DNA of 64,000 nt from SAR116 cluster alpha proteobacterium HIMB100. GTDB lineage: Bacteria; Pseudomonadota; Alphaproteobacteria; Puniceispirillales; Puniceispirillaceae. The notes beneath the pieces were generated by a model. The model had not been told where the DNA came from and made no database searches. It saw only the letters and a list, made by a program, of their open reading frames with translations. The stretch covers positions 62,001-126,000 of the forward strand of contig AFXB01000004.1 in assembly GCA_000238815.2 (NCBI GenBank). Direction: 5' to 3'. This document shows, one piece after another, positions 1-64,000 of this stretch (positions are counted from its first letter, which is position 1; each line of letters starts with the position of its first letter). The position numbers and the translations under genes are program-made.

Positions 1-1
1 G

Positions 2-634
2 ATCGATTTGCAGCATGGGTTGGTTGACTATCAGACGGCGCTAACGATGTTTCAGGCGATGACAGCTTCAGGGGTTACCCCGATGGCACGCGTACCCTGG
101 AATGAACCTGGAATTATTATGAAATTGCTTGATGGCGGGGCGCTGGGGATTATTTGCCCTATGGTGAATACAGCAGAAGATGCTGAAGCTTTTGTTGGTG
201 CAATGCGGTACGCTCCTGCCGGATATCGGTCGTCTGGCCCTACACGCGCGGCACTCATCCATGGGTCAAATTACCATTTTGAAGCAGATGAAACCCTGGT
301 GTCGCTGGCGATGATCGAAACTGTAGAAGCCCTGTCAAATGTTGAGGCTATCTGCGCGACAGAAGGGCTGACAGGGGTGTATGTCGGGCCGTCTGATCTG
401 GCTGTGTCTATGGGACATAAACCAGGGCTTGATCGCCAGGAACCTGATGTTGATGAAGCGATTGGCACGATCTTGGCGGCGGCAAAGAAGCATGGCAAAC
501 GGGCCGGTATCCATTGCGGGGCTCCGGCCTATTTGACCTCTGCTTATGACAGAGGGTTCAGCTTTGCCACTATTGCCTCTGATATTCGGTTATTTGGGCA
601 AGCCCTGTCGCAGAACATTTCTGCTATTCGTTAA
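2..634 (+). CDS. HpcH/HpaI-family aldolase (5' end cut by window)
   Basis: Class II aldolase of the HpcH/HpaI family, which cleaves 2-keto-3-deoxy sugar acids to pyruvate plus an aldehyde (tartronate semialdehyde if the substrate is 2-keto-3-deoxyglucarate). The frame is open from base 2, and the first visible residues, IDLQHGLVDYQTA, match the family's internal (I/L)DxEHG-type motif. Roughly 45 N-terminal residues therefore lie to the left of the window, and the TTG at base 8 is not the start. Metal-binding elements are visible: the Glu in METVEA and the Asp in VGPSDLA. Its stop is 7 bases from the stop of the convergent uronate-dehydrogenase-like gene. Together with the next genes and hydroxypyruvate isomerase it suggests sugar-acid breakdown. 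The family is clear; the exact substrate is inferred from context. Confidence 0.88.
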   Translation: MDLQHGLVDYQTALTMFQAMTASGVTPMARVPWNEPGIIMKLLDGGALGIICPMVNTAEDAEAFVGAMRYAPAGYRSSGPTRAALIHGSNYHFEADETLVSLAMIETVEALSNVEAICATEGLTGVYVGPSDLAVSMGHKPGLDRQEPDVDEAIGTILAAAKKHGKRAGIHCGAPAYLTSAYDRGFSFATIASDIRLFGQALSQNISAIR

Positions 635-641
635 ACTGGTT

Positions 642-1472
642 TTAGCGCACCTTTTCTACGAGGCCCAGTTTAGCCACGCCGCTTTCGCCTAAATCGGTTG
701 TGGCAAACGGGCCGCCATGACACATCTGATCCGGGTCAAGCGGATCAGGTGTCGGGGCTTCTGCCAGAATCTGCCCAGCAAATTGTTCGGCATTATCTTT
801 TGGCCTGTAGCCCAGGAAGCTTGCCTTTGAATTATCCACCGGACTGCGGTCATTATTCGATACGCCGTAAATGACAGCAAAACCCGTGATCGGCGTATTT
901 ACAGCGCGTTCCACAAGGTGAATTAAATCATCATAGGACAACCAGCTGCCAAGAGCGCGTGCATTGGTCACTGTCGCACAGGATAAAATACGTAAGCAGA
1001 CGGTTTCCAAACCTTTCTTATCCCAATACAATTTAGCCATATCTTCAGCAAAGCATTTGGCCAGCCCGTAATAGCTGTCTGGTCTGTGTGGGGTGTCACT
1101 GTCTATTGCCAGTGTTTTGGGATGCATACCAACAGCGTGTATTGAACTGGCATAGACAATGCGCCGCACCCCTGCTTTGTGTGCTGCCTGCCAGATATTA
1201 TAACATCCTATGATGTTTGAATGCAGGATATCGTCAAACGGATATTCATCTGGGTGGCCGCCGAAATGGACCACCATATCCGCCCCATCAATAATGTCTG
1301 CCATGGCTTGATAATCTGCGAGGTCTGCCTGAACATAACGCTCAGCTGGAAATAATTTTTCAGGCGCCTCTTTCATGTCTGTGGAGACCAGCTCATTACA
1401 CATTTTTGTTAATGGCTCTCGCAGATAACTGCCTAGACGGCCGGCAGCACCAGTAAGAACAATTTTTTTCAT
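642..1472 (-). CDS. NAD-dependent uronate dehydrogenase-like epimerase/dehydratase-family protein
   Basis: Extended short-chain dehydrogenase of 276 residues, close in length to uronate dehydrogenase (about 265), which oxidises D-galacturonate or D-glucuronate to the aldarolactone with NAD+. The N-terminal Rossmann motif TGAAGRLG is at residues 7-14. The catalytic Tyr-Lys pair is in YYGLAK near residue 135, preceded by the catalytic Ser in YASSIHAVG. An AGGA ribosome site 7 bases before the ATG supports the start. It is last in a minus-strand operon after an IlvD/Edd dehydratase and an SDR, with gaps of about 20-30 bases. The Udh assignment rests on overall similarity and context; another sugar dehydrogenase of the same fold is possible. 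Confidence 0.75.
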   Translation of the reverse strand: MKKIVLTGAAGRLGSYLREPLTKMCNELVSTDMKEAPEKLFPAERYVQADLADYQAMADIIDGADMVVHFGGHPDEYPFDDILHSNIIGCYNIWQAAHKAGVRRIVYASSIHAVGMHPKTLAIDSDTPHRPDSYYGLAKCFAEDMAKLYWDKKGLETVCLRILSCATVTNARALGSWLSYDDLIHLVERAVNTPITGFAVIYGVSNNDRSPVDNSKASFLGYRPKDNAEQFAGQILAEAPTPDPLDPDQMCHGGPFATTDLGESGVAKLGLVEKVR

Positions 1473-1492
1473 CAGATAGTCCTTTCCTTTTT

Positions 1493-2263
1493 TTATAACG
1501 TGACCTGTTCGGTATGGCCGTCTACAGCCATTGCCATGCCAGAGATTGATTTGGCTTTATCTGAAGCCAGAAATACTGCCATATCTGCAATATCTTCTGC
1601 ATTCACAAATTGGCGTAATGATACACATTCTGCATAACCTGCGCGCAAGCTTTCCTCGCTCAGGCCACGGGCACGCGCTTCATTTGCAATGACCCTGTCC
1701 ATTCTGTCGCCGTCCACAGCACCTGGACAGATAGCATTGACCCGAACCCCTGAAGGGCCTAGCTCCATTGCCAATGTCTTCATCAGGCCGATGATCCCCC
1801 ATTTTGCAGCTGCATAAGGTGACCGGCACGGATAACCAAACAGCCCGGCTGTCGAAGATGTAAGTGTAATCACACCTGAATTTTGCCGCTTCATCCGGCG
1901 CGCAGCATACCGGCAAATGAGAAAAGCGCCATCCAGATTAATCGCAATACAATGTTTCCAGTCATCCAGCTTTATGTCGTCAATATAAGATGTGGGACCA
2001 GCAATGCCAGCATTCGCCATCACTACATCAAGGTTTGCCCAGCGGTTATCCAGTTCAAGTTCAACAGCACGCATATGGTCCTCATTCGCGGCATCCGCGT
2101 GCATGCAAATTACTGAGGGCAAAGCCTGTTCTGTTCTGTTCAGCGCAGCCGTATCAATATCTGTTATAGCAACCTCATATCCGTTTGCCACAAAATGATG
2201 CGCCATCTGCAGGCCAATGCCAGAGCCGCCCGCCGTGATCAAAGCCGTCTTTTGTTCTGTCAT
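1493..2263 (-). CDS. SDR-family NAD(P)-dependent oxidoreductase
   Basis: Classical short-chain dehydrogenase of 256 residues. The cofactor motif TAGGSGIG lies near residues 10-17, the NAG motif (MANAGIAG) near residue 85, and the catalytic Ser-Tyr-Lys as TSSTAG and YAAAK near residues 136-153. The PG motif (CPGAV) follows. An AGAGG sequence before the ATG supports the start. It lies between the dehydratase and the uronate-dehydrogenase-like gene in one operon, so it probably oxidises or reduces a sugar or sugar-acid intermediate. The sequence alone does not reveal the substrate. Confidence 0.85.
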   Translation of the reverse strand: MTEQKTALITAGGSGIGLQMAHHFVANGYEVAITDIDTAALNRTEQALPSVICMHADAANEDHMRAVELELDNRWANLDVVMANAGIAGPTSYIDDIKLDDWKHCIAINLDGAFLICRYAARRMKRQNSGVITLTSSTAGLFGYPCRSPYAAAKWGIIGLMKTLAMELGPSGVRVNAICPGAVDGDRMDRVIANEARARGLSEESLRAGYAECVSLRQFVNAEDIADMAVFLASDKAKSISGMAMAVDGHTEQVTL

Positions 2264-2296
2264 TAGGGCCTCTTGCGCAGCTGCAGAACAGAGGAG

Positions 2297-4027
2297 TTAA
2301 AAAATATCGGGCTCACCAGCAGATTTGCCAAAACTGGTTTCGAGGAAATCAAAATCACAGCCTTTGTCAGCTTGTTGAATATGACGTGCAGACATCCATT
2401 GATAACCTCTGCTGACGGTCTCTTCAGGTGGTTGCCAAGCGCGTCGTCTTGCATCCAACTCAGCCTCATCAACCAGCAAATTTAATTTACGTGCGGCAAC
2501 ATCAACTTCTATCATATCACCATTTTTCACAAGAGCGAGTGGTCCGCCAATGGCTGCTTCTGGGGCAGCATGCAGAATGCAGGCTCCATAGCTGGTGCCG
2601 CTCATCCGGGCGTCTGAAATTCTCAGCATATCACGCACACCTTGTTTCACCAGTTTAACTGGCATCGGCAGCATACCCCATTCTGGCATACCTGGCCCCC
2701 CAACAGGCCCTGCATTACGGAAGACCATAATGTGGTCAGCGCTTACATCCAGATTTTCATCTTCTATCGCCGCTTTCATTTCCGGATAGCTGTCAAATAC
2801 AATTGCTGGCCCTGTGTGCTTATGCAGGCGTGCTTCTGCCGCTGCAGGTTTCATTACCGCGCCATCGGGGGCTAAATTCCCGCGCAGGACGGCTAATGAG
2901 CCTTCATGATAAACAGGATTGCTGAGTGGCCGGATTACATCCTCATCATAAACGCCCGCCTCAGCCAGATTTTCGCCGAGGCTGCGGCCATCAATCGTCA
3001 TCACAGTCAGGTCTAATTTTTCCTCTATTTGCTTGAGCATGCCAGGCAGTCCCCCGGCATAATAAAAATCTTCCATCAGATAGGTGTCGCCCGTTGGCCG
3101 GATATTGGCCAGAACCGGAATATCGCGTCCCAGTCTGTCAAATTCATCCAAGTCAAGTTCCACACCAGCGCGTCTGGCGATAGCAATCAGATGAATGATT
3201 GCGTTTGTTGAACAGCCAGACGCCATTGCCGCTTTAACCGCATTTTCAACTGATGATTTGGTGATCAGCTGGTCAAGTGTGATATTGCTTAAAACCAGTT
3301 CAACAGCCCGTCTGCCGCAGGCAGCAGACATGCGTTTATGGTTTGAATCGGCCGCCGGGATAGACGAGCTGCCTGAAAAACAAACCCCTAAAGCCTCAGC
3401 AATCGCTGTCATGGTGCTTGCTGTGCCCATGGTCATACACACACCGTAAGAACGGGCAATGCCTGCCTCAAGCTCTTGCCATTGTTTGTCGCTCAGTTTG
3501 CCAGCGCGCCTTTCGTCCCAATATTTCCAGGCATCTGAACCAGACCCCAGTTTTTTGCCGCGCCAGTTACCCCGCAGCATTGGCCCTGCTGGCAGATAAA
3601 TCGATGGCAGACCTGCGCTGATTGCCCCCATCAGTAACGCAGGTGTTGTCTTATCGCATCCACCCATCAGAACCGCCCCATCTACAGGGTGAGAGCGCAG
3701 CAATTCTTCTACCTCCATAGCCATCATGTTGCGGTAAAGCATGGTGGTTGGTTTCACAAATGGCTCTGATAAGGACAGGGTCGGTAATTCAATGGGAAAA
3801 CCGCCGGCCTGCAAAATGCCGCGTCGAACATCTTCTACCCGAGATTTAAAATGAGCATGACATTGGTTGATATCTGACCAGCTGTTGATGATCGCGATTA
3901 CAGGTTTACCGTGCCAGTCTTCGAGTGAATAGCCCATCTGCATGGCCCGTGACCTATGTCCAAAGGCTCTCAAATCATCTGGATCAAACCAGCGGGCACT
4001 GCGTAGTTTTTCTGTTTTCTTGGGCAT
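2297..4027 (-). CDS. IlvD/Edd-family sugar-acid dehydratase (arabonate/xylonate dehydratase type)
   Basis: Iron-sulfur dehydratase that would convert a sugar acid to its 2-keto-3-deoxy form. The conserved GGCDKTTPA, which carries an Fe-S cysteine and acidic ligand, lies near residue 123, and CMTMGTASTM follows further on. The C-terminal half has the family's SDARMSGTSYG motif. The N-terminal RSARWFDPDD and the HRSRAMQMG segment resemble L-arabonate/D-xylonate dehydratases more than dihydroxy-acid dehydratase. I chose the ATG at 4027 (MPKKTEKL, 576 residues) because AGGAAAGAG lies just upstream. An in-frame ATG at 4057 would add 10 residues but has a ribosome site almost touching it. First gene of the operon, divergent from hydroxypyruvate isomerase. 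Confidence 0.86.
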   Translation of the reverse strand: MPKKTEKLRSARWFDPDDLRAFGHRSRAMQMGYSLEDWHGKPVIAIINSWSDINQCHAHFKSRVEDVRRGILQAGGFPIELPTLSLSEPFVKPTTMLYRNMMAMEVEELLRSHPVDGAVLMGGCDKTTPALLMGAISAGLPSIYLPAGPMLRGNWRGKKLGSGSDAWKYWDERRAGKLSDKQWQELEAGIARSYGVCMTMGTASTMTAIAEALGVCFSGSSSIPAADSNHKRMSAACGRRAVELVLSNITLDQLITKSSVENAVKAAMASGCSTNAIIHLIAIARRAGVELDLDEFDRLGRDIPVLANIRPTGDTYLMEDFYYAGGLPGMLKQIEEKLDLTVMTIDGRSLGENLAEAGVYDEDVIRPLSNPVYHEGSLAVLRGNLAPDGAVMKPAAAEARLHKHTGPAIVFDSYPEMKAAIEDENLDVSADHIMVFRNAGPVGGPGMPEWGMLPMPVKLVKQGVRDMLRISDARMSGTSYGACILHAAPEAAIGGPLALVKNGDMIEVDVAARKLNLLVDEAELDARRRAWQPPEETVSRGYQWMSARHIQQADKGCDFDFLETSFGKSAGEPDIF

Positions 4028-4182
4028 TAGAACGCTCTTTCCTACCGCTTTGGACATTCCTGTTTTACAAATACATCCATCAGCAAAAAGCCTATCATAA
4101 AATTCAAAGCTGTCACCCCGTTATTCGCCAGGACCAGGGGCTGAGTTCATCTCAAAACAAAAATTGACTCTCTGATGAGGCT

Positions 4183-4216
4183 TTGACCTGGCATAAGCGA
4201 ACGTGCATATTTGCAC
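4183..4216 (+). promoter_or_regulatory. Candidate promoter with overlapping palindrome before hydroxypyruvate isomerase
   Basis: TTGACC (4183-4188) and CATATT (4206-4211) are separated by exactly 17 bases, a good sigma-70-type promoter. The -10 element sits inside the perfect inverted repeat GTGCA-TATT-TGCAC (4203-4216), which looks like a repressor operator. It lies about 30 bases before the hyi start, in the divergent gap between hyi and the dehydratase operon. No regulator gene is visible nearby. Prediction only. Confidence 0.5.
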
Positions 4217-4242
4217 TTCTGATTGACTGAAGGGAACCAGCG

Positions 4243-5010
4243 GTGATGATTAAATGGTCAGCAAATTTGGGATTCTTATGGGCAGACAGATCTCTGCCAG
4301 ACGCGATTGACGCTGCGTTTCAGGCGGGCTTTGACGCGGTGGAATGTCATTGGCCTTATGACCATAATCCGCAGATTGTGGCCGAAGCACTCAGCAAAAC
4401 GGGTCTGCCCATGCTGGGGCTGAATACATTGCGCGGTGATTTGTCTAAAGGCGAAAACGGCGTAGCTGCGCTGCCGGGGCGGCAGGAAGAAGCGCGCGGT
4501 TATATAGATAAGGCGTTATACTATGCCACTGCCATTGACTGCCGGAATATTCATGTGATGGCCGGAATTACAGATCAAAGTCAGGCTGCTGAGCAGACCC
4601 TTCAGGCCAACCTTGCTTATGCTGCACAGCAGGCTGAACAGGCAGATAAAATCATTTTAATTGAACCTTTAAACCATCATGATGTGCCCTCTTATCACCT
4701 GCAGTCCATTGAGGCCGCCGTGCGGACCATTGATGCAATCGGTAGCAACCGGATAAAGATTATGTTTGATTTTTATCATATTCAAATTTTGCAAGGCGAT
4801 TTGTTGAACAGGTTTAAAGCCTATTTGCCTTATATTGGGCATGTGCAAATAGCCAGCGTTCCAGACAGGGCAGAGCCTGACCGTGGCGAGATCAATTATC
4901 CCTCTCTGTTACCCGCCATTTATGAAGCTGGATATGATGGCTATGTGGGTGCCGAATATAAGCCAGTCGCCGATACGGCTAGCGGGCTTGGGTGGCGTTC
5001 AGCCTATTGA
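4243..5010 (+). CDS. hyi: Hydroxypyruvate isomerase (sugar isomerase TIM barrel)
   Basis: AP-endonuclease-2/xylose-isomerase-like TIM barrel of 255 residues, the normal length for hydroxypyruvate isomerase, which interconverts tartronate semialdehyde and hydroxypyruvate. Recognisable segments are KWSANLGFLW at the start, ALPGRQEEAR, the metal-site Glu in LIEPLNHHD near residue 142, MFDFYHIQ and HVQIASVPDR, and the terminal Glu in YVGAEYKP. The start has GAAGGGAA upstream. It is divergent from the dehydratase operon, with a candidate promoter and operator between them. With an HpaI aldolase nearby, it would take up tartronate semialdehyde from aldarate breakdown. Its 3' end overlaps the convergent EamA gene by 7 bases. 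Confidence 0.88.
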   Translation: MMIKWSANLGFLWADRSLPDAIDAAFQAGFDAVECHWPYDHNPQIVAEALSKTGLPMLGLNTLRGDLSKGENGVAALPGRQEEARGYIDKALYYATAIDCRNIHVMAGITDQSQAAEQTLQANLAYAAQQAEQADKIILIEPLNHHDVPSYHLQSIEAAVRTIDAIGSNRIKIMFDFYHIQILQGDLLNRFKAYLPYIGHVQIASVPDRAEPDRGEINYPSLLPAIYEAGYDGYVGAEYKPVADTASGLGWRSAY

Positions 5011-5933
5011 GCGTTTAGTTGTTCTGTCTGGCGGGCTTTTTCCAATTGGCGCTCACGCATCAGCACATATAAACCAGAGCTGATGATGATTGCGATACCA
5101 AGAAACGTCACCTTGTTCGGAAAATCGCCAAACACAAGCAAGCCAAAAATCGTAGCGGACACAATTTCCAGATATTGAAGCGGCGCAAGAATGGCGACAG
5201 CTGTATAGCGAAAGGCAGTTGTTAAAAACATATGGGCAACGGTGGCACAGACACCAACACCAATCAGCAGGCTTATTTGATAATTATTTACATCAACAAG
5301 ATGTAAAGCCGGGATTGGTCCATCTTGCATAACCAATAATACAGGCATCACCAGTATGAAAGCAGCGCATGAGGTGAATATCTGGATGGTAACCGGATGT
5401 GCATCTTGTGTCATTTTACGTGTGAGCAACAGATAAAAGGCAAAACAGATGGCTGTTCCAACTGGAAAGGCAGCAGCCAGCCCAACGGTTTCATATTGTG
5501 GTTGGATAACCAGCAATGCGCCTCCAAAACCGATGATACAGGCAAGGATGCGTCGCCAGCCTACTGTTTCTCCTAAAAACAAAGCCCCCAGAAGGGTCAG
5601 AATAAAAGGCTCAATAAAGAAAATAGAAATGGCATCTGCGATGGGCATATGATTGATCGCAGCAAAAAAGAAACTGGTCGCGATTAAAATCAACAACCCC
5701 CGTAACAGATGCAGACCAGCTTCTCGTCCATCCGGCCAACGCAGAACTTTCAGGTATAATGCAAAAGGCAGCAAACAGAGTGCCTGTATCGCAAAACGAG
5801 CAGCTGAAATCTGAAAAACGGGGACATCTGCTTGCCCGGCCAACTTCGCAAACACATCAATGGTCGGGCCAAAGACACAAAATCCCAGCATTAACATAAT
5901 ACCGGTCAGCGGTTTAGAGGCAGAAGCAGACAT
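5004..5933 (-). CDS. EamA-domain (DMT superfamily) transporter
   Basis: Inner-membrane protein of 309 residues with ten predicted hydrophobic segments arranged as two EamA repeats, typical of drug/metabolite exporters. LLRGLLILIATSFFFAAINH and FIEPFILTLLGALFLGE are in the first repeat, and APLQYLEIVSATIFGLLVFG closes the second. The C-terminal tail is charged. Substrates of this family cannot be read from sequence. It overlaps the last 7 bases of hyi tail to tail and is transcribed away from the MFS gene that follows. It is one of three EamA genes in the window (also at 9120 and 46012). Confidence 0.9.
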   Translation of the reverse strand: MSASASKPLTGIMLMLGFCVFGPTIDVFAKLAGQADVPVFQISAARFAIQALCLLPFALYLKVLRWPDGREAGLHLLRGLLILIATSFFFAAINHMPIADAISIFFIEPFILTLLGALFLGETVGWRRILACIIGFGGALLVIQPQYETVGLAAAFPVGTAICFAFYLLLTRKMTQDAHPVTIQIFTSCAAFILVMPVLLVMQDGPIPALHLVDVNNYQISLLIGVGVCATVAHMFLTTAFRYTAVAILAPLQYLEIVSATIFGLLVFGDFPNKVTFLGIAIIISSGLYVLMRERQLEKARQTEQLNAQ

Positions 5934-6029
5934 GTTTTTTGTGTGTCCCCAGTTTGAATAACGGGCTTTATATTACATCGCTGTTTTTCATATCACCGCC
6001 GGTGCGCTTATGCTATCACATAAGTCTGA

Positions 6030-7340
6030 ATGTGCGGGCCAGAAACAGGCTTGTGTGGGTCAAAATATATGAGACAAGCAAAGATGCCTCTTCTTCAGTC
6101 TTGGCGCTCGCGTCCTGAAATTCTGTTAATGGTGATGGCAGGCGGCATGCCGCTGGCTTTTTGGGCCTGGGTAGTGTTGCTCAATAATTTTACAGTTGAA
6201 GTCGCAGCCTTTACTGGCCGAGAAATAGGTATCCTTCAGTCTTTGAGAGAGGTGCCGGGCTTTCTGTCTTTCCTTGTTGTCTATTTGCTGCTGATCATTG
6301 CAGAGCAGCGGCTGGCGTTATTGTCTCTGTTTATTTTGGGTATTGGTGTTGCCTTAACCGGTTATTTTCCAACTGTAGTGGGCCTGTATATAACGACGGT
6401 CATCTCGTCTATCGGTTTTCATTATTACGAAGCCTGTAACCAGTCTTTAACCCTTCAATGGCTGGATAAAAAAACGGCCCCTGAAAGAATGGGCCAGATT
6501 TATGGTGTTGGCGCGTTTTCGCAACTGCTGATTTTGGGCGCTATCTTTACCGCTTATGTGATGGCTTTACCTGATTTGTCCTGGACAGCTCTGGCAAGTT
6601 CAACAGGTCTTGTTACCAGCATTCAAAGTTATCAGATAACCTATCTTTTGGCAGGTCTGGCCACATGCGTGATTGCCCTCGCCGCCTTTATTATCTTTCC
6701 GCATTTCACCGAATCTGTTCGTCAAACACGGAAAATAGTTCTGCGCAAAAGGTATTGGCTCTATTACGCGCTGACATTTATTGCTGGTGCCAGGCGCCAG
6801 ATATTTCTTGTTTTTGCCAGCTTCCTGATGGTGGAGAAATTTGGTTATTCACTAACCCAGATAACGGCGCTGTTCCTGTTGAATGCTGCTTTCAATATCT
6901 GGCTGGCCCCTCTGGTTGGCAAAATTATAGGACGGGTCGGTGAGCGTGCTGCCCTTGTGTTTGAATATCTGGGTTTGATTGGCGTGTTCGTTGCCTATGC
7001 CTTTGTTGAAGATGGAACGACAGCAGCCGTATTATATGTCATTGACCACATGTTCTTTGCCTTTGCCATTGCGATAAAGACCTATTTCCAAAAAATCGGA
7101 GATCCGGCAGATATGGCCAGCACTGCAAGCGTTGCCTTTACCATTAATCATATTGCTGCGGTGGTCATTCCAGCGGCCTTTGGTCTTTTATGGTTGGTCA
7201 GCCCGGCGGCCGTCTTTTTGTCCGGCGCGGCGATGGCGGCGATATCTTTGATTTTATCTCTGAATGTGCCGCGTCATCCCCGTGCTGGTGAAGAAGTGGT
7301 GATCGGCTATCGTGGTCAGGTGATAAAGCCAGCACAGTAA
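6030..7340 (+). CDS. MFS-type transporter
   Basis: Integral membrane protein of up to 436 residues with about twelve hydrophobic segments and the two-bundle layout of major facilitator carriers. A hydrophilic stretch (HFTESVRQTRKIVLRKRYW) in the middle separates the halves. The substrate is unknown. ATGs at 6030, 6069 and 6084 are in frame. The hydrophobic region begins only after MPLLQSWRSRPEI, so the start at 6084 (GAG about 10 bases upstream) is also credible and would remove 18 residues. It stands alone between a divergent EamA gene and a convergent MarC gene 9 bases away. Confidence 0.85.
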   Translation: MCGPETGLCGSKYMRQAKMPLLQSWRSRPEILLMVMAGGMPLAFWAWVVLLNNFTVEVAAFTGREIGILQSLREVPGFLSFLVVYLLLIIAEQRLALLSLFILGIGVALTGYFPTVVGLYITTVISSIGFHYYEACNQSLTLQWLDKKTAPERMGQIYGVGAFSQLLILGAIFTAYVMALPDLSWTALASSTGLVTSIQSYQITYLLAGLATCVIALAAFIIFPHFTESVRQTRKIVLRKRYWLYYALTFIAGARRQIFLVFASFLMVEKFGYSLTQITALFLLNAAFNIWLAPLVGKIIGRVGERAALVFEYLGLIGVFVAYAFVEDGTTAAVLYVIDHMFFAFAIAIKTYFQKIGDPADMASTASVAFTINHIAAVVIPAAFGLLWLVSPAAVFLSGAAMAAISLILSLNVPRHPRAGEEVVIGYRGQVIKPAQ

Positions 7341-7349
7341 ATCGGCCTG

Positions 7350-8024
7350 TTATGGCAAATGCAACACTCCTGTTTGTGCCAGCCGGTCCAAAACATACTG
7401 GACAGATAATGCCGCTAACAAAATGGCCATAACGCGCGTAACTACGTCAGCTGCTTTAGTATTGATGAAGCGCCCAAGAATTGCCGTCAGACAAAGCATC
7501 ACAGATGACAGCAAAAGCGTGGTGCATAAAGCAGCCAGACCAATCAGGCGGGTTTCAGGATCTGTGGCTGTATCACTGGTTACCACCATCACAGACACAA
7601 TTGCAGCTGGCCCGGCCAAAAGAGGAATCGCCAAAGGGTAAACCGACGACATATCTGTTATCTCATGATCCTGTTGAATCTCATTTGGTTGGTCTGCTTC
7701 GTCCCTTTGTGGCGCATCAGAGACCGTCTTTTGTTTTCGTTGCAGGCGTTTGGACGACAACATTTCAATCGCGACCTGAAACAAAAGTAAGCCCCCACCG
7801 ATTTTAAAGGCAATCAGAGATATGCCTAAATAGGTGAGCAATTGCGCTCCAAATATAGCAAAGGACACAAGGATGATTCCGGCAATAAACGGCCCTTCTA
7901 TACCCATGCGCAGCTTGGCCCGTGTTGTTAACCCACCTGTCAGCGCTACAAATAAAGGCACCATGCCGATAGGGTCGATAACCACAAAATAAATCACAAA
8001 AATGCTGATAAAGGGTTCAATCAT
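7350..8024 (-). CDS. MarC-family integral membrane protein
   Basis: Six-helix membrane protein of the MarC/UPF0056 family, 224 residues, function poorly known despite the historical antibiotic-resistance name. IDPIGMVPLFVALT in the first helix and LAIPLLAGPAAIVSVMV after the central loop are family hallmarks. The central loop (about residues 103-135) is unusually long and charged. The open frame extends 53 codons further upstream. I chose the ATG at 8024 because GGAGG lies 8 bases before it, because family members begin at this point (MIEPFISIFVIYF), and because the upstream part has no matching features. Confidence 0.9.
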   Translation of the reverse strand: MIEPFISIFVIYFVVIDPIGMVPLFVALTGGLTTRAKLRMGIEGPFIAGIILVSFAIFGAQLLTYLGISLIAFKIGGGLLLFQVAIEMLSSKRLQRKQKTVSDAPQRDEADQPNEIQQDHEITDMSSVYPLAIPLLAGPAAIVSVMVVTSDTATDPETRLIGLAALCTTLLLSSVMLCLTAILGRFINTKAADVVTRVMAILLAALSVQYVLDRLAQTGVLHLP

Positions 8025-8156
8025 TCTGCAGGCCTCCGGCTTTTTAAGCTTTGAAAACACTGGACCTTTCAGCATATACAGCTTTGCCATTTGCAGCAAC
8101 TGGGGCTTGATTTTTAGAAGACCACATTGTGAAGTAAGGGTTGGGGGAACATCGCT

Positions 8157-8486
8157 ATGGATGCTGAGCAGGCGAAACAACAATTGCTTGAAGAGATGGA
8201 TAGCCTTCAGGACTTACGCGACAAATCCAAACAGGCGCGCGCACCTGTTGAATTAGATCAACAATCTGTTGGCCGCCTGTCGCGCATCGATGCGTTGCAG
8301 AAGCAAAATATGGAACTGGCAACAGAACAACGCCGCCAGATACGGATAAAAGCGATAGAAGCTGCGTTAAGCCGAATTGAAGCAGGTGATTTTGGCATTT
8401 GTGTAATTTGTGATGAGGCGATAGCGCCACAACGGTTATGTTTTGACCCGGCCCTTGCCGCTTGTGTTTCTTGCAGCCGTTCATGA
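8157..8486 (+). CDS. TraR/DksA-family C4 zinc-finger protein
   Basis: Small protein of 109 residues with a helical, probably coiled-coil N-terminal half and a C-terminal C4 zinc finger: CVIC near residue 82 and CVSC close to the end. This is the DksA/TraR layout. It is shorter than true DksA (about 150) and resembles the short DksA-like proteins of alphaproteobacteria. Such proteins can bind the RNA polymerase secondary channel, but that is family knowledge, not proof here. GGGGGAA lies before the ATG. It is followed 16 bases later by a methyltransferase gene. Confidence 0.85.
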   Translation: MDAEQAKQQLLEEMDSLQDLRDKSKQARAPVELDQQSVGRLSRIDALQKQNMELATEQRRQIRIKAIEAALSRIEAGDFGICVICDEAIAPQRLCFDPALAACVSCSRS

Positions 8487-8502
8487 AATAAGGGGAAAGA
8501 AA

Positions 8503-9123
8503 ATGGGTGATGATCAGTTCCTGAAGCAGGCTTATAAACTCAAAACAACTGACGATACGCTTCATCTATATCAGGGATGGGCAGACAGCTATGATGCCAC
8601 ATTACGTCAACATGGTTATGTGACACCTCAGCGTTGTGCAGAAGCTTTGTCCCGCCATATGGATGAAAGGGATGTGCCTATTCTTGATGTTGGGTGCGGT
8701 ACGGGCCTTTCAGGTCTGGCTTTGAGAAAGGCGGGGTTCTGCACTATTGACGGTACAGATTTATCAGAGGCGATGCTGGAAAAAGCGCGACTGCATGAAG
8801 GTGTTTACAGGACTGTGAAGAAAACCTCTCTTGATAACCCGTTTCCTTTTGATACAGGGGCCTATAAAGCGATTACGGCAATGGGCGTGATTGCTGATAA
8901 ACACGCCCCGCCAGAGACCATCAGCCAATTGATTTCCAAATTGCAGACAGGGGGACTTTTGGTGTTTTCACTAAATAATCACACACTAGAGAACCCGGCC
9001 TATGAGGCGGAAATTGATATGCTGGTCAGCCAAAGACGGGCAGCTTTGCTTGAAGCAGAGATGGGGCCACATATGACTGAATATAATATGACGTCAAAAA
9101 TTTGTGTTCTGCAGACCCTTTAG
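8503..9123 (+). CDS. Class I SAM-dependent methyltransferase
   Basis: Soluble protein of 206 residues with motif I LDVGCGTGLSG near residue 62, the acidic end of strand beta-2 in DGTDLSEAML, and a motif IV-like FSLNNHTLEN. This is the Rossmann-like methyltransferase fold of the type 11/25 group. The substrate is unknown. The ATG at 8503 has AAGGGGAAAG just upstream and is preferred over an in-frame upstream codon at 8443, which would overlap the DksA-like gene. The stop overlaps the convergent EamA gene by 4 bases. Confidence 0.85.
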   Translation: MGDDQFLKQAYKLKTTDDTLHLYQGWADSYDATLRQHGYVTPQRCAEALSRHMDERDVPILDVGCGTGLSGLALRKAGFCTIDGTDLSEAMLEKARLHEGVYRTVKKTSLDNPFPFDTGAYKAITAMGVIADKHAPPETISQLISKLQTGGLLVFSLNNHTLENPAYEAEIDMLVSQRRAALLEAEMGPHMTEYNMTSKICVLQTL

Positions 9124-10058
9124 CGGCTTTGTTGTTCTGCTTTTCGAATCTGTTCACGCTGAAAAATATACCAGGTTGAGCCTATAATCACTGCAGTGCC
9201 TGTAATGAAGGTGAGAGTGATGGTCTCATTGAAAAAGAAAATACCAATTAAAATAGATGTCGGCACAGCTGAATAATGAACAGGCGCAAGAGCAGTAGCC
9301 GAAGCCAGTTGATGGCTTTTGGCCATTAGAAACTGCTGGGCGCTGGACGCCAGACCTGTAAAAATCAGGACAAACCAGATAAATTGTTGTTCAGTTGATA
9401 GAGCTGGTAAGGGCAGACCGTCTGCCAGAGCCAGAAGGAAAAAGACGCAGGTCCCCGCTATGTTATACCACAATGTGGTCGAAATCGGAGCCTCTGTCTT
9501 TCCCAATTTGCGCAAATAAATAAACATCAGTGCGGCGAAAAAGGGGGCTGCCAGGCCATAGAAAAGGCCAATAGGTGCAATAGTGAAGACCGGATTTTCA
9601 GCCATCGGATTGACCAAGATAAGCACACCCACAAAGCCGAACAAGACCGCGGCAATACGGCGGGGGCCGACCGCCTCTGCAAGCATCACAGGGGCGAAGA
9701 TAGTGATAAAAATGGTCATTGTTTGAGCCAGCACAGTGGCTAATGAAATCGGCAGGTAAATCACCGCAGTGAACCAAGTCGACAGCCCCACCATACCCAC
9801 TATAATTCGTGCAATCAGCGTTTTGATCTGGTTGATCTGAAGCATATGTCTTTTGCGCTGATGCCAGCCAAGAAAAAACAGTAAAGGCAGCGACAGGAGA
9901 TAACGAAAAAACATAATCACAAAGAAAGATACATCCTCTGAAATCTGTTTTACCAACCCTGCAAGTCCCATCGAAATCACAATTTCGCTGAACAAAAATA
10001 GTGCCCCAAGGGGCAGATTCTGTTCCGGGGGACGCGTTTCGGCTTTGGTGTCCGGCAT
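9120..10058 (-). CDS. EamA-domain (DMT superfamily) transporter
   Basis: Ten-segment membrane protein with two EamA repeats, 312 residues from the chosen start. The first repeat carries LLSLPLLFFLGW and GLSTWFTAVIYLPISLAT; the second carries LAPVHYSAVPTSILIGIFFF. The exported substrate cannot be predicted. I placed the start at 10058 (MPDTKAE) because AGGA lies 6 bases before it. An in-frame ATG at 10112 would add 18 basic residues but has no ribosome site. It is transcribed divergently from the FadJ-like gene and shares its stop region with the methyltransferase. Confidence 0.88.
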   Translation of the reverse strand: MPDTKAETRPPEQNLPLGALFLFSEIVISMGLAGLVKQISEDVSFFVIMFFRYLLSLPLLFFLGWHQRKRHMLQINQIKTLIARIIVGMVGLSTWFTAVIYLPISLATVLAQTMTIFITIFAPVMLAEAVGPRRIAAVLFGFVGVLILVNPMAENPVFTIAPIGLFYGLAAPFFAALMFIYLRKLGKTEAPISTTLWYNIAGTCVFFLLALADGLPLPALSTEQQFIWFVLIFTGLASSAQQFLMAKSHQLASATALAPVHYSAVPTSILIGIFFFNETITLTFITGTAVIIGSTWYIFQREQIRKAEQQSR

Positions 10059-10187
10059 CTGTTGTCCTGTCACAAGAGGGCGTTTAAACAATTCGGCACG
10101 TCTTCTGTTCATAGACGAAGCAGGCAGCTCATGCTAGTGTTCGCCAATTATTTGCGTAAAAAGACAAGCGGCTGAAGGTAGAGAAGA

Positions 10188-12119
10188 ATGACTGATTTCA
10201 AACATTGGACCTATCATGTGGACGAGCACAATGTTGGCTGGCTTGAGCTGGATGTTGCGGACAGTTCTGTAAATGTTTTGCGTCGTGAGGTAATGACCGA
10301 ATGGGCTGAAGTTATGAAACTGATCAGCCAGGATACAAGCTTGGCTGGTTTGTGTTTTTTGTCTGGAAAGGAACGTGGCTTTGTCTACGGAGCTGATATT
10401 CCTGAATTTAACGAGCTGAACTCCGAAGCAGATGTTTATGAGCTGATTGAACAAGCAGATATTATCCTGAGTGCTGTTGAAGCTCTGCCATGCCCGACAG
10501 TTTGTGGTATTGACGGTGTTGCAGCCGGAGGCGGATTAGAGATTGCGCTGGCTTTCGACAGGATTGTGGTCACAGGCGGTGCACATACACGGCTTGGCTT
10601 TCCTGAAATTCATTTAGGGCTGATGCCGGGATATGGGGGAACAGGCCGGGCGTTACGCCGGATGCCGGCAGAGCATGTTCTGGATATGGTCCTGTCTGGA
10701 CGGTTGCTGGGGGCATCAGAAGCTGCCAGCTGGGGGCTGGTGGATACATTGATTGAAGATGCTGGCGAGGGATTCGTGCGTTTGCGGGCTGCTTTAAAAG
10801 ATAGTTTGAGCCAACCAGCAGTGCCAGACTTCCAGCAAACAGACGCTGATGTTGAGCAGGCCATATTGCAAGCAGAGCAAAATGTGCTGCCGCAGTTCAA
10901 ATTTCATCAAACACCTGCACCTTTCTACATTTGCGAACATTTCCGGACATCCAAAGCAGATTGGCGAGGCTTGGTGAAAACTGAACGCAGGCTGTTTTCT
11001 GTGATGCTGCTGGGAGAGGCCAGCCACCATTTGCGGCGCGTATTTATGCTGAATGATATGGTGCGAAAGACTGCTCGCGGAGATGCCCAAATCAAACATG
11101 TTCATGTCATTGGCGCAGGGACTATGGGCGGCGACATAGCTGCTGTAGCTGCAATGTCTGGGTTTCATGTCACCTTAACTGATCTGGATGCTGACGCTGT
11201 CAGCAGAGCGGTAGACCGTGCCGGTAAATTATTTGAGCGGCGTTTGAAGACCGCTGATAAAATCAAAGCAGCTGTTGCGCGCCTGACAGCAGACCCGGTG
11301 GGAGAGGGTGTTTCAACCGCAGACATCATTATCGAAGCTGTTGCCGAACGTCTGGATGTTAAACAGGCTGTCTTTAAAGCTGTTGAAGAAGCAGCCCCTG
11401 ATGGGGCGATACTTGCCACCAATACGTCGTCCATCATGATTGAGGATATTGCCTCTGCTCTGCGTTCACCAGAACGGCTGATTGGCCTGCATTTCTTTAA
11501 TCCTGTTCCTGTGCTGCCTCTGGTAGAAGTGATTGCCGGATCTCGGTCTGATCAAGCCATGATTTCACGCGTGATGCAGTTTGCAGGACAATTGAAAAAG
11601 ATGCCTGTCAAAGTAAAGTCTGTGAAAGGGTTTTTGGTAAACCGCGCGCTATTACCTTATTTGTTTAAAGCGATTGAACATATGGCAGTTGGCGCGAAGG
11701 CTGATCAGATTGATCAGGCTTTGACAGGGTTTGGTATGCCTATGGGGCCGATTGAGTTATGTGATCAGATTGGCTTGGATGTTTGTTTTGACGTAGGCCA
11801 GGTTTTAGGCATGTCACAAACAGCCTCTTCCATGCTAGAAGGTAAGTTAACTGCGGGGAAGCTGGGCCGTAAATCTGGATCTGGCTTTTATGATTGGGAT
11901 AACAAAAAGGCGGTTCGTGATCGTGCAGAGTATCCTCAGGATGAACAGGATGAGCTGGCTGCCGCATTATTGGCGCCGATGGTGGAGAAATGCCGTTCAG
12001 CAGTTGCTGATGGCATCGTCGATAGTGCTGATGATGCGGATATCGGTTGTATCCTGGGTATCGGCTTTCCTGCGTTCCGCGGCGGACCTCTGGGGTGGGC
12101 TGATTACCCAAGAGGCTGA
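10188..12119 (+). CDS. Enoyl-CoA hydratase / 3-hydroxyacyl-CoA dehydrogenase fusion (FadJ/FadB-like)
   Basis: Bifunctional beta-oxidation protein of 643 residues, a little shorter than FadJ/FadB (about 715). The N-terminal crotonase domain (about 1-200) has the oxyanion-hole segment GVAAGGGLEIALAFD and LGLMPGYGGTGRALR. The dehydrogenase half has the NAD motif VIGAGTMGGD near residue 305, NTSSIMIEDIA near 413, the catalytic His region GLHFFNPVPVLPLVE, and a C-terminal domain with GFLVNRAL and KLGRKSGSGFYD. It would hydrate enoyl-CoA and oxidise L-3-hydroxyacyl-CoA to 3-ketoacyl-CoA. The thiolase needed for the last step is the convergent neighbour, 7 bases away. The chain-length preference is not evident. 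Confidence 0.92.
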   Translation: MTDFKHWTYHVDEHNVGWLELDVADSSVNVLRREVMTEWAEVMKLISQDTSLAGLCFLSGKERGFVYGADIPEFNELNSEADVYELIEQADIILSAVEALPCPTVCGIDGVAAGGGLEIALAFDRIVVTGGAHTRLGFPEIHLGLMPGYGGTGRALRRMPAEHVLDMVLSGRLLGASEAASWGLVDTLIEDAGEGFVRLRAALKDSLSQPAVPDFQQTDADVEQAILQAEQNVLPQFKFHQTPAPFYICEHFRTSKADWRGLVKTERRLFSVMLLGEASHHLRRVFMLNDMVRKTARGDAQIKHVHVIGAGTMGGDIAAVAAMSGFHVTLTDLDADAVSRAVDRAGKLFERRLKTADKIKAAVARLTADPVGEGVSTADIIIEAVAERLDVKQAVFKAVEEAAPDGAILATNTSSIMIEDIASALRSPERLIGLHFFNPVPVLPLVEVIAGSRSDQAMISRVMQFAGQLKKMPVKVKSVKGFLVNRALLPYLFKAIEHMAVGAKADQIDQALTGFGMPMGPIELCDQIGLDVCFDVGQVLGMSQTASSMLEGKLTAGKLGRKSGSGFYDWDNKKAVRDRAEYPQDEQDELAAALLAPMVEKCRSAVADGIVDSADDADIGCILGIGFPAFRGGPLGWADYPRG

Positions 12120-12126
12120 GGCTGGC

Positions 12127-13308
12127 TCACAGCTTTGTGTCTATCACCACAGCAATGCCTTGACCGCCGCCAATACACATGGTTGCCAGACCATATCGTC
12201 CGCCAGTGCGGTGCAGTTCGTAAATCAATTTAGTCATGATAATGGCTCCGGTTGCGCCAACCGGATGACCTAGCGCGATTGCCCCACCATTTGGATTGAC
12301 AATTTCAGACGGCAACCCCAGTTCATTTGAAACTGCACAGGCCTGTGCCGCAAAGGCTTCATTACTCTCGACCACATGAATATCATTGACCTTCAGGCCG
12401 GCGCGCTCCAAAGCCATTTTTGATGCCGGAACAGGGCCCATGCCCATGATCCGTGGTGGCACACCTCCAAAGCCGTAGCTGACGATTTTGGCCAAAGGTG
12501 TTGTGCCTGCTTTGTCTGCACGTGATGCGTTGGCCAAGATTAACGCTGCTGCACCATCATTAATGCCAGAAGAATTACCTGCCGTCACCAAACCGTCTTT
12601 CGCAAAGGCTGGCTTCAGACCTGCGAGTGCATCTGCAGTGGTCTCAGCTCTGACATGCTCATCTGTATCAAAGACAAGCTCTTGCCGTCTTTTTTTGATG
12701 GTGATTGGTGTGATTTGTTCTTGAAAATAGCCTTGATCAATTGCCTTTGCAGCTCGATTTTGACTTTCAAGGGCAAAGTCATCCATATCCGCTCGGCTGA
12801 TCTCATAATCTTTTGCGACATTTTCTGCAGTAATCCCCATATGGCCAAGGCCAAACGGGTCATGTAACGCCCCCAGCATCATATCGGTCATCTCTGTATG
12901 GCCAAGACGCGCCCCCCAGCGCATCGCCGGAACATGATAGCCACCACGGCTCATGACCTCTGCCCCGCCAGCAACAGCCGCTTCAGCATCCCCTAACTGA
13001 ACAAGCTGTGTTGCGCTCACAATTGCCTGAAGGCCGCTACCGCATAAACGATTTACAGTCAGCGCAGGTGCTGATTCCGCCATGCCCGCACCAATGGTAA
13101 TGCAGCGTGAGATGTACATGTCACGGGCTTCTGTATGAATGACATTGCCATAAACACCATGGTCTATATCACCAGCTGTAAGTCCAGATCGGGTGATGGC
13201 CTCAGCGGTGACAGCAATACCCAGATCGATCGGTGATTTGTCTTTCAGGCTGCCTCCAAAGCCACCAATGGGGGTTCTCGTCGCAGAGAGAATGAAAACA
13301 TCTTCCAT
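12127..13308 (-). CDS. Acetyl-CoA C-acyltransferase (thiolase)
   Basis: Thiolase of 393 residues, the standard length for acetyl-CoA acetyltransferase/3-ketoacyl-CoA thiolase. The nucleophilic Cys is in NRLCGSGLQA near residue 89, the catalytic His in GGAIALGHPVGATG, and the second Cys in TMCIGGGQG near the C-terminus. I chose the ATG at 13308 because AAGGATG lies upstream. A longer frame reaching 13350 would run into the preceding dehydrogenase gene. Last of a minus-strand run: dmdA, acyl-CoA ligase, IPMDH-like dehydrogenase, thiolase. It could serve both that run and the convergent FadJ-like protein. Confidence 0.93.
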   Translation of the reverse strand: MEDVFILSATRTPIGGFGGSLKDKSPIDLGIAVTAEAITRSGLTAGDIDHGVYGNVIHTEARDMYISRCITIGAGMAESAPALTVNRLCGSGLQAIVSATQLVQLGDAEAAVAGGAEVMSRGGYHVPAMRWGARLGHTEMTDMMLGALHDPFGLGHMGITAENVAKDYEISRADMDDFALESQNRAAKAIDQGYFQEQITPITIKKRRQELVFDTDEHVRAETTADALAGLKPAFAKDGLVTAGNSSGINDGAAALILANASRADKAGTTPLAKIVSYGFGGVPPRIMGMGPVPASKMALERAGLKVNDIHVVESNEAFAAQACAVSNELGLPSEIVNPNGGAIALGHPVGATGAIIMTKLIYELHRTGGRYGLATMCIGGGQGIAVVIDTKL

Positions 13309-13324
13309 GGTTACATCCTTTTGT

Positions 13325-14434
13325 TCAGTCGATGGTCGCGGTTTTAACATGGTTAATAACCGCCTTTGTCATGTCATTTAGGCCCATATCACCGCCAAAT
13401 TCCATCGGCCGGAGAGCCCCTGCAGAAAAACCGTCCTCTACCGCACGTTCAATTAAGCGGGCAGCTGAGATCATAGCTTCATCATCTGCTTGATAGCCCA
13501 GCCAATCCAGCATCAAAGCGCCACTTAGAATGGCCGCCAGCGGGTTCGCTTTATCTTGGCCCATTATATCTGGAGCACTGCCATGGGCGGGTTGAAACAG
13601 GCAATGTTTATCACCGATTTCCGCCGATGCGGCCATGCCCATACCGCCAACCAAACCACCCGCCAGATCAGATAATATATCGCCGAACATATTTTCCATA
13701 ACCAGAACATCAAAGTCCCAAGGTTTTTTGACCAGATCAAGGGCTTGCGCATCTACATAATTATAGCGCGTGGCAATAGCAGGAAAGCGGGCTGCCCGCT
13801 CATCAAAGATAGAGCGGAAAAACGCAAAAGCCTGAAATACATTTGCCTTGTCAACACAAGTGACTTCACCTTTTTTACCTTGTGCTTTGCGGCGTTCAGC
13901 AACAGTGAAGGCAAAGTCGCATAACCGCTCTGTAATTGGCCGGGTCAGACGCAATGTTTCTCGGGCTTCATCTGCATTCGTCTTTGGGCTGCGGTTATGC
14001 ACGGCAGCAGTATAAAATAATCCTTCTGTACATTCACGGATGATGACGAGGTCTAGCTTTGCCGCTCGTTCATCTTTCAGGGCTTGCGGCGCGCCATCAT
14101 AGGCGCGGACAGGGCGAAGACCAGCATAGAGCTGGAAATTTTCGCGCAAACGCAAATGCGGTGAAATTTCTGTTCCATCTGCGGCTCTGATGGCAGGCAG
14201 GCCAATCGCGCCCAGGTAAATCGCATCTGCCTTTGCGGCACGTTCTTCGGCGTCTGCTTCGATATCCAGTCCTGTATCTCTATAATAAGCTGCACCAGCC
14301 AACAGCGTAGAGCAAGAGAGCGTATAGTTGCCAATACGCGTGGCCACCGCATCAAGAACGGCAAGGGTGGCGTCAGTAACCTCAACGCCAATACCATCTC
14401 CTGGAATGGTCGCTATTTGATAAGTTCTTGCCAT
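13325..14434 (-). CDS. Isocitrate/isopropylmalate dehydrogenase-family protein
   Basis: Beta-decarboxylating dehydrogenase of 369 residues. The N-terminal IPGDGIGVEV, the substrate-binding RENFQLYAGLRPVR arginines near residues 100-110, the catalytic Lys region VDKANVFQA, the metal-binding Asp segment ENMFGDILSDLAGG and the cofactor loop HGSAPDIMGQDKANP are all visible. It would oxidise and decarboxylate a 2-hydroxy acid with a carboxylate at C3, using NAD+ and Mg2+/Mn2+. It is not an obvious LeuB: the segment after the RECTEG motif (LFYTAAVH) differs. The position between an acyl-CoA ligase gene and a thiolase gene suggests a catabolic 2-hydroxydicarboxylate substrate. CGGAG precedes the ATG. 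Confidence 0.85.
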   Translation of the reverse strand: MARTYQIATIPGDGIGVEVTDATLAVLDAVATRIGNYTLSCSTLLAGAAYYRDTGLDIEADAEERAAKADAIYLGAIGLPAIRAADGTEISPHLRLRENFQLYAGLRPVRAYDGAPQALKDERAAKLDLVIIRECTEGLFYTAAVHNRSPKTNADEARETLRLTRPITERLCDFAFTVAERRKAQGKKGEVTCVDKANVFQAFAFFRSIFDERAARFPAIATRYNYVDAQALDLVKKPWDFDVLVMENMFGDILSDLAGGLVGGMGMAASAEIGDKHCLFQPAHGSAPDIMGQDKANPLAAILSGALMLDWLGYQADDEAMISAARLIERAVEDGFSAGALRPMEFGGDMGLNDMTKAVINHVKTATID

Positions 14435-14466
14435 TTAAACTCCGCGATGATTAGGCTTTTACCTGT

Positions 14467-16107
14467 TCAGGTTAACTGAGCGCGCAACATAAATTTCTGA
14501 AGTTTACCAGTTGATGTTTTAGGAATTTCAGTAAACACTACTTGTTTCGGACATTTAAAGCCCGCCAGATGCTCTCGGCAAAAGGTGATAACATCTGCTT
14601 CAGTTGCGCTTTCGCCTGGCTTCATCTCTAAAAAGGCACAAGGTGTCTCACCCCATTTTTCATCAGGTTTTGCCACCACTGCAGCATAGGCAACACCCGA
14701 AAAGCGATAGAGCACGCTTTCAACCTCTACAGAAGAAATATTCTCACCGCCTGAGATGATGATGTCTTTCAGCCTGTCTTTAATCTCAATATACCCATTA
14801 GGATGACGTACGGCCAAATCTCCAGATTTAAAATAGCCGTCTGCAAGAGCCTCCTCAGTGGCATCCGGATTTTTATGATAGCCCTTCATCACACAATTTG
14901 ACCTGAACATTACTTCACCAAGGCTTTGGCCATCAGCAGGGACAGGTGCCCCTGTCTGTTGGTCTAGCACCTCTAATGCTTCTGTATGGGTGAAGCGCAC
15001 ACCCTGTTGGGCCTTGATTGCGGCTTTTTCGCTAAAATCAAGGTCTTCCCAATCGTCATTCCAGGCACAATGCGTGACATGACCATAGGTTTCAGTCAGG
15101 CCATAAACCTGGGTTACATTAAAGCCTAAGCGTTCAATTCGTTCTAAAATAGCTGCAGGCGGCGGGGCTCCTGCAGTCATGATATTCACTGTATGCTCTG
15201 GTGTTTGAATGACATCTTCAGGCGCATTTACAAGCATACTGAGCACAATGGGAGCACCGCCAAAATGCGTGACTTTATGAGTGGCCAGCAGCGGATAAAT
15301 TTCTTCTGCTGAGATTTTTCGGCAACAAACTGTAGTTCCCGCCAAAATTGCCATCATCCAGGCATGCCCCCACCCATTACAATGGAATAAAGGCACAACA
15401 TACAGATAGGTAGGGTGCATTGGCATGTTCCAGACCGGAATAGTGCCCATTGCCATCAGATACGCTCCGCGGTGATGATAAACCACACCCTTTGGCCGCC
15501 CGCTGGTCCCGGAAGTGTAATTCAGGCACATTGCCTGCCATTCATCAGTCGGCATCTGCCAGTCATAATCAGGATCTGCCTCTTGTAAGAATGTCTCATA
15601 ATCACATGTCCCGAGACGCACGCCATTCGCCGATTCCTCAGCTTGCCCGTCAACAATATCAATGATGGTCATCTGTTTATTATCGCTCGCCGCAAGGGCT
15701 GCTTTCATAGCGCCCCCAAATGCAGCATCTGTAATTAAAAGGCGGGTATCTGCATGATCAAGAATATAAGCGATCGTATCTGTATCCAGTCGGGTGTTTA
15801 GTGTATTCAGTACCGCACCTGCCATAGCAACACCGAAATGCGCTTCAAACATTTCAGGGATATTCGGTGCCATAATCGTCACCACTTCACCAGGCTTAAC
15901 GCCTGCTTTGATGATCGCACTGGCAAGCCGCACTGACCGTTCATAAACCTGTGCCCAGCTATAGCGCCTGTTACCATATATTACCGCGTCTTTATCAGGA
16001 TAAATACTCGCCACGCGGGGCAGGAAAGATAACGGGGTCAGGGGCACATAATTGGCGGGGCGTCGTTCCATGAACCCTTTGTTAATGTCATCCAGATGAT
16101 GTGCCAT
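14467..16107 (-). CDS. Acyl-CoA synthetase (AMP-forming); candidate DmdB-type ligase
   Basis: ANL-superfamily ligase of 546 residues that activates a carboxylic acid to its CoA thioester through an acyl-adenylate. The P-loop motif YTSGTSGRPKGV lies near residue 185, the adenylation motif VYGLTETYGH near 320, the hinge region SGDLAVRHPNGYIEIKDR near 420, and the C-terminal catalytic Lys in KTSTGKLQK. The start at 16107 (MAHHLDDINK) avoids overlap with dmdA; a longer frame to 16185 would overlap it. Lying 41 bases after dmdA on the same strand, it is a reasonable candidate for methylmercaptopropionate-CoA ligase (DmdB), but closely related medium-chain acyl-CoA ligases look much the same. Confidence 0.88.
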   Translation of the reverse strand: MAHHLDDINKGFMERRPANYVPLTPLSFLPRVASIYPDKDAVIYGNRRYSWAQVYERSVRLASAIIKAGVKPGEVVTIMAPNIPEMFEAHFGVAMAGAVLNTLNTRLDTDTIAYILDHADTRLLITDAAFGGAMKAALAASDNKQMTIIDIVDGQAEESANGVRLGTCDYETFLQEADPDYDWQMPTDEWQAMCLNYTSGTSGRPKGVVYHHRGAYLMAMGTIPVWNMPMHPTYLYVVPLFHCNGWGHAWMMAILAGTTVCCRKISAEEIYPLLATHKVTHFGGAPIVLSMLVNAPEDVIQTPEHTVNIMTAGAPPPAAILERIERLGFNVTQVYGLTETYGHVTHCAWNDDWEDLDFSEKAAIKAQQGVRFTHTEALEVLDQQTGAPVPADGQSLGEVMFRSNCVMKGYHKNPDATEEALADGYFKSGDLAVRHPNGYIEIKDRLKDIIISGGENISSVEVESVLYRFSGVAYAAVVAKPDEKWGETPCAFLEMKPGESATEADVITFCREHLAGFKCPKQVVFTEIPKTSTGKLQKFMLRAQLT

Positions 16108-16148
16108 ATCTTGCCTACCCTCTATTAAATACTTTTCAGCCGACAAAT

Positions 16149-17255
16149 TCAGAACGGAAGTGTGGTACACACAGCCTGGCGCCACTGCCCGTCAAGATAA
16201 GCTTCGATTGTTTGTCCGTCTCGGCTTATCTCATGAGAGAGCATAGCAATTGCCAGATTTGAGTCAAAGTCTGGTGAAAACACAGCAGAGGTAATATAGC
16301 CACAAGGCGTGTCCCCTGAACGGCAAGGTGTTGTGTTTGCAACAGGGCGAAGGGGTTCATCGTCAATTTTCAACCCAGCTAAAGAGCGGGTCACACCGCT
16401 GTCTCTTTGCTTAAGTAATGCGGATTTGCCAATGAATTCAACATCACTGTCAAGTGAGCAATATTTATCAAGGCCGCATTCTAATGGTGTGTCTGAACGG
16501 GTCATGTCATTACCGAAGGATAACAGGCCGCCTTCAATGCGCTCAATCAGATTTGGACAGCCAGCACGTACGGAGAACGGCTCGCCAGCTTGCCAGATAT
16601 CATCCCATAATTGCAGCCCAAATGCTGTGTCATGCAGGTAAATTTCAAATCCGCCCTGTTTACTCCAGCCTGATCGCGCAATCAACAGGCTGTGGCCCCG
16701 CCAGTCAAAATAGCCGAAATTGAAAAATTTAAGCTGGCTGACTTCAGCACCAAAAACGGCTGTCATCAACTGGTCAGCAAGAGGCCCTTGAATTGCAAGA
16801 GGAGAGACATCAGGTTCGCTTATCTCAACATTCAACCCCAACCCCTCAGCAAGTCCAAGCGCCCAATATAAGACATCTGAATCAGCTATTGAAAACCAAA
16901 ACCTGTCCGCAGCCAAACATAAGGCTATAGGATCATTCAACATGCCGCCATTAGCGTCTGTCAGCGGTGCATAATAACATTTTCCGGGCACAGCTTTGCG
17001 TAAATCTCGCGCACTCATCATTGTCGCTAATTTATGCGCGTCAGGCCCTTTGATTTCAACCTGCCGTTCGGCGGCCACATCCCAAATCTGAACATATTTT
17101 TTCAAGTGGGCATAATCATCTTCAAGAGAGGAAAATGTTGCTGGCAGGAGCATATGGTTATAGACCGTATATCCTGACAAGGGCGCGGATTCGACACGTT
17201 CTGTAAACGGTGTCTGCCGTACGCGGCGTGAGGCAAATATGGGAAATCCAGGCAT
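16149..17255 (-). CDS. dmdA: Dimethylsulfoniopropionate demethylase
   Basis: GcvT-fold, tetrahydrofolate-dependent enzyme of 368 residues, the DmdA length, which moves a methyl group from DMSP to THF and leaves methylmercaptopropionate. Segments I recognise from marine DmdA are SRRVRQTPFTERVE at the N-terminus, YNHMLLP, IWDVAAERQVEI, FWFSIADSDVLYWALG, ERIEGGLLSFGNDMT and DTPLECGL. GGMLNDP replaces the GG(I/V)xDD of glycine-cleavage T-protein, a substitution typical of DmdA. AGAGGATAAAAA precedes the ATG. It leads a run that also contains an acyl-CoA ligase, an IPMDH-family enzyme and thiolase. This is one of the firmest functional calls in the window. Confidence 0.92.
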   Translation of the reverse strand: MPGFPIFASRRVRQTPFTERVESAPLSGYTVYNHMLLPATFSSLEDDYAHLKKYVQIWDVAAERQVEIKGPDAHKLATMMSARDLRKAVPGKCYYAPLTDANGGMLNDPIALCLAADRFWFSIADSDVLYWALGLAEGLGLNVEISEPDVSPLAIQGPLADQLMTAVFGAEVSQLKFFNFGYFDWRGHSLLIARSGWSKQGGFEIYLHDTAFGLQLWDDIWQAGEPFSVRAGCPNLIERIEGGLLSFGNDMTRSDTPLECGLDKYCSLDSDVEFIGKSALLKQRDSGVTRSLAGLKIDDEPLRPVANTTPCRSGDTPCGYITSAVFSPDFDSNLAIAMLSHEISRDGQTIEAYLDGQWRQAVCTTLPF

Positions 17256-17349
17256 TTTTTATCCTCTAAACAGACAGCTGAAATCAAGCTAGTGCACAAA
17301 AGCATGAAGTAGGGCTATGTGCAAGGCAGAAGAGGTGCTGATGTAGCGC

Positions 17350-17967
17350 TTAACGCACTTTTTCACAGATGATTTGTGTAAGCTGAGCCAGTCCCTGATG
17401 TCCCGGTCCGTCATCTAGACTGAATTCTGTGCAAACTTCATGGTGAATTGTGAATTCGGCAAGTTCTTTTTTCAAAACAGCTGGTTCATATAAAAGATCA
17501 GTTTGATCTGGACCTCCTGACTGATATTTCGCTTTGTAATCTGGCTGGTTTGGGCCAAACCCCTCTAAAAAGAGCAATCCGCCTACAGGAAGAGCTTGTT
17601 TAAGCCAGCGAAAACAAGCCTGCCGTTCTGCAACTGAGAAATGCAGAAAGCACAGAAAACAACTGTCTATGGCTGTTTCCAGCTCTGGCTGTTGTGTCGC
17701 ATTACCGATTATCCTGTTCACAGACAGCCCTCTGTGTTGGTCTTGTTGGCGGGCTCTGTTTGTTGCCACTTCAGACAGGTCAATCGCGGTGACGTTAAAG
17801 CCCTGTTCTGCAAGGGCACGTGACTGGCGCCCTTCACCATCGCCAAGGGACAAGATATGTCCCAGCCGGTCAGCAAAATTATGCACCGCCAGCTTGATTA
17901 TACCAGAGGGTCTGTCACCATATAGAAGCCCGTTTGAACGGCTGTATTTTTCATCCCAATTGACCAT
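17350..17967 (-). CDS. Class I SAM-dependent methyltransferase (TehB-like)
   Basis: Soluble methyltransferase of 205 residues. The N-terminal WDEKYS and YGDRPSG, motif I LSLGDGEGRQSRALAEQGF near residue 40, and the strand-2 acid in VTAIDLSE match the group annotated as TehB-like or small-molecule methyltransferases. The substrate is unknown. The open frame starts with TTG at 17991, but the ATG at 17967 has GAGGAG 9 bases upstream and is clearly the better start. It sits upstream of dmdA on the same strand, with a 94-base gap that likely holds the dmdA promoter, so co-transcription is uncertain. Confidence 0.85.
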   Translation of the reverse strand: MVNWDEKYSRSNGLLYGDRPSGIIKLAVHNFADRLGHILSLGDGEGRQSRALAEQGFNVTAIDLSEVATNRARQQDQHRGLSVNRIIGNATQQPELETAIDSCFLCFLHFSVAERQACFRWLKQALPVGGLLFLEGFGPNQPDYKAKYQSGGPDQTDLLYEPAVLKKELAEFTIHHEVCTEFSLDDGPGHQGLAQLTQIICEKVR

Positions 17968-17999
17968 AAACTGTGGCTCCTCAGAGAACAAATGATACC

Positions 18000-18629
18000 T
18001 TAAATGAGATTCAGGTGTGATACGAATAGTGACACTGACAAGCCAATCAAAATAAGGGCAAACAATCCATCACGAATACGGGCATAGCGTGTCATGAGAC
18101 CGTGAACAACTGCGGTGCTGGCCAGAACAGCGTAGAATATATATACCGCCATATCAATAAACCCAGCCAGCCCGGCCATTGTTAAATGCACAGCAAATGA
18201 CTGATCGCTGCTAAGAAACTGACTGAAAAGTGAGATGAAAAAGGCGGCGATTTTTGGGTTGAAGACAGCTATTAAAAAGCCATCTCGAAAAGCCCTTTGA
18301 ACAGCTGCAGATTGTGTTCTCTCAGAACAGGGCTGTGCTGGCTTTATGATTGACCAGAGAATTCGTGCCCCAAGCCAAAAAAGCAAGCCCGCTCCCATGA
18401 GCTGAAGCACGAAAAATACAGTCTGATAATAAGTAAGCAGATAGCTGAGCCCACTCGCCGCGGCCAGAGCGTAACCGAACACCCCTAATCCGTGACCAAC
18501 CGAAGCCAGCACACCCGCTGAACGACCGTTTTCCGATGTACAGGCCAAGATGACCATCAGACTTGGTCCTGGTGACAAGGCCCCCAGCAGACAAATCGAA
18601 ATGAGGGACAGCCATTCAGCTAACGCCAT
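18000..18629 (-). CDS. LysE/RhtB-family amino-acid exporter
   Basis: Six-helix inner-membrane protein of 209 residues. The N-terminal LGALSPGPSLMVIL, the conserved SPGP motif of LysE/RhtB exporters, and FRDGFLIAVFNPKIAAFF in the middle are diagnostic. It would export amino acids or related small molecules. The start at 18629 (MALAEWLSL) has AAGG upstream and lies one base beyond the carbonic anhydrase stop, so the two are translationally close. A longer frame would overlap that gene. The next gene, a methyltransferase, follows in the same direction. Confidence 0.9.
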   Translation of the reverse strand: MALAEWLSLISICLLGALSPGPSLMVILACTSENGRSAGVLASVGHGLGVFGYALAAASGLSYLLTYYQTVFFVLQLMGAGLLFWLGARILWSIIKPAQPCSERTQSAAVQRAFRDGFLIAVFNPKIAAFFISLFSQFLSSDQSFAVHLTMAGLAGFIDMAVYIFYAVLASTAVVHGLMTRYARIRDGLFALILIGLSVSLFVSHLNLI

Positions 18630-18630
18630 G

Positions 18631-19302
18631 TCAGCCTTGTTCAGTCCTGGCAGGAACCAGTGATATGAATTTTCCTTCTTTACTGTCAAACGCCCATAAG
18701 CTGCCGTTATTCATATCAAACCACCAGCCATGTAAGGCCAGCTCGCCTGCGGCCTCTTTGTCTTTGATAAAAGAAAAACTGCGCAGATTTTTTAATGAGT
18801 TCGCAACAGAAGCCTGTTCAGCGTCACGAAACTTGTCCGGCTCAGGTTGGTTCATATCAACCTGATCTATTGCTGGCCTGGCCACATCAACCCAGCCCCG
18901 TATAAAGCTACGGCGGTTTTCTTCGGTTTCCGCAGCCTGCTCTTCTTCGGTTTGTTGGCAATAGCTGCACAGGGCTTTCATACCGCCACATAAGGCATGC
19001 CCCATCACAATAATATGTTCAACCTTCAAATCCTTAACACCGAATTCCAAGGCTGAACTTACGCTATGATCATCAGTGTCATCTCGATAAGGCGGAACCA
19101 AATTTGCCACATTTCTAATCACAAACAAATCGCCTGGCGAGGCGTTGAACATCATAGCCGGATCCACGCGTGAATCTGCGCATGAAATCATCATAACTTT
19201 TGGGGCTTGTCCATGTGTGGTCAGATGTTCGAAAAGCTGTTTGCTTTCTTCAAAATAGCGGGATCTGAACCCGTTAAATCCGTTGGTGAGTGCATCTATC
19301 AT
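18631..19302 (-). CDS. Beta-class carbonic anhydrase
   Basis: Zinc enzyme of 223 residues that interconverts CO2 and bicarbonate. The zinc ligands and catalytic dyad are in ISCADSRVDP (Cys, with the Asp-Arg pair, near residues 43-46) and VMGHALCGGM (His and Cys near 103-106). NVANLVPPY is also a family motif. The frame is open to 19425, but those extra residues are not family-like. The ATG at 19302 (MIDALTNGF) begins the normal protein, with ACAGG just before it. It is divergent from the tartrate dehydrogenase gene, with 144 bases between them. Confidence 0.92.
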   Translation of the reverse strand: MIDALTNGFNGFRSRYFEESKQLFEHLTTHGQAPKVMMISCADSRVDPAMMFNASPGDLFVIRNVANLVPPYRDDTDDHSVSSALEFGVKDLKVEHIIVMGHALCGGMKALCSYCQQTEEEQAAETEENRRSFIRGWVDVARPAIDQVDMNQPEPDKFRDAEQASVANSLKNLRSFSFIKDKEAAGELALHGWWFDMNNGSLWAFDSKEGKFISLVPARTEQG

Positions 19303-19446
19303 AAGCCTGTTTCCGCTGTTGTTTGATAGTGGACGTTCATCTGCCGGTACCCTTTTGTTCAGGAAAATAGAGGGAAAACAAATTGCCGTCAAAGGGATAT
19401 CATTGTACCAAACAAAAAGAGACAAGGTCCAGGACAGGAAAATCAG

Positions 19447-20520
19447 ATGCGAAAAAATAAATATTCAATCGCTGTTATCGCTGGTGATGGTATTGGCAAA
19501 GAAGTTATTCCCGAAGGTCTGCGCGTGCTCGAAGTTGTGAGCAGAAAACATGGCCTTAACCTTGAATTCACAGAGTATCCCTATTCAAGTGTGGATTATT
19601 ACGAGCAGCATGGCAAAATGTTGCCTGATGACTGGCAGTCTGATTTGCAAAAGCACGATGCGATTTTCTTTGGTGCTGTTGGCTGGCCGGAAAAATTACC
19701 CGATCATGTCTCTCTGTGGGGCTCCTTGCTTCAGTTCAGACGGGCATTTGATCAATATATAAATCTGCGGCCGGTCCGATTGATGCCTGGTGTTCCGTCA
19801 CCTCTTGCCGGGCGCAAACCAGGTGATATAGATTTTTGGATTGTCCGGGAAAATACCGAGGGCGAATACAGCTCGATTGGTGGGCGCATGTTTGAGGGCA
19901 CAGACAGAGAATTTGTGGTTCAGGAAACTGTGATGACCAGAACAGGTGTCGATCGGGTGTTGGCCTATGCGTTTGAACTGGCCAACGCCAGAGACGCCAA
20001 ACATCTGACATCAGCCACTAAATCAAATGGCATTTCTATCTCGATGCCTTATTGGGATGAACGGGTAGAGGAGATGGCCAAACGGTTTCCAAATGTGAAT
20101 GTGGATAAATATCATATCGATATTCTGACCGCCCATTTTGTTTTGCGGCCAGATATGTTTGATGTTGTGGTCGGGTCAAATCTGTTTGGGGATATTTTAT
20201 CTGATTTGGGACCGGCTTGTACTGGCACAATTGGCATTGCCCCATCTGGAAACATAAATCCAGAAGGGGTGTTCCCGTCATTATTTGAACCTGTACACGG
20301 ATCTGCACCAGACATTGCCGGACAAGGGATCGCCAACCCCGTTGGTCAGATATGGGCTGGGGCAATGATGCTTGAACATTTGGGGCATAAGGAAGCGGCC
20401 GATGATATTGTGGCCGCAATATCTGATGTGCTGGCTATTCCTGAATTCCGTACAGCAGATCTTGGCGGGGCAGCGAATACGGTGGCTTGTGGTAAAGCTA
20501 TCGCAGAACATATTAAATAA
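19447..20520 (+). CDS. Tartrate dehydrogenase / D-malate dehydrogenase (decarboxylating)
   Basis: Isopropylmalate-dehydrogenase-family enzyme of 357 residues, close to TtuC/DmlA. IAGDGIGKEVIPEGLRVL, LLQFRRAFDQYINLRPVR (the substrate arginines), VRENTEGEYSSIGG, TSATKSNGI (the catalytic-Lys region), NLFGDILSDLGPA and EPVHGSAPDIAGQGIANP follow the family order. The ENTEGEYS-type motif and overall match favour tartrate/D-malate over leucine biosynthesis. It would oxidise D-malate or tartrate with NAD+, often with decarboxylation. GGACAGGAAAA precedes the ATG. It is clearly different from the family member at 13325. Confidence 0.88.
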   Translation: MRKNKYSIAVIAGDGIGKEVIPEGLRVLEVVSRKHGLNLEFTEYPYSSVDYYEQHGKMLPDDWQSDLQKHDAIFFGAVGWPEKLPDHVSLWGSLLQFRRAFDQYINLRPVRLMPGVPSPLAGRKPGDIDFWIVRENTEGEYSSIGGRMFEGTDREFVVQETVMTRTGVDRVLAYAFELANARDAKHLTSATKSNGISISMPYWDERVEEMAKRFPNVNVDKYHIDILTAHFVLRPDMFDVVVGSNLFGDILSDLGPACTGTIGIAPSGNINPEGVFPSLFEPVHGSAPDIAGQGIANPVGQIWAGAMMLEHLGHKEAADDIVAAISDVLAIPEFRTADLGGAANTVACGKAIAEHIK

Positions 20521-20559
20521 GGTCGGGGAAAATAGTGTGACTGTGACAGGCAGGATGTT

Positions 20560-22089
20560 ATGACGTGCGGTTCAGCATCCCTCTCTTTTTCCTTGCGCCA
20601 TCGTCAGATGGTTATCGTGATTGCTGCATTGGTTTCAGCGATGGGGATTATTGATGCAACTGCCCTGAATGTGGCCTTGCCGTTTATTCAATCGAGCCTG
20701 AATGCGCCAGCTACAGATATATATTGGGTTTTGGAAATTTATCTGTTGTTTCTGGCCGCGCTGATGATGGCAGGAGGAGCCCTTGGCGACAGCCTGGGGC
20801 GGCGCCGTCCGCTGCGTTGGGGGATTTATGCTTTCGCTGTGACGTCAGTTGGTTGTGCGTTTGCCCAGTCAGCAGAGATATTGATTTTCTTTCGCGCGCT
20901 TCAAGGCATGGCATCTGCAATCATGATTCCGGCAGGGCTTGCTCTGATCAATGCTGGATTTCCCCCAGAAGAGCGTGGCGCAGCGATCGGCAAATGGTCT
21001 GCCATTCTGGCGCTCGCCATTCCCTTGGGGCCGCTGATAGGCGGCTTAGCTGTGGATTTTTTGTCCTGGCATTATGTGTTTTTACTGAATGTTCCGCTTT
21101 GTTTGGTTTGTCTCTGGCTGTTGCTTGTCTTGCCCCGGCCCCCCTTTGAACCACCTGAACCGCAGCCACTGGATATACCGGGATCAGTTGTGATCACAGC
21201 ATCTCTTGGGTTGATGACTTTTGCTCTGCTTGAAGCGGGCCGAAATGGTGCATTTACTGTGTTTCAGGTGATTGTGCTGGTCATCGGAGCCGGCTTGTTC
21301 ATCGTATTTTTCAACTTACAAAACCGGCTGAAAACGCCCATGCTACCACCATTTTTGTTGCAGGACAGGCGGTTTGTTCTGGTATCAGTACAGACATTTG
21401 TCTTATTTGCCGGATTTCAGTCAGCGATGTATTTTCTCAGCTTTTTGTTGATTCAGTCTTTTGGCTATTCAGCTCTTCAGGCTGGGGCGGCCTCTTTGCC
21501 GATATCCGTAATTGTAGCCATAATTTCTGCGCGGGCTGGACGATATGTCAGCCACCACGGACCGCGGGGAATATTGTTTTTATCATCAGCCTTAATGGCA
21601 ATTGCCCTGTTTTGGCTGTCTTTTACTAATGGAGATTATCTGACCTCCGTATTCCCGGGGATGGTAATAATGGGGCTGGCTGTGGGTCTTTTTGCGGCCC
21701 CGTTAACAACTGTTGCTATGGTGGCTGCCGGCCCGGGACGGGACGGTCTGGCCAGTGGCGTCAGCAATGCTGTTTCAAGGATTGGCCCACTTTTAGGAAT
21801 TGCAGTGTTTGGTTATTGGATTGGTGGTGATTACGCGCAATCTCTGAATATTGCGCTTGAACAATCGTCACTGCCTGCTGATTATCAGGAATTTCTGATT
21901 GATAATCGGGCAATGATGGCTGCTGTTGATGTTCCGGAAAGCTGGTCTCAGATAGAGATTGATTCCGCTCAGGATATCGTCAGATTGGTCTTTGCTGATG
22001 CGGTAAGGGTGGTATTAAGGGTCAGTGCCGTGCTTGCATTTGTTGCTGCGGTAATGGCGTTGCTTTACCGCCGCGAGGATGCTCAATGA
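20560..22089 (+). CDS. DHA2-type MFS drug exporter (EmrB/QacA family)
   Basis: Membrane protein of 509 residues with about fourteen hydrophobic segments. Motif A is seen as GGALGDSLGRRRPLRWG near residue 75, motif D1-like as MGIIDATALNVALPFIQ, and motif C-like as ALAIPLGPLIGGLAVD. This is the 14-segment DHA2 proton-antiporter family, which exports varied hydrophobic compounds. Its stop codon overlaps the following small gene as ATGA, so the two are probably co-translated. It follows the tartrate dehydrogenase gene after 39 bases. Confidence 0.9.
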   Translation: MTCGSASLSFSLRHRQMVIVIAALVSAMGIIDATALNVALPFIQSSLNAPATDIYWVLEIYLLFLAALMMAGGALGDSLGRRRPLRWGIYAFAVTSVGCAFAQSAEILIFFRALQGMASAIMIPAGLALINAGFPPEERGAAIGKWSAILALAIPLGPLIGGLAVDFLSWHYVFLLNVPLCLVCLWLLLVLPRPPFEPPEPQPLDIPGSVVITASLGLMTFALLEAGRNGAFTVFQVIVLVIGAGLFIVFFNLQNRLKTPMLPPFLLQDRRFVLVSVQTFVLFAGFQSAMYFLSFLLIQSFGYSALQAGAASLPISVIVAIISARAGRYVSHHGPRGILFLSSALMAIALFWLSFTNGDYLTSVFPGMVIMGLAVGLFAAPLTTVAMVAAGPGRDGLASGVSNAVSRIGPLLGIAVFGYWIGGDYAQSLNIALEQSSLPADYQEFLIDNRAMMAAVDVPESWSQIEIDSAQDIVRLVFADAVRVVLRVSAVLAFVAAVMALLYRREDAQ

Positions 22090-22514
22090 AGGAGGGCGAT
22101 GTGATAAAAGATGATGCGCTGGTTCTGGTAACATTAGATCAGCTTATGGCAGATTATGATGGGTCGCTGGACAGCTTTATGAAGGGACAGCCCGACATTC
22201 AGAATGTTCTGATTCACTGGGCTGTAAGCGTCGATGTGAAGGGGCAGGGGCAGCAAGAATTTCAGGTTGGTGTAGCTGTGTGCTTCACAGAGCTTCTGGC
22301 TGAAGAGGCGAAGGATCAGCTGACGCAGCTGGCAGAATCTGACGCTGGGCTTGTCTTTGCTTATATCCCCGCCTGGCAATATGGTCAGAAAGATTTCGGT
22401 ATTTTTATCGAACAGACATCCTTTGGCGAGATATTGACCAATTCCCTCATTGCGGAGGTAATTGAAAAGGCCGGGATAGAACAAACCTTAGATGCGCGTT
22501 GCCGCCTCTCATAG
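22086..22514 (+). CDS. Uncharacterised small protein coupled to the MFS exporter gene
   Basis: I do not recognise this protein. It has up to 142 residues, is acidic and has no signal peptide or membrane segment. It looks like a mixed alpha/beta soluble domain, with hydrophobic strands around VLIHWAVSVDV, QVGVAVCFTELL and LVFAYIPAW. Its ATG overlaps the stop of the DHA2 exporter (ATGA), which argues that it is really translated. A strong AAGGAGG lies inside the frame just before an in-frame GTG at 22101, so the true start could be there (137 residues). The last 6 bases overlap the convergent SDR gene. Confidence 0.6.
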   Translation: MKEGDVIKDDALVLVTLDQLMADYDGSLDSFMKGQPDIQNVLIHWAVSVDVKGQGQQEFQVGVAVCFTELLAEEAKDQLTQLAESDAGLVFAYIPAWQYGQKDFGIFIEQTSFGEILTNSLIAEVIEKAGIEQTLDARCRLS

Positions 22515-23363
22515 CCTGACCAGAATTTGATCCAGAATTTTACCTGGCAGAATACGTTTTAAGGCCCAGGCTATTTGCGTTACCCGCGTGATTCTGTATC
22601 TGAGCTTAGGGTGTTTAGACTCGCAAGCGTCAATAAGAGCTGCGCTGACCGAATCCGGCTGCAGTTCAAACAGATCTGTCGGCCCATCATCTGGTGCGGT
22701 CAATCGCGGAATGACTTTGTCTGTGTAGGTTGGTTTTAAAACAGACGACTGCCACTTAATCCAGTGCTGGAAATGCGGATAGCTGTTCTGTCTAATCCGG
22801 GTGCGTATCGGCCCTGGTTCAATCAAAATGACCTTAACCTCACTCCCCTCTAATTCAAGGCGCAGCGTATCAGACAGGCCTTCAAGGGCAAATTTGGTCG
22901 CATTATACGCCCCGCGAAAGCGCAAGGCGGCAAAGCCCAGAACGGACGAGTTCTGAACGATGCGTCCATGACCTTGTTCACGCATGACTCTCACAGCCAG
23001 ACGCGTCAGGTGATGCCAGCCAAAAAAATTAGCTTCGAAAATTTGTCTCAAAGCTGCTGTTGGCAGGTCTTCAACAGCCCCTGGAATGGCATAAGCCCCA
23101 TTATTAAACAACACATCAATACGCTCACCGGTCAGCTGCATTGCGGTCTGAAAGCCGTTGTCAATTGATGCTTCATCTTCATAATCCAGAACAAAACTGG
23201 TCAGGCCCATTTGACTTAATTTTTGGCAATCTTCTTCTTTTCGGCAGGTTGCCAAAACATGCCAGCCTCTTGCTTTCATAGTCAGAGCAGCATCTCGGCC
23301 AATGCCGCTAGAGCAGCCTGTAATCAGGATTGTTTTTGCTGGTGCGGATGTTGGTGTGCTCAT
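22509..23363 (-). CDS. SDR-family oxidoreductase
   Basis: Short-chain dehydrogenase of 284 residues. The cofactor motif TGCSSGIG lies near residues 15-22, the NNGAYAIPGAVE segment replaces the usual NAG, and the active site Ser (QNSSVLGF) and Tyr-Lys (YNATK) are near residues 142-159. The PGPIRTR motif follows. The C-terminal extension has a basic stretch. Its ATG overlaps the hflX stop as ATGA, so it is translationally coupled to hflX; 11 further codons upstream are open but overlap hflX more. Members of this subgroup act on retinoid-, steroid- or sugar-like ketones, and the substrate here is unknown. Confidence 0.86.
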   Translation of the reverse strand: MSTPTSAPAKTILITGCSSGIGRDAALTMKARGWHVLATCRKEEDCQKLSQMGLTSFVLDYEDEASIDNGFQTAMQLTGERIDVLFNNGAYAIPGAVEDLPTAALRQIFEANFFGWHHLTRLAVRVMREQGHGRIVQNSSVLGFAALRFRGAYNATKFALEGLSDTLRLELEGSEVKVILIEPGPIRTRIRQNSYPHFQHWIKWQSSVLKPTYTDKVIPRLTAPDDGPTDLFELQPDSVSAALIDACESKHPKLRYRITRVTQIAWALKRILPGKILDQILVRL

Positions 23364-24667
23364 AACCCGGTCTCGTGAATTGAGGCCATTGGCCATTGTT
23401 TTTTGAATCTGGCTTTATTGGCCTGACTTATGCTTGCTTTGACGATATGCTGACCTGCATCATCATAATGCGAATTTATGATCCGGGCGTGTTGGTGCAG
23501 CCAGGCGCTGGCAGCACCATAATCCGGGTTAAGGGTAAATTCACACAAACTGTCTGACTTGGCGAAAAATCGATCGATCTGAGCAAGGACGTCATCAACA
23601 CCTGTGCCAGTCAATGCCGAACAGGTCAATGCGCGTCCGCTTGCGCCGGTTGTAATGAAGGGCAGCTCAACATCTTCTACTGCGGCATCTGCTTTGTTGA
23701 AAATATGTAAAATCCTGTCATCTCTGGCTTGCTCATCAAAGCCGATATCGTCAAGCACGGTGGCCACATCAAGCGCTTCTTCTGCACATAGCTCAGAAGA
23801 CATATCATGTACATGAAGGATCAAATCTGCCTGAACAACTTCTTCCAAAGTTGATTTGAAGGCCTCTACCAGTTCAGTTGGCAAGGCGCTGATAAAGCCC
23901 ACAGTGTCGGCCAAAACAATCTGACGGCCTGAGGGCAAATGCATGCCGCGCATCGTTGGATCAAGGGTAGCGAACAGCATATCTTTAGAGAGCACATCTG
24001 CACCTGTCAGCCGGTTGAACAGCGTTGATTTTCCGGCATTAGTGTAACCAACAAGGGCAATTGTAGGTGTTTCAGAACGGTCTCTGTTGCGGCGTTGCAG
24101 GCCGCGTGTCCGCTCGACATCAGACAACTCTTTTTTAATTTGTTTGACCTGATCTGTCAGCATACGGCGGTCGAGTTCAATCTGGCGTTCTCCCGGACCG
24201 CCCAAAAATCCGCCACCACCACGCTGTCGCTCAAGGTGTGTCCAAGATCGCACAAGACGGCTTTTTTGGAAAGATAAGGCGGCTAATTCAACCTGCAGGC
24301 GTCCAGCATGTGTGCTGGCGCGGGCTCCAAAAATTTCTAATATAAGAGCTGTTCTGTCTATCACTTTACATTTTAGCGCTGTTTCCAGATTGCGATGCTG
24401 TACCGGGCTCAAGCTGGTATTAATGATGAATAAAGGGTGGTCGTGATATTCTGCAAGCCCTGCCAGCCTGTCGACTACACCAGGGCCAAGATAGGTTCCT
24501 GACCGTGGTTTGGATAGGGTAATGATTTCCTTGTGCACTACATCTAATTGGATAGCTTCAGCCAGACCGGCAGCTTCATCCAGCTTCGTTTGCGGTGTGC
24601 GGGTGGAACCAGATTGCGACGCTTGCTTCAGTTCTGGCTGCACAATAAAGGCAGTTTGTAAGCCCAT
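23360..24667 (-). CDS. hflX: GTPase HflX
   Basis: Ribosome-associated GTPase of 435 residues. The N-terminal HflX domain carries GTYLGPGVVDRLA and the glycine-rich linker GGGGFLGGPGERQIELDRR near residues 150-168. The GTPase domain has the P-loop GYTNAGKSTLFN near residue 207, DTVGFI (G3) and FNKAD (G4). HflX splits or rescues stalled ribosomes, especially under heat stress. In many proteobacteria it follows hfq, but no hfq is present here. It shares a 118-base divergent gap with htpG; GGGAG precedes its ATG. Confidence 0.95.
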   Translation of the reverse strand: MGLQTAFIVQPELKQASQSGSTRTPQTKLDEAAGLAEAIQLDVVHKEIITLSKPRSGTYLGPGVVDRLAGLAEYHDHPLFIINTSLSPVQHRNLETALKCKVIDRTALILEIFGARASTHAGRLQVELAALSFQKSRLVRSWTHLERQRGGGGFLGGPGERQIELDRRMLTDQVKQIKKELSDVERTRGLQRRNRDRSETPTIALVGYTNAGKSTLFNRLTGADVLSKDMLFATLDPTMRGMHLPSGRQIVLADTVGFISALPTELVEAFKSTLEEVVQADLILHVHDMSSELCAEEALDVATVLDDIGFDEQARDDRILHIFNKADAAVEDVELPFITTGASGRALTCSALTGTGVDDVLAQIDRFFAKSDSLCEFTLNPDYGAASAWLHQHARIINSHYDDAGQHIVKASISQANKARFKKQWPMASIHETGL

Positions 24668-24712
24668 AATACTCCCGTTTCGTCAACCAAAGTGAAGAAC
24701 GTTTTATGACAT

Positions 24713-24744
24713 CTTGAAAACAGCTCTTTGTCTGCCCACATAAG
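24713..24744 (+). promoter_or_regulatory. Predicted RpoH (heat-shock) promoter of htpG
   Basis: CTTGAAA (24713-24719) and CCCACATAAG (24735-24744) are separated by 15 bases and lie about 40 bases before the htpG start. This matches the sigma-32 pattern CTTGAAA / CCCCATnT closely. The clpB promoter in this window has the same spacing and nearly the same -10 sequence, which strengthens both calls. Confidence 0.7.
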
Positions 24745-24785
24745 GCGAAATACGTCAAACACAACAAGGTTTCAAGAGGTTACAG

Positions 24786-26690
24786 ATGGCAAGCAAGACT
24801 CATGCGTTTGAGGCTGACACCGGAAAAATACTGGATATCGTCATTAATTCTTTGTATTCCAACAAGGAAATTTTTCTTCGTGAACTTATCTCAAACGCGT
24901 CTGATGCGATCGATAAGCGCCGTTATCTGGCAGCGACTGACCAGTCTTTGCAAAGTGATGAGGTGCCAGCCATCACTCTTGTTGCTGACCCAAAAGCCAA
25001 AACTCTGACGATCAGGGATAACGGCATTGGGTTGAGTGCGGATGATATGGCCTCTTCACTGGGGACCATCGCTCGTTCTGGGTCAAAAGCTTTTTTGGAG
25101 CAAGTTGAACAGGCAAAGAGCAATCAGGATAACGCAGACAAGAGCAAGAAGGATGCTGCTTTTTCCCTGATCGGTCAGTTTGGTGTTGGCTTTTATTCTG
25201 CGTTCATGATTGCGGATAAAGTTGATGTGATCTCTTTGAAAGCAGGAGAAAGCGCCGCACATAAATGGACATCTGACGGACGGTCCGGATACCAGATTGA
25301 AACTGCCGATCACGCTCAAGCAGGCACTGATATCATTTTGTATCTGAAAAAGGATGCTAAAGATTATCTGGATGAGACACGTCTGTCTTATCTGGTCCGT
25401 AAATATTCAGATCATCTGAGCTATCCTGTGTTTTGGCATCCACCGAAGGTAGATGAGCCGCGCCAGCTGAATTCTGGCTCAGCAATTTGGACACGACAGA
25501 AATCAGACATTTCTGATGAAGACTATACCGAATTTTACCGGCAGATTGGGGCTGGGTATGATGAGCCCTTTATGACCCTGCATAACCGAACAGAAGGGGT
25601 GTTGAATTATACCAGCTTGCTGTTCCTGCCGACATCACGACCGTTTGATCTGTTTAATCCAGATCGTAAATCACGGATGCAGCTTTACATTAACCGGGTG
25701 TTCATTACTGAGGAGTGTGAAGACATTGTGCCGCCATGGCTTCGGTTTGTGCGCGGTGTCATTGATACACCTGATCTGGATCTGAATGTCAGCCGCGAGC
25801 TGTTACAGCATAATCCGGCTGTGGTCAAAATTGGCAAGGCTGTGGTGAAGCGCATCCTGAACGAATTGCAGAAGAAAAAAGATAAAGACGCGGAAGCTTA
25901 TGCTGCTTTTTGGTCTGAATTTGGGATTGTACTGAAAGAGGGTCTTTATGAAGATCAGGATAACCGGGACAAAATACTTGGCTTAAGCTTATTCACCTCC
26001 GCGAAGACAGGCCAGTTCATTTCATTGGTTGATTATGTTTCAGCGATGCCAGACAAGCAGGATAAAATCTACACGCTGTCCGCTGAAAACGTTGAACAGG
26101 CGCAAACCAGCCCACACCTCGAGGGGTTCAGGGCACGCGATATTGACGTGCTGTTGATGACGGATCCAGTGGATGAATTCTGGATGCAAGCAGTTCATGA
26201 GTTTGATGGAAAAGCCTTTGCTTCAGCGTCTCGTGGCGCTATTGACCTTGACGAAATTGCGCCAAAATCATCCTCTGAAAAGGCCAGCGATCAGCCCGCA
26301 GATGATAAAGAACTCGCTCCTTTATTAGCGAAGGTAAAGACCATTCTTGGTGATACGGTAAAGGATGTGCGCCTGTCGAAAACGCTTACTGACAGCCCGG
26401 TATGTCTGGTTGCTGATGAAGAAGGCATGGATATCCAGATGGAACGTCTGATGAAAGCCCATAATAAGGATTTTACGGGCGCACCACGCATTCTGGAATT
26501 AAATCCGTCACATGGCCTGATTACAGGATTGAAAGATAAGATCAAAGCTGACCAGGACCCTGATTTGGTGCATGATGCGGCCACTATGCTGTTCGATCAG
26601 GCGCTGATATTGGAAGGCCGGACCCCGGCGAATTTGACCGAATTTGCAAACAGAATGACCCGATTGATGCAACGTGGCGTTTCGGCTTAA
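24786..26690 (+). CDS. htpG: Molecular chaperone HtpG (Hsp90)
   Basis: ATP-dependent Hsp90 chaperone of 634 residues. The GHKL ATPase domain shows LYSNKEIFLRELISNASDA, IRDNGIGLS, LGTIARSGSKAF and GQFGVGFYSAFM within the first 145 residues. The middle domain contains RVFITEECEDIVPPWLRFV and the catalytic-Arg segment NVSRELLQHN. The C-terminal dimerisation domain is complete. AGAGG lies upstream of the ATG and an RpoH-like promoter precedes it. The stop overlaps the convergent exported protein gene by 4 bases. Confidence 0.97.
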   Translation: MASKTHAFEADTGKILDIVINSLYSNKEIFLRELISNASDAIDKRRYLAATDQSLQSDEVPAITLVADPKAKTLTIRDNGIGLSADDMASSLGTIARSGSKAFLEQVEQAKSNQDNADKSKKDAAFSLIGQFGVGFYSAFMIADKVDVISLKAGESAAHKWTSDGRSGYQIETADHAQAGTDIILYLKKDAKDYLDETRLSYLVRKYSDHLSYPVFWHPPKVDEPRQLNSGSAIWTRQKSDISDEDYTEFYRQIGAGYDEPFMTLHNRTEGVLNYTSLLFLPTSRPFDLFNPDRKSRMQLYINRVFITEECEDIVPPWLRFVRGVIDTPDLDLNVSRELLQHNPAVVKIGKAVVKRILNELQKKKDKDAEAYAAFWSEFGIVLKEGLYEDQDNRDKILGLSLFTSAKTGQFISLVDYVSAMPDKQDKIYTLSAENVEQAQTSPHLEGFRARDIDVLLMTDPVDEFWMQAVHEFDGKAFASASRGAIDLDEIAPKSSSEKASDQPADDKELAPLLAKVKTILGDTVKDVRLSKTLTDSPVCLVADEEGMDIQMERLMKAHNKDFTGAPRILELNPSHGLITGLKDKIKADQDPDLVHDAATMLFDQALILEGRTPANLTEFANRMTRLMQRGVSA

Positions 26691-27934
26691 GGGGTGTGTG
26701 TCAGACGCAGGTCGGCTTTATCGATGAGGCTCTGCATAAGGGCATCTTCATCGCTGGAAAAATCATCTGCAGTGAGGGCGTGTGGCTGGGCAAATAAGCT
26801 CAGCCTGCCGCCAACTCGGATAAAGTCGGCGATCGGGGTAGCCAACAGCCCAGCAGACGGGCTGATCTGGTCATAAATCTGATATTCTGTCATCAGGGCC
26901 AGCTGGCGCCTGTCTGGCAGCCCGAAGCCAGAAGCGAGGCTGTCATAGATAAACAGGGCGCCTAAATCGCGCACTGAAAGAGAAACAGACTTGAACAAGC
27001 TGGTGCCCAAAGCCGCTTGCTGCTCTGGCCGCATATCTGACGTCGGGCTGTTTTCAAACTGCATCAGCATCTGGTAGCGTTCAGCGTCGATCTCACTATC
27101 TACATCCAAATCAAGCCCCATCAAGCTATCTGCATCTAGCTCTAACCTAAATTCGCCGTCAAATTGGCCTGCTGTGAAACGGCTCAGCGAAGAGGCTTGA
27201 GCGTCAATCTGCAGAGCGTCCAGTCCCAGCCCGCCAAGCATTAGTCTGAACATAAATGATGTCTCTCCAGAGCCAGACGGCATCAACCGAGCTGCCCTCA
27301 GCTTTACCTCAGATATATGTTGGTCCTTTGGTAATTGACTATTCACCAAATCTGGGTTGCCATCTGCAATGAACTCCGCAACTTCGAGCTGAAATCCCTC
27401 ATCAGGGATCTTTAAGACCATATTGTTCAGTTTAAGAAAGCTTGGCCGGGCACGATTTTGATGTAAGCTGTCTGCAAGTTTTTCTAACGTATCGGGTTGT
27501 TGAAGATAAATATTTTCTGCTTCAAAGCGTTCACTTCGCAATTCATAATTATCATCTAACGGTGATGTGCTGATAAGAGACGCATTGATAATGTCTGCCT
27601 TTTCGATCCAGTCAAGTGACTGCATCGTTCCGGTGGCATTCAGCTTGATATGGTCAGCTGTAAACAGCTCACCTTGTTCTGAGCTTATGATCACATCCTG
27701 AATATCGATGAATTGCTGACCATAAGTATCTGACATCTTAAAGCTGCCTGAGGCATAGCGTAACTTGTAGCCATCAAACGTCATGCTGACTTCAGCCCGA
27801 GCTGAGGATAGGGTAAGACCAACAAAGACTATGTTGACAAACAGCGCAATCAGCAAAGACCAGACAGCCTTGTCTGCAGACAGGCTGAGGATAAACGGTC
27901 TGGATATGGTGATGGGATTTTTGTTTATCTCCAT
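26687..27934 (-). CDS. Uncharacterised exported protein
   Basis: I do not recognise a family. The 415-residue product has an N-terminal hydrophobic segment (VWSLLIALFVNIVFVGLTL) followed by SARA-EV, a plausible signal peptidase I site near residue 48, so the mature protein is probably periplasmic. The rest is hydrophilic with repeated beta-type stretches (FTADHIKLNATG, FEAENIYLQQ), and overall resembles periplasmic or outer-membrane-associated proteins of the DUF945/AsmA type in texture only. The n-region before the hydrophobic core is long, about 25 residues. It lies between htpG and clpB, and its 3' end overlaps htpG by 4 bases. No stress-type promoter is evident. Confidence 0.65.
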   Translation of the reverse strand: MEINKNPITISRPFILSLSADKAVWSLLIALFVNIVFVGLTLSSARAEVSMTFDGYKLRYASGSFKMSDTYGQQFIDIQDVIISSEQGELFTADHIKLNATGTMQSLDWIEKADIINASLISTSPLDDNYELRSERFEAENIYLQQPDTLEKLADSLHQNRARPSFLKLNNMVLKIPDEGFQLEVAEFIADGNPDLVNSQLPKDQHISEVKLRAARLMPSGSGETSFMFRLMLGGLGLDALQIDAQASSLSRFTAGQFDGEFRLELDADSLMGLDLDVDSEIDAERYQMLMQFENSPTSDMRPEQQAALGTSLFKSVSLSVRDLGALFIYDSLASGFGLPDRRQLALMTEYQIYDQISPSAGLLATPIADFIRVGGRLSLFAQPHALTADDFSSDEDALMQSLIDKADLRLTHTP

Positions 27935-28025
27935 ATGCGTCTTTCGCTGGCGTTACTATATGGCTATGATAAGCCTATCACAAAAAATACCCGCGCAGGA
28001 AAAACAATCTTCAGCCTGTTTTTTG

Positions 28026-30638
28026 TTAAGATCCTGTTTGTTTCAGCGTCTCTTGTGCTGTTTGTATGAGCAGACCGTCAGGCACATCTGTTTTGATAAC
28101 CTCAATTTTGTCTCCAGAATTGATTTTCCCCTGCAAGAGAGCTTCTGCCAGCTTATCTTGAACATGTGTTTGGATAACACGTTTCAGAGGCCTGGCTCCA
28201 TATTGCGGATCGTACCCTTTATCAGCCAGCCAAGATCGCGCCTCTGTGCTTAGATTCAGCGTGATGTCCCTGTCCGTCAGCCTCGTCTGCAATCCGGCCA
28301 TCTGGATATCAACAATCGAAGACATGTGTTCTCTGCTCAGACGTTGGAACAGTAACACAGAATCCAGGCGGTTCAGAAATTCCGGACGAAAGGCTGCCTG
28401 AACCTCTTCCATGACCGCATCGCGTGCTTGCTCAACAGTCTCGCCGTCCTCCAGAGCCAGCAGAGGAGCAGAGCCTAAATTTGACGTCAGCAGAATAAGC
28501 GTGTTGCGGAAATCAACCTTTCGTCCATGACCGTCTGTCAAATGACCATCATCAAGGACTTGCAGAAGAATGTTGAAAATATCCGGATGAGCCTTTTCAA
28601 TTTCATCAAACAGAATGAGTTGGTAAGGCCTGCGCCGGACCGCCTCGGTTAACGCGCCGCCCTCATCATAGCCTACATAACCAGGAGGAGCACCAATCAA
28701 GCGGGAGACAGCGTGTTTTTCCATATATTCAGACATATCCAAACGCAACACGGCGTCTGCGTCATCAAACAGGAATTCAGCTAGACTTTTAGCCAGTTCT
28801 GTTTTGCCGACACCTGTTGGTCCCAGCATTAAAAAGCTGCCTAATGGCTGGTCAGGATCATTTAAGCCTGCTCTGGCCCGCCGAACAGCATTTGAAATCA
28901 CGTTAATGGCTTGTCCTTGGCCAATCACGCGTTTGCCCAGGCTGGTTTCCATATCCAGAAGTTTGTCCTGTTCTTCCTGCATCATTTTGGCGACGGGAAT
29001 GCCGGTCCACTGGCTGATCACCTGAGCAATATGTTTCTGTTCAACCTGCTCATCAACAAGACCTGATCCAGACAGCTCTTCTTTTGCACTGTCCAACTCA
29101 TTCTGCAAGCCGGGTAATATGGCATAGGTCAGCTCAGCCGCACGCTCTAAATCTCCTTTGCGCTGCGATATTTCAAGCGTGTGGCGGGCGTCTTCTATGC
29201 GTTGTTGAAGAGCTGATATTTCGCTCATTTTATGCTTTACAGCTTCCCATTGCCTGGTCAGCATTTCCGACTCGCTTTGCAGGTCCGTAAGCTGGGCAGT
29301 CAGGCTCTCCAGTCGCTTTTGATTGGTATTGGCTGTATCCTCGCGCAGCAGTGCAGCCTGTTCGATTTTCAGCTGCATAATTTGTCTGTCGACAGCTTCC
29401 AGCTGTTCTGGCTTGCTGTCTGAACTTATACGAATATGGCTGGCTGCTTCATCGACTACATCTATCGCCTTATCAGGCAAAAAGCGTTCATTGATATATC
29501 GGTTAGACAATTGGGCTGCCGCAATAAGCGCATCATCTGTTATGCGGATGCCGTGATGAAGTTCATATTTTTCTTTCAATCCCCTGAGGATAAAAATTGT
29601 ATCATCTACGGATGGCTCGCCAACAAATACAGGCTGGAACCGTCGTGTAAGAGCGGCATCAGCTTCAACATATTTACGGTACTCATCCAGTGTTGTCGCA
29701 CCAATACAATGTAGCTTTCCCCGGGCCAGAGCAGGTTTCAGCAGGTTTGAAGCATCCATCGCACCATCTGTTTTTCCTGCGCCGACCAGCTGATGCATCT
29801 CGTCAATGAAGACGATGACCTCGCCCTCTGCAGCGTCTATTTCATCCAGAACCGCCTTCAGCCGTTCTTCAAACTCACCTCTGTATTTCGCCCCAGCGAC
29901 TAAGGCGCCCATATCCAACGAGAGCAGAGTTTTATCAGCAAGCGCTTCTGGAACATCTTTGTTCACGATCCTTTGTGCAAGGCCTTCTGCGATTGCTGTT
30001 TTGCCTACACCAGGGGCGCCAATAAGCACCGGATTATTCTTGGTCCGCCGTGCCAGAATTTGTATGGTGCGACGAACTTCTTCATCTCGGCCAATGACTG
30101 GATCAAGATTGCCTTGCAAGGCAAGAGCAGTGAGGTCTGTTGCATATTTTGACAGGCTTTCCATCATTTCATCGCCAATATCGCTATCTATCGTGCGGCC
30201 TTTCCGAATGCCTGCTATGGCACGATCAAGCGTTTCGATTTCTAACCCGGCCTCACGTAACAGTTTGGCGGCTTTTGCCTCTGACTGACATACCGCCATC
30301 AACAAGGCATCAACGGCAACAAAGCTGTCTCCTTGTGTCTTTGACCAATCTTCAGCAAGGGCCAATATGCGGCCTAAATGAGCATCAATCTGCAGATTAT
30401 CTGCCCCCGTTCCAGTGACAACAGCAAGCTTGTCAAGCTCAGCAGTCAGGCCTTGTTTCAGGCTTTGCAAGTTTGTTCCTGCACGAGCCAGCAGTTTGCT
30501 TGCCATCTGCTGTTCATCGTCCAGTAAAGCGGATAAAAGATGCAAATCAGTCATCTTTTGGTGATGACGACGCAGAGCAACCTTCTGGGCATTGCTGATG
30601 GTCTGACGTACAGAAGCTGTAAACTGCTCGCTATTCAT
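28026..30638 (-). CDS. clpB: ATP-dependent disaggregase ClpB
   Basis: Hsp100 disaggregase of 870 residues. The N-terminal Clp domain (1-150) is followed by the first AAA+ module with Walker [10 protein letters not shown] near residue 205, the coiled-coil middle domain at about 410-530, and the second AAA+ module with Walker [10 protein letters not shown] near 607 and pore loop segment [13 protein letters not shown]. The middle domain distinguishes it from ClpA and ClpC. It works with DnaK to resolubilise aggregates. TAGGAGG precedes the ATG and a sigma-32-like promoter lies about 55 bases upstream. Confidence 0.97.
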
Positions 30639-30692
30639 CTCTTACCTCCTATCAGATACCTTGCAAGCTCGAATGCTTAATTCATCTCGTAA

Positions 30693-30724
30693 ATTATGTG
30701 GGAAGCCTGAATGGTTTATTCAAG
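30693..30724 (-). promoter_or_regulatory. Predicted RpoH (heat-shock) promoter of clpB
   Basis: On the minus strand, CTTGAAT (30724-30718) and CCCACATAAT (30702-30693) are separated by 15 bases, about 55 bases before the clpB ATG. The spacing and -10 element match the htpG promoter. Prediction from sequence only. Confidence 0.7.
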
Positions 30725-30809
30725 AGAGTTGCCAGCGGCTCTGGGTTAGGGCTAATCTGTTCAGTTTAGACAAGCATAACAAGTTCGTTTGCACGATGGG
30801 GGAGATAAG

Positions 30810-32474
30810 ATGAGCACAGGTCATGTAACTGGTGGGCAACTTTTGGTGTCTTGTTTGGATACGCTAGGGGCAAAGACCAGCTTTGGTGTGCCAGGTGAAT
30901 CTTACCTTGCTGTACTGGATGCACTTTATGATGCTGATATTCGCTTTGTATTATGTCGCCAGGAAGGGGCGGCCAGTTTTGCCGCAGCGGCTTGGGGCAA
31001 GCTTACTGGTGCGCCTGGCATCTGTTTTGTAACCAGGGGGCCTGGGGCAACGAACGCATCTATCGGCGTGCATACCGCAATGCAGGATTCAAGTCCGATG
31101 ATTTTATTTGTAGGACAGATAGGTGTTGACCATAAGGAACGTGAAGCGTTTCAGGAAGTTGATTATCGTGCCTTTTTCGGCTCGATGGCGAAATGGGCAA
31201 CCGAAATTGATAATGTTGACCGGATACCTGAAATTCTCGCCAGAGCCTGGCGTGTCGCTCTGTCAGGACGCCCTGGCCCGGTTGTAATTGCTCTGCCAGA
31301 AGATATGCTGACCGCACAAACCACAGCTCAGCCTTGCCGTCCGGTCACTGTTGCTGAAGCAGGGGTTGATCAAACTCAGATGGATCATGTAGCCGCGCTA
31401 CTGGCTGATGCAGACAGACCATTGGTTCTGGCTGGCGGGGGCGGTTGGGCCCCACAAGGCCGACAGGATTTACAGGCATTTTGTGAGCGTGAACATCTCC
31501 CTATGGCGGCGATTTTCCGCTATCACGATATCGTTGATAATCACAGCCCCTGCTATATTGGTGATGCTGGCGTTGGCATGGCCCCGCATGTGTCTGACGC
31601 TATTGCAGAGGCAGATGTCATTTTGGCGGTTAATGCAAGGTTTGGTGAAGCCACAACAAAGGCATGGACCCTGTTAGATGTGCCTAATCCAAAACAGCAC
31701 ATCATTCAGACACATGCATCTGACCGCGAATTAGGAAAGATTTACCAGCCAGAGATTGCTCTGCATGCTGGACCTAATCAGGTTTCCTCTACATTGACGC
31801 ATCTTCAGCTGGACACGACGAAATCAGCTCAGCGCAAAGACTGGCTAGCTGGCCTGAAAGCAAGCTATGAGGCCTCTCTTCAGCCTGCTGCACAAAACAG
31901 TCCGGTAGATATGGCCGCGGTGATGTCTTGGCTTCAGGACAATCTGGCTGATGATGTCATAATCACGAATGGGGCGGGAAATTTTGCGCTCTGGCCAAAC
32001 AAGGTGTTTTCCTATGGGCCGAAACAGACTTTGCTGGCGCCGCAGAGTGGGGCTATGGGGTATGGTCTGCCTGCTGCGATTGCAGCAAGTTTGGCTTGTC
32101 CCGAACGTCAGGTGATATGTTTTGCCGGAGACGGCGATATACAGATGGGCCTCGCTGAGTTGGGTACAGCGGTGCAGAGCGGCGCGCGACCAATAATCCT
32201 GCTGTTAAATAATGGCTCCTACGGGACCATCAGAATGCATCAGGAACGCGACTATCCTGACCGGATTTCTGGAACCACTTTGATCAACCCTGATTTTGCT
32301 GCCGTTGCGAAAGCCTATGGTATGGCCGGGATAAAGGTATCAAGCACAGAAGAATTCGCAAGTGCCTTCGACGCTGTTTCGCAATCTGCAACAGGCGGTA
32401 TAATTGAGCTTGATATTGCTGTTGAGGCCATCACGCCGCGCACCACGCTCTCAGCCCTGAGAGCAGGGCGCTGA
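30810..32474 (+). CDS. Thiamine-pyrophosphate enzyme, acetolactate synthase-like
   Basis: TPP-dependent decarboxylase/synthase of 554 residues. The N-terminal domain has the cofactor-activating Glu in CRQEGAASFAA near residue 53 and the FVTRGPGATN motif. The C-terminal domain has the TPP-Mg motif, GDGDIQMGLAELGTAVQ followed by NNGSYG. The presence of the Glu argues against glyoxylate carboligase, which lacks it. No regulatory-subunit gene is adjacent, so a biosynthetic acetolactate synthase is doubtful; a catabolic 2-oxoacid decarboxylase or synthase is likelier. The ATG at 30810 has GGGGGAGATAAG upstream. Convergent with methylmalonyl-CoA mutase. Confidence 0.82.
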   Translation: MSTGHVTGGQLLVSCLDTLGAKTSFGVPGESYLAVLDALYDADIRFVLCRQEGAASFAAAAWGKLTGAPGICFVTRGPGATNASIGVHTAMQDSSPMILFVGQIGVDHKEREAFQEVDYRAFFGSMAKWATEIDNVDRIPEILARAWRVALSGRPGPVVIALPEDMLTAQTTAQPCRPVTVAEAGVDQTQMDHVAALLADADRPLVLAGGGGWAPQGRQDLQAFCEREHLPMAAIFRYHDIVDNHSPCYIGDAGVGMAPHVSDAIAEADVILAVNARFGEATTKAWTLLDVPNPKQHIIQTHASDRELGKIYQPEIALHAGPNQVSSTLTHLQLDTTKSAQRKDWLAGLKASYEASLQPAAQNSPVDMAAVMSWLQDNLADDVIITNGAGNFALWPNKVFSYGPKQTLLAPQSGAMGYGLPAAIAASLACPERQVICFAGDGDIQMGLAELGTAVQSGARPIILLLNNGSYGTIRMHQERDYPDRISGTTLINPDFAAVAKAYGMAGIKVSSTEEFASAFDAVSQSATGGIIELDIAVEAITPRTTLSALRAGR

Positions 32475-32484
32475 AGTCTTGGCC

Positions 32485-34671
32485 TCAAGCCCGGAGGCCA
32501 GCAAGCCTGTCCTGGCGATAATTATGCATGCGTTTCAGATGGTCTGAGGCTTTGTTTAACGTCTCGCACGCAGCATCGGGTACCGCTGTGCCTGGCCCAA
32601 AAATCGCAGCAACACCTGCATCATACAAAAATTGGTAATCTTGCTGCGGGATAATCCCGCCACAGATGACGAGAATATCCTCAGCTTCTCTGTCTTTGAG
32701 TGCGGCAATCAATTGTGGTAGTAGGGTTTTGTGGCCAGCTGCAAGTGAAGATACGCCAATGACATGTGCGCCCATCTTGATGGCTGTATCGGCGGCTTCC
32801 TCAGGCGTTTGGAATAAATCCCCAACCTGTACATCCATGCCAAAATCGCCAAAAGCAGAGGCGATCACCTTCGCGCCTCTGTCATGGCCATCCTGTCCAA
32901 GCTTTGCCATATACAGAACAGGTGTCTCAGAGGCGGTGTTAACAAAGTCATCTAAGGACTGTTGAACTGACTCAATATCATCAGATTGGCCATAGGCTGC
33001 TTTGTAAATATTTCGGACTGTTTCATTTTGTCCGGAAAAACGTCCAAACACCTCTTCCAGCGTGTCGGAAACTTCGCCAACGCTGGCTCTGGCGCGCATT
33101 GCCACTATTGTTGCCGCCAGCAGATTCTGATTGTCATCTCTCGCGGCATCCTTCAAAGCCTGAAGGGCTGCGGTAACTTCTGTTTCATCACGATTTGATC
33201 TGATTTGTCTCAACCGCTCTGCCTGGCTCTCGCGCACAGCGTCATTGTCAATATCCAAGATATCGACAGGCTCTTCATCCTGGAGCTTATATTTGTTTAC
33301 GCCAACTATCACATCCTGACCTGAATCAACACGGGCTTGGCGGGCAGTAGCCATTTTTTCAATCTCACGTTTCGGCAGGCCTTCCTGAACAGCGATGGTC
33401 ATGCCGCCCATATCCTGAATTTCCGTAATCATGGCGTCTGCTTTTTCGATCAGCTCTGCGGTGAGGCTTTCTACATAATAAGAGCCAGCCAACGGATCAA
33501 CTGTATCGGTAATGCCAGTTTCATGCTGTAAAATCAGCTGCGTATTTCGGGCAATCCGTGCCGAAAAATCAGTCGGTAAGCTGATCGCTTCGTCAAATGA
33601 ATTAGTATGCAATGACTGGGTTCCGCCTAAAGTCGCGGCCATTGCCTCGATCGTCGTGCGAATAATGTTATTATACGGATCTTGTTCAGACAGGCTGGCC
33701 CCTGATGTCTGGCAATGTGTACGCAGCATCAATGAACGTTCATCGCCAGGGGTGAACAATTTTTGCATCCAGCGTGCCCATAAGGTCCGCGCGGCACGAA
33801 GCTTGGCAGCTTCCATGAAGAAATTCATGCCAATACAAAAGAAAAAAGACAGGCGGGGGGCAAATTCGTCCACATCAAGGCCGCGGTCAGTTGCGGCGCG
33901 AACATATTCCAGCCCGTCCGCCAGTGTGAAGGCCAGTTCCTGGACCAGATTAGCCCCTGCTTCTTGCATATGATAACCCGAAATAGAAATCGAGTTGAAT
34001 TTGGGCATTTCTTCCGCGGTATGGGCGATGATATCGGCAACTATCCGCATAGACGGGGCAGGCGGGTAGATGTAGGTGTTGCGGACCATAAATTCTTTTA
34101 AAATGTCGTTCTGAATAGTGCCAGACAGCTTTTCCTGCGGCACACCCTGTTCTTCACCAGCAACAATAAAAGAAGCCAGAACAGGCAAAACAGCACCGTT
34201 CATGGTCATTGATACGCTCATCTGATCAAGTGGTATCTTATCAAACAACAGCTTCATATCTTCGACAGTATCGATGGCAACGCCAGCTTTCCCAACATCA
34301 CCTCTGACTCTCTGATGGTCAGAATCATAACCGCGGTGAGTGGCCAAATCGAACGCAACTGACAGACCTTTCTGGCCTGCTGCCAGGGCTTTGCGGAAAA
34401 ATGCGTTGGTTTCTTCTGCCGTTGAAAACCCCGCATATTGACGGATGGTCCAGGGGCGATTTGTATACATGGTCGCCCGAATGCCGCGGGTGAAGGGCGC
34501 TTGGCCCGGGTGGCTGTCCAGATGACCTAACCCGTCCATATCTGCTACGGTATATAGCGGCTCTACAGTGATGTTTTCAGGTGTTACGCGAGCGAGGTCA
34601 TTAACTGATTTGTTGCGTAATTCAGCTTCCGCACGTTTGGTCCAGCCGGCCTTGTCTTTGTTTTTACTCAT
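32485..34671 (-). CDS. Methylmalonyl-CoA mutase (adenosylcobalamin-dependent)
   Basis: Single-chain mutase of 728 residues carrying both the TIM-barrel substrate domain ([20 protein letters not shown] near residue 70) and the C-terminal cobalamin domain. The B12 signature is [16 protein letters not shown] near residue 592 with [14 protein letters not shown] further on; its His ligates cobalt. It interconverts (R)-methylmalonyl-CoA and succinyl-CoA, the last step of propionyl-CoA assimilation, and needs vitamin B12. The single-chain layout resembles the large subunit or homodimeric ScpA-type enzyme. No epimerase or propionyl-CoA carboxylase gene is in the window. It lies 10 bases from the convergent TPP-enzyme stop. 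Confidence 0.94.
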
Positions 34672-34925
34672 TTGCTTTTAACGTCCTGCAGCCATGCAGC
34701 TGATCAAACATTGCATCGTAATGGTCGGATAATAGACCAGAACAGCTCAAAAAACGAGAGGGAAAACAGTCACGAAGGTGGCCAGAAGCAGTGGAGCCTT
34801 CATTCTCTCTGGTAAAAAAGCCCCTTTTCTTTGTCCAAATGCAGGACTAGATTTAAACAGATGGCCAAATTTGATGCTGCATCCGGTGCGGTGGTGGGCA
34901 TCGTGACTGATAAAGGACGTAAACC

Positions 34926-36149
34926 ATGGACAGTGTTATCCCCTCTCAGGCTGCGAAAACAGCAAAACCCGTATTTGATTGGGCTGACCCGTTTGCGCTG
35001 GATAGCCAGCTATCTGAGGATGATCGATTGGTTCGTGACACAGCCAAAGCTTATGCAGAAGATCGGTTGGCGCCGCGCATAGTTGAGGCATTTCGTGAGG
35101 AAAAAACCGATACAACCATTTTTCGGGAAATGGGAGAATTGGGCCTATTGGGCGTGACTGTAGATACAGCTTACGGTGGGGCCGGTGCAGGCCACATCGC
35201 ATATGGGCTAGTTGCGCGGGAGATTGAAAAAATAGATTCAGGATACCGCTCTATGCTGTCCGTGCAATCGTCTCTGGTGATGCATCCAATTGAGGCATTC
35301 GGCACCGAACAGCAAAAGCAAAACTATCTGCCTCGTCTGGCTACAGGAGAGCTGATCGGCTGTTTCGGTCTGACAGAGGCTGATGCAGGGTCAGACCCTG
35401 GTTCTATGCGCACGGTTGCCCGGAAGACGGCTTCTGGATACATCTTGTCAGGGTCAAAAATGTGGATATCAAACGCACCACTGGCTGATTTGTTTGTTAT
35501 CTGGGCAAAATCAGATGCGCATGATGGCAAGATAAAAGGGTTTTTAGTTGAAAAAGGAACTAAGGGCCTGAGTGCAGACGTGATTAAGGGGAAGTTGTCT
35601 TTGCGTGCGTCCATGACGGGGTCGATCACGCTTGATGATGTTGAGGTTGGTGAAGATGCGCTGCTGCCATATGTAGAGGGGCTTAAAGGGCCATTTAGTT
35701 GTCTGAATAAAGCCCGTTATGGGATCAGTTGGGGAGCATTAGGTGCTGCTGAATTTTGCTGGCACGCCGCACGCTGCTATACATTAGAGCGTAAGCAATT
35801 CGGGCGGCCGCTGGCTGCAAATCAGTTGATACAGCTTAAGCTTGCAGATATGCAAACCGAAATCGGTATTGGTCTGCAGTCAGTGCTTCAGGTGGCAAGG
35901 CTTTTGGATGAAGGCACTTGCGCACCAGAACTGATCTCACTGGTCAAGCGTAACAGCTGTGGCAAGGCCCTGAATGTTGCGCGTATGGCGCGTGACATGC
36001 ATGGCGGAAACGGTATATCGGAAGACTATCATGTCATGCGTCACCTGATGAATCTGGAAACCGTAAATACCTATGAAGGCACGCATGATGTTCATGCGCT
36101 GATCCTTGGGCGCGCCCAGACCGGCCTGCAAGCCTTTACCGGGGCGTGA
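34926..36149 (+). CDS. gcdH: Glutaryl-CoA dehydrogenase
   Basis: Acyl-CoA dehydrogenase fold flavoenzyme of 407 residues. [36 protein letters not shown] and the C-terminal [20 protein letters not shown] identify glutaryl-CoA dehydrogenase; the catalytic Glu is in YEGTHD near residue 384. It oxidises and decarboxylates glutaryl-CoA to crotonyl-CoA in lysine/tryptophan breakdown and passes electrons to ETF. AAAGGACG precedes the ATG. It is divergent from the mutase gene with a 254-base gap in which I see only generic A/T-rich sequence. Not a DmdC-type dehydrogenase by its C-terminal motif. Confidence 0.93.
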
Positions 36150-36321
36150 CCGCCTCAGAGCCGTTGGTTTGCTGCTGCCGCATCAGTTCCGGCATTTGCT
36201 CCAGACAGGTTTCGATGAATATCTGGCTTCTCAGAAAACTACAGTCCGGTTCCCAGAACCTTTGTGGATCGAGCAAGTTGAGACGAGTGCTATCAGCTAT
36301 CAGGACAGATTGTCAGATAGC

Positions 36322-37503
36322 TCAGCCTTCAGCCAAAAAATACCATCCATAGGCGAGTATAAGGGCCGGGATCGCCGAGTACAACGTCGCTACGATCGCC
36401 GCTTTTGGGGCTAAGGCTATGGCCGGAAACAGCGCATCACCGTCATTGCTGATAGCATTGCCAATTTGTGCTGATAAAGGCACGAAACCAGATAGATATA
36501 AGGTGGTCACCACTATCTGGGGCCCGCATCCGGGCAAAAACCCGATTAATACAGCGATAAGGGGGGTGAGCGCCGCCACGGATGAGAACAGATTGCTGAG
36601 GTCGAAGTCGAGAAAATGTACGGTCAACTCAAACAGTAAAAACGCAAACACCACCCAGCTTGTCACAAAATTAGTATCAGAAATTGTTCGTCTGATCGTC
36701 CCGTTGGTCGTGGTGCTGTTGGTGGGAAGACCAGGAATCAACCGCGGCAACCCCCACATCAAAAGGCAGAGCATGCCTCCCGCAAATCCCCAGAAGGTCG
36801 CTGGTGTTTCAATGCCGCCGAAGGCAAGCAGCGCGTCCAGTTCATACTGCATCGCCAAGGCCACACCAATTCCTATGCCGGGCAAAATCAATATCATCCA
36901 CAGATTGTCGAGGAAACGGCTAGACAAATCCCTGTTTTCTTCAGGTTCAGGCGATAACGGCTCGGTTAGTACAGGTTTGTCACTTTCATTCGGGCGCATG
37001 AAATCTGGACCATGTAACCAGTCTGTAAACAGGCCAGTAACCACACCCACACTAAAGCCCAGAACGATGATGAATAATCCAGTGATTGGCTCTTTTGCGA
37101 GCAGCAAGAAAGCCGCATCCCCCATAGTTGCTGTTAGTGTGGCCAGCACAGACCCAAAGCTGAGTTTCCCGGACACATATCTTGTGACAACAATGATGGC
37201 CCCGCCGCAACCAGGCAAAGCACCAAGGGCTGCTGCAAGGGGGACCTGCCAGCGTCCGGCGCCAGCTAATGATTCGGTCAAATCAAATTTGAAGAGCTTT
37301 TCAAGCGAGAAAAAGACCAGCAATGTTGCGGCAACAAAGGTGGACACCTGCAGATATGCTTCTGAAATAGCATCCACAACAACATTGAAGGCGGCAGGGT
37401 CGACAAACACGGCAACGCACACACAGCCGATGATCAACGCCAGCGGTCTGTTGACCGGCCGCCGCGTTGCCGGGCTAGGAGCTGGTTGTGTGAGTGTTGT
37501 CAT
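36322..37503 (-). CDS. Putative 10-TM metal exporter (ArsP_2 / manganese-transporter family)
   Basis: Membrane protein of 393 residues with about ten hydrophobic segments in two related halves. Each half has a matching glycine/cysteine motif, ALPGCGGAIIVVTRYVSG near residue 95 and GFLPGCGPQIVVTTLYLSG near residue 325, which suggests an internal duplication with two symmetrical substrate sites. This pattern belongs to the putative heavy-metal exporter family (often annotated as putative manganese transporter). A hydrophilic loop (PNESDKPVLTEPLSPEPEEN) joins the halves. The ATG at 37503 is preferred to a TTG two codons earlier. The metal is not known from sequence. Confidence 0.8.
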   Translation of the reverse strand: MTTLTQPAPSPATRRPVNRPLALIIGCVCVAVFVDPAAFNVVVDAISEAYLQVSTFVAATLLVFFSLEKLFKFDLTESLAGAGRWQVPLAAALGALPGCGGAIIVVTRYVSGKLSFGSVLATLTATMGDAAFLLLAKEPITGLFIIVLGFSVGVVTGLFTDWLHGPDFMRPNESDKPVLTEPLSPEPEENRDLSSRFLDNLWMILILPGIGIGVALAMQYELDALLAFGGIETPATFWGFAGGMLCLLMWGLPRLIPGLPTNSTTTNGTIRRTISDTNFVTSWVVFAFLLFELTVHFLDFDLSNLFSSVAALTPLIAVLIGFLPGCGPQIVVTTLYLSGFVPLSAQIGNAISNDGDALFPAIALAPKAAIVATLYSAIPALILAYGWYFLAEG

Positions 37504-37664
37504 CCGCAATTATCTCGATCGTATGGTCGATTTGCCCTGTCAGGGTACAAAGTTGGTGCAAAGATAGCCGTTATTTGCTGCTAATTTTGCACTGTTTCAC
37601 TTAAAAATACGACGCTTATGAAGTTAGTCAAGGCTAAACCTTAATTTTATTGGAGATTGACATT

Positions 37665-38570
37665 TTGTCAAAAGAAACACATCTAGAAGTCAGCGAGCCT
37701 GCTCGCCTCGTGTTAAATCAGAATTATAAAGCCGACAGGGGCGACAAGTTGAACGTCATTCCTCCACAAACGGGTCATGATTATCCGCTTGTAACATCTG
37801 AGACCACAGATGCCGTGCAGGTTTTGGACGTGACACACTGGACAGACAGACTGTTTTCATTTTCTGTTGAGCGGCCTGCCAGCTTTCGCTTTCGTTCAGG
37901 TGAATTTGTAATGATTGGCCTGTTGAATGAGGCGGGACGGCCGTTACTACGTGCTTATTCTATTGCGTCGCCATTTTGGGACGAAACCCTATCCTTTTAT
38001 TCCATTAAGGTGGAAGATGGTCCTTTGACCTCTCGACTACAACATATCGTAGCTGGTGATCACATCATCATGAAAACCAAGCCCGTTGGTACGTTGGTTT
38101 TGGATGCGCTTCTGCCTGGTCGTCGTTTGTATCTGATTTCAACCGGAACCGGTGTTGCCCCGTTTGCTTCATTGTTGCGTGATCCAGATGTGTATGACCA
38201 ATTTGATGAAGTTATCCTCACCCATACCTGCCGCGAGGTTGCGGAACTGGCGTTCAGTGCTAATCTCGTTGACCGCACGCAAAAAGACCCTTTAGTTGGG
38301 GAAGAGGCGGCCAAGAAGCTGAATTATTATCCAACAACAACAAGAGAGCCCTCTAACCGGATGGGCCGCGTAACTAACCTCATTGAAAGCGGGGCTTTGT
38401 TTGAGGATTTAGGCCGTGCCGCCTTTAATCCAGAGACTGACAGAGTCATGATTTGCGGGTCCATGAATATGAATATGGATATGAAGCAGCTCTGCCTTGC
38501 GGCCGGTTTATCAGAAGGGGCAAATTCAAACCCTGGTCATTTTGTTGTTGAAAAAGCTTTTGTTGGTTAA
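37665..38570 (+). CDS. fpr: Ferredoxin-NADP reductase
   Basis: FAD-dependent reductase of the bacterial Fpr type. The FAD motif RAYSIASPFW, the NADP motif STGTGVAPFASLLRD, MICGSMNM and the C-terminal FVVEKAFVG are all present. It transfers electrons between NADPH and ferredoxin/flavodoxin. The likely start is TTG at 37665 with GGAG 9 bases upstream, giving 301 residues. Usual Fpr proteins are about 257, so there is an N-terminal extension of some 45 residues (up to PLVTSETTDAVQVLDV) without a recognised domain or membrane segment. Divergent from the metal exporter gene; the stop overlaps the convergent HAD gene by 4 bases. Confidence 0.9.
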   Translation: MSKETHLEVSEPARLVLNQNYKADRGDKLNVIPPQTGHDYPLVTSETTDAVQVLDVTHWTDRLFSFSVERPASFRFRSGEFVMIGLLNEAGRPLLRAYSIASPFWDETLSFYSIKVEDGPLTSRLQHIVAGDHIIMKTKPVGTLVLDALLPGRRLYLISTGTGVAPFASLLRDPDVYDQFDEVILTHTCREVAELAFSANLVDRTQKDPLVGEEAAKKLNYYPTTTREPSNRMGRVTNLIESGALFEDLGRAAFNPETDRVMICGSMNMNMDMKQLCLAAGLSEGANSNPGHFVVEKAFVG

Positions 38571-39466
38571 TTTTTTGCGTCAGCCATAATTGCAGGAAGA
38601 CCGGTCAGGTCAGGAAGCAGAAATTCAACTGACTTCAGTGCCTGTGGACAGTCTGGGTAAATCTTCGAGATGCCGATGAACAAACCAGCTCCTGCGGCTT
38701 TCGCCGCGCCCAAATCAGCGTAAGTGTCTCCCACCATCGCGACGCGCTCTGGGGCGAGGCTGAGGGCCTCGCAAATCGCCAAAAAACCGTTTGGTTCTGG
38801 TTTGCTGCCGAAGCCGCTGTCATAGCCGACAACCATGTCAAAAAAGGAAAGAATGCCGACCGCCTCACAGCTTTGTCGCGCAGAACCCTCACTGTCATTT
38901 GTAAGCACGGCCAGTTTGTATCCGTCTTCGTGCAGAGCTTTGATAGGGGTCACAACATCCCCGTTTGATACTGAGCCAACGGCATCAAGTGTGGCATCAC
39001 GGGTTTCCAAAAAGATTGATCTTAGTTTCTGTCTGACCTCGGCATCCTGGAATAAAAATGGTTCCAGAGCGGGGTCAAACCGAACAAATTCGCGAAATTG
39101 ATCAGCCGAACTTCCAGCTGCAAATAACCCGTTAGCATCAATTTGTCTTGTTTCCTCGTCGATGCCGATAATGGTTTGAAAGGCAGCTGGCGTGTGCCTG
39201 CCATTGGTGAGCTCAGCAACAAAATGTGTCATGGCAATGGCGCTGTTCAGCCAGGTTGCCTCAAGATCAAGCAGTACACCGTCCTTATCAAAAACTATTG
39301 CTTCAATCACCTGCACATCCTGTTCTGTGTTACTGCTCAGCCCCGCACAATTAATGTGATTGCAATCAGACATTGTCCGGAGGGCCTTGTTTGTTGTAGA
39401 GAGATGGTCCATTTCTGTAGAAAAGGCAAGTCGCAGGTGAGTGTTCCGTCTGCTGGCATTGCTCAT
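38567..39466 (-). CDS. HAD-superfamily hydrolase (phosphoglycolate-phosphatase-like)
   Basis: Haloacid-dehalogenase-fold phosphatase of up to 299 residues. Motif I is FDKDGVLLDLE, motif II LAVLTNDSEG, motif III the Lys in GSKPEPNGF and motif IV MVGDTYADLGAAKAAG; an alpha-helical cap follows motif I. The layout is that of Gph/PGP-type phosphatases acting on small phosphate esters. The first 50-55 residues precede the fold and may not all be translated: an in-frame ATG at 39373 is an alternative, and neither start has a good ribosome site. Convergent with fpr. Confidence 0.85.
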   Translation of the reverse strand: MSNASRRNTHLRLAFSTEMDHLSTTNKALRTMSDCNHINCAGLSSNTEQDVQVIEAIVFDKDGVLLDLEATWLNSAIAMTHFVAELTNGRHTPAAFQTIIGIDEETRQIDANGLFAAGSSADQFREFVRFDPALEPFLFQDAEVRQKLRSIFLETRDATLDAVGSVSNGDVVTPIKALHEDGYKLAVLTNDSEGSARQSCEAVGILSFFDMVVGYDSGFGSKPEPNGFLAICEALSLAPERVAMVGDTYADLGAAKAAGAGLFIGISKIYPDCPQALKSVEFLLPDLTGLPAIMADAKN

Positions 39467-39498
39467 TTCGCGTTTTTTGGTTTAAAACAGGTTTCCTC

Positions 39499-40443
39499 AT
39501 GAAAATTGCATTACTTGACGATTGGCAGAATAACGCATTCAGCTTTGCTGATTTTGCACGGCTCCGCGCAGACCATCAGTTGGACACTTATACAGATACA
39601 ATTTCGGGACCTGGCTTGATTGAGCGTTTGCAGCCCTATGATGTGATTTTGGCAATGCGTGAACGGACAGGCCTGCGTGAGGGTGTATTAAGCCAGCTTC
39701 CCAATTTGAAAGCGGTTATTACATGTGGCATGCGGAATGCTGCGATTGACCTTGACTACTGCAAAGCAAATCAGATCACCGTGTGCGGTACTGAAGCTCC
39801 TGGTCATGCTACAGCAGAGCTGGCAATGATGTTGGTGGGAATGCTGGCTCGTCAACTTTATCCGTCTGTCCAGTCCATGGCTTCAGGTGGATGGCAGGTC
39901 AGCACGGGGCGGGATTTGCGCGGGGCGCGGTTGGGCATTTTGGGTCTGGGGCGTTTGGGCAGTCAACTTGCTGGATTTGGCAAAGCTTTTGGCATGGAGG
40001 TTCAAGCCTGGTCTCAGAATCTGACTGCTGAGACATGCGCAGAGCAAGGCGTGCGTTTTGCCTCTAAAGATGAATTCTTCTCAACATCTGATTATATCTC
40101 TATCCACTTAAAATTATCAGATCGCGTCACCGGGCTGGTTGGTGCTGCTGAATTGGATCTGATGAAATCTGATGCGTGTATTATCAACACCTCACGCGCG
40201 CCAATTATTGACCAGCTAGCTCTGTATACGGCTCTTGAACAAGGACGAATTGGTGGGGCGGCGTTAGATGTGTTTGATACTGAACCCCTGCCAGCAGATC
40301 ATTCGTTCCGTGGCTTGCCAAATGCTATTTTGACCCCGCATGTAGGCTACGTCACCGCTGAGACGATGCGTGTATTTTACGGCGGAATGCTGGAGGCTTT
40401 AGAGGCGTTTATAGCGGATAAGCCTATCCGCCTGCTTGTCTGA
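39499..40443 (+). CDS. D-2-hydroxyacid dehydrogenase family protein
   Basis: NAD(P)-dependent dehydrogenase of 314 residues. The Rossmann motif LGILGLGRLGSQLAGFG lies near residue 150, the catalytic Arg in INTSRAPIID, the Glu in DVFDTEPLP and the His in LTPHVGYVT, as in phosphoglycerate, glycerate and glyoxylate/hydroxypyruvate reductases. The N-terminal (MKIALLDDWQNNAF) matches a subgroup annotated simply as D-2-hydroxyacid dehydrogenases. Given hyi and glcDEF in the window, hydroxypyruvate or glyoxylate reduction is possible but unproven. Its last 20 bases overlap the convergent DUF3179 gene. Confidence 0.88.
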   Translation: MKIALLDDWQNNAFSFADFARLRADHQLDTYTDTISGPGLIERLQPYDVILAMRERTGLREGVLSQLPNLKAVITCGMRNAAIDLDYCKANQITVCGTEAPGHATAELAMMLVGMLARQLYPSVQSMASGGWQVSTGRDLRGARLGILGLGRLGSQLAGFGKAFGMEVQAWSQNLTAETCAEQGVRFASKDEFFSTSDYISIHLKLSDRVTGLVGAAELDLMKSDACIINTSRAPIIDQLALYTALEQGRIGGAALDVFDTEPLPADHSFRGLPNAILTPHVGYVTAETMRVFYGGMLEALEAFIADKPIRLLV

Positions 40444-41491
40444 TGATGTCAGCATCTGGGTTAAACGCGTACCAGACAAATGCAAAGCTGATTTTGTAAG
40501 GAATAAGGGTTTTGCTTGTGTCTGTCAGGCGGTGAACAATCACATTGCCCAAATCCCGTCCTTCGGCAATCTGACGACTGTCAAGTGCGCTGGCGCGTCC
40601 AGGCTGCCAGCTAATCTCAATATCGCCGTCAACAAGAGTTTTCTGTTCCTGAACCAAAGATAATGACCATGCTTTGTCATCAGCGATGACCACATATTCT
40701 AATGGCTGAACACCTTGCGGGACTTGTCCGGTAAATAAAAAGGGAAACGGGCTGGTGTCATAGCCTACATAAGGGTTGGCTCCATAAGGGCGCAAAACAC
40801 TGCGAGGCGGGATGAGAATTTGGCTATTCGGAAATTGCTGTTTTGCAGATTTCAGAGAGTCGAGCCGGGCTGGTATCACCTGTAGCTGTTGTCCAGCAAG
40901 CGCGCCAAATAAACCGGTTCCGGTATATTGCTGAAACCAGCTTTCTGTTTGCCTGTCATACATGACAAGATCAGAAAAACGCAGATTGCCCGTGGTGCCA
41001 AAATCCAAAACCCTGTCATCCAGACGTCTGTCAAAGACAATGGATGCATTACATAGAGGGCAGTAAGTCACGGCTATAGGTGTATTTGCAATCTCGTCAT
41101 TGACAATTTCGTGCCATGTCAGAATTTGTAACGGATAAATCCTGGTCTCATTATCGATAGTTACAGTAATGACGGGTTCATTATCTGCTAACACTGATTG
41201 GGTAATGGGCTGAAATTCGGGGGCATCAATAGAGGGTATGCCATCTTTTCCCGGGCCACCTGAAATAATTTCGTCCAATACCACAGTGCAGCGGCTGAAA
41301 TCTGTATCAGGCCAGGATCTGTGTATGGAAGGTGGTGCGGCCTGGCAGGCCGATCCCAGCAGATTTTCGTCATCTGCCAGAGTTGAGGTCGGCCATAAAC
41401 CACCTGCTGCGATCACACTCAAAATCAAGAACAGCCCCATTAAGGCGGTCGTTCTGTGAGCAATGCTTTTGTTTCGGGAACAGACTGTCAC
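40424..41491 (-). CDS. DUF3179 domain-containing exported protein
   Basis: Protein of 355 residues with an N-terminal signal or anchor (MGLFLILSVIAAGGLWPTSTLA) and a DUF3179 domain. The conserved core YPLQILTWHEIVND, VTYCPLCNASIVFDR and WFQQYTGTGLFG is clear; the CPLC pair is invariant in the family. The function is unknown. The chosen GTG start at 41491 has AGG nearby; a methionine just before the hydrophobic segment is an alternative. It is divergent from a cytochrome c gene. Confidence 0.86.
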   Translation of the reverse strand: MTVCSRNKSIAHRTTALMGLFLILSVIAAGGLWPTSTLADDENLLGSACQAAPPSIHRSWPDTDFSRCTVVLDEIISGGPGKDGIPSIDAPEFQPITQSVLADNEPVITVTIDNETRIYPLQILTWHEIVNDEIANTPIAVTYCPLCNASIVFDRRLDDRVLDFGTTGNLRFSDLVMYDRQTESWFQQYTGTGLFGALAGQQLQVIPARLDSLKSAKQQFPNSQILIPPRSVLRPYGANPYVGYDTSPFPFLFTGQVPQGVQPLEYVVIADDKAWSLSLVQEQKTLVDGDIEISWQPGRASALDSRQIAEGRDLGNVIVHRLTDTSKTLIPYKISFAFVWYAFNPDADIIRQAGG

Positions 41492-41719
41492 TAGCCTGAC
41501 GATAACGTCACCTCATTTGCGATGAGAAGTTGTGTTCATCAAACCTGCCGGCAATTAAGGATTTCGGTCAAGCCATTTAACACTATGCGGAAATTCAGAG
41601 CTAAATTGTCGCGGTAGTGAAAATAACATAGAAAAAAGATGAAAAGAAACCTTTGCTCAGCTAAGCTGAGCTTCAATAAAAACCAGTCAACCACATCAGT
41701 TTATGTCAACGGGGACGAT

Positions 41720-42100
41720 ATGAAAAAATTTGCTTTTATTGCGTGCGCAGCTGCCTTTTTAGCGATGTCAGGCTCTCAGACTTTTGCCGCAGGCGATGCC
41801 GCTGCAGGCGAAAAAGTGTTTAAGAAATGTAAAGCCTGTCATGTTGTCAATAAAGAACAGAACAGAACAGGCCCGCATTTGGTTAATTTGTTGGGCAGGA
41901 CAGCAGGTTCAGTTGAAGGGTTCAAAAAATATTCAAAGGCGATGAAAAGCAGCGGTATTGTTTGGGATGAAGAGACGCTGGATGGGTATTTGAAAGCGCC
42001 GAAAAAATATCTTAAGGGAACCCGTATGGCGTTTGCAGGTCTGAAAAAAGATGCAGACCGTGCGAATGTAATTGCGTATTTGAAAACGTTTTCGAATTAA
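41720..42100 (+). CDS. Small periplasmic class I cytochrome c
   Basis: Protein of 126 residues with a signal peptide (KKFAFIACAAAFLAMSGSQTFA, cleaved before AGDAAAGE) and one haem c site, CKACH, near residue 40. The sixth ligand is the Met in KGTRMAFAG close to the C-terminus. It resembles the c2/c550 cytochromes of alphaproteobacteria and would carry electrons in the periplasm. I start at 41720, where GGGGACG precedes the ATG and the signal peptide begins; the open frame to 41639 has no such features. It ends 22 bases before an FMN-dependent hydroxyacid dehydrogenase gene, a probable electron donor. Confidence 0.93.
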   Translation: MKKFAFIACAAAFLAMSGSQTFAAGDAAAGEKVFKKCKACHVVNKEQNRTGPHLVNLLGRTAGSVEGFKKYSKAMKSSGIVWDEETLDGYLKAPKKYLKGTRMAFAGLKKDADRANVIAYLKTFSN

Positions 42101-42122
42101 GCAATACCTGAAATAAGGCGAT

Positions 42123-43280
42123 ATGTTGATGTCATCTCTCCAGAAATATCCGCGGGTTAGCGATATGATTGTGCCGGCGCGGCGGCGTCTGCCTCCGTTC
42201 GTGCATGCTTATTTGGCTGCAGGTACGGGGCAGGGTAAGGCGATGGCGCGAAATGAGGCAGCTTACGCAGATATTCATTTGATGCCTCGTTTTTTGCGAG
42301 GGCGGGTAACGCCGGATATCAACTGTTCGATTCTGGGGCAAAAATTTGCTGCACCTTTTGGCGTATCGCCTATCGGCCTGCAATCTCTGATTTGGCCAGG
42401 AGCGGAAAAAATACTGTGCCAGGCGGCAACGCAAGCAGGACTTCCTTATACGCTGAGCACAGTTGCCGGAGAGGATATTGAAACTATCGGTCCTCTCAGC
42501 AAGGGTAAGGGCTGGTTTCAGCTTTATGCGCCGAACGACCATGGGGTGATGCGTGATCTGCTGTCGCGGGCCAAACAAGCAGGCTTTTCAACATTAGTGT
42601 TGACCGCAGACGTGCCTGGCCCCAGCAGACGTGAAGATATGCGTCTGGCAGGTGCGCCAATAGGATCACGTAATCCGATGTCAGTAACGCCGCGTGTGTT
42701 CTGGCAATGCTTAACTCATCCGGCCTGGTCACTGGCGGTGTTGGCTCATGGCGGACGGTTCAGATTCAAGAATCTGGAACCTTACAGCAAAGCTTCAGAG
42801 TTGCAGAATATTTCAGAATATATTGGCAGCCAGCTGAACGGGTCTCTGACCTGGGATTATTTAGATGAAATCAGGAAAGCCTGGGACGGACCGATGGTTC
42901 TGAAAGGGTTGTTGCATGATGCCGATATTGAACGTGCTGTTGGCGCAGGCGTCGATGGTCTTGTGATCTCTAATCACGGTGGACGTCAGCTTGACGCGGT
43001 GCCGCCATCTGTATCGCGCTTGCCCGATATCCGGGCAAAATTAGGAGATGACTTTACATTAATGGTGGATTCCGGTGTCCGTTCTGGTCTGGACATTGCG
43101 CGGGCTCTTGCCTGCGGGGCTGATTTTGTATTGCTGGGGCGCGCATTCATGTTTGGGGTTGCCGCTCTTGGTCAGCAGGGCGGCGCTCATGTTGTCTCGA
43201 TTCTTAAAGATGAGCTGGAAAACACCATGGTGCAGCTGGGTGTCGATAAATTGTCTGAGTTAAGAGACACGCTGAATTGA
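42123..43280 (+). CDS. FMN-dependent alpha-hydroxyacid dehydrogenase (L-lactate dehydrogenase-like)
   Basis: TIM-barrel flavoenzyme of 385 residues in the LldD/glycolate-oxidase family, which oxidises L-2-hydroxy acids to 2-oxo acids. The catalytic His-Arg motif is ISNHGGRQLD near residue 283, the FMN-phosphate segment is DSGVRSGLDIARALACGA, and KGWFQLYAPND and LVLTADVPGPSRRE are family motifs. The YLAAGTGQGKAMARN segment at residues 30-44 differs from the usual YxxGGAxxE. With cytochrome c immediately upstream and a terminator immediately downstream, the two form a small operon, so cytochrome c as electron acceptor is likely. The exact substrate is not certain. Confidence 0.9.
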   Translation: MLMSSLQKYPRVSDMIVPARRRLPPFVHAYLAAGTGQGKAMARNEAAYADIHLMPRFLRGRVTPDINCSILGQKFAAPFGVSPIGLQSLIWPGAEKILCQAATQAGLPYTLSTVAGEDIETIGPLSKGKGWFQLYAPNDHGVMRDLLSRAKQAGFSTLVLTADVPGPSRREDMRLAGAPIGSRNPMSVTPRVFWQCLTHPAWSLAVLAHGGRFRFKNLEPYSKASELQNISEYIGSQLNGSLTWDYLDEIRKAWDGPMVLKGLLHDADIERAVGAGVDGLVISNHGGRQLDAVPPSVSRLPDIRAKLGDDFTLMVDSGVRSGLDIARALACGADFVLLGRAFMFGVAALGQQGGAHVVSILKDELENTMVQLGVDKLSELRDTLN

Positions 43281-43290
43281 AACCAGTCTG

Positions 43291-43326
43291 AGGCGGCCTA
43301 AAATTGGGCCGCCTTGTATTTTTTGA
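43291..43326 (+). terminator. Rho-independent terminator after the lactate-dehydrogenase-like gene
   Basis: AGGCGGCC (43291-43298) pairs with GGCCGCCT (43307-43314) over an 8-base loop, followed by a T-rich run to 43326. It begins 10 bases after the stop. On the minus strand there is no T-run, so it serves the plus-strand operon. It overlaps the end of the convergent TPR gene. Confidence 0.85.
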
Positions 43327-43780
43327 TCGCCATTTTTAACGAATCACGGTCAATACAATTAAAACTGCATAATTTGTTAAGTCGGCTGAGCAACATTTCT
43401 GCTTTTTCAGGTTGCTTGAGCGTCAAATACATCTCGCCCATATATTCCATTGCCTGAGTGTGGTTAGGGTCAATTTCCAGCGCCTTGGTATAGGCAGATT
43501 CGGCTGTTTTGAAATCTCCAGACTTACGTGCAGAATAACCAAGCAGGTTCCAGGCATCAGCATGGTCTGGCTGCTTTTTCAAAACATCAAGAAGCTCATC
43601 TATGGCAACATCGAATTGTTTGCGGGTAATAGCATGCCGAGCCGCTTTCAGTTCAGGATGTTTTGGAGCTGCGGAATAGCTGCTGCTTGCTGTGTTATCG
43701 TCTGAGCCGCCGCCAGCGGCCATTCCTTGATGTGAAGTGCTGAGCAACATGAATAAAGCAGCGAATAATGCCTGTTTCAT
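43298..43780 (-). CDS. TPR-repeat exported protein
   Basis: Protein of 160 residues with a signal peptide (MKQALFAALFMLLSTSHQGMA, then AGGGSDD) and about three tetratricopeptide repeats: KQPDHADAWNLLGYSARKSG, FKTAESAYTKALEIDPNHTQ and AMEYMGEMYLTLKQPEKAE. Such proteins act as periplasmic scaffolds. Two cysteines (CSFNC) lie near the C-terminus and could form a disulfide. The open frame runs further upstream to 43969, but the signal peptide and family start favour 43780. Its 3' end lies in the convergent terminator. Confidence 0.85.
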   Translation of the reverse strand: MKQALFAALFMLLSTSHQGMAAGGGSDDNTASSSYSAAPKHPELKAARHAITRKQFDVAIDELLDVLKKQPDHADAWNLLGYSARKSGDFKTAESAYTKALEIDPNHTQAMEYMGEMYLTLKQPEKAEMLLSRLNKLCSFNCIDRDSLKMAIKKYKAAQF

Positions 43781-43829
43781 AACGAGGCCCCCAATGAAAT
43801 GGTTAAATCTAGATAGCTTCATTACGCGT

Positions 43830-44381
43830 TTATTTTTGATCTGGTTCAATGCGGCCGCTAAGAGTGGCGGGCAGTTGAGCCAACATAAACAGCCCTGTTG
43901 CCGGAGCAACAACCATAACTTTGAAAGTGACCCAGCCATCATCATCCAGCACCCGCCAGGCAATTTCATTGGCGATTACAAGGCACAAGAAAAACAGCCC
44001 CCAGCGCAAGGACAACAGCCGCCACGTCGCTTCATCAAGAGAGAACTGTGCACCAAAAAACAGCTTCATCACAGCCTTTCCCCGCAGCCAGCCGCCAATC
44101 AACAACACAGAAAACATTGCATTGAACAAGCTGGGCTGAATTTTGATAAACAAACTATCCTCAGTCAGCAAAGCCACTGTCGCAAAGACAGCCGAGACCA
44201 CAACAGAAAAGACTGCAAAATTTGCCCATCGTCGTTCAGCTATTCGGTTATAGAGAATAACGCCTGCTGCAAGCGCAACGGCTGCCAGTGCACCGATAAA
44301 GATGTCAGCCATCGCGTTGCCAATGAACAAACCGGCAAGTGGGAGAATTTCTCCGGCCATCGAGATAAGACGCATCTGCAT
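43830..44381 (-). CDS. yciB: Intracellular septation protein YciB/IspZ family
   Basis: Inner-membrane protein of 183 residues with about five hydrophobic segments. The C-terminal half carries the family signature WRLLSLRWGLFFLCLVIANE and IAWR, and PSLFNAMFSVLLIGG lies in the middle. YciB is linked to cell-envelope integrity and division. Its ATG shares one base with the preceding gene's stop (TGATG), so the two are translationally coupled. It is usually near ftsY or cytochrome maturation genes in other alphaproteobacteria, but not here. Confidence 0.88.
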   Translation of the reverse strand: MQMRLISMAGEILPLAGLFIGNAMADIFIGALAAVALAAGVILYNRIAERRWANFAVFSVVVSAVFATVALLTEDSLFIKIQPSLFNAMFSVLLIGGWLRGKAVMKLFFGAQFSLDEATWRLLSLRWGLFFLCLVIANEIAWRVLDDDGWVTFKVMVVAPATGLFMLAQLPATLSGRIEPDQK

Positions 44382-44839
44382 CAGAACAGTCCCGCCTCAA
44401 GTCCAGCGGCAAAGGCCCCGCCGAATTCAGTAACCTCAGCTTCAAACTGATCCCCATATACCCCTTTCAAAATCAGCGGTGGCCGGATCAGACGCCAGTT
44501 TAAGCCATTTGCAATCTGGCTTAACGACCTGCTTGTTGCAGTCCCGTCAAGACCTGCCCGAATATAGATTGCTGCAGGCAGGCCATCTGTATTTCCCAAC
44601 CAGTCATTATAGCATCTATCAAATACATCTTTGGTTAGCCCGGCCATATAACCAATATTCTCAGTGGTGGATATCAACACGCCGTCACAGCCCAGAACAT
44701 CATCAGCCCTGACCTCAGTGCAGGCTTTGCGGATAGTTTGCAGATTTTCTGTACAGTCTTTCATGGCTGTCTCACATCTGTCGGCCAGTCTGGTAGTGTT
44801 TTCAGACGGTGCATGACATATAAATAACAGCGTTTTCAC
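44381..44839 (-). CDS. Flavodoxin/NADPH-dependent FMN reductase-fold protein
   Basis: Protein of 152 residues with a flavodoxin-like fold. It begins VKTLLFICHAPSENT, as in small FMN-binding proteins, has the acceptor loop segment STTENIGYMAGLTKDVFDR, and ends near YGDQFEAEVTEFGGAFAAG. It probably binds FMN; the reaction is unknown. The start is GTG at 44839 with AGGAGA 9 bases upstream; the open frame continues to 45037 but would overlap the divergent phhB gene. It is coupled to yciB by TGATG. Confidence 0.8.
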   Translation of the reverse strand: MKTLLFICHAPSENTTRLADRCETAMKDCTENLQTIRKACTEVRADDVLGCDGVLISTTENIGYMAGLTKDVFDRCYNDWLGNTDGLPAAIYIRAGLDGTATSRSLSQIANGLNWRLIRPPLILKGVYGDQFEAEVTEFGGAFAAGLEAGLF

Positions 44840-44915
44840 AAGGGTGTCTCCTGTCTGTACATAAACTCTGTTTATCACTATTTTGTACGTGAGCTTGTTG
44901 AAAGGAGACCTTAAA

Positions 44916-45215
44916 ATGGGAACTGTTGATGATGCAACAGCTGATGTTTTTGTGGCAGCGCATCCGAGATGGATGAAGGTAAGTGAACCTGCAGCCCTGA
45001 CAGCAGAGTTTAAATGCGCCAGCTTTGCTGCAGCCATGGGGTTTATGACAGAGATAGCTATTCATGCGGATAAGCTGAACCATCATCCAGAATGGTCAAA
45101 TGTCTATAATCGCGTGACGATTACCCTGACCACACATGATGCAGGCGGCCTGACCGAACTGGACCTGAAGCTAGCAGAAAAAATTGATGCAATAGCAGCC
45201 AGAAACGGGGTCTGA
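44916..45215 (+). CDS. phhB: Pterin-4a-carbinolamine dehydratase
   Basis: PCD/DCoH-type protein of 99 residues, the usual length. The active-site motif [20 protein letters not shown] near residues 61-80 contains the catalytic histidines, and [16 protein letters not shown] follows. It recycles 4a-hydroxytetrahydrobiopterin or acts in related pterin chemistry. No phenylalanine hydroxylase gene is adjacent. AAAGGAGACC precedes the ATG at 44916. The stop is fused to the next start (TGATG). Confidence 0.93.
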
Positions 45216-45976
45216 TGACTGATCAGCTTCTGCTCAGTCTGAATGTTGCTTGTATTTATCTTTTGGCAGGCAGCGTGAAAGGTGTGTTCGGACTTGGCCT
45301 GCCAACGACGTCTGTGACACTGATGACCATATTTATCTCTCCTCTGGAAGCAATTGCGATCAACCTGCTGCCCATGTTTATCACCAACGGATATCAGTTT
45401 TATAAAGCTGAAGATCATAAAGCTTTGTTGCGTTCCTACTGGCCTTTTGCTTTTGTGATGCTGATATTCTTATTTGTTTTTTCAGTGTTTGCCGCCCGTT
45501 TAGGAAATGACGTCATTCGTCTTTTGATTGCACTATCTGTGATCAGTTTTGCGGCAAATAATCTTTTTGTTAAGCACTGGCGGCTGAATCCGCGCTATGA
45601 TCGCGCCTGGCAAATTTCACTTGGCAGCATTTCGGGGATTTTGGGTGGGTTAACTTCATTATGGGGTGTGCCCATAACCATTTATCTGGTTATGAAGCAA
45701 GTCAGCCCGCGCCAGTTTGTTGACGCCAGTGGGTTTTTAATTCTGATTGGATGTATTCCGTTGGCAATTGGTTATGCCGCCACCGGTTTGATCGGAACTG
45801 CCAGCTTATGGCCCAGCTTAGCTGGCGTGATTACCGCGGTTATCGGCTTCACCATAGGCGAGAAGCTACGGCCATTGCTGGCTCCTGATCTGTTTCACAA
45901 ATTGCTCTTATGGATGTTTCTGATAATGGGTGCGCGGATGCTCTACACCAGTCTGGACAGCTATGGGCTTGTCTGA
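45215..45976 (+). CDS. TauE/SafE-family sulfite or anion exporter
   Basis: Membrane protein of 253 residues with about eight hydrophobic segments. The N-terminal LAGSVKGVFGLGLPTTSV and the second-half GGLTSLWGVPITIYLVM are the paired motifs of TauE/SafE (COG0730) proteins. Family members export sulfite, sulfoacetate or other small organic anions. The start is coupled to phhB by TGATG, though no functional link is obvious. In a DMSP-using organism a sulfur-related role is tempting but unproven. Confidence 0.86.
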   Translation: MTDQLLLSLNVACIYLLAGSVKGVFGLGLPTTSVTLMTIFISPLEAIAINLLPMFITNGYQFYKAEDHKALLRSYWPFAFVMLIFLFVFSVFAARLGNDVIRLLIALSVISFAANNLFVKHWRLNPRYDRAWQISLGSISGILGGLTSLWGVPITIYLVMKQVSPRQFVDASGFLILIGCIPLAIGYAATGLIGTASLWPSLAGVITAVIGFTIGEKLRPLLAPDLFHKLLLWMFLIMGARMLYTSLDSYGLV

Positions 45977-46011
45977 AGGCTGACTGAACAGGGGAAGGGG
46001 AAAAGCTTGTG

Positions 46012-46926
46012 ATGTCCTTGCGGGCGTGGATATATCTGTTGCTTTTATCCTCATTCTGGGGAGCTAGCTTCTATTTCATTGAGGTCGGTCTTGAGCATCT
46101 CTCACCTGCGTGGTTGGTCAGCTTGCGGCTGATATCAGGGGCGATTTTTCTATTTTCCTGGCTCAGGTTCACATCGGTCGTATTGCCCAAACAATTTGCG
46201 TTTTGGCGCAATTGTCTTGTCATGGGGGTTTTGAATAATTTAGCCCCATTTTGCCTGATTGCCTGGGGTCAATTATCGGTTACAGGCGGCATGGCGTCTA
46301 TTCTCAATGCCAACACAGCATTTATAGGTGTTCTGGCGTCTGCTTTATTTTTGAAGGCAGAACCATTACGTCTGAACAGGGTTACAGGGGTCATTATTGG
46401 TGTCATTGGTGTAGCGGTTGCTATTGGCGTAAATCCACTTTCTGCGGAGACCGGCTCGGTCTGGGGACAGCTGGCGATTGTGCTGGCAACCTTATTTTAC
46501 GCTTTGGCTGGGGTGTGGGGACGGGTCCGGCTATCAGCTTATCAGGCGGTTCAGGGGGCATGTGGAATGCTGTTATGCTCAGCAGCCTTATCTGTGCCTC
46601 TTGCGTTTATCTTATCAGGTCAGCCGTCATTCAGTTTGGCTCAGGCTGCACATCTCGATACGTTAGTGATTTTGATATTAGGGATTGGCGTTCTCGGAAC
46701 TGCGATGGCCTATCCGCTATATTTCAAAGTACTTGAACTGGCGGGGGCTTCAAATTTGTTATTGGTGACCATCATTGTGCCGATTTTTGCCTTGTCGCTC
46801 GACGCGCTGCTGTTGGGCCAGTGGGTGAGTTGGTCTGCCCTGGCAGGGTTCGGTCTGGTTGCTTTTGGCTTATCTGTAATGGATGGGCGGTTATATACCT
46901 ACATAAACCGTTTAGCCGGCAGGTAG
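46012..46926 (+). CDS. EamA-domain (DMT superfamily) transporter
   Basis: Ten-segment membrane protein of 304 residues with two EamA repeats: FWGASFYFIEVGLEHLSPAW and ILNANTAFIGVLASALFLKAE in the first, and GASNLLLVTIIVPIFALSLD in the second. An exporter or importer of unknown small molecules. GGGGAAGGGG lies upstream of the ATG at 46012; a GTG one codon earlier is possible. Its 3' end overlaps azlD by 15 bases. Confidence 0.9.
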   Translation: MSLRAWIYLLLLSSFWGASFYFIEVGLEHLSPAWLVSLRLISGAIFLFSWLRFTSVVLPKQFAFWRNCLVMGVLNNLAPFCLIAWGQLSVTGGMASILNANTAFIGVLASALFLKAEPLRLNRVTGVIIGVIGVAVAIGVNPLSAETGSVWGQLAIVLATLFYALAGVWGRVRLSAYQAVQGACGMLLCSAALSVPLAFILSGQPSFSLAQAAHLDTLVILILGIGVLGTAMAYPLYFKVLELAGASNLLLVTIIVPIFALSLDALLLGQWVSWSALAGFGLVAFGLSVMDGRLYTYINRLAGR

Positions 46927-47244
46927 CATCAGCAGTTCAATTACCCACAGGCTGCCCATGCCGACCACAATTGTAATGATGACACGGCCTGTAATCAGCG
47001 TAGCGACCAGCGCAAGCAAGGCGGCAAAGATGCGCATATTATCAGTTAACAGCAAGCGTCCCTCTGGCAAAAATACGCCATAAATCACAATCGGTGTAAG
47101 TACTGCCACAGGAACATAATGCAGGGCTTTTTCTAGCAGCGGCGGCAGCTGTTTGGGCAAGAGGTCGGTCAGAGGCAGAAACCGGGTCGAAAAAGTCAGC
47201 ATCCCGCAAACAAAGATCAGGCTCCACAGAATTAAATTATCCAT
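46912..47244 (-). CDS. AzlD-family branched-chain amino-acid exporter subunit
   Basis: Small membrane protein of 110 residues with about four hydrophobic segments; FCGMLTFSTRFLPL-like N-terminus and a VAVLTPIVIYGVFLP central helix, typical of AzlD. It forms an export complex with AzlC for branched-chain amino acids or similar compounds. Its ATG shares a base with the azlC stop (TGATG), which fixes the start at 47244. The end overlaps the convergent EamA gene. Confidence 0.88.
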   Translation of the reverse strand: MDNLILWSLIFVCGMLTFSTRFLPLTDLLPKQLPPLLEKALHYVPVAVLTPIVIYGVFLPEGRLLLTDNMRIFAALLALVATLITGRVIITIVVGMGSLWVIELLMLPAG

Positions 47245-47966
47245 CAGATAGTGCCTTTCTGTGCCGTCAGGCGTTCCGTCAACAGCCCGCCAGTGATGCC
47301 CGCAAAAGCAGCAAGAATGAGCCACAGATTCCACGGCAGATGATAGCTGATCAACACTGTTATGGATGCGCAGCAGGCAGCAACCAGCTCAGCTGGACGT
47401 CTGATAATAGGGGCCAGAATGGCAATAAAAGTCAGCGGGATCACAAAGCCAAGCGACAAGCTGTCAGGCAGTGTCTGGCCAATCACAACGCCGCTGATGG
47501 TTGAGACCTGCCAGAACAGGTGCAATGTCAATCCTGTGCCCAGCAGATGAAAATGCATATAAGAGGATGCAGGTTGCTGAGAAAATCGCCTGATTGATAC
47601 AGCATAAGCTTCATCTGTTAACAAATAAGCCAGGCCAAGACGCCACGGTAACGGCAGGTCGCGCAGATAGGTGGCCATCGACAGCCCATAAAGGGTATGT
47701 CTCAGATTGATTGTCGTCACCGATGCCAAAATGATCCCAAAGGGGGTTCCGGCTGCAACCAGTTGGGCAAATACAATCTGACTTGCGCCGCCAAAAAGGA
47801 TAAGCGACAAACATACAGTCTGCATCGGGCTGAGCCCGCTTTCAACGCCCAGAATGCCAAACACCAAGCCGAAGGGAATAATGCCAATTTGCAAAGGCAG
47901 TTCCTCACTCACACCGGCTTTGAATTCTTGCCAAGCTGTCCTGTTTTTTGTGGTTGATCTGTGCAT
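47244..47966 (-). CDS. AzlC-family branched-chain amino-acid exporter subunit
   Basis: Membrane protein of 240 residues with about seven hydrophobic segments. PLQIGIIPFGLVFGILGVES, ILFGGASQIVFAQL and NLRHTLYGLSMATYL are AzlC hallmarks. It is the larger subunit of the AzlCD exporter and lies directly upstream of azlD with coupled translation. It is divergent from pgk. No AzlB-type regulator gene is present. The ATG at 47966 has a weak ribosome site. Confidence 0.9.
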   Translation of the reverse strand: MHRSTTKNRTAWQEFKAGVSEELPLQIGIIPFGLVFGILGVESGLSPMQTVCLSLILFGGASQIVFAQLVAAGTPFGIILASVTTINLRHTLYGLSMATYLRDLPLPWRLGLAYLLTDEAYAVSIRRFSQQPASSYMHFHLLGTGLTLHLFWQVSTISGVVIGQTLPDSLSLGFVIPLTFIAILAPIIRRPAELVAACCASITVLISYHLPWNLWLILAAFAGITGGLLTERLTAQKGTI

Positions 47967-48058
47967 CTGTCTGACGTTGCTTTTTTTGCCTCAACTCAGT
48001 AGACAGAAGTTTTAAGCGGAAAGTATTTTCAAGACAACCACAATTCAGGACTGGCATA

Positions 48059-49234
48059 ATGGCTCGATCAATATTGGATAATCTTGAACAACTGACAGGA
48101 AAGACGCTTCTTGTCCGTGTTGATTTCAACTGTCCTCTGGCAGAGGGTCAAGTTGCAGACAGTACGCGTATCGATCGTGTTCTGCCGGGCTTGAAAAAAT
48201 TGACTGATGCAGGCGCAAGACTTGTGCTGCTCAGCCATTTGGGACGACCAAAGGGACAGAGATTGCCTCAGTTCAGTTTGCAGCCTGTCTGTGATTATCT
48301 CAGCTCTGCACTGGGCTACAGCGTCCCGCTTTTAGCAGAACCTGTTGCTGCTGAGCGGCCCGCGGCTGGCAAGATTGTAATGCTTGAAAATCTGCGGTTC
48401 TGGCCTGAAGAAGAAGCGAATGATCAGGGGTTTGCTGCACGGCTTGCTGCTTTGGGTGATATCTATGTAAATGATGCGTTTTCCTGTGCGCACCGTGCCC
48501 ATGCTTCTACAGATGCCCTTGCCCGTCTTCTGCCCGCCTTTGCGGGACCTGTGATGGTTACAGAACTCCAGGCTGTAGGTGCGGCTTTGGAAGATCCTCA
48601 GCGTCCTGTTGCAGCTGTTGTCGGTGGAGCTAAAGTGTCAACCAAGCTGGATGTGCTCACCCATCTCATCGATAAAGTAGACATATTGCTCTTAGGGGGC
48701 GGCATGGCCAACACCTTTCTGGCCGCCAAAGGGATGGATATGGGGGCGTCGCTGATGGAGCCTGACCTGATTGACACAGCTGCTGACATCATCGCTGCCG
48801 CAGATAAAAAAGGCTGCAAGCTTATGCTGCCTGAAGATGGGTTGGCTGCTGTTGAATTCAAGGCAGGTGCCGCGCACAGACACATCCCAAATCATGCTAT
48901 TTTGAATGCAGAAATGATGCTGGATATTGGCCCCACAGCGATAAGCCATTATCAGGAGGCGTTGGCTGGAGCACGAACGGTTCTGTGGAATGGGCCTATG
49001 GGTGCGTTTGAGATCGCTCCCTTTGATAGAGCAACGGTTGCATTAGCCCGGACGGTTGCTTCGGCAACACAGGCTGGGGAGCTGTTATCTGTCGCTGGCG
49101 GTGGAGATACTGTAGCTGCGCTGAACCATGCTGGCGTCACCGAACAATTCAGTTATGTATCACTCGCGGGCGGTGCGTTTTTGGAATATATTGAAGGAAA
49201 GACCTTGCCGGGTGTTGCGGTTCTGGCGGAATGA
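48059..49234 (+). CDS. pgk: Phosphoglycerate kinase
   Basis: Glycolytic kinase of 391 residues that makes ATP from 1,3-bisphosphoglycerate. RVDFNCPL (the PGK signature) with LLSHLGRPKG is in the N-terminal domain, MLENLRFWPEE and FVNDAFSCAHRAHAST-like segments follow, and the C-terminal nucleotide domain has VVGGAKVSTKLDVL, LLLGGGMANTFL and the SVAGGGDTVAAL loop. AGGACTGG precedes the ATG. It is a single gene here, not next to gap or fba, unlike the usual gap-pgk arrangement. Confidence 0.96.
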   Translation: MARSILDNLEQLTGKTLLVRVDFNCPLAEGQVADSTRIDRVLPGLKKLTDAGARLVLLSHLGRPKGQRLPQFSLQPVCDYLSSALGYSVPLLAEPVAAERPAAGKIVMLENLRFWPEEEANDQGFAARLAALGDIYVNDAFSCAHRAHASTDALARLLPAFAGPVMVTELQAVGAALEDPQRPVAAVVGGAKVSTKLDVLTHLIDKVDILLLGGGMANTFLAAKGMDMGASLMEPDLIDTAADIIAAADKKGCKLMLPEDGLAAVEFKAGAAHRHIPNHAILNAEMMLDIGPTAISHYQEALAGARTVLWNGPMGAFEIAPFDRATVALARTVASATQAGELLSVAGGGDTVAALNHAGVTEQFSYVSLAGGAFLEYIEGKTLPGVAVLAE

Positions 49235-49242
49235 CCCATCTG

Positions 49243-49280
49243 TAAGCGTAGCTACATATCTTAAGCGTAGCTACATATCT
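49243..49280 (+). repeat. Perfect tandem 19-bp direct repeat upstream of msrA
   Basis: TAAGCGTAGCTACATATCT occurs twice with no gap (49243-49261 and 49262-49280), between the pgk stop and the msrA ribosome site. Each copy contains the perfect palindrome GTAGCTAC (49248-49255 and 49267-49274), so two palindromes lie about two helical turns apart. It may be a regulator-binding array or simply a recent duplication. Confidence 0.9.
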
Positions 49281-49299
49281 GCAGTAAGGAGAGGTCGAG

Positions 49300-49944
49300 A
49301 TGTTCTTCACGAACCCCTTTAAGTCCCGTTTGCCGACCAAAGCTGAAGCGTTGCCTGATCGGACTGAACCTGTTTTGCAGGCACAGCCTCACGCGGTTCA
49401 TGGGCGCGCTATTGTGCCGCCTTTTCCAGAAGGGGCGCAGGCGATTTATCTGGGCTTAGGTTGTTTCTGGGGTGCAGAAAGGTTGTTCTGGCAACTGGAC
49501 GGTGTCTGGACAACGGCTGTTGGCTATATGGGGGGGATGACCGAAAACCCAACTTATGACGAGGTTTGTTCAGGGCAGACGGGTCATACTGAAGCAGTTT
49601 TAGTGGTCTATCAGCCAGCAGTGGTCAAGCTTGAACAGATATTGAGCGTGTTTTGGCAAGCACATGATCCCACTCAAGGCAACCGTCAGGGGAATGACAT
49701 CGGCACACAATACAGATCTGCCATTTATGCAGCTGATGAGGCCAGCCTGGAGTTAGCGCGCCAGACCTGTAAAACTTATGGTCAGGCTCTTCGCCAAGCG
49801 GGGTATGGTCCAATTACAACTGAGATTACAATTGCCCGCCAGTTTTTCTATGCTGAAAATTACCATCAGCAATATTTGCATAAAGTACCCAATGGATATT
49901 GTGGCCTGTCTGGATGTAACGTGCATTATCCCGATCCCGTTTAA
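49300..49944 (+). CDS. msrA: Peptide methionine sulfoxide reductase MsrA
   Basis: Enzyme of 214 residues that reduces (S)-methionine sulfoxide in proteins. The catalytic motif GLGCFWGAERLFW has its Cys at residue 55. EVCSGQTGHTEAV, HDPTQGNRQGNDIGTQYRS and the C-terminal YHQQYL with a resolving Cys in GLSGCNVHYP are as expected. An N-terminal lead of about 45 residues precedes the fold, as in E. coli MsrA. AAGGAGAG precedes the ATG. A perfect tandem repeat lies upstream and could be regulatory. Confidence 0.95.
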   Translation: MFFTNPFKSRLPTKAEALPDRTEPVLQAQPHAVHGRAIVPPFPEGAQAIYLGLGCFWGAERLFWQLDGVWTTAVGYMGGMTENPTYDEVCSGQTGHTEAVLVVYQPAVVKLEQILSVFWQAHDPTQGNRQGNDIGTQYRSAIYAADEASLELARQTCKTYGQALRQAGYGPITTEITIARQFFYAENYHQQYLHKVPNGYCGLSGCNVHYPDPV

Positions 49945-49979
49945 ACCCTATGAATCTTTGTTACATGGATGATTCACAC

Positions 49980-50008
49980 TTGATCTTTTTAACATGACTG
50001 TCTATGGT
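49980..50008 (+). promoter_or_regulatory. Candidate promoter for rpmJ
   Basis: TTGATC (49980-49985) and TATGGT (50003-50008) are separated by 17 bases, about 57 bases before the L36 ATG. The match to the sigma-70 consensus is moderate. It lies in the gap between msrA and rpmJ where no other element is visible. Confidence 0.4.
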
Positions 50009-50064
50009 GCGTCACACTTCAAGTTTGGCCATAATGCGCCGAGGCTGACGATAGGATTGAAAAA

Positions 50065-50190
50065 ATGAAAGTGGCAAGCTCTTTGAAAACGCTGAAGTCG
50101 CGCGATCGCAACTGCCAAGTTGTCCGTCGCCGTGGTCGTTTATATGTGATCAACAAAAAAAACCCTCGCTTTAAGGCACGCCAGGGCTGA
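50065..50190 (+). CDS. rpmJ: Ribosomal protein L36 (bL36)
   Basis: Tiny basic protein of 41 residues: [32 protein letters not shown] and PRFKARQG match L36 of alphaproteobacteria. It is the longer 41-residue form lacking the four zinc ligands (only one Cys), often called the C-minus or YkgO-like type. AGGATTG lies before the ATG. It stands alone between msrA and glcD, followed by a strong terminator, so it is transcribed as a single small gene. Confidence 0.96.
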
Positions 50191-50241
50191 GGCAGGATTT
50201 TTAGCCGCCATACTGAAAGGAAGAGCTGAAACCCACAGATG

Positions 50242-50272
50242 AACCACATGTTGTATGGCATGTGGTTTTTTT
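50242..50272 (+). terminator. Rho-independent terminator after rpmJ
   Basis: AACCACATG (50242-50250) pairs with CATGTGGTT (50259-50267) over the 8-base loop TTGTATGG, and a run of seven T residues completes it. It lies 51 bases after the L36 stop and upstream of glcD. Confidence 0.9.
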
Positions 50273-50378
50273 GTTTCATATGTCGAAATAAACCGGCATT
50301 TTTGCCAGAGCAGATGATTTGCTTCACAAGCGGGTCTCGTATAGACTGGACTTTGAACTGTACTTTGACAGGTTTACC

Positions 50379-51866
50379 ATGCTTCTTCCTGAACCCGATC
50401 AGGCCACACTGGCACGACGTAACGATATTGTTTCTGCATTGAAACGACTTGTTCCTGAGGGATGTGTCATCGATGATGACACCACTATGGCGGCATTTGA
50501 TACAGACGGTTTGTCTGCCTATCGCAATCAGCCTTTGGTGGTGGTTTTGCCCGAAACCACACAGCAGGTTGCAGATGTAATGAAATGGTGCCGCGATCAT
50601 GAGGTGAAAATTGTCCCTCGTGGCGCTGGGACATCACTGTCTGGTGGCGCTATACCCTTGTCTGATGGTGTTTTGTTGGGGTTAGGTAAATTCAACAAAA
50701 TTTTGGATATTGATTTGCCAAATCGGACTGTTACGGCTCAGCCTGGTGTAACAAATTTAGGTATAACCCACGCAGTTCAGGATAATGATTTTTATTACGC
50801 ACCGGACCCATCCAGCCAGATTGCCTGTTCGATTGGGGGAAATATCGCGGAAAATTCTGGTGGTGTGCATTGTCTGAAATATGGGCTGACAACAAACAAT
50901 GTGCTTGGCATTGAAATGGTCACTATGGACGGTGATATTTTGCGTATCGGCGGCAAGCATCTCGATTCCGGCCATCTAGACGTTCTCGGGATTATGACCG
51001 GGTCAGAAGGGCTGCTGGGCATCGTTACTGAAGTGACGGTTCGTATATTGCGCAAGCCAGCCACACAGCGCGCACTTCTGGTTGGTTTTGATACGGTTCA
51101 GGAGGGCGGCCAGGCGGTCAGCAATGTCATCGCGGCTGGCATTATACCAGCCGGTATGGAAATGATGGATAATCCGGCGATCAATGCAGCCGAAGATTTT
51201 GTCAATGCGGGATATCCGCGAGAAGCAGCAGCCTTGTTGATTGTTGAGCTGGATGGACCGGAATCAGAAGTTGATGTGCTGATTGACAGAGTTTCGGATA
51301 TTATGCGCGGTTCCGGCGCCAGTTCAATTCGGGTCAGCCAGTCTGAAGAAGAGCGGATGCAATTCTGGGCTGGGCGTAAATCTGCTTTTCCGGCGGTAGG
51401 GCGCATTTCACCTGATTATTTGTGTATGGATGGAACAATTCCACGCAAAGCCTTGCCAGAAATGTTAACCCGAATGTCTGCCATGTCGCAGAAATACGGG
51501 CTGCGTGTCGCCAATGTGTTTCACGCGGGTGATGGTAACTTACATCCACTTATTTTGTTTGACGCGAACGCAGAAGGCGAGCTTCATCGGGCTGAAGAAT
51601 TTGGTGCCGAAATTTTGCGCACCTGCGTGGAACTTGGTGGGGTGCTGACAGGTGAGCATGGGGTTGGTGTTGAAAAGCGCGATTTAATGCCGGAAATGTT
51701 TACAGAAGAAGATTTAAAGCAACAGCAACGATTGAAATGTGCGTTTGATCCACAGCATCTTTTGAATCCGGGCAAGGTTTTTCCTGTTCTGCACAGATGT
51801 GCTGAACTTGGTCGTCTGCATGTGCATCATGGCAAACTGCCGCATCCGGATATCCCCCGGTTTTAG
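50379..51866 (+). CDS. glcD: Glycolate oxidase subunit GlcD
   Basis: FAD-linked oxidase of 495 residues. The FAD-binding PCMH domain shows VPRGAGTSLSGGAIP near residue 85, QPGVTNLGI and IGGNIAENSGGVHCLKYGLT. The C-terminal FAD-oxidase domain has FHAGDGNLHP and LTGEHGVGVEKRDLM. It oxidises glycolate to glyoxylate together with GlcE and GlcF. I start at 50379 (MLLPEPDQ); the open frame extends to 50319 but the added residues are not family-like. The glcE gene begins 3 bases after the stop. Confidence 0.95.
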   Translation: MLLPEPDQATLARRNDIVSALKRLVPEGCVIDDDTTMAAFDTDGLSAYRNQPLVVVLPETTQQVADVMKWCRDHEVKIVPRGAGTSLSGGAIPLSDGVLLGLGKFNKILDIDLPNRTVTAQPGVTNLGITHAVQDNDFYYAPDPSSQIACSIGGNIAENSGGVHCLKYGLTTNNVLGIEMVTMDGDILRIGGKHLDSGHLDVLGIMTGSEGLLGIVTEVTVRILRKPATQRALLVGFDTVQEGGQAVSNVIAAGIIPAGMEMMDNPAINAAEDFVNAGYPREAAALLIVELDGPESEVDVLIDRVSDIMRGSGASSIRVSQSEEERMQFWAGRKSAFPAVGRISPDYLCMDGTIPRKALPEMLTRMSAMSQKYGLRVANVFHAGDGNLHPLILFDANAEGELHRAEEFGAEILRTCVELGGVLTGEHGVGVEKRDLMPEMFTEEDLKQQQRLKCAFDPQHLLNPGKVFPVLHRCAELGRLHVHHGKLPHPDIPRF

Positions 51867-51869
51867 AGA

Positions 51870-53060
51870 ATGAGCAAGATGACAATCTGGCAGCCTGAGA
51901 CCGGTGAGCAGGTCACTGAAATTATATCTTCTGCTCTGGCGCAGCAGCGCCCGATGCGAATCTGTAGTCATGATACAAAATTAGGCTTCGGCACCCCTGT
52001 AGGAACAGATGACACCCTGTCTTTAAAGGCGTTGTCCGGTGTCATTGATTACCAGCCAGAAGAGCTGGTTTTGGTTGTCAAGGCGGGAACGCCCCTTGTT
52101 GATATTGAACAATTGCTGGCAGAGCAAAATCAGATGCTTGCTTTTGAACCTCCGCATTTGGATGGATTCTACAGCTCTGAGGGCACCGGAACGATAGCAG
52201 GTGTTGTTGCAACGAACCTGTCGGGCCCTCGGCGAGTATCAGCTGGCGCAGCACGTGATTTCCTGCTCGGATTTAGTGCTGTATCTGGCCGGGGTGATGA
52301 ATTTAAGTCTGGCAGCCGGGTAATGAAGAACGTGACTGGATATGATTTGTCAAAATTGATTTGCGGGTCATTTGGAACTCTGGCTGTGATGACTGACATT
52401 ACGCTAAAGGTTTTGCCACGCCCAGAAACGTCATCCAGCCTGTCTGTTCAGTGTGAGAGCCTACGCTCTGCTCAGGCTGTTCTGTCGGCTGCCTTTTGTA
52501 CCGATACTGAACCGTCTGGCGGTGCTATTGCCAGAACCGAAGCTGGCTGGCGTGCTGTGATCAGACTTGAAGGGGTTGATGTATCGGTTCGCGATCGCAT
52601 GACCAGTCTGAAAACGGCGTTGAGCGCTCATGGGGAGCAGACTACCCTTGATTTGCCCGCCTCAGAGGCGTTCTGGCAAAGCTGGTGCGATCTGTCTATG
52701 ATCCCTTCTGAAGCAGAACAGGTGTATAAAATATCAGTTGCGCCGTCTGACGCGCCAGCGCTACTTGATCATCTGTTGAAATCTTATAACCTGCATGTGT
52801 CTCTGGATTGGGCAGGTGGCCTGATCTGGATAGCTGGTCAAGGTGAAGAGCTGTGTGGGGCTGTTCGTGATGCGGTTGCTGCGTGCGGTAATGGCCATGT
52901 TACTTTGATGCGGGGATCCGAACAATTGCGCAGTGAGCAAGCTGTATTTCAACCCCAAGCTGCTGCACTTGCGGCGCTCTCACATCGGATTAAGACAGCA
53001 TTTGATCCGCAACATATATTGAATCCAGGCAAAATGGGTGAGATGAGGGGAGGCGTCTGA
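51870..53060 (+). CDS. glcE: Glycolate oxidase FAD-binding subunit GlcE
   Basis: Protein of 396 residues, a shorter relative of GlcD containing the FAD-binding region: CSHDTKLGFGTPV, LVVKAGTPLVDIEQLLAEQ and the conserved GTIAGVVATNLSGPRRVSAG. RVMKNVTGYDLSKL follows. The C-terminal FDPQHILNPGKMG is shared with GlcD. It is the second subunit of the glycolate oxidase complex. It sits between glcD and glcF with gaps of 3 and 1 bases, so one transcript. Confidence 0.94.
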   Translation: MSKMTIWQPETGEQVTEIISSALAQQRPMRICSHDTKLGFGTPVGTDDTLSLKALSGVIDYQPEELVLVVKAGTPLVDIEQLLAEQNQMLAFEPPHLDGFYSSEGTGTIAGVVATNLSGPRRVSAGAARDFLLGFSAVSGRGDEFKSGSRVMKNVTGYDLSKLICGSFGTLAVMTDITLKVLPRPETSSSLSVQCESLRSAQAVLSAAFCTDTEPSGGAIARTEAGWRAVIRLEGVDVSVRDRMTSLKTALSAHGEQTTLDLPASEAFWQSWCDLSMIPSEAEQVYKISVAPSDAPALLDHLLKSYNLHVSLDWAGGLIWIAGQGEELCGAVRDAVAACGNGHVTLMRGSEQLRSEQAVFQPQAAALAALSHRIKTAFDPQHILNPGKMGEMRGGV

Positions 53061-53061
53061 T

Positions 53062-54366
53062 ATGCAAACTCATTTTGATTTAACAGCTCTTGCCCGGCCG
53101 GAAATCAGGACCGCTGACGAAATTTTGAGAAAATGTGTGCATTGCGGATTTTGTACAGCAACATGCCCGACCTATGTTCTTACAGGTGATGAGCGTGACA
53201 GTCCGCGTGGCCGTATTTGGATGATGCGTGATCTTCTTGGCGGTGGCGACACGCAGACCAAGATTAACCATGCTGATACTAGTCACCATCTGGACAGATG
53301 CCTGACATGTCTGTCTTGCATGACAACCTGTCCATCAGGGGTGGATTATATGCATCTGGTGGATATCGGTCGCTCAGAGATAGAGAAAAAAAGCAAACGA
53401 TCATTAGCGGACAGGCTGCTTCGCCATGTGTTGTCAATAACCGTACCTTATGCTGCCCGGTTCCATTTGGCGTTAAGATTTGCACGACTTGCAAAACCAT
53501 TTTCCGGACTGCTGCGCGGCCGGATGAAAGCGATGGTCAATTTAGCTCCTGCGCGCCTTAAGCCTGTTGATCCCGTTGGCCGAACTGATGACACTTATAC
53601 TGCAAAGCCATCTTCTGGCCGCCGGGTGATGCTGTTGGCTGGCTGTGCCCAGCGCGCTCTTGACCCGGATATAAATGCCGCAACAATACGCCTGTTGAAT
53701 CGTCAGGGCATTGATGTAATGGTGCGTCAGCAGGCAAGCTGTTGTGGGGCACTGGCGCATCACATAAATGCTGCCGATAAAGCGCATGCACAAATGGCTG
53801 CAACCTGTTCAGCCTGGGCAGATCAGATCGCTTCTGGTCAGCTAGAAGCGATTATCGTGAACACCTCTGGATGTGGAACAACGCTGAAGGATTATGGCGA
53901 TCTGATGACGCATGATCCTGAACATGCTGAAACCGCAAAACAGATATCATCCCTGGCAATGGATATCTCAGAATATTTGACCCAAAAAATTGACCTGCCT
54001 GTTTTGCCAAAGCAGGAGTTAACAATTGCTTATCATGCAGCCTGCTCACTTCAGCATGGCCAGAAGGTTCTGAAAGCACCTAAGGATTTACTTGCAAATG
54101 CTGGTTTTGAGGTAAAGTCACCAGCTAACGCTCATCTTTGCTGCGGGTCGGCTGGCGTGTATAATGTGTTGCAACCGGATCTATCTCAGCGGCTTAAAAT
54201 GCGCAAAACAGAAAGCCTTAATAAAACGGGCGCGGATATCGTCTGCGCAGGGAATCTGGGCTGCATTCACCAGCTTTCCGGTGTAGACAGTCCAATCTGT
54301 CATACCGTTCAGGTGCTTGACTGGGCTTATGGTGGCCCAAAACCAGATGTGCTGAAGCAGGCCTAA
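53062..54366 (+). CDS. glcF: Glycolate oxidase iron-sulfur subunit GlcF
   Basis: Protein of 434 residues with two 4Fe-4S motifs in the N-terminal part: [12 protein letters not shown] near residue 26 and [12 protein letters not shown] near 78. Two CCG-type domains follow, seen as SCCGALAHH near residue 229 and [11 protein letters not shown] near 359, with [13 protein letters not shown] between them. It passes electrons from GlcDE to the quinone pool. GGGAGG precedes the ATG. The stop overlaps the convergent fumarase gene by 4 bases. Confidence 0.95.
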
Positions 54367-55970
54367 CTCAGGTCAAAAAAATCATTGCCTTTATCATCTG
54401 TAACAATAAAGGCAGGGAAGTCCTTAACCTCAATTCGCCACACCGCTTCCATGCCCAGTTCAGGGAACTCCAGGACCTCAACTTTCTTGATTGATTCTAA
54501 CGCCAATTTGGCGGCAACTCCGCCAATTGAGCCCAGATAAAATCCGCCATGTTTCTGACAAGCGTCTTTTACAGCCTTTGACCGGTTGCCTTTTGCCAGC
54601 ATAACGAGCGACCCGCCCGCCTCTTGAAATCTGTCAACATAGGAATCCATGCGGCCGGCCGTGGTCGGGCCAAAAGAACCTGAGGCCATGCCATCAGGTG
54701 TTTTGGCTGGCCCTGCATAATAAACAGGATGGTCTTTAATATAATCCGGCAGACTGCCAGTTTGTTCAAGTTGCTCCAACAATTTTGCATGCGCGATATC
54801 ACGGGCAACAATCATTGGGCCAGTCAATTTAACACGTGTTTTTACAGGATGTTTGGTCAGCTCAGTCTGGATTTCAGACATTGGCCGGGTCAGGTCAATA
54901 CTGACAGCATCATTATCAGCTATCTCGCTGGCATCAGGCAGATATTTTGCCGGATCAGTTTCCAGCTGCTCCAAAAACAGCCCGTCTTTCGTGATTTTTG
55001 CTCTGATTTGTCGGTCAGCAGAACAAGACACACCGACACCAATAGGGCAACTTGCCCCATGGCGTGGCAGGCGGATAACCCGTACATCATGGCAATAATA
55101 TTTTCCACCAAACTGAGCGCCAATGCCCAGCTCTCTTGTCATCTTCAGAATTTCATTCTCCCAATCCAGATCACGCCAGCCATGTCCGGTCATAGTCCCT
55201 GATGTAGGCAATGTGTCCAGGTCGCGGATAGATGCTTTTTTCACAACTTTCAGATTATATTCAGCTGATGTCCCGCCAATTACAACGGCAAGATGATAGG
55301 GCGGGCACGCGGCTGTCCCTAAGCTTACAATCGCTTCTTTTAAAAACGCCTTCAGCCCATCAGGGGTCAAAACAGCTTTTGTCTTCTGATATAAAAAAGT
55401 CTTATTGGCTGATCCGCCGCCTTTCTGGATAAAAGTGAATTTATATTCATCTCCTGAACCAGCGGCGATATCGATTTGAGCAGGCAGATTGTTCGCTGTA
55501 TTTTTTTCCTCGAACATGGTCAGCGGTGCCAGCTGAGAGTATCTCAGGTTATGTGTTTGGTACGTATTGTAAATCCCACGTGATAATGCCTCACCGTCGG
55601 TGCCGCCGGTCAGGACGCGTTCTCCGCGCTCACCATTAACAAGGGCTGTGCCCGTATCTTGGCACATTGGCAGAACACGTTCAGAAGAAATGACAGCATT
55701 TTTCAGCATTTCGAGGGCGACAAACTTATCATTCTGTGTAGCTTCTGGATCGTCGAGTATAGAGCGTAACTGGGCGAGATGGCCGGGGCGCAAAAGATGT
55801 GACACATCGCCCATTGCCTGTTCAGCCAGAAAGGTAAGTCCCTCGGGCTCAACCCTTACAAAAGTCTGGCCATCTATCTCTGTGGTGCTGACAAAGTCAG
55901 TGGAAATGCATCTGTAATGGGTGTTGTCTGCGCTGGTTGGAAGGAGTGGGCTGTATGTGAATTCAGACAT
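54363..55970 (-). CDS. Class I fumarate hydratase
   Basis: Iron-sulfur fumarase of 535 residues that converts fumarate to malate. [12 protein letters not shown] near residue 100 carries an Fe-S cysteine, [20 protein letters not shown] another, and [17 protein letters not shown] near residue 310 the third region; the C-terminal part has [15 protein letters not shown] and [18 protein letters not shown]. The ATG at 55970 ([10 protein letters not shown]) has AAGG upstream; the open frame extends 12 codons further. Class I enzymes are oxygen-sensitive. Same strand as sspB, which begins upstream of it. Confidence 0.95.
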
Positions 55971-56046
55971 AGGAACCTTCTTGAATAAACATGAGTTATG
56001 CAGCATTTAGCTGGCAGTAACATTAGAGTAACGATAGCCGTTCAGC

Positions 56047-56679
56047 TCATGATTTGGGGGCGGGGTCTTTTCGGAACCTGTCTAGTGATACAATTTCTGC
56101 AGTTTCTGCTTCACCCGCCTCATCTGCCGCATCTTTTTGCTCAGGAGCCGTTTCGGCAGGGGGCTGTGCGGTACTGGTCATTTTTTGCAGGTCTGTCTTC
56201 GTTTCTTTCTCAGCTACAGATGTTTTCTCATCTGTATCTTTACTCGCGGAAACTTCCCGCAACAACACCGGCTTATCGCCTGTTCCATTTTCCGATGCTT
56301 GCTGGGCCTCATTTGGATCGCTGAACTGCAACCCGAAGCCAACTGATGGATCAGTGAAATGAGTGACTGCTGAAAACGGGATCACTAAATTGTGCTGAAC
56401 ACCCGAAAAAGACAAGCCAACGGAAAAATGGTCTTCTTCAACCGTTAAATCCCAGAACTGGTGCTGAAGCACTATAGTCATTTCATTCGGGTTGCTGTTC
56501 TTCAAGCTTTCTTCCATCTCGACACCCTCTGCTTGGGTGCGAAAAGTAATGTAAAAATGACATTCTCCGGGAAGGCCATATTCTTGCACAATGGCTAATG
56601 CGCCGCGCACAACCGTTCGCAGTGAATCCTCAACAAGAAGCTCATAATTAATCGAGCTGGTCCCTTCTGAATCGCTCAT
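56047..56679 (-). CDS. sspB: ClpXP adaptor SspB (alphaproteobacterial type)
   Basis: Protein of 210 residues that binds the ssrA tag on rescued polypeptides and delivers them to ClpXP. The folded N-terminal domain (about 1-125) contains INYELLVEDSLRTVVRGAL, ECHFYITFRTQAEGVEM, MTIVLQHQFWDLTVEEDHF and FSVGLSFSGVQHNLVIPF, as in alpha-type SspB. A long acidic, low-complexity linker (about 130-190) follows, and the tail IVSLDRFRKDPAP is the likely ClpX-binding motif. It lies directly downstream of the tmRNA gene on the same strand. This adjacency fits their joint role. Confidence 0.92.
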   Translation of the reverse strand: MSDSEGTSSINYELLVEDSLRTVVRGALAIVQEYGLPGECHFYITFRTQAEGVEMEESLKNSNPNEMTIVLQHQFWDLTVEEDHFSVGLSFSGVQHNLVIPFSAVTHFTDPSVGFGLQFSDPNEAQQASENGTGDKPVLLREVSASKDTDEKTSVAEKETKTDLQKMTSTAQPPAETAPEQKDAADEAGEAETAEIVSLDRFRKDPAPKS

Positions 56680-56734
56680 CTGTGTAAATCCATATTTTCA
56701 CCTGAGCCTGTTGGTGGCGCGGCCATGTTTATGT

Positions 56735-57068
56735 TAGCGGGACCGCTTCTGTTGCCAGGTGCAGCCCCAAACCCCGCCTGACAGAGCTCAAGCCATCAGG
56801 ACTTTAAAATGGTTACGCCTGCCGCATTAAGCAGCGATAGCAACCGGAGCAGTGTTGTCGTTTGCAACTACTACATGGCCCGATAACGGCGGGTACCATA
56901 CCGAACGAAAATAATGTCTTTACCACATGCGTCGATCCTATTTCGCCCCCAAAAGTCAACCTGCATAACTTTGCCTGCTGATATTTGGTGGAGGCGCCGG
57001 GTACCGCCCCCGGGTCCGCCCTGCTTATTCCACATTACGTTTATCGTCATAGCCAGCCGAAACTGGCC
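56735..57068 (-). ncRNA. ssrA: Split (circularly permuted) tmRNA, ssrA
   Basis: Two-piece tmRNA read on the minus strand, acceptor piece first. The acceptor piece ends CGCCTCC-ACCA (56996-56986) and carries a 5-bp T-arm, CCGGG-GGCGGTA-CCCGG, whose loop lacks TTC. A 35-base spacer (56985-56951) is removed, and the coding piece begins GGGGGCGAAATAGGATCGAC at 56950. GGGGGCG pairs perfectly (one G-T) with CGCCTCC to form the acceptor stem. The tag reading frame (56865-56827) encodes ANDNTAPVAIAA then TAA. The outer ends are approximate. tmRNA frees stalled ribosomes and tags the nascent chain for proteolysis. The adjacent sspB codes for the adaptor that recognises such tags. The rest of the gap to thyA (57103-57220) shows only the tmRNA promoter and the thyA ribosome site. 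Confidence 0.95.
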
Positions 57069-57073
57069 TTTTG

Positions 57074-57102
57074 AGTATAACAGGCTAATGAGGGTAAATA
57101 AA
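57074..57102 (-). promoter_or_regulatory. Candidate promoter of the tmRNA gene
   Basis: On the minus strand TATACT (57079-57074) is a good -10 element, with TTTATT (57102-57097) 17 bases further upstream as a poor -35. It lies just before the hairpin GCCAG-TTTCGG-CTGGC that begins the acceptor piece, so transcription would start near 57068. Confidence 0.45.
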
Positions 57103-57220
57103 AGTTTTTTGCGGATTTCATTCAATTTTACGAAGGACGATTATCTCAGCTCTGGAAACAGGAAGGTAGCTTTGCTAGGGTGAGATAAGAATGTGAATAG
57201 GCATATAGCAGAGAGGTTCT

Positions 57221-58018
57221 ATGCAGCAATATCTTGATCTTCTGCAGCATGTTATGGACCAGGGCGTGGTGCGTTCAGACCGAACCGGTACAGGAACGAA
57301 ATCAGTGTTTGGCTGGCAGATGCGGTTTGATTTATCTGCTGGGTTCCCGTTGCTGACCACAAAAAAGCTGCACACTCGTTCCATAATTCATGAACTGCTG
57401 TGGTTTATCAAAGGTGACACCAATATTGGGTATTTGCGGGATAATGGCGTGTCTATCTGGAATGAGTGGGCTGATGAAAATGGTGACCTCGGTCCGGTTT
57501 ATGGTCAGCAATGGCGACGCTGGCAAACGCCAGATGAAGGGCGGGTAATTGACCAGCTTGCGGATGTGGTTTCTTCAATCAGAACCTCACCTGACTCGCG
57601 CCGATTGATTGTGTCTGCCTGGAATCCGTCTGATGTTCCCGATATGGCTTTGCCGCCGTGTCATTGTTTGTTCCAGTTCCATGTTGCAAATGGCAGGCTA
57701 TCATGCCAGCTCTATCAGCGATCTGCAGATATCTTCTTAGGTGTGCCGTTCAATATCGCATCTTATGCTTTGCTGACTCATATGATTGCGCATGTAACGT
57801 CTCTGGAAGTTGGTGATTTTGTGCATACCTTGGGTGATGCGCATCTTTATCTCAATCACATTGAACAGGCCAAAGAACAGCTGACACGCCAGCCGGGCCC
57901 TTTGCCGCGGTTACATCTGATTGACCCTCCTGATGAACTTGATGCGTTCACCTTTGAGCATTTTAAGATTTCTGATTATATCGCAGCCCCATCTATTTCT
58001 GCACCTATTGCGGTATGA
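57221..58018 (+). CDS. thyA: Thymidylate synthase
   Basis: Enzyme of 265 residues (E. coli 264) that methylates dUMP to dTMP using methylene-tetrahydrofolate, which becomes dihydrofolate. [18 protein letters not shown], the active-site Cys in [11 protein letters not shown] at residue 146, [19 protein letters not shown] and HLYLNHIEQ are all present. GAGAGG precedes the ATG. The stop overlaps folA as ATGA, coupling it to the enzyme that recycles its product. Divergent from the tmRNA gene. Confidence 0.97.
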
Positions 58019-58575
58019 TCATGCCTGTAATCAAAAAAGACGACGAATTTCAGATGGTCTGCGTCGTGGCTATGGCGCGCAACCGGGTAATCGGTGATGG
58101 AGCTGATCTGATCTGGCATCTGCCAGGCGACTTAAAGCGAGTAAAACAGCTGACTATGGGATGTCCTCTCATCATGGGCAGGCGCACATTCCAGTCTATC
58201 GGGCGGGCATTACCCGGGCGATTGTCGGTGGTGCTCACCAGAGATGAGAGCTGGCAGGCTGAGGGGGCGGTTGCTGTTCCCAGCCTTGAGGCAGCAATTC
58301 AGGTTAGCAAGGAGTGGCTGATCAACCAACAGTCGGATGAGAGACGCCTGATTTTGTTTGGTGGCGGGCAGATATACGCCGCAGGCTTGTCTTATTGCCA
58401 GGTGATTGAAGCCACTTTCGTTGAGGCGGAACCGGCAGATGGTGTTAAGTTTCCCGCCTTTAACCATGCAGATTGGACTGACAATTTGTTAGAGCAGTTT
58501 GCCGCAGATGGTGACGTGCCCGGCTTTTCTTATAACAGGCTGGTCCGCAAAAAGACGGCGCGCCCTTTATCCTGA
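58015..58575 (+). CDS. folA: Dihydrofolate reductase
   Basis: NADPH-dependent reductase of 186 residues that regenerates tetrahydrofolate. [20 protein letters not shown] (the Met20-loop region; the active-site acid is the Asp of GADLIW), [18 protein letters not shown] and [11 protein letters not shown] match. It is slightly longer than E. coli FolA (159), mainly by a short N-terminal lead of about 14 residues; an in-frame ATG at 58021 is another possible start. Coupled to thyA by a 4-base overlap. It lies 18 bases from the convergent mrp gene. Confidence 0.95.
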
Positions 58576-58593
58576 AGCCCATGGTTAAGCAGA

Positions 58594-59718
58594 TTATTCC
58601 AGTACGATTGCCGGCGCTGCACGACTGGTTTGATTCAATTGCGCAATAATGGTTTCTGCAATCTTAAGATAGGCTTGTGCATGAGGGGAATCTGGTTGGG
58701 CCGACACTATGGGTGTGCCTGCATCTGATGTGGCTCTGATTTCCATATTAAGGGGAATGGCGCCCAAGAAGGGCAGGCCGAGCCGTTCAGCCTCTGCTTT
58801 GGCCCCGCCAGTACCAAAGATATCTGACGTTTCCCCACATCCCGGACAGACAAAATAGCTCATATTTTCAACAATTCCTAATACAGGGACATTCACACGC
58901 CGAAACATATTCAAGCCCTTGCGCGCATCTATCAGAGCGAGGTCCTGAGGGGTTGATACAATAACAGAACCAGCCAGATCAGCTTTTTGTGAGAGCGTTA
59001 ATTGTGCATCGCCTGTACCTGGTGGCATGTCAATCACAAGCACGTCGAGCCCGTCCCAGGCCACATCGCGCAACATCTGCTGAACCGCAGACATCACCAT
59101 TGGGCCACGCCAGATGGTCGGCGCGTCTTCATCAACCAGAAAGCCGATGGACATCGCCTGAAGCCCCCAGGCTAAAAGAGGAACCAACTTGTTGTTTTCT
59201 GTAACGGGTTTTTGATTTAGCCCGAGCAGACGAGGTAAGGAGGGGCCATAAATATCAGCATCCAAAATACCGGTCTTCAGCCCTTGTGCAGCAAAGGCCA
59301 GAGCAAGATTGATAGATGTTGTTGATTTGCCGACGCCGCCTTTTCCTGAAGCAACCGCAATCACATGCTTGGCTGGTTTTAATAATGTCTCATCCTGTGA
59401 TGCAGACGCTTGTGCTGGTCCAGCCTGGCCTGCTGCGGATGTGGCTGCGGAGCTGTGAGAGGCCGGATTGTGAGCCGTCAGGATAACCGATACAGACAAA
59501 ACGCCATTGATCTCATTTACAGCAGCTTCCGCAGCGGATTTGAGAGCGTCCGCTCCGCCAGCCTGCTCAGGGTCTATCTCAATCGTAAACCCGACATTCC
59601 CGTCTTTGATAACCACACCACTTACAGCATTTTCTGCAACAATGTCTGTGTCACGACCTGGCATTTGAACAGATTTCAGCGCGTGGAGGATTTTTTGTTC
59701 GGTAATTTGTGCTGACAT
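58594..59718 (-). CDS. Mrp/ApbC-type iron-sulfur cluster carrier ATPase
   Basis: P-loop ATPase of 374 residues. The N-terminal MIP18/DUF59 domain (about 1-90) is followed by an Ala/Ser/Gln-rich linker. The ParA-like ATPase has the deviant Walker A VASGKGGVGKSTTSINLA near residue 128 and the conserved cysteines in FVCPGCGETSDIFG near residue 282. It carries Fe-S clusters to target proteins. I chose the ATG at 59718 because AGGAA lies 9 bases before it; the open frame begins with a TTG 6 codons upstream. Convergent with folA, divergent from hflK. Confidence 0.93.
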   Translation of the reverse strand: MSAQITEQKILHALKSVQMPGRDTDIVAENAVSGVVIKDGNVGFTIEIDPEQAGGADALKSAAEAAVNEINGVLSVSVILTAHNPASHSSAATSAAGQAGPAQASASQDETLLKPAKHVIAVASGKGGVGKSTTSINLALAFAAQGLKTGILDADIYGPSLPRLLGLNQKPVTENNKLVPLLAWGLQAMSIGFLVDEDAPTIWRGPMVMSAVQQMLRDVAWDGLDVLVIDMPPGTGDAQLTLSQKADLAGSVIVSTPQDLALIDARKGLNMFRRVNVPVLGIVENMSYFVCPGCGETSDIFGTGGAKAEAERLGLPFLGAIPLNMEIRATSDAGTPIVSAQPDSPHAQAYLKIAETIIAQLNQTSRAAPAIVLE

Positions 59719-59864
59719 TCTTGAATTTCCTGTCAATCGTCTAGATATAAGGGTGAAGCGGATGCTCTATCAACTAGTCATGCTTGTGCAGTTTTGCAAG
59801 CGGCGGTGATCGGGCGTTCCGCTATGCAAACAAAAAACAGCATTGCAAATGGAGCGCAGCAGAT

Positions 59865-60986
59865 ATGCCCTGGAACAATCAAGGCAATAATCAAGGTGGA
59901 AATCAGGGCGGCGGTCCCTGGGGCGGTGGCGGCAATAATGGCGGTCCCTGGGGCGGTGGTTCAGGTCGTCCGCCAGGTCGGCCAAATCCACCAGAATTTG
60001 ATAAAATGTTCCGTGATTTCAGGAACCAATTTAATGGCCGTGTGCCCGGCGGTGGCAACCCACTGAAATATATGTGGCTGTTGCTGATTGTCGTGCTTGG
60101 TTTATGGGCGGCGACAGGTTTCTACCGAATCAATCCGCAACAGCAGGGCGTGGTCTTGCGTTTTGGTGAGTGGGTAAAAACAACATCACCTGGTCTGCAT
60201 TATCATTTGCCGTTCCCAATTGAACAGGTGCTGACCCCTGATGTAACACGTGACAACCGACTTGAGATCGGGTTCCGCGATATTTCAGGCCGTTCAGCCT
60301 CACGCCGAGATATTGCTGATGAAAGTCAGATGATCACCGGCGATGAAAATATCGTTGATATTGATTTCGTGGTCTTTTGGCGAATTGCGGATGCGGGGGC
60401 CTATTTGTTCAATCTGGCTGAACCAGATGAAACCATCAAAGTCGCTGCGGAAGCGGTGATGCGTGAGATTATCGGGCAGACAGCAATTCAGACTGTGCTG
60501 ACGGAAGGCCGTCAAAATGTTCAGACCTCTGTGCGTCAAAAGCTGCAGGAATTAATGGATGAATATAAAGCAGGTGTGCGTGTGCGTGAGGTACAGCTGC
60601 TGGCTGTTGACCCGCCATCAGATGTTATTGACGCCTTTAATGATGTTCAACGGGCACGTCAGGACAGGGACAGGCTGAAAAACGAAGCTGAAGCTTTCCG
60701 TAACGATATTGTTCCTCGGGCACGTGGTGAGGCTGCACGTTTGATCGCAGAAGCAGAAGCCTACCGTGAAGAAGTTGTGAACAGAGCACAAGGTGACGCG
60801 TCACGTTTTGATCAGGTTTATAACGCTTATGAAATGGATAAAGATGTGACCCGAGAGCGGATTTACATTGAAACCATCGAAGAGGTGTTTGGCAACATTG
60901 AGAAGATCATCATTGATGAAGATGGTCAGTCAGTAGTGCCATATCTGCCCTTGAAAGAGCTGGGTAAAGCCCAGAGCGCAAAATAA
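59865..60986 (+). CDS. hflK: Membrane protease modulator HflK
   Basis: SPFH-domain protein of 373 residues. A Gly/Asn/Trp-rich N-terminus (GNNQGGNQGGGPWGGGG) is followed by one transmembrane helix (YMWLLLIVVLGLWAATGFY near residue 72), then the SPFH/band-7 domain and a coiled-coil rich in Arg/Glu/Ala. It forms a membrane ring with HflC that regulates FtsH. I start at 59865, with GGAG upstream; a longer frame to 59784 has no family match. HflC follows 14 bases later. Confidence 0.95.
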   Translation: MPWNNQGNNQGGNQGGGPWGGGGNNGGPWGGGSGRPPGRPNPPEFDKMFRDFRNQFNGRVPGGGNPLKYMWLLLIVVLGLWAATGFYRINPQQQGVVLRFGEWVKTTSPGLHYHLPFPIEQVLTPDVTRDNRLEIGFRDISGRSASRRDIADESQMITGDENIVDIDFVVFWRIADAGAYLFNLAEPDETIKVAAEAVMREIIGQTAIQTVLTEGRQNVQTSVRQKLQELMDEYKAGVRVREVQLLAVDPPSDVIDAFNDVQRARQDRDRLKNEAEAFRNDIVPRARGEAARLIAEAEAYREEVVNRAQGDASRFDQVYNAYEMDKDVTRERIYIETIEEVFGNIEKIIIDEDGQSVVPYLPLKELGKAQSAK

Positions 60987-61000
60987 CAGGAGATAAGACA

Positions 61001-61873
61001 ATGAAGATGACACGTAATATTTCGCTTCTTTCTATCGGCCTGTTAATTCTGGGCCTCTATTCGGCAGCATTTACAGTTAACCAAACGCAGCAAGCGCTGG
61101 TATTGCAGTTTGGTGAACCAAAGCGGATTATCCAGGATCCCGGGCTCCAGTTTAAGATCCCGTTTATTCAGGACGCCGTGTATTATGAACGCCGTGTTTT
61201 GTCTTTGATCCCTCAGGATGCTGAGGAAGTCATTCTGGCAGATCAGAAACGCTTGCAGGTCGATGCTTATGCGCGGTACCGGATTATGGACCCCTTATTG
61301 TTCTTCCAAACCGTCCGCAATGAGTTTGGCGCCCGCGCTCGTCTGGAATCAATTATTGATTCATCAGTGCGTCGTGTGCTAGGTCGGGAAACGCTGGCGT
61401 CCATTCTCACAGGTGAGCGAGAAACCATTAATGGCTCTATCCGGGACGAGGTAAACCAGTCTGTGGAATCCCTTGGGATCGAAATTATCGATGTGCGCTT
61501 GCGTCGGGCAGATTACCCTGAAGCAACCAGCCAGAACATCTTTAATCGGATGAAATCTGAGCGAGAAAGAGAAGCGAAGGAATTCCGCGCGACCGGTGAA
61601 GAAGAAGCTCAGAAAATCAGAGCTGATGCAGAAAAAACCAGGACCGTGATTGTTGCTGAAGCCAAAAAAGAAGCGCAGCAGGTTCGTGGTGAGGGGGATT
61701 CAGATGCCATTCGCATCTATGCTGAAAGTTTTGGCAGAGACCCGGAGTTTTTCTCGTTTTACCGGTCAATGGAAGCTTATCGTAAATCAATCGGCGAGTC
61801 AGGCACATCCATGGTGTTGTCGCCCAGCTCAAGCTTCTTCCGGTACTTTAAGGATAAAGACGGCGCTGAATAA
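61001..61873 (+). CDS. hflC: Membrane protease modulator HflC
   Basis: SPFH-domain protein of 290 residues with an N-terminal signal-anchor (NISLLSIGLLILGLYSAAF), the conserved QQALVLQFGEPKRIIQDPGL and a long charged coiled-coil (about residues 180-235, with EREREAKEFRATGEEEAQ). The C-terminal region is FFSFYRSMEAYRKSI. It pairs with HflK to control FtsH. AGGAGATAAG precedes the ATG. A large inverted repeat lies after the stop, before the DegP-type gene. Confidence 0.95.
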   Translation: MKMTRNISLLSIGLLILGLYSAAFTVNQTQQALVLQFGEPKRIIQDPGLQFKIPFIQDAVYYERRVLSLIPQDAEEVILADQKRLQVDAYARYRIMDPLLFFQTVRNEFGARARLESIIDSSVRRVLGRETLASILTGERETINGSIRDEVNQSVESLGIEIIDVRLRRADYPEATSQNIFNRMKSEREREAKEFRATGEEEAQKIRADAEKTRTVIVAEAKKEAQQVRGEGDSDAIRIYAESFGRDPEFFSFYRSMEAYRKSIGESGTSMVLSPSSSFFRYFKDKDGAE

Positions 61874-61895
61874 GCATATGATCCATAGTGATTGG

Positions 61896-61928
61896 CCCCA
61901 TTCCGGCCTTATTGAGGCCAGAATGGGG
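61896..61928 (+). other. Large inverted repeat (stem-loop) between hflC and degP
   Basis: CCCCATTCCGGCCT (61896-61909) pairs with AGGCCAGAATGGGG (61915-61928) with one C-A mismatch, 13 paired bases in all, around a 5-base loop. No T-run follows, so it is not a standard terminator. It could stabilise the hflKC end of a longer message, attenuate read-through, or act as a processing site. Confidence 0.75.
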
Positions 61929-62027
61929 ACACGCTCTGGTGCTAATCCTCATCTGCAGTCAGACGAGCTTATCGGTTTGTCTGGCTGAAACCAATATCGA
62001 GAGATCAACAGATAACAGGATAAACTG

Positions 62028-63542
62028 ATGCCAAATCATGTTTCTACAATGCGGATTGTAAACCGGAACGGCATATCTGCAGCCCAACGCGGTGCAGATA
62101 CGGCCCTTTTCCTGCGTTACTTGCTGATGACAGGGTTTATCGCCCTGTTTGTATTACTGGGTAGCCAAACAGTGCGTGCCGCAGACCGGCCGGATAGTTT
62201 TGCGGATTTGGCAGAGCGTTTGTCACCAGCTGTGGTGAATATCTCCACGACTATGGTGGTGCGGGAAAATGGTCGGCCCCAGATGCCGCAGTTTCCTGAA
62301 GGCTCGCCATTTGAAGATTTTTTTCGAGAATTTGAAGATCGAGGTGAGCGGTCGCGTCGCGCACAGTCGCTTGGGTCAGGTTTCATCATCGATCCAGCAG
62401 GTATTGTGGTCACGAATAATCATGTGATCGAGAATGCTGACGAAATTTCAGTTATCTTGGCTAACGATGAAAGTTTTGAAGCTGAGGTTATCGGCCGCGA
62501 TGCGAAAACAGACATCGCAGTTTTAAAAATTGACCCGGGTGATTCACAGCTGACTGCAGTAGCCTTCGGAGATTCTGACGGTTTGCGGGTTGGTGACTGG
62601 GTGATGGCCATTGGTAATCCCTTTGGTCTTGGCGGTACGGTGACCGCAGGTATCGTTTCTGCACGAGGGCGTGACATTGGCTCAGGCCCTTATGATGATT
62701 ATATTCAGACTGATGCTTCAATTAACCGCGGTAATTCTGGCGGACCTTTGTTTAATCTTGATGGCGAGGTCATCGGCATTAATACTGCTATTTTCTCACA
62801 GACAGGCGGATCTGTTGGTATCGGGTTTGCGATCTCGGCGAATCTGGCGACCCAAGTTGTCAGCCAACTTCAGGATTTCGGCCGTACCCGCCGTGGCTGG
62901 TTGGGCGTGTTTATTCAGGAAGTGACCGAGGATATTGCCGATAGTTTAGGTCTGGAAGATGCAAAAGGGGCGCTTGTCGCATCTGTCACTGAAACCGGTC
63001 CTGCTGATGAAGCCGGTTTGCAAGCTGGCGATGTCATTATTCGTTTTGATGGTAAGGAAGTGAGCAAGAGCCGTGATTTGCCTCGGATTGTCGCTGAAAC
63101 ACCTGTCGAAGCGTCTGTAGATGTTGATGTGGTCAGAGATGGAAAAATGCGGACTCTTTCTGTCACACTTGGCGAGCTTGAACAGGCTGAAAACGGAGGT
63201 CTGCTGTCCAGATCGGGGAAAACGGGACCAGCTGAGGAGACCACACTTGACGATATCGGTTTGGCCGTTGCGCCACTCACTGCAGAGCTTGCCGAAAAAT
63301 ACGGTCTGACTGCTGATGAAAAGATAATCGTGGTGGTCGATGTTTCTGAGGGCAGCCCCGCAGCTAGCAAAGGGCTGCAGCCTGGCGATATCATCCGCCG
63401 TTTGAATCAGTCAGCAATTTCATCTGTCAGCCAGTTGGGCGACGGAATTGCCAAGGCCAAAGAAAGCGGACGAAAAGGCGTGTTAATGCTGATTGAAAGC
63501 GAGGGACAGACACGGTTTGTTCAGGTCAGTTTCGACCAGTAA
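62028..63542 (+). CDS. DegP/DegQ (Do)-family periplasmic serine protease
   Basis: Trypsin-like protease of 504 residues. A basic N-terminus and hydrophobic segment (YLLMTGFIALFVLLGS) end at TVRA-ADRPD, a signal peptidase site near residue 51. The catalytic triad is His in TNNHVIENAD (about 132), Asp in KTDIAVLKI (about 162) and Ser in NRGNSGGPLF (about 237). Two PDZ domains follow, at about 290-375 and 415-500. It degrades or refolds misfolded envelope proteins. Alphaproteobacterial members next to hflKC are often called DegP or MucD. AGGATAA precedes the ATG and a terminator follows. Confidence 0.94.
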   Translation: MPNHVSTMRIVNRNGISAAQRGADTALFLRYLLMTGFIALFVLLGSQTVRAADRPDSFADLAERLSPAVVNISTTMVVRENGRPQMPQFPEGSPFEDFFREFEDRGERSRRAQSLGSGFIIDPAGIVVTNNHVIENADEISVILANDESFEAEVIGRDAKTDIAVLKIDPGDSQLTAVAFGDSDGLRVGDWVMAIGNPFGLGGTVTAGIVSARGRDIGSGPYDDYIQTDASINRGNSGGPLFNLDGEVIGINTAIFSQTGGSVGIGFAISANLATQVVSQLQDFGRTRRGWLGVFIQEVTEDIADSLGLEDAKGALVASVTETGPADEAGLQAGDVIIRFDGKEVSKSRDLPRIVAETPVEASVDVDVVRDGKMRTLSVTLGELEQAENGGLLSRSGKTGPAEETTLDDIGLAVAPLTAELAEKYGLTADEKIIVVVDVSEGSPAASKGLQPGDIIRRLNQSAISSVSQLGDGIAKAKESGRKGVLMLIESEGQTRFVQVSFDQ

Positions 63543-63570
63543 ACACTACCCCGTACTGCCAAAGTTAAAG

Positions 63571-63597
63571 AAGCCGGGCCGCGTGTCCGGCTTTTTT
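63571..63597 (+). terminator. Rho-independent terminator after the DegP-type gene
   Basis: AAGCCGG (63571-63577) pairs with CCGGCTT (63587-63593), followed by a T-run to 63597. It begins 29 bases after the stop. The convergent serB ends at its edge, so it may work in both directions. Confidence 0.85.
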
Positions 63598-64000
63598 ACG
63601 TTGGGGCAAAATCTTTCGAATAATAGCCTTGCAAATATAAAAGCCCGGTCAAATCCGTATGATTTAACTGGGTATCAATTTGTTGACGAAGTGCGGGCTT
63701 GCCTTCAAAGGCAACGCCCAGACCAGCATAATTCAGCATCGCCATGTCATTTGCCCCATCACCCACGCACAAGGTCTCATCAGGGCTAAGGCTATATTCA
63801 GCTATATAGTTTTGCAAACAGGCAAGCTTTGCCTGTTTACCCAGAATTGGGGGAACAGCGCGCCCTGTCAGCCTGTTGTCGCTGATTTCCATAACATTGC
63901 TGTGATGGCCATTAAACCCTAATTTTCCGGCAATCACACCTGTCAGAAATGTGAAGCCGCCTGACACCAGATAACAGATGCTTCCTTGTGCGCGCATCGT
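63596..64000 (-). CDS. serB: Phosphoserine phosphatase SerB (C-terminal part, cut by window)
   Basis: C-terminal 134 residues of SerB, the last enzyme of serine synthesis. HAD motif II is seen as LVSGGFTFLTG, and motif IV as VGDGANDMAMLNYAG, with GKQAKL between supplying the motif III Lys. The frame runs off the right edge, so the N-terminal ACT-like region and motif I (DxD) lie outside. Its gene is convergent with the DegP-type protease gene, an arrangement I know from other alphaproteobacteria. Confidence 0.9.
   Translation of the reverse strand, partial: TMRAQGSICYLVSGGFTFLTGVIAGKLGFNGHHSNVMEISDNRLTGRAVPPILGKQAKLACLQNYIAEYSLSPDETLCVGDGANDMAMLNYAGLGVAFEGKPALRQQIDTQLNHTDLTGLLYLQGYYSKDFAPT

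Follow-up and report, generated by a model that had tools for sequence, protein, structure and literature searches.

A SAR116 dmdA gene beside a candidate SAR11-type dmdB and two further metabolic genes

Demethylation of DMSP shifts algal sulfur between two fates: retention in microbes and release as dimethyl sulfide. For the SAR116 clade, the excerpted text of one study puts dmdB and dmdC homologues at only about 40% identity (PMC8547437), and that of a later study predicts that most of the clade carries dmdABC (PMC12262181). The window considered here, 64,000 nt from SAR116 cluster alpha proteobacterium HIMB100 (contig AFXB01000004.1; all coordinates are window positions), carries dmdA in a run with genes for an acyl-CoA ligase, an IPMDH-family dehydrogenase and a thiolase. 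Do these four genes serve one pathway?

An earlier note on this DNA rightly placed the dehydrogenase and thiolase outside the known DMSP demethylation pathway, and suggested that the run could be an unrecognised branch for processing acids that derive from DMSP or co-occur with it. The evidence favors another answer: the run is probably a SAR11-like locus for DMSP demethylation, rearranged at the level of the genus, in which later steps are supplied from a second contig (C10) and the IPMDH-like and thiolase genes have joined. On this view, dmdA is accompanied by the likely gene for the second step and by two others whose metabolic roles most likely lie elsewhere.

The locus and its conservation

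The four genes (Table 1) lie on a common strand in the order claimed, separated by gaps of 41, 32 and 16 bases as read from the sequence. The further claim that dmdA leads the run is less clear, because three same-strand genes lie upstream (carbonic anhydrase, LysE-type translocator, methyltransferase), the nearest across a gap of only 94 bases (17256-17349). A consensus scan, which carries little weight, placed none of its 14 promoter-like matches in this gap; shuffled sequence gave a similar number on average (10.9, sd 3.7). Rfam at gathering thresholds matched only tmRNA in the window, and no known regulatory RNA ahead of dmdA.

Table 1. Genes of the dmdA locus and its flanks (window positions)
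Feature	Position	Strand	Evidence
dmdA, predicted DMSP demethylase, 368 aa	16149..17255	-	NF009133, PDB 3tfh, W197/E204/Y206
SAR11-type dmdB candidate, acyl-CoA ligase PRK08162, 546 aa	14467..16107	-	above NF006020 cut-off, below NF005426
IPMDH-family dehydrogenase, 369 aa	13325..14434	-	PF00180; tree, motifs, contexts
BktB-like beta-ketothiolase, 393 aa	12127..13308	-	above NF006552 cut-off, below NF042999; PDB 4nzs
FadB/FadJ-like enoyl-CoA hydratase / 3-hydroxyacyl-CoA dehydrogenase, 643 aa, convergent	10188..12119	+	PF00378, PF02737, PF00725
Methyltransferase-domain protein, upstream of dmdA	17350..17991	-	PF13649/PF08241
LysE-type translocator	18000..18689	-	PF01810
Carbonic anhydrase	18631..19425	-	PF00484
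Tartrate dehydrogenase-type second IPMDH-family gene, locus flank	19447..20520	+	TIGR02089, 568.8 (cut-off 470.4)

The complete four-gene order is present in five of eight genomes of the window's genus. It recurs in G001, G002, G003 (whose contig ends inside the thiolase) and G007, at 67-87% protein identity among the matches listed, so the arrangement is not chance. Beyond the genus, the order breaks down: sister genus g5 keeps dmdA, the IPMDH-like gene and the thiolase, with the ligase absent from the locus; in g6, dmdA and the thiolase are absent from it, and so they are in G012, which keeps the ligase, IPMDH-like and FadB genes. Still, the cohesion of dmdA, IPMDH-like gene and thiolase in g5 and in the five genomes exceeds what mere passengers need, and counts against reading them as such. 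The flanks recur as well: the convergent FadB-like gene occupies the same end in G001, G005, G007, G011, G012 and G021; and the tartrate dehydrogenase-type gene on the same flank in all of these except G005.

dmdA and the adjacent ligase

The dmdA product scores 508.5 bits on the DMSP demethylase equivalog model NF009133 (cut-off 410) and 383.6 bits against the SAR11 DmdA structure 3tfh. It contains W197, E204 and Y206. These probably correspond, with numbering matched by spacing, to the tryptophan linked to DMSP binding (W171) and the folate-site residues 178E and 180Y in the excerpted text of PMC7487153. By family, the protein is predicted to be a DMSP demethylase.

The ligase scores 837.6 on NF006020 (PRK08162 acyl-CoA synthetase; cut-off 677) and only 300 on NF005426, the PRK07008 equivalog model for 3-(methylthio)propionyl-CoA ligase (cut-off 822). 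The ligase of a SAR11 dmdA locus (L228) gives the same pattern, with 861.5 and 351.9, respectively; the curated model therefore misses the ligases of both dmdA loci scanned. No protein elsewhere in the window genome exceeds the NF005426 cut-off, the best match being this ligase itself. (PRK08162 is a broad subfamily model, silent on methylmercaptopropionate, MMPA.) Identity is 52-55% to eight SAR11 ligases and 57.6-59.3% to four from the Amylibacter group; the ligase tree retained the first eight rows from L228 onward and dropped the rest.

Of 80 named dmdA loci, the best 80 of at least 582 confirmed, 51 have a PRK08162-type ligase no more than 8 kb from dmdA; SAR11 dominates this sample because it was ranked by likeness to the query. 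(Three of its members, L217, L218 and L219, are apparently G007, G001 and G011.) SAR11, the Amylibacter group, G017 and genus g1 all have such a ligase near dmdA. Together, the NF006020 score and the 41-base distance from dmdA make the window ligase a well-supported DmdB candidate, as the earlier note had proposed, of the SAR11 type rather than the curated-model type. The consulted excerpts of the DMSP demethylation literature hold no kinetics for a SAR11-type ligase.

A second cluster

On contig C10 of the window genome (about 416-422 kb), genes for an acyl-CoA dehydrogenase, MetY, a hydrolase and FadB stand in a row. Comparable associations were sought at 22 SAR116 loci fetched by ligase similarity, hand-picked to cover genera from matches in 89 of 101 genomes, some cut by contig ends; bit-score and 8-kb thresholds were the author's choice. 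Within 8 kb, 18 of the 22 have MetY, the acyl-CoA dehydrogenase, the hydrolase or a 785-aa FadB; MetY itself is found at 13 and a DmdA-family gene at five. At the other four (L113, L138, L139, L140), all of these sulfur-cluster genes are missing from the vicinity. In G017, the entire set shares one contig with thiolase, ligase and dmdA. Since the sulfur-gene set is on another contig in the window genome, its dmdA-dmdB pair appears to encode the first half of a SAR11-like pathway that has been split, and the second cluster likely holds the remaining genes.

A doubtful alternative starts from the fact that the ligase, the thiolase and the convergent FadB all come from beta-oxidation families. 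The locus might then be an operon for beta-oxidation of short-chain acids (ligase, FadB, thiolase, IPMDH-like enzyme) into which dmdA fell, with the ligase acting mainly on butyrate-like acids and only incidentally on MMPA. G012, whose locus retains ligase, IPMDH-like gene and FadB but has no dmdA, is consistent with this. So is the fact that the DmdB and DmdC enzymes known so far are broad: according to the excerpted text of PMC5395565, the Km of one R. pomeroyi DmdB is lower with butyrate than with MMPA. However, this ligase type accompanies dmdA in separate groups and MetY at more than half of the ligase loci, as described above; and the acyl-CoA dehydrogenase is absent from the window locus and present in the MetY cluster.

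The IPMDH-like dehydrogenase

This protein matches 16 NCBIfam families, among them LeuB (TIGR00169: 244.2, cut-off 353.2) and tartrate dehydrogenase TTC (TIGR02089: 240.2, cut-off 470.4), and reaches the cut-off of none; model scores and the tree together speak against both identities. A leucine-pathway role comes to mind from SAR11, where a leuC-leuD-leuB set lies ahead of the dmd genes and LeuB adjoins the acyl-CoA dehydrogenase (L228: 468.3 on TIGR00169). It is extremely unlikely here: in addition to its low score, the tree sets the window protein well apart from the SAR11 LeuB rows, and neither leuC nor leuD is among the identified neighbors of its gene.

In that tree (midpoint-rooted, with very long outgroup branches, and keeping four of the 16 rows L061-L076), the g1/g5 clade (98/92) has as its sister a clade (99/96) of 25 rows, some kinase-linked, some ABM-linked and some unmarked. 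The substrate-helix stretch EI[S/A]PHLRLR is common to the eight g1/g5 rows and seven of the 11 kinase-linked rows. Sister clade and motif thus place the window protein with a subfamily linked to 3-oxo-tetronate kinase. Outside the window lineage, this kinase and/or an ABM-domain gene is near 30 of 53 homologues, with neither at 23; a single family (f4) contributes 15 of the 23 kinase-linked rows. None of the 53 has dmdA, a PRK08162-type ligase, MetY or the 785-aa FadB over threshold nearby (L232, below, being counted apart). These counts were made on all ORFs, and the 20 class loci represent part of 36 genomes. The window gene itself has neither kinase nor ABM gene within 8 kb. Literature searches linking dmdA with isopropylmalate dehydrogenase returned only acetogen work, and those for an IPMDH-family tetronate dehydrogenase nothing usable. 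By analogy, the enzyme most likely keeps its own job, oxidizing a hydroxy acid of the sugar-acid type. The earlier note's weaker clause, that the locus might process acids co-occurring with DMSP, fits this sugar-acid neighborhood, and co-transcription of the dmd genes with genes for such acids is possible.

The thiolase and the proposed branch

The thiolase scores 613.8 on NF006552 (PRK09051, BktB-like subfamily; cut-off 565), 575.4 on the BktB equivalog NF042999 (cut-off 725) and 494.7 bits against BktB structure 4nzs. Of 101 relatives, 57 have orthologues of it (E <= 1e-150), which in most cases lie apart from dmdA; among the loci read, they adjoin a dmdA of the window's close type only in g1, g5 and G017. 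Judged by family and distribution, it most likely also keeps its own job, thiolysis in short-chain beta-oxidation.

Could all four products nonetheless act on DMSP-derived acids by an undescribed route? The common strand, the small gaps and the order shared by five genomes would suit such a route, as would the IPMDH-like gene adjoining dmdA in a Granulosicoccaceae genome (L232). Yet the idea is distinctly improbable, and an integrated branch of all four genes unlikely. A branch for DMSP-derived acids is unsupported because the inspected dehydrogenase motifs nearly match those of relatives beside 3-oxo-tetronate kinase, because the thiolase is so often found elsewhere, and because single genes are missing from the locus in sister genera. 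Moreover, an IPMDH-like gene is near dmdA at only four of the best 80 dmdA loci: three belong to the window lineage, and in the fourth, L232, it is encoded on the other strand, and genes for a Gfo/Idh/MocA oxidoreductase and a TRAP transporter are close by.

Another scheme would make the locus a source of DMSP, released from gonyol (5-dimethylsulfonio-3-hydroxypentanoate), a longer sulfonio acid of algae. The ligase would activate gonyol; the convergent FadB would oxidize C3; the BktB-like thiolase, of a family known for C5 3-oxoacyl-CoA, would split the product into acetyl-CoA and DMSP-CoA, the latter yielding DMSP for DmdA; and a hydroxy acid released alongside would fall to the IPMDH-like enzyme. 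This is highly unlikely. The excerpted text of PMC7221440 reports gonyol consumption by four tested bacteria, and names no genes for it.

A proposed route for SAR116

The proposed split, SAR11-like pathway yields concrete, testable predictions. DmdA would remove a methyl group from DMSP to give MMPA, which the PRK08162 ligase would convert to MMPA-CoA (the DmdB step). On C10, the acyl-CoA dehydrogenase probably performs the DmdC step, the FadB-like hydratase/dehydrogenase probably the DmdD/AcuH step, and MetY probably captures the released methanethiol to form methionine. The IPMDH-like enzyme and thiolase, having probably joined the locus in the window lineage, most likely retain their own functions. 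The observations themselves are family membership, gene order, linkage and common motifs; the enzyme activities, the succession of steps and co-transcription of the run are inferred. These results point to a SAR116 route that combines a SAR11-type ligase adjoining dmdA with a second cluster pairing dehydrogenase and MetY.

Comparison with known systems

The SAR11 dmdA locus (acyl-CoA dehydrogenase, ligase, alpha/beta hydrolase, dmdA) also places dmdA and a PRK08162 ligase close together on one strand. Unlike it, the window has dmdA first among these genes, no acyl-CoA dehydrogenase or hydrolase at the locus, and an added IPMDH-like gene and thiolase; SAR11 instead carries the leuC-leuD-leuB set upstream. 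The Amylibacter group and SAR116 genus g3 share a different cluster: dmdA beside MetY, hydrolase, FadB (785 aa) and ligase. Their ligases belong to the same family (58-62% identity) and their DmdA proteins are 57-63% identical, among the matches listed. However, these ligases form a separate group in the ligase tree, and the MetY-hydrolase-FadB part is on another contig in the window genome.

Individual proteins also have known counterparts. PDB 6ihk, which we take to be a Roseobacter DmdB, shares with the window ligase the acyl-CoA ligase superfamily and aligned FH-x-N-x-W and C-terminal TGK-x-x-K stretches; but the match is only 223 bits, behind the long-chain fatty acid-CoA ligase 1ult, and the window ligase falls short of NF005426. 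The thiolase resembles BktB in its PRK09051 subfamily score and 4nzs match, and differs in lying below the BktB equivalog cut-off. Similarly, the IPMDH-like dehydrogenase shares PF00180, and the RE and K-x-N stretches of the outgroup rows, with tartrate dehydrogenase, LeuB and homoisocitrate dehydrogenase, but lies below every equivalog cut-off and forms its own subfamily, often beside 3-oxo-tetronate kinase.

The dmdA locus and its conservation

The four-gene dmdA locus of this SAR116 group genome (2.46 Mb, 10 contigs) is likely a SAR11-like dmdA-dmdB pair, parted from its partners, plus two genes with other likely roles. The first gene is a DMSP demethylase gene by the curated model (508.5 bits, cut-off 410), and the closest solved structure to its product is 3tfh, which we take to be SAR11 DmdA. 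Four minus-strand reading frames separated by 41, 32, and 16 bases had been described earlier; both positions and gaps were confirmed from the sequence. A FadB-like gene is convergent with the thiolase gene. The earlier note also had dmdA leading the run. It is indeed first of the four, but genes for a methyltransferase, a LysE translocator, and carbonic anhydrase lie 5' of it on the same strand, so dmdA need not open the transcript.

Coordinates of the locus and of other features
Feature	Sequence	Position	Strand	Remark
dmdA	window	17255-16149	minus	
Ligase	window	16107-14467	minus	start taken as the ATG at 16107
IPMDH-like dehydrogenase	window	14434-13325	minus	
Thiolase	window	13308-12127	minus	
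Tartrate dehydrogenase-type gene	window	19447-20520	opposite to dmdA	model score 568.8, cut-off 470.4
Alphaproteobacterial tmRNA	window	56736-57106	minus	detected by Rfam, missed by ARAGORN
Second DmdA-like gene (L133)	G000:C8	23781-24848		378.8 bits, below DmdA cut-off 410
MetY cluster	window genome, C10	~416-422 kb		
DmdA-like paralogue locus	L134	3499-7118		376.8 bits, below DmdA cut-off 410
SAR11 dmdA locus	L228	2698-11107		

The tartrate dehydrogenase-type gene, about 2 kb upstream of dmdA, keeps the same flank in G001, G007, G011, G012, and G021.

Conservation of the four-gene order in dmdA-carrying genomes held only in part. The full order is present in five of the eight available genomes of the window genus (G000, the window genome; G001; G002; G003, whose contig terminates within the thiolase gene; and G007), but sister genera lack genes of the set, and of 80 named dmdA loci (the best 80 of at least 582), four have the IPMDH-like gene close by, three of them from the window lineage. 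Within the genus, G005 has IPMDH-like-thiolase-FadB, at which point its contig ends; the matches listed for the IPMDH-like protein include no close one from G004 (64% complete) or G006 (76% complete). Genus g5 (G011 and G021, the latter with dmdA truncated by contig ends) carries dmdA-IPMDH-like-thiolase-FadB, with no ligase gene between. In G012 (genus g6), ligase-IPMDH-like is on one contig and the rest of the IPMDH-like gene is directly beside FadB on another; dmdA and thiolase are absent from this locus, the thiolase gene being located elsewhere in the genome. The survey thus shows that the set is real, with content that varies among sister genera.

Two genes with other likely roles

The window thiolase passes the PRK09051 BktB-like subfamily model (613.8; cut-off 565) and fails the BktB equivalog (575.4; cut-off 725). 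Of 101 relatives, 57 have an orthologue at E <= 1e-150. Among the loci read, the gene adjoins a close-type dmdA only in the window genus, g5, and G017, and it is near dmdA in 3 of the best 80 named loci (of at least 582). The protein looks like a thiolase of short-chain beta-oxidation that was recruited to the locus.

The IPMDH-family protein exceeds no model's cut-off. Relatives with 49-66% identity, among the matches listed, are spread over the order and class; matches at E <= 1e-80 occur in 36 of 385 class genomes, window lineage included. Outside this lineage, 53 IPMDH-like loci were read: a 3-oxo-tetronate kinase gene is near 23 (15 of these from family f4), an ABM-domain gene near 29, either near 30, and neither near 23. 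Two loci (L198 and L200) have gluconolactonase-like, Gfo/Idh/MocA, GntR, or 3-oxo-tetronate 4-phosphate decarboxylase genes alongside. In a midpoint-rooted tree with very long outgroup branches, the eight rows from the window genus and g5 form one clade (98/92), sister to a clade (99/96) of 25 rows, of which 10 are kinase-linked and 4 ABM-linked. The window clade has the motif GTEI[S/A]PHLRLR...LYAGxRP, as do 7 of 11 kinase-linked rows, one of them with RTEI in place of GTEI; three f4 rows have ICPHLRFR, and L212 diverges further at this stretch. Likewise, RE[S/C]TEGLFY[T/S]AAVH and VDKANVF are common to the window clade and these close relatives. The shared motifs indicate that entry into the dmdA locus brought no remodelling of the inspected stretches. 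Among the best 80 named dmdA loci (of at least 582), the sole IPMDH-like gene near dmdA that does not come from this lineage (L232, Granulosicoccaceae) lies on the strand opposite dmdA, with Gfo/Idh/MocA and TRAP transporter genes close by: a sugar-acid-like setting. The enzyme most likely acts on a hydroxy acid of the sugar-acid type.

Partners of the ligase and other DmdA-family loci

Contig C10 of the window genome encodes an acyl-CoA dehydrogenase, MetY, a hydrolase, and a 785-aa-type FadB in a row. They were recognised through their similarity to relatives' genes, as 58-66% identity or as a phmmer score. Among those relatives, MetY of L131 (650.5) and of L126 (646.6) exceeds the cut-off of 636 for PRK08134, the O-acetylhomoserine aminocarboxypropyltransferase model. 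SAR11 MetY, according to passages of one study, forms methionine from methanethiol and O-acetylhomoserine (PMC5069961). G017 carries the same four genes together with thiolase, ligase, and dmdA on a single contig; the window genome would hold a split version of such a set.

Twenty-two SAR116 ligase loci, taken by ligase similarity, were hand-picked to cover genera, and some are cut by contig ends. MetY, acyl-CoA dehydrogenase, hydrolase, or 785-aa FadB genes are within 8 kb in 18, MetY in 13, and a DmdA-family gene in five; within that distance, L113, L138, L139, and L140 lack all of the first four genes named. The 53 outside IPMDH-like loci form an accidental control: none has a PRK08162-type ligase, MetY, 785-aa FadB, or dmdA over threshold.

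Divergent transcription of dmdA from a MetY-hydrolase-FadB-ligase run is common to L222-L225 (Amylibacter group, Rhodobacteraceae) and to L126 and L128 (SAR116 genus g3; L128 stops short of the ligase). Its presence in both groups suggests horizontal transfer.

Other DmdA-family loci have different company. The second DmdA-like gene of the window genome has no PRK08162-like ligase in the 16 kb read. In L134, L135, and L149, a DmdA-like paralogue (about 40% identity to window dmdA, among the matches listed) has a PRK08162-like ligase (48-50%) close by, along with an enoyl-CoA hydratase; this may be a parallel trio with another substrate. A second dmdA locus type combines an LldD-like hydroxy-acid dehydrogenase, a thiamine-diphosphate enzyme, and a transthyretin/HIUase-like protein with dmdA: L142, L143, L146, and L152 (SAR116); L286 and L288 (Planktomarina); and L239, L249, L265, and L273. 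Several have SGY in place of SGW at the binding motif, and all three partners occur in 6 of the best 80 named loci (of at least 582). As a guess, this type could feed in DMSP from a 2-hydroxy acid, for example 4-dimethylsulfonio-2-hydroxybutyrate.

Comparison with known systems

Passages of one study describe dmdA in SAR116 alongside dmdB and dmdC of low identity, dmdD being absent (PMC8547437); those of a later one place dmdABC through most of the clade, with dmdD sparse (PMC12262181). The order dmdA-ligase-IPMDH-like-thiolase does not appear in the passages on dmdA loci, and those on DmdB tie the name to no sequence.

The window ligase exceeds the PRK08162 cut-off (837.6 against 677) and stays below that of the 3-(methylthio)propionyl-CoA ligase equivalog NF005426 (300 against 822). 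The ligase of L228, the sole SAR11 locus scanned, has the same pattern (861.5 for PRK08162; 351.9 against 822 for NF005426). Identity of the window ligase is 52-55% to the eight SAR11 ligases compared and 57.6-59.3% to four from the Amylibacter group. Of the 80 named dmdA loci, a SAR11-rich sample (best 80 of at least 582), 51 have a PRK08162-type ligase no more than 8 kb from dmdA. The typical SAR11 order is leuC-leuD-leuB-acyl-CoA dehydrogenase-ligase-alpha/beta hydrolase-dmdA, with the hydrolase unscored in some; LeuC, LeuD, and LeuB of L228 exceed their cut-offs. Because the dmd genes of L228 and other SAR11 loci come straight after leuC-leuD-leuB, an IPMDH-family gene is near dmdA there too, but one non-orthologous to that of the window.
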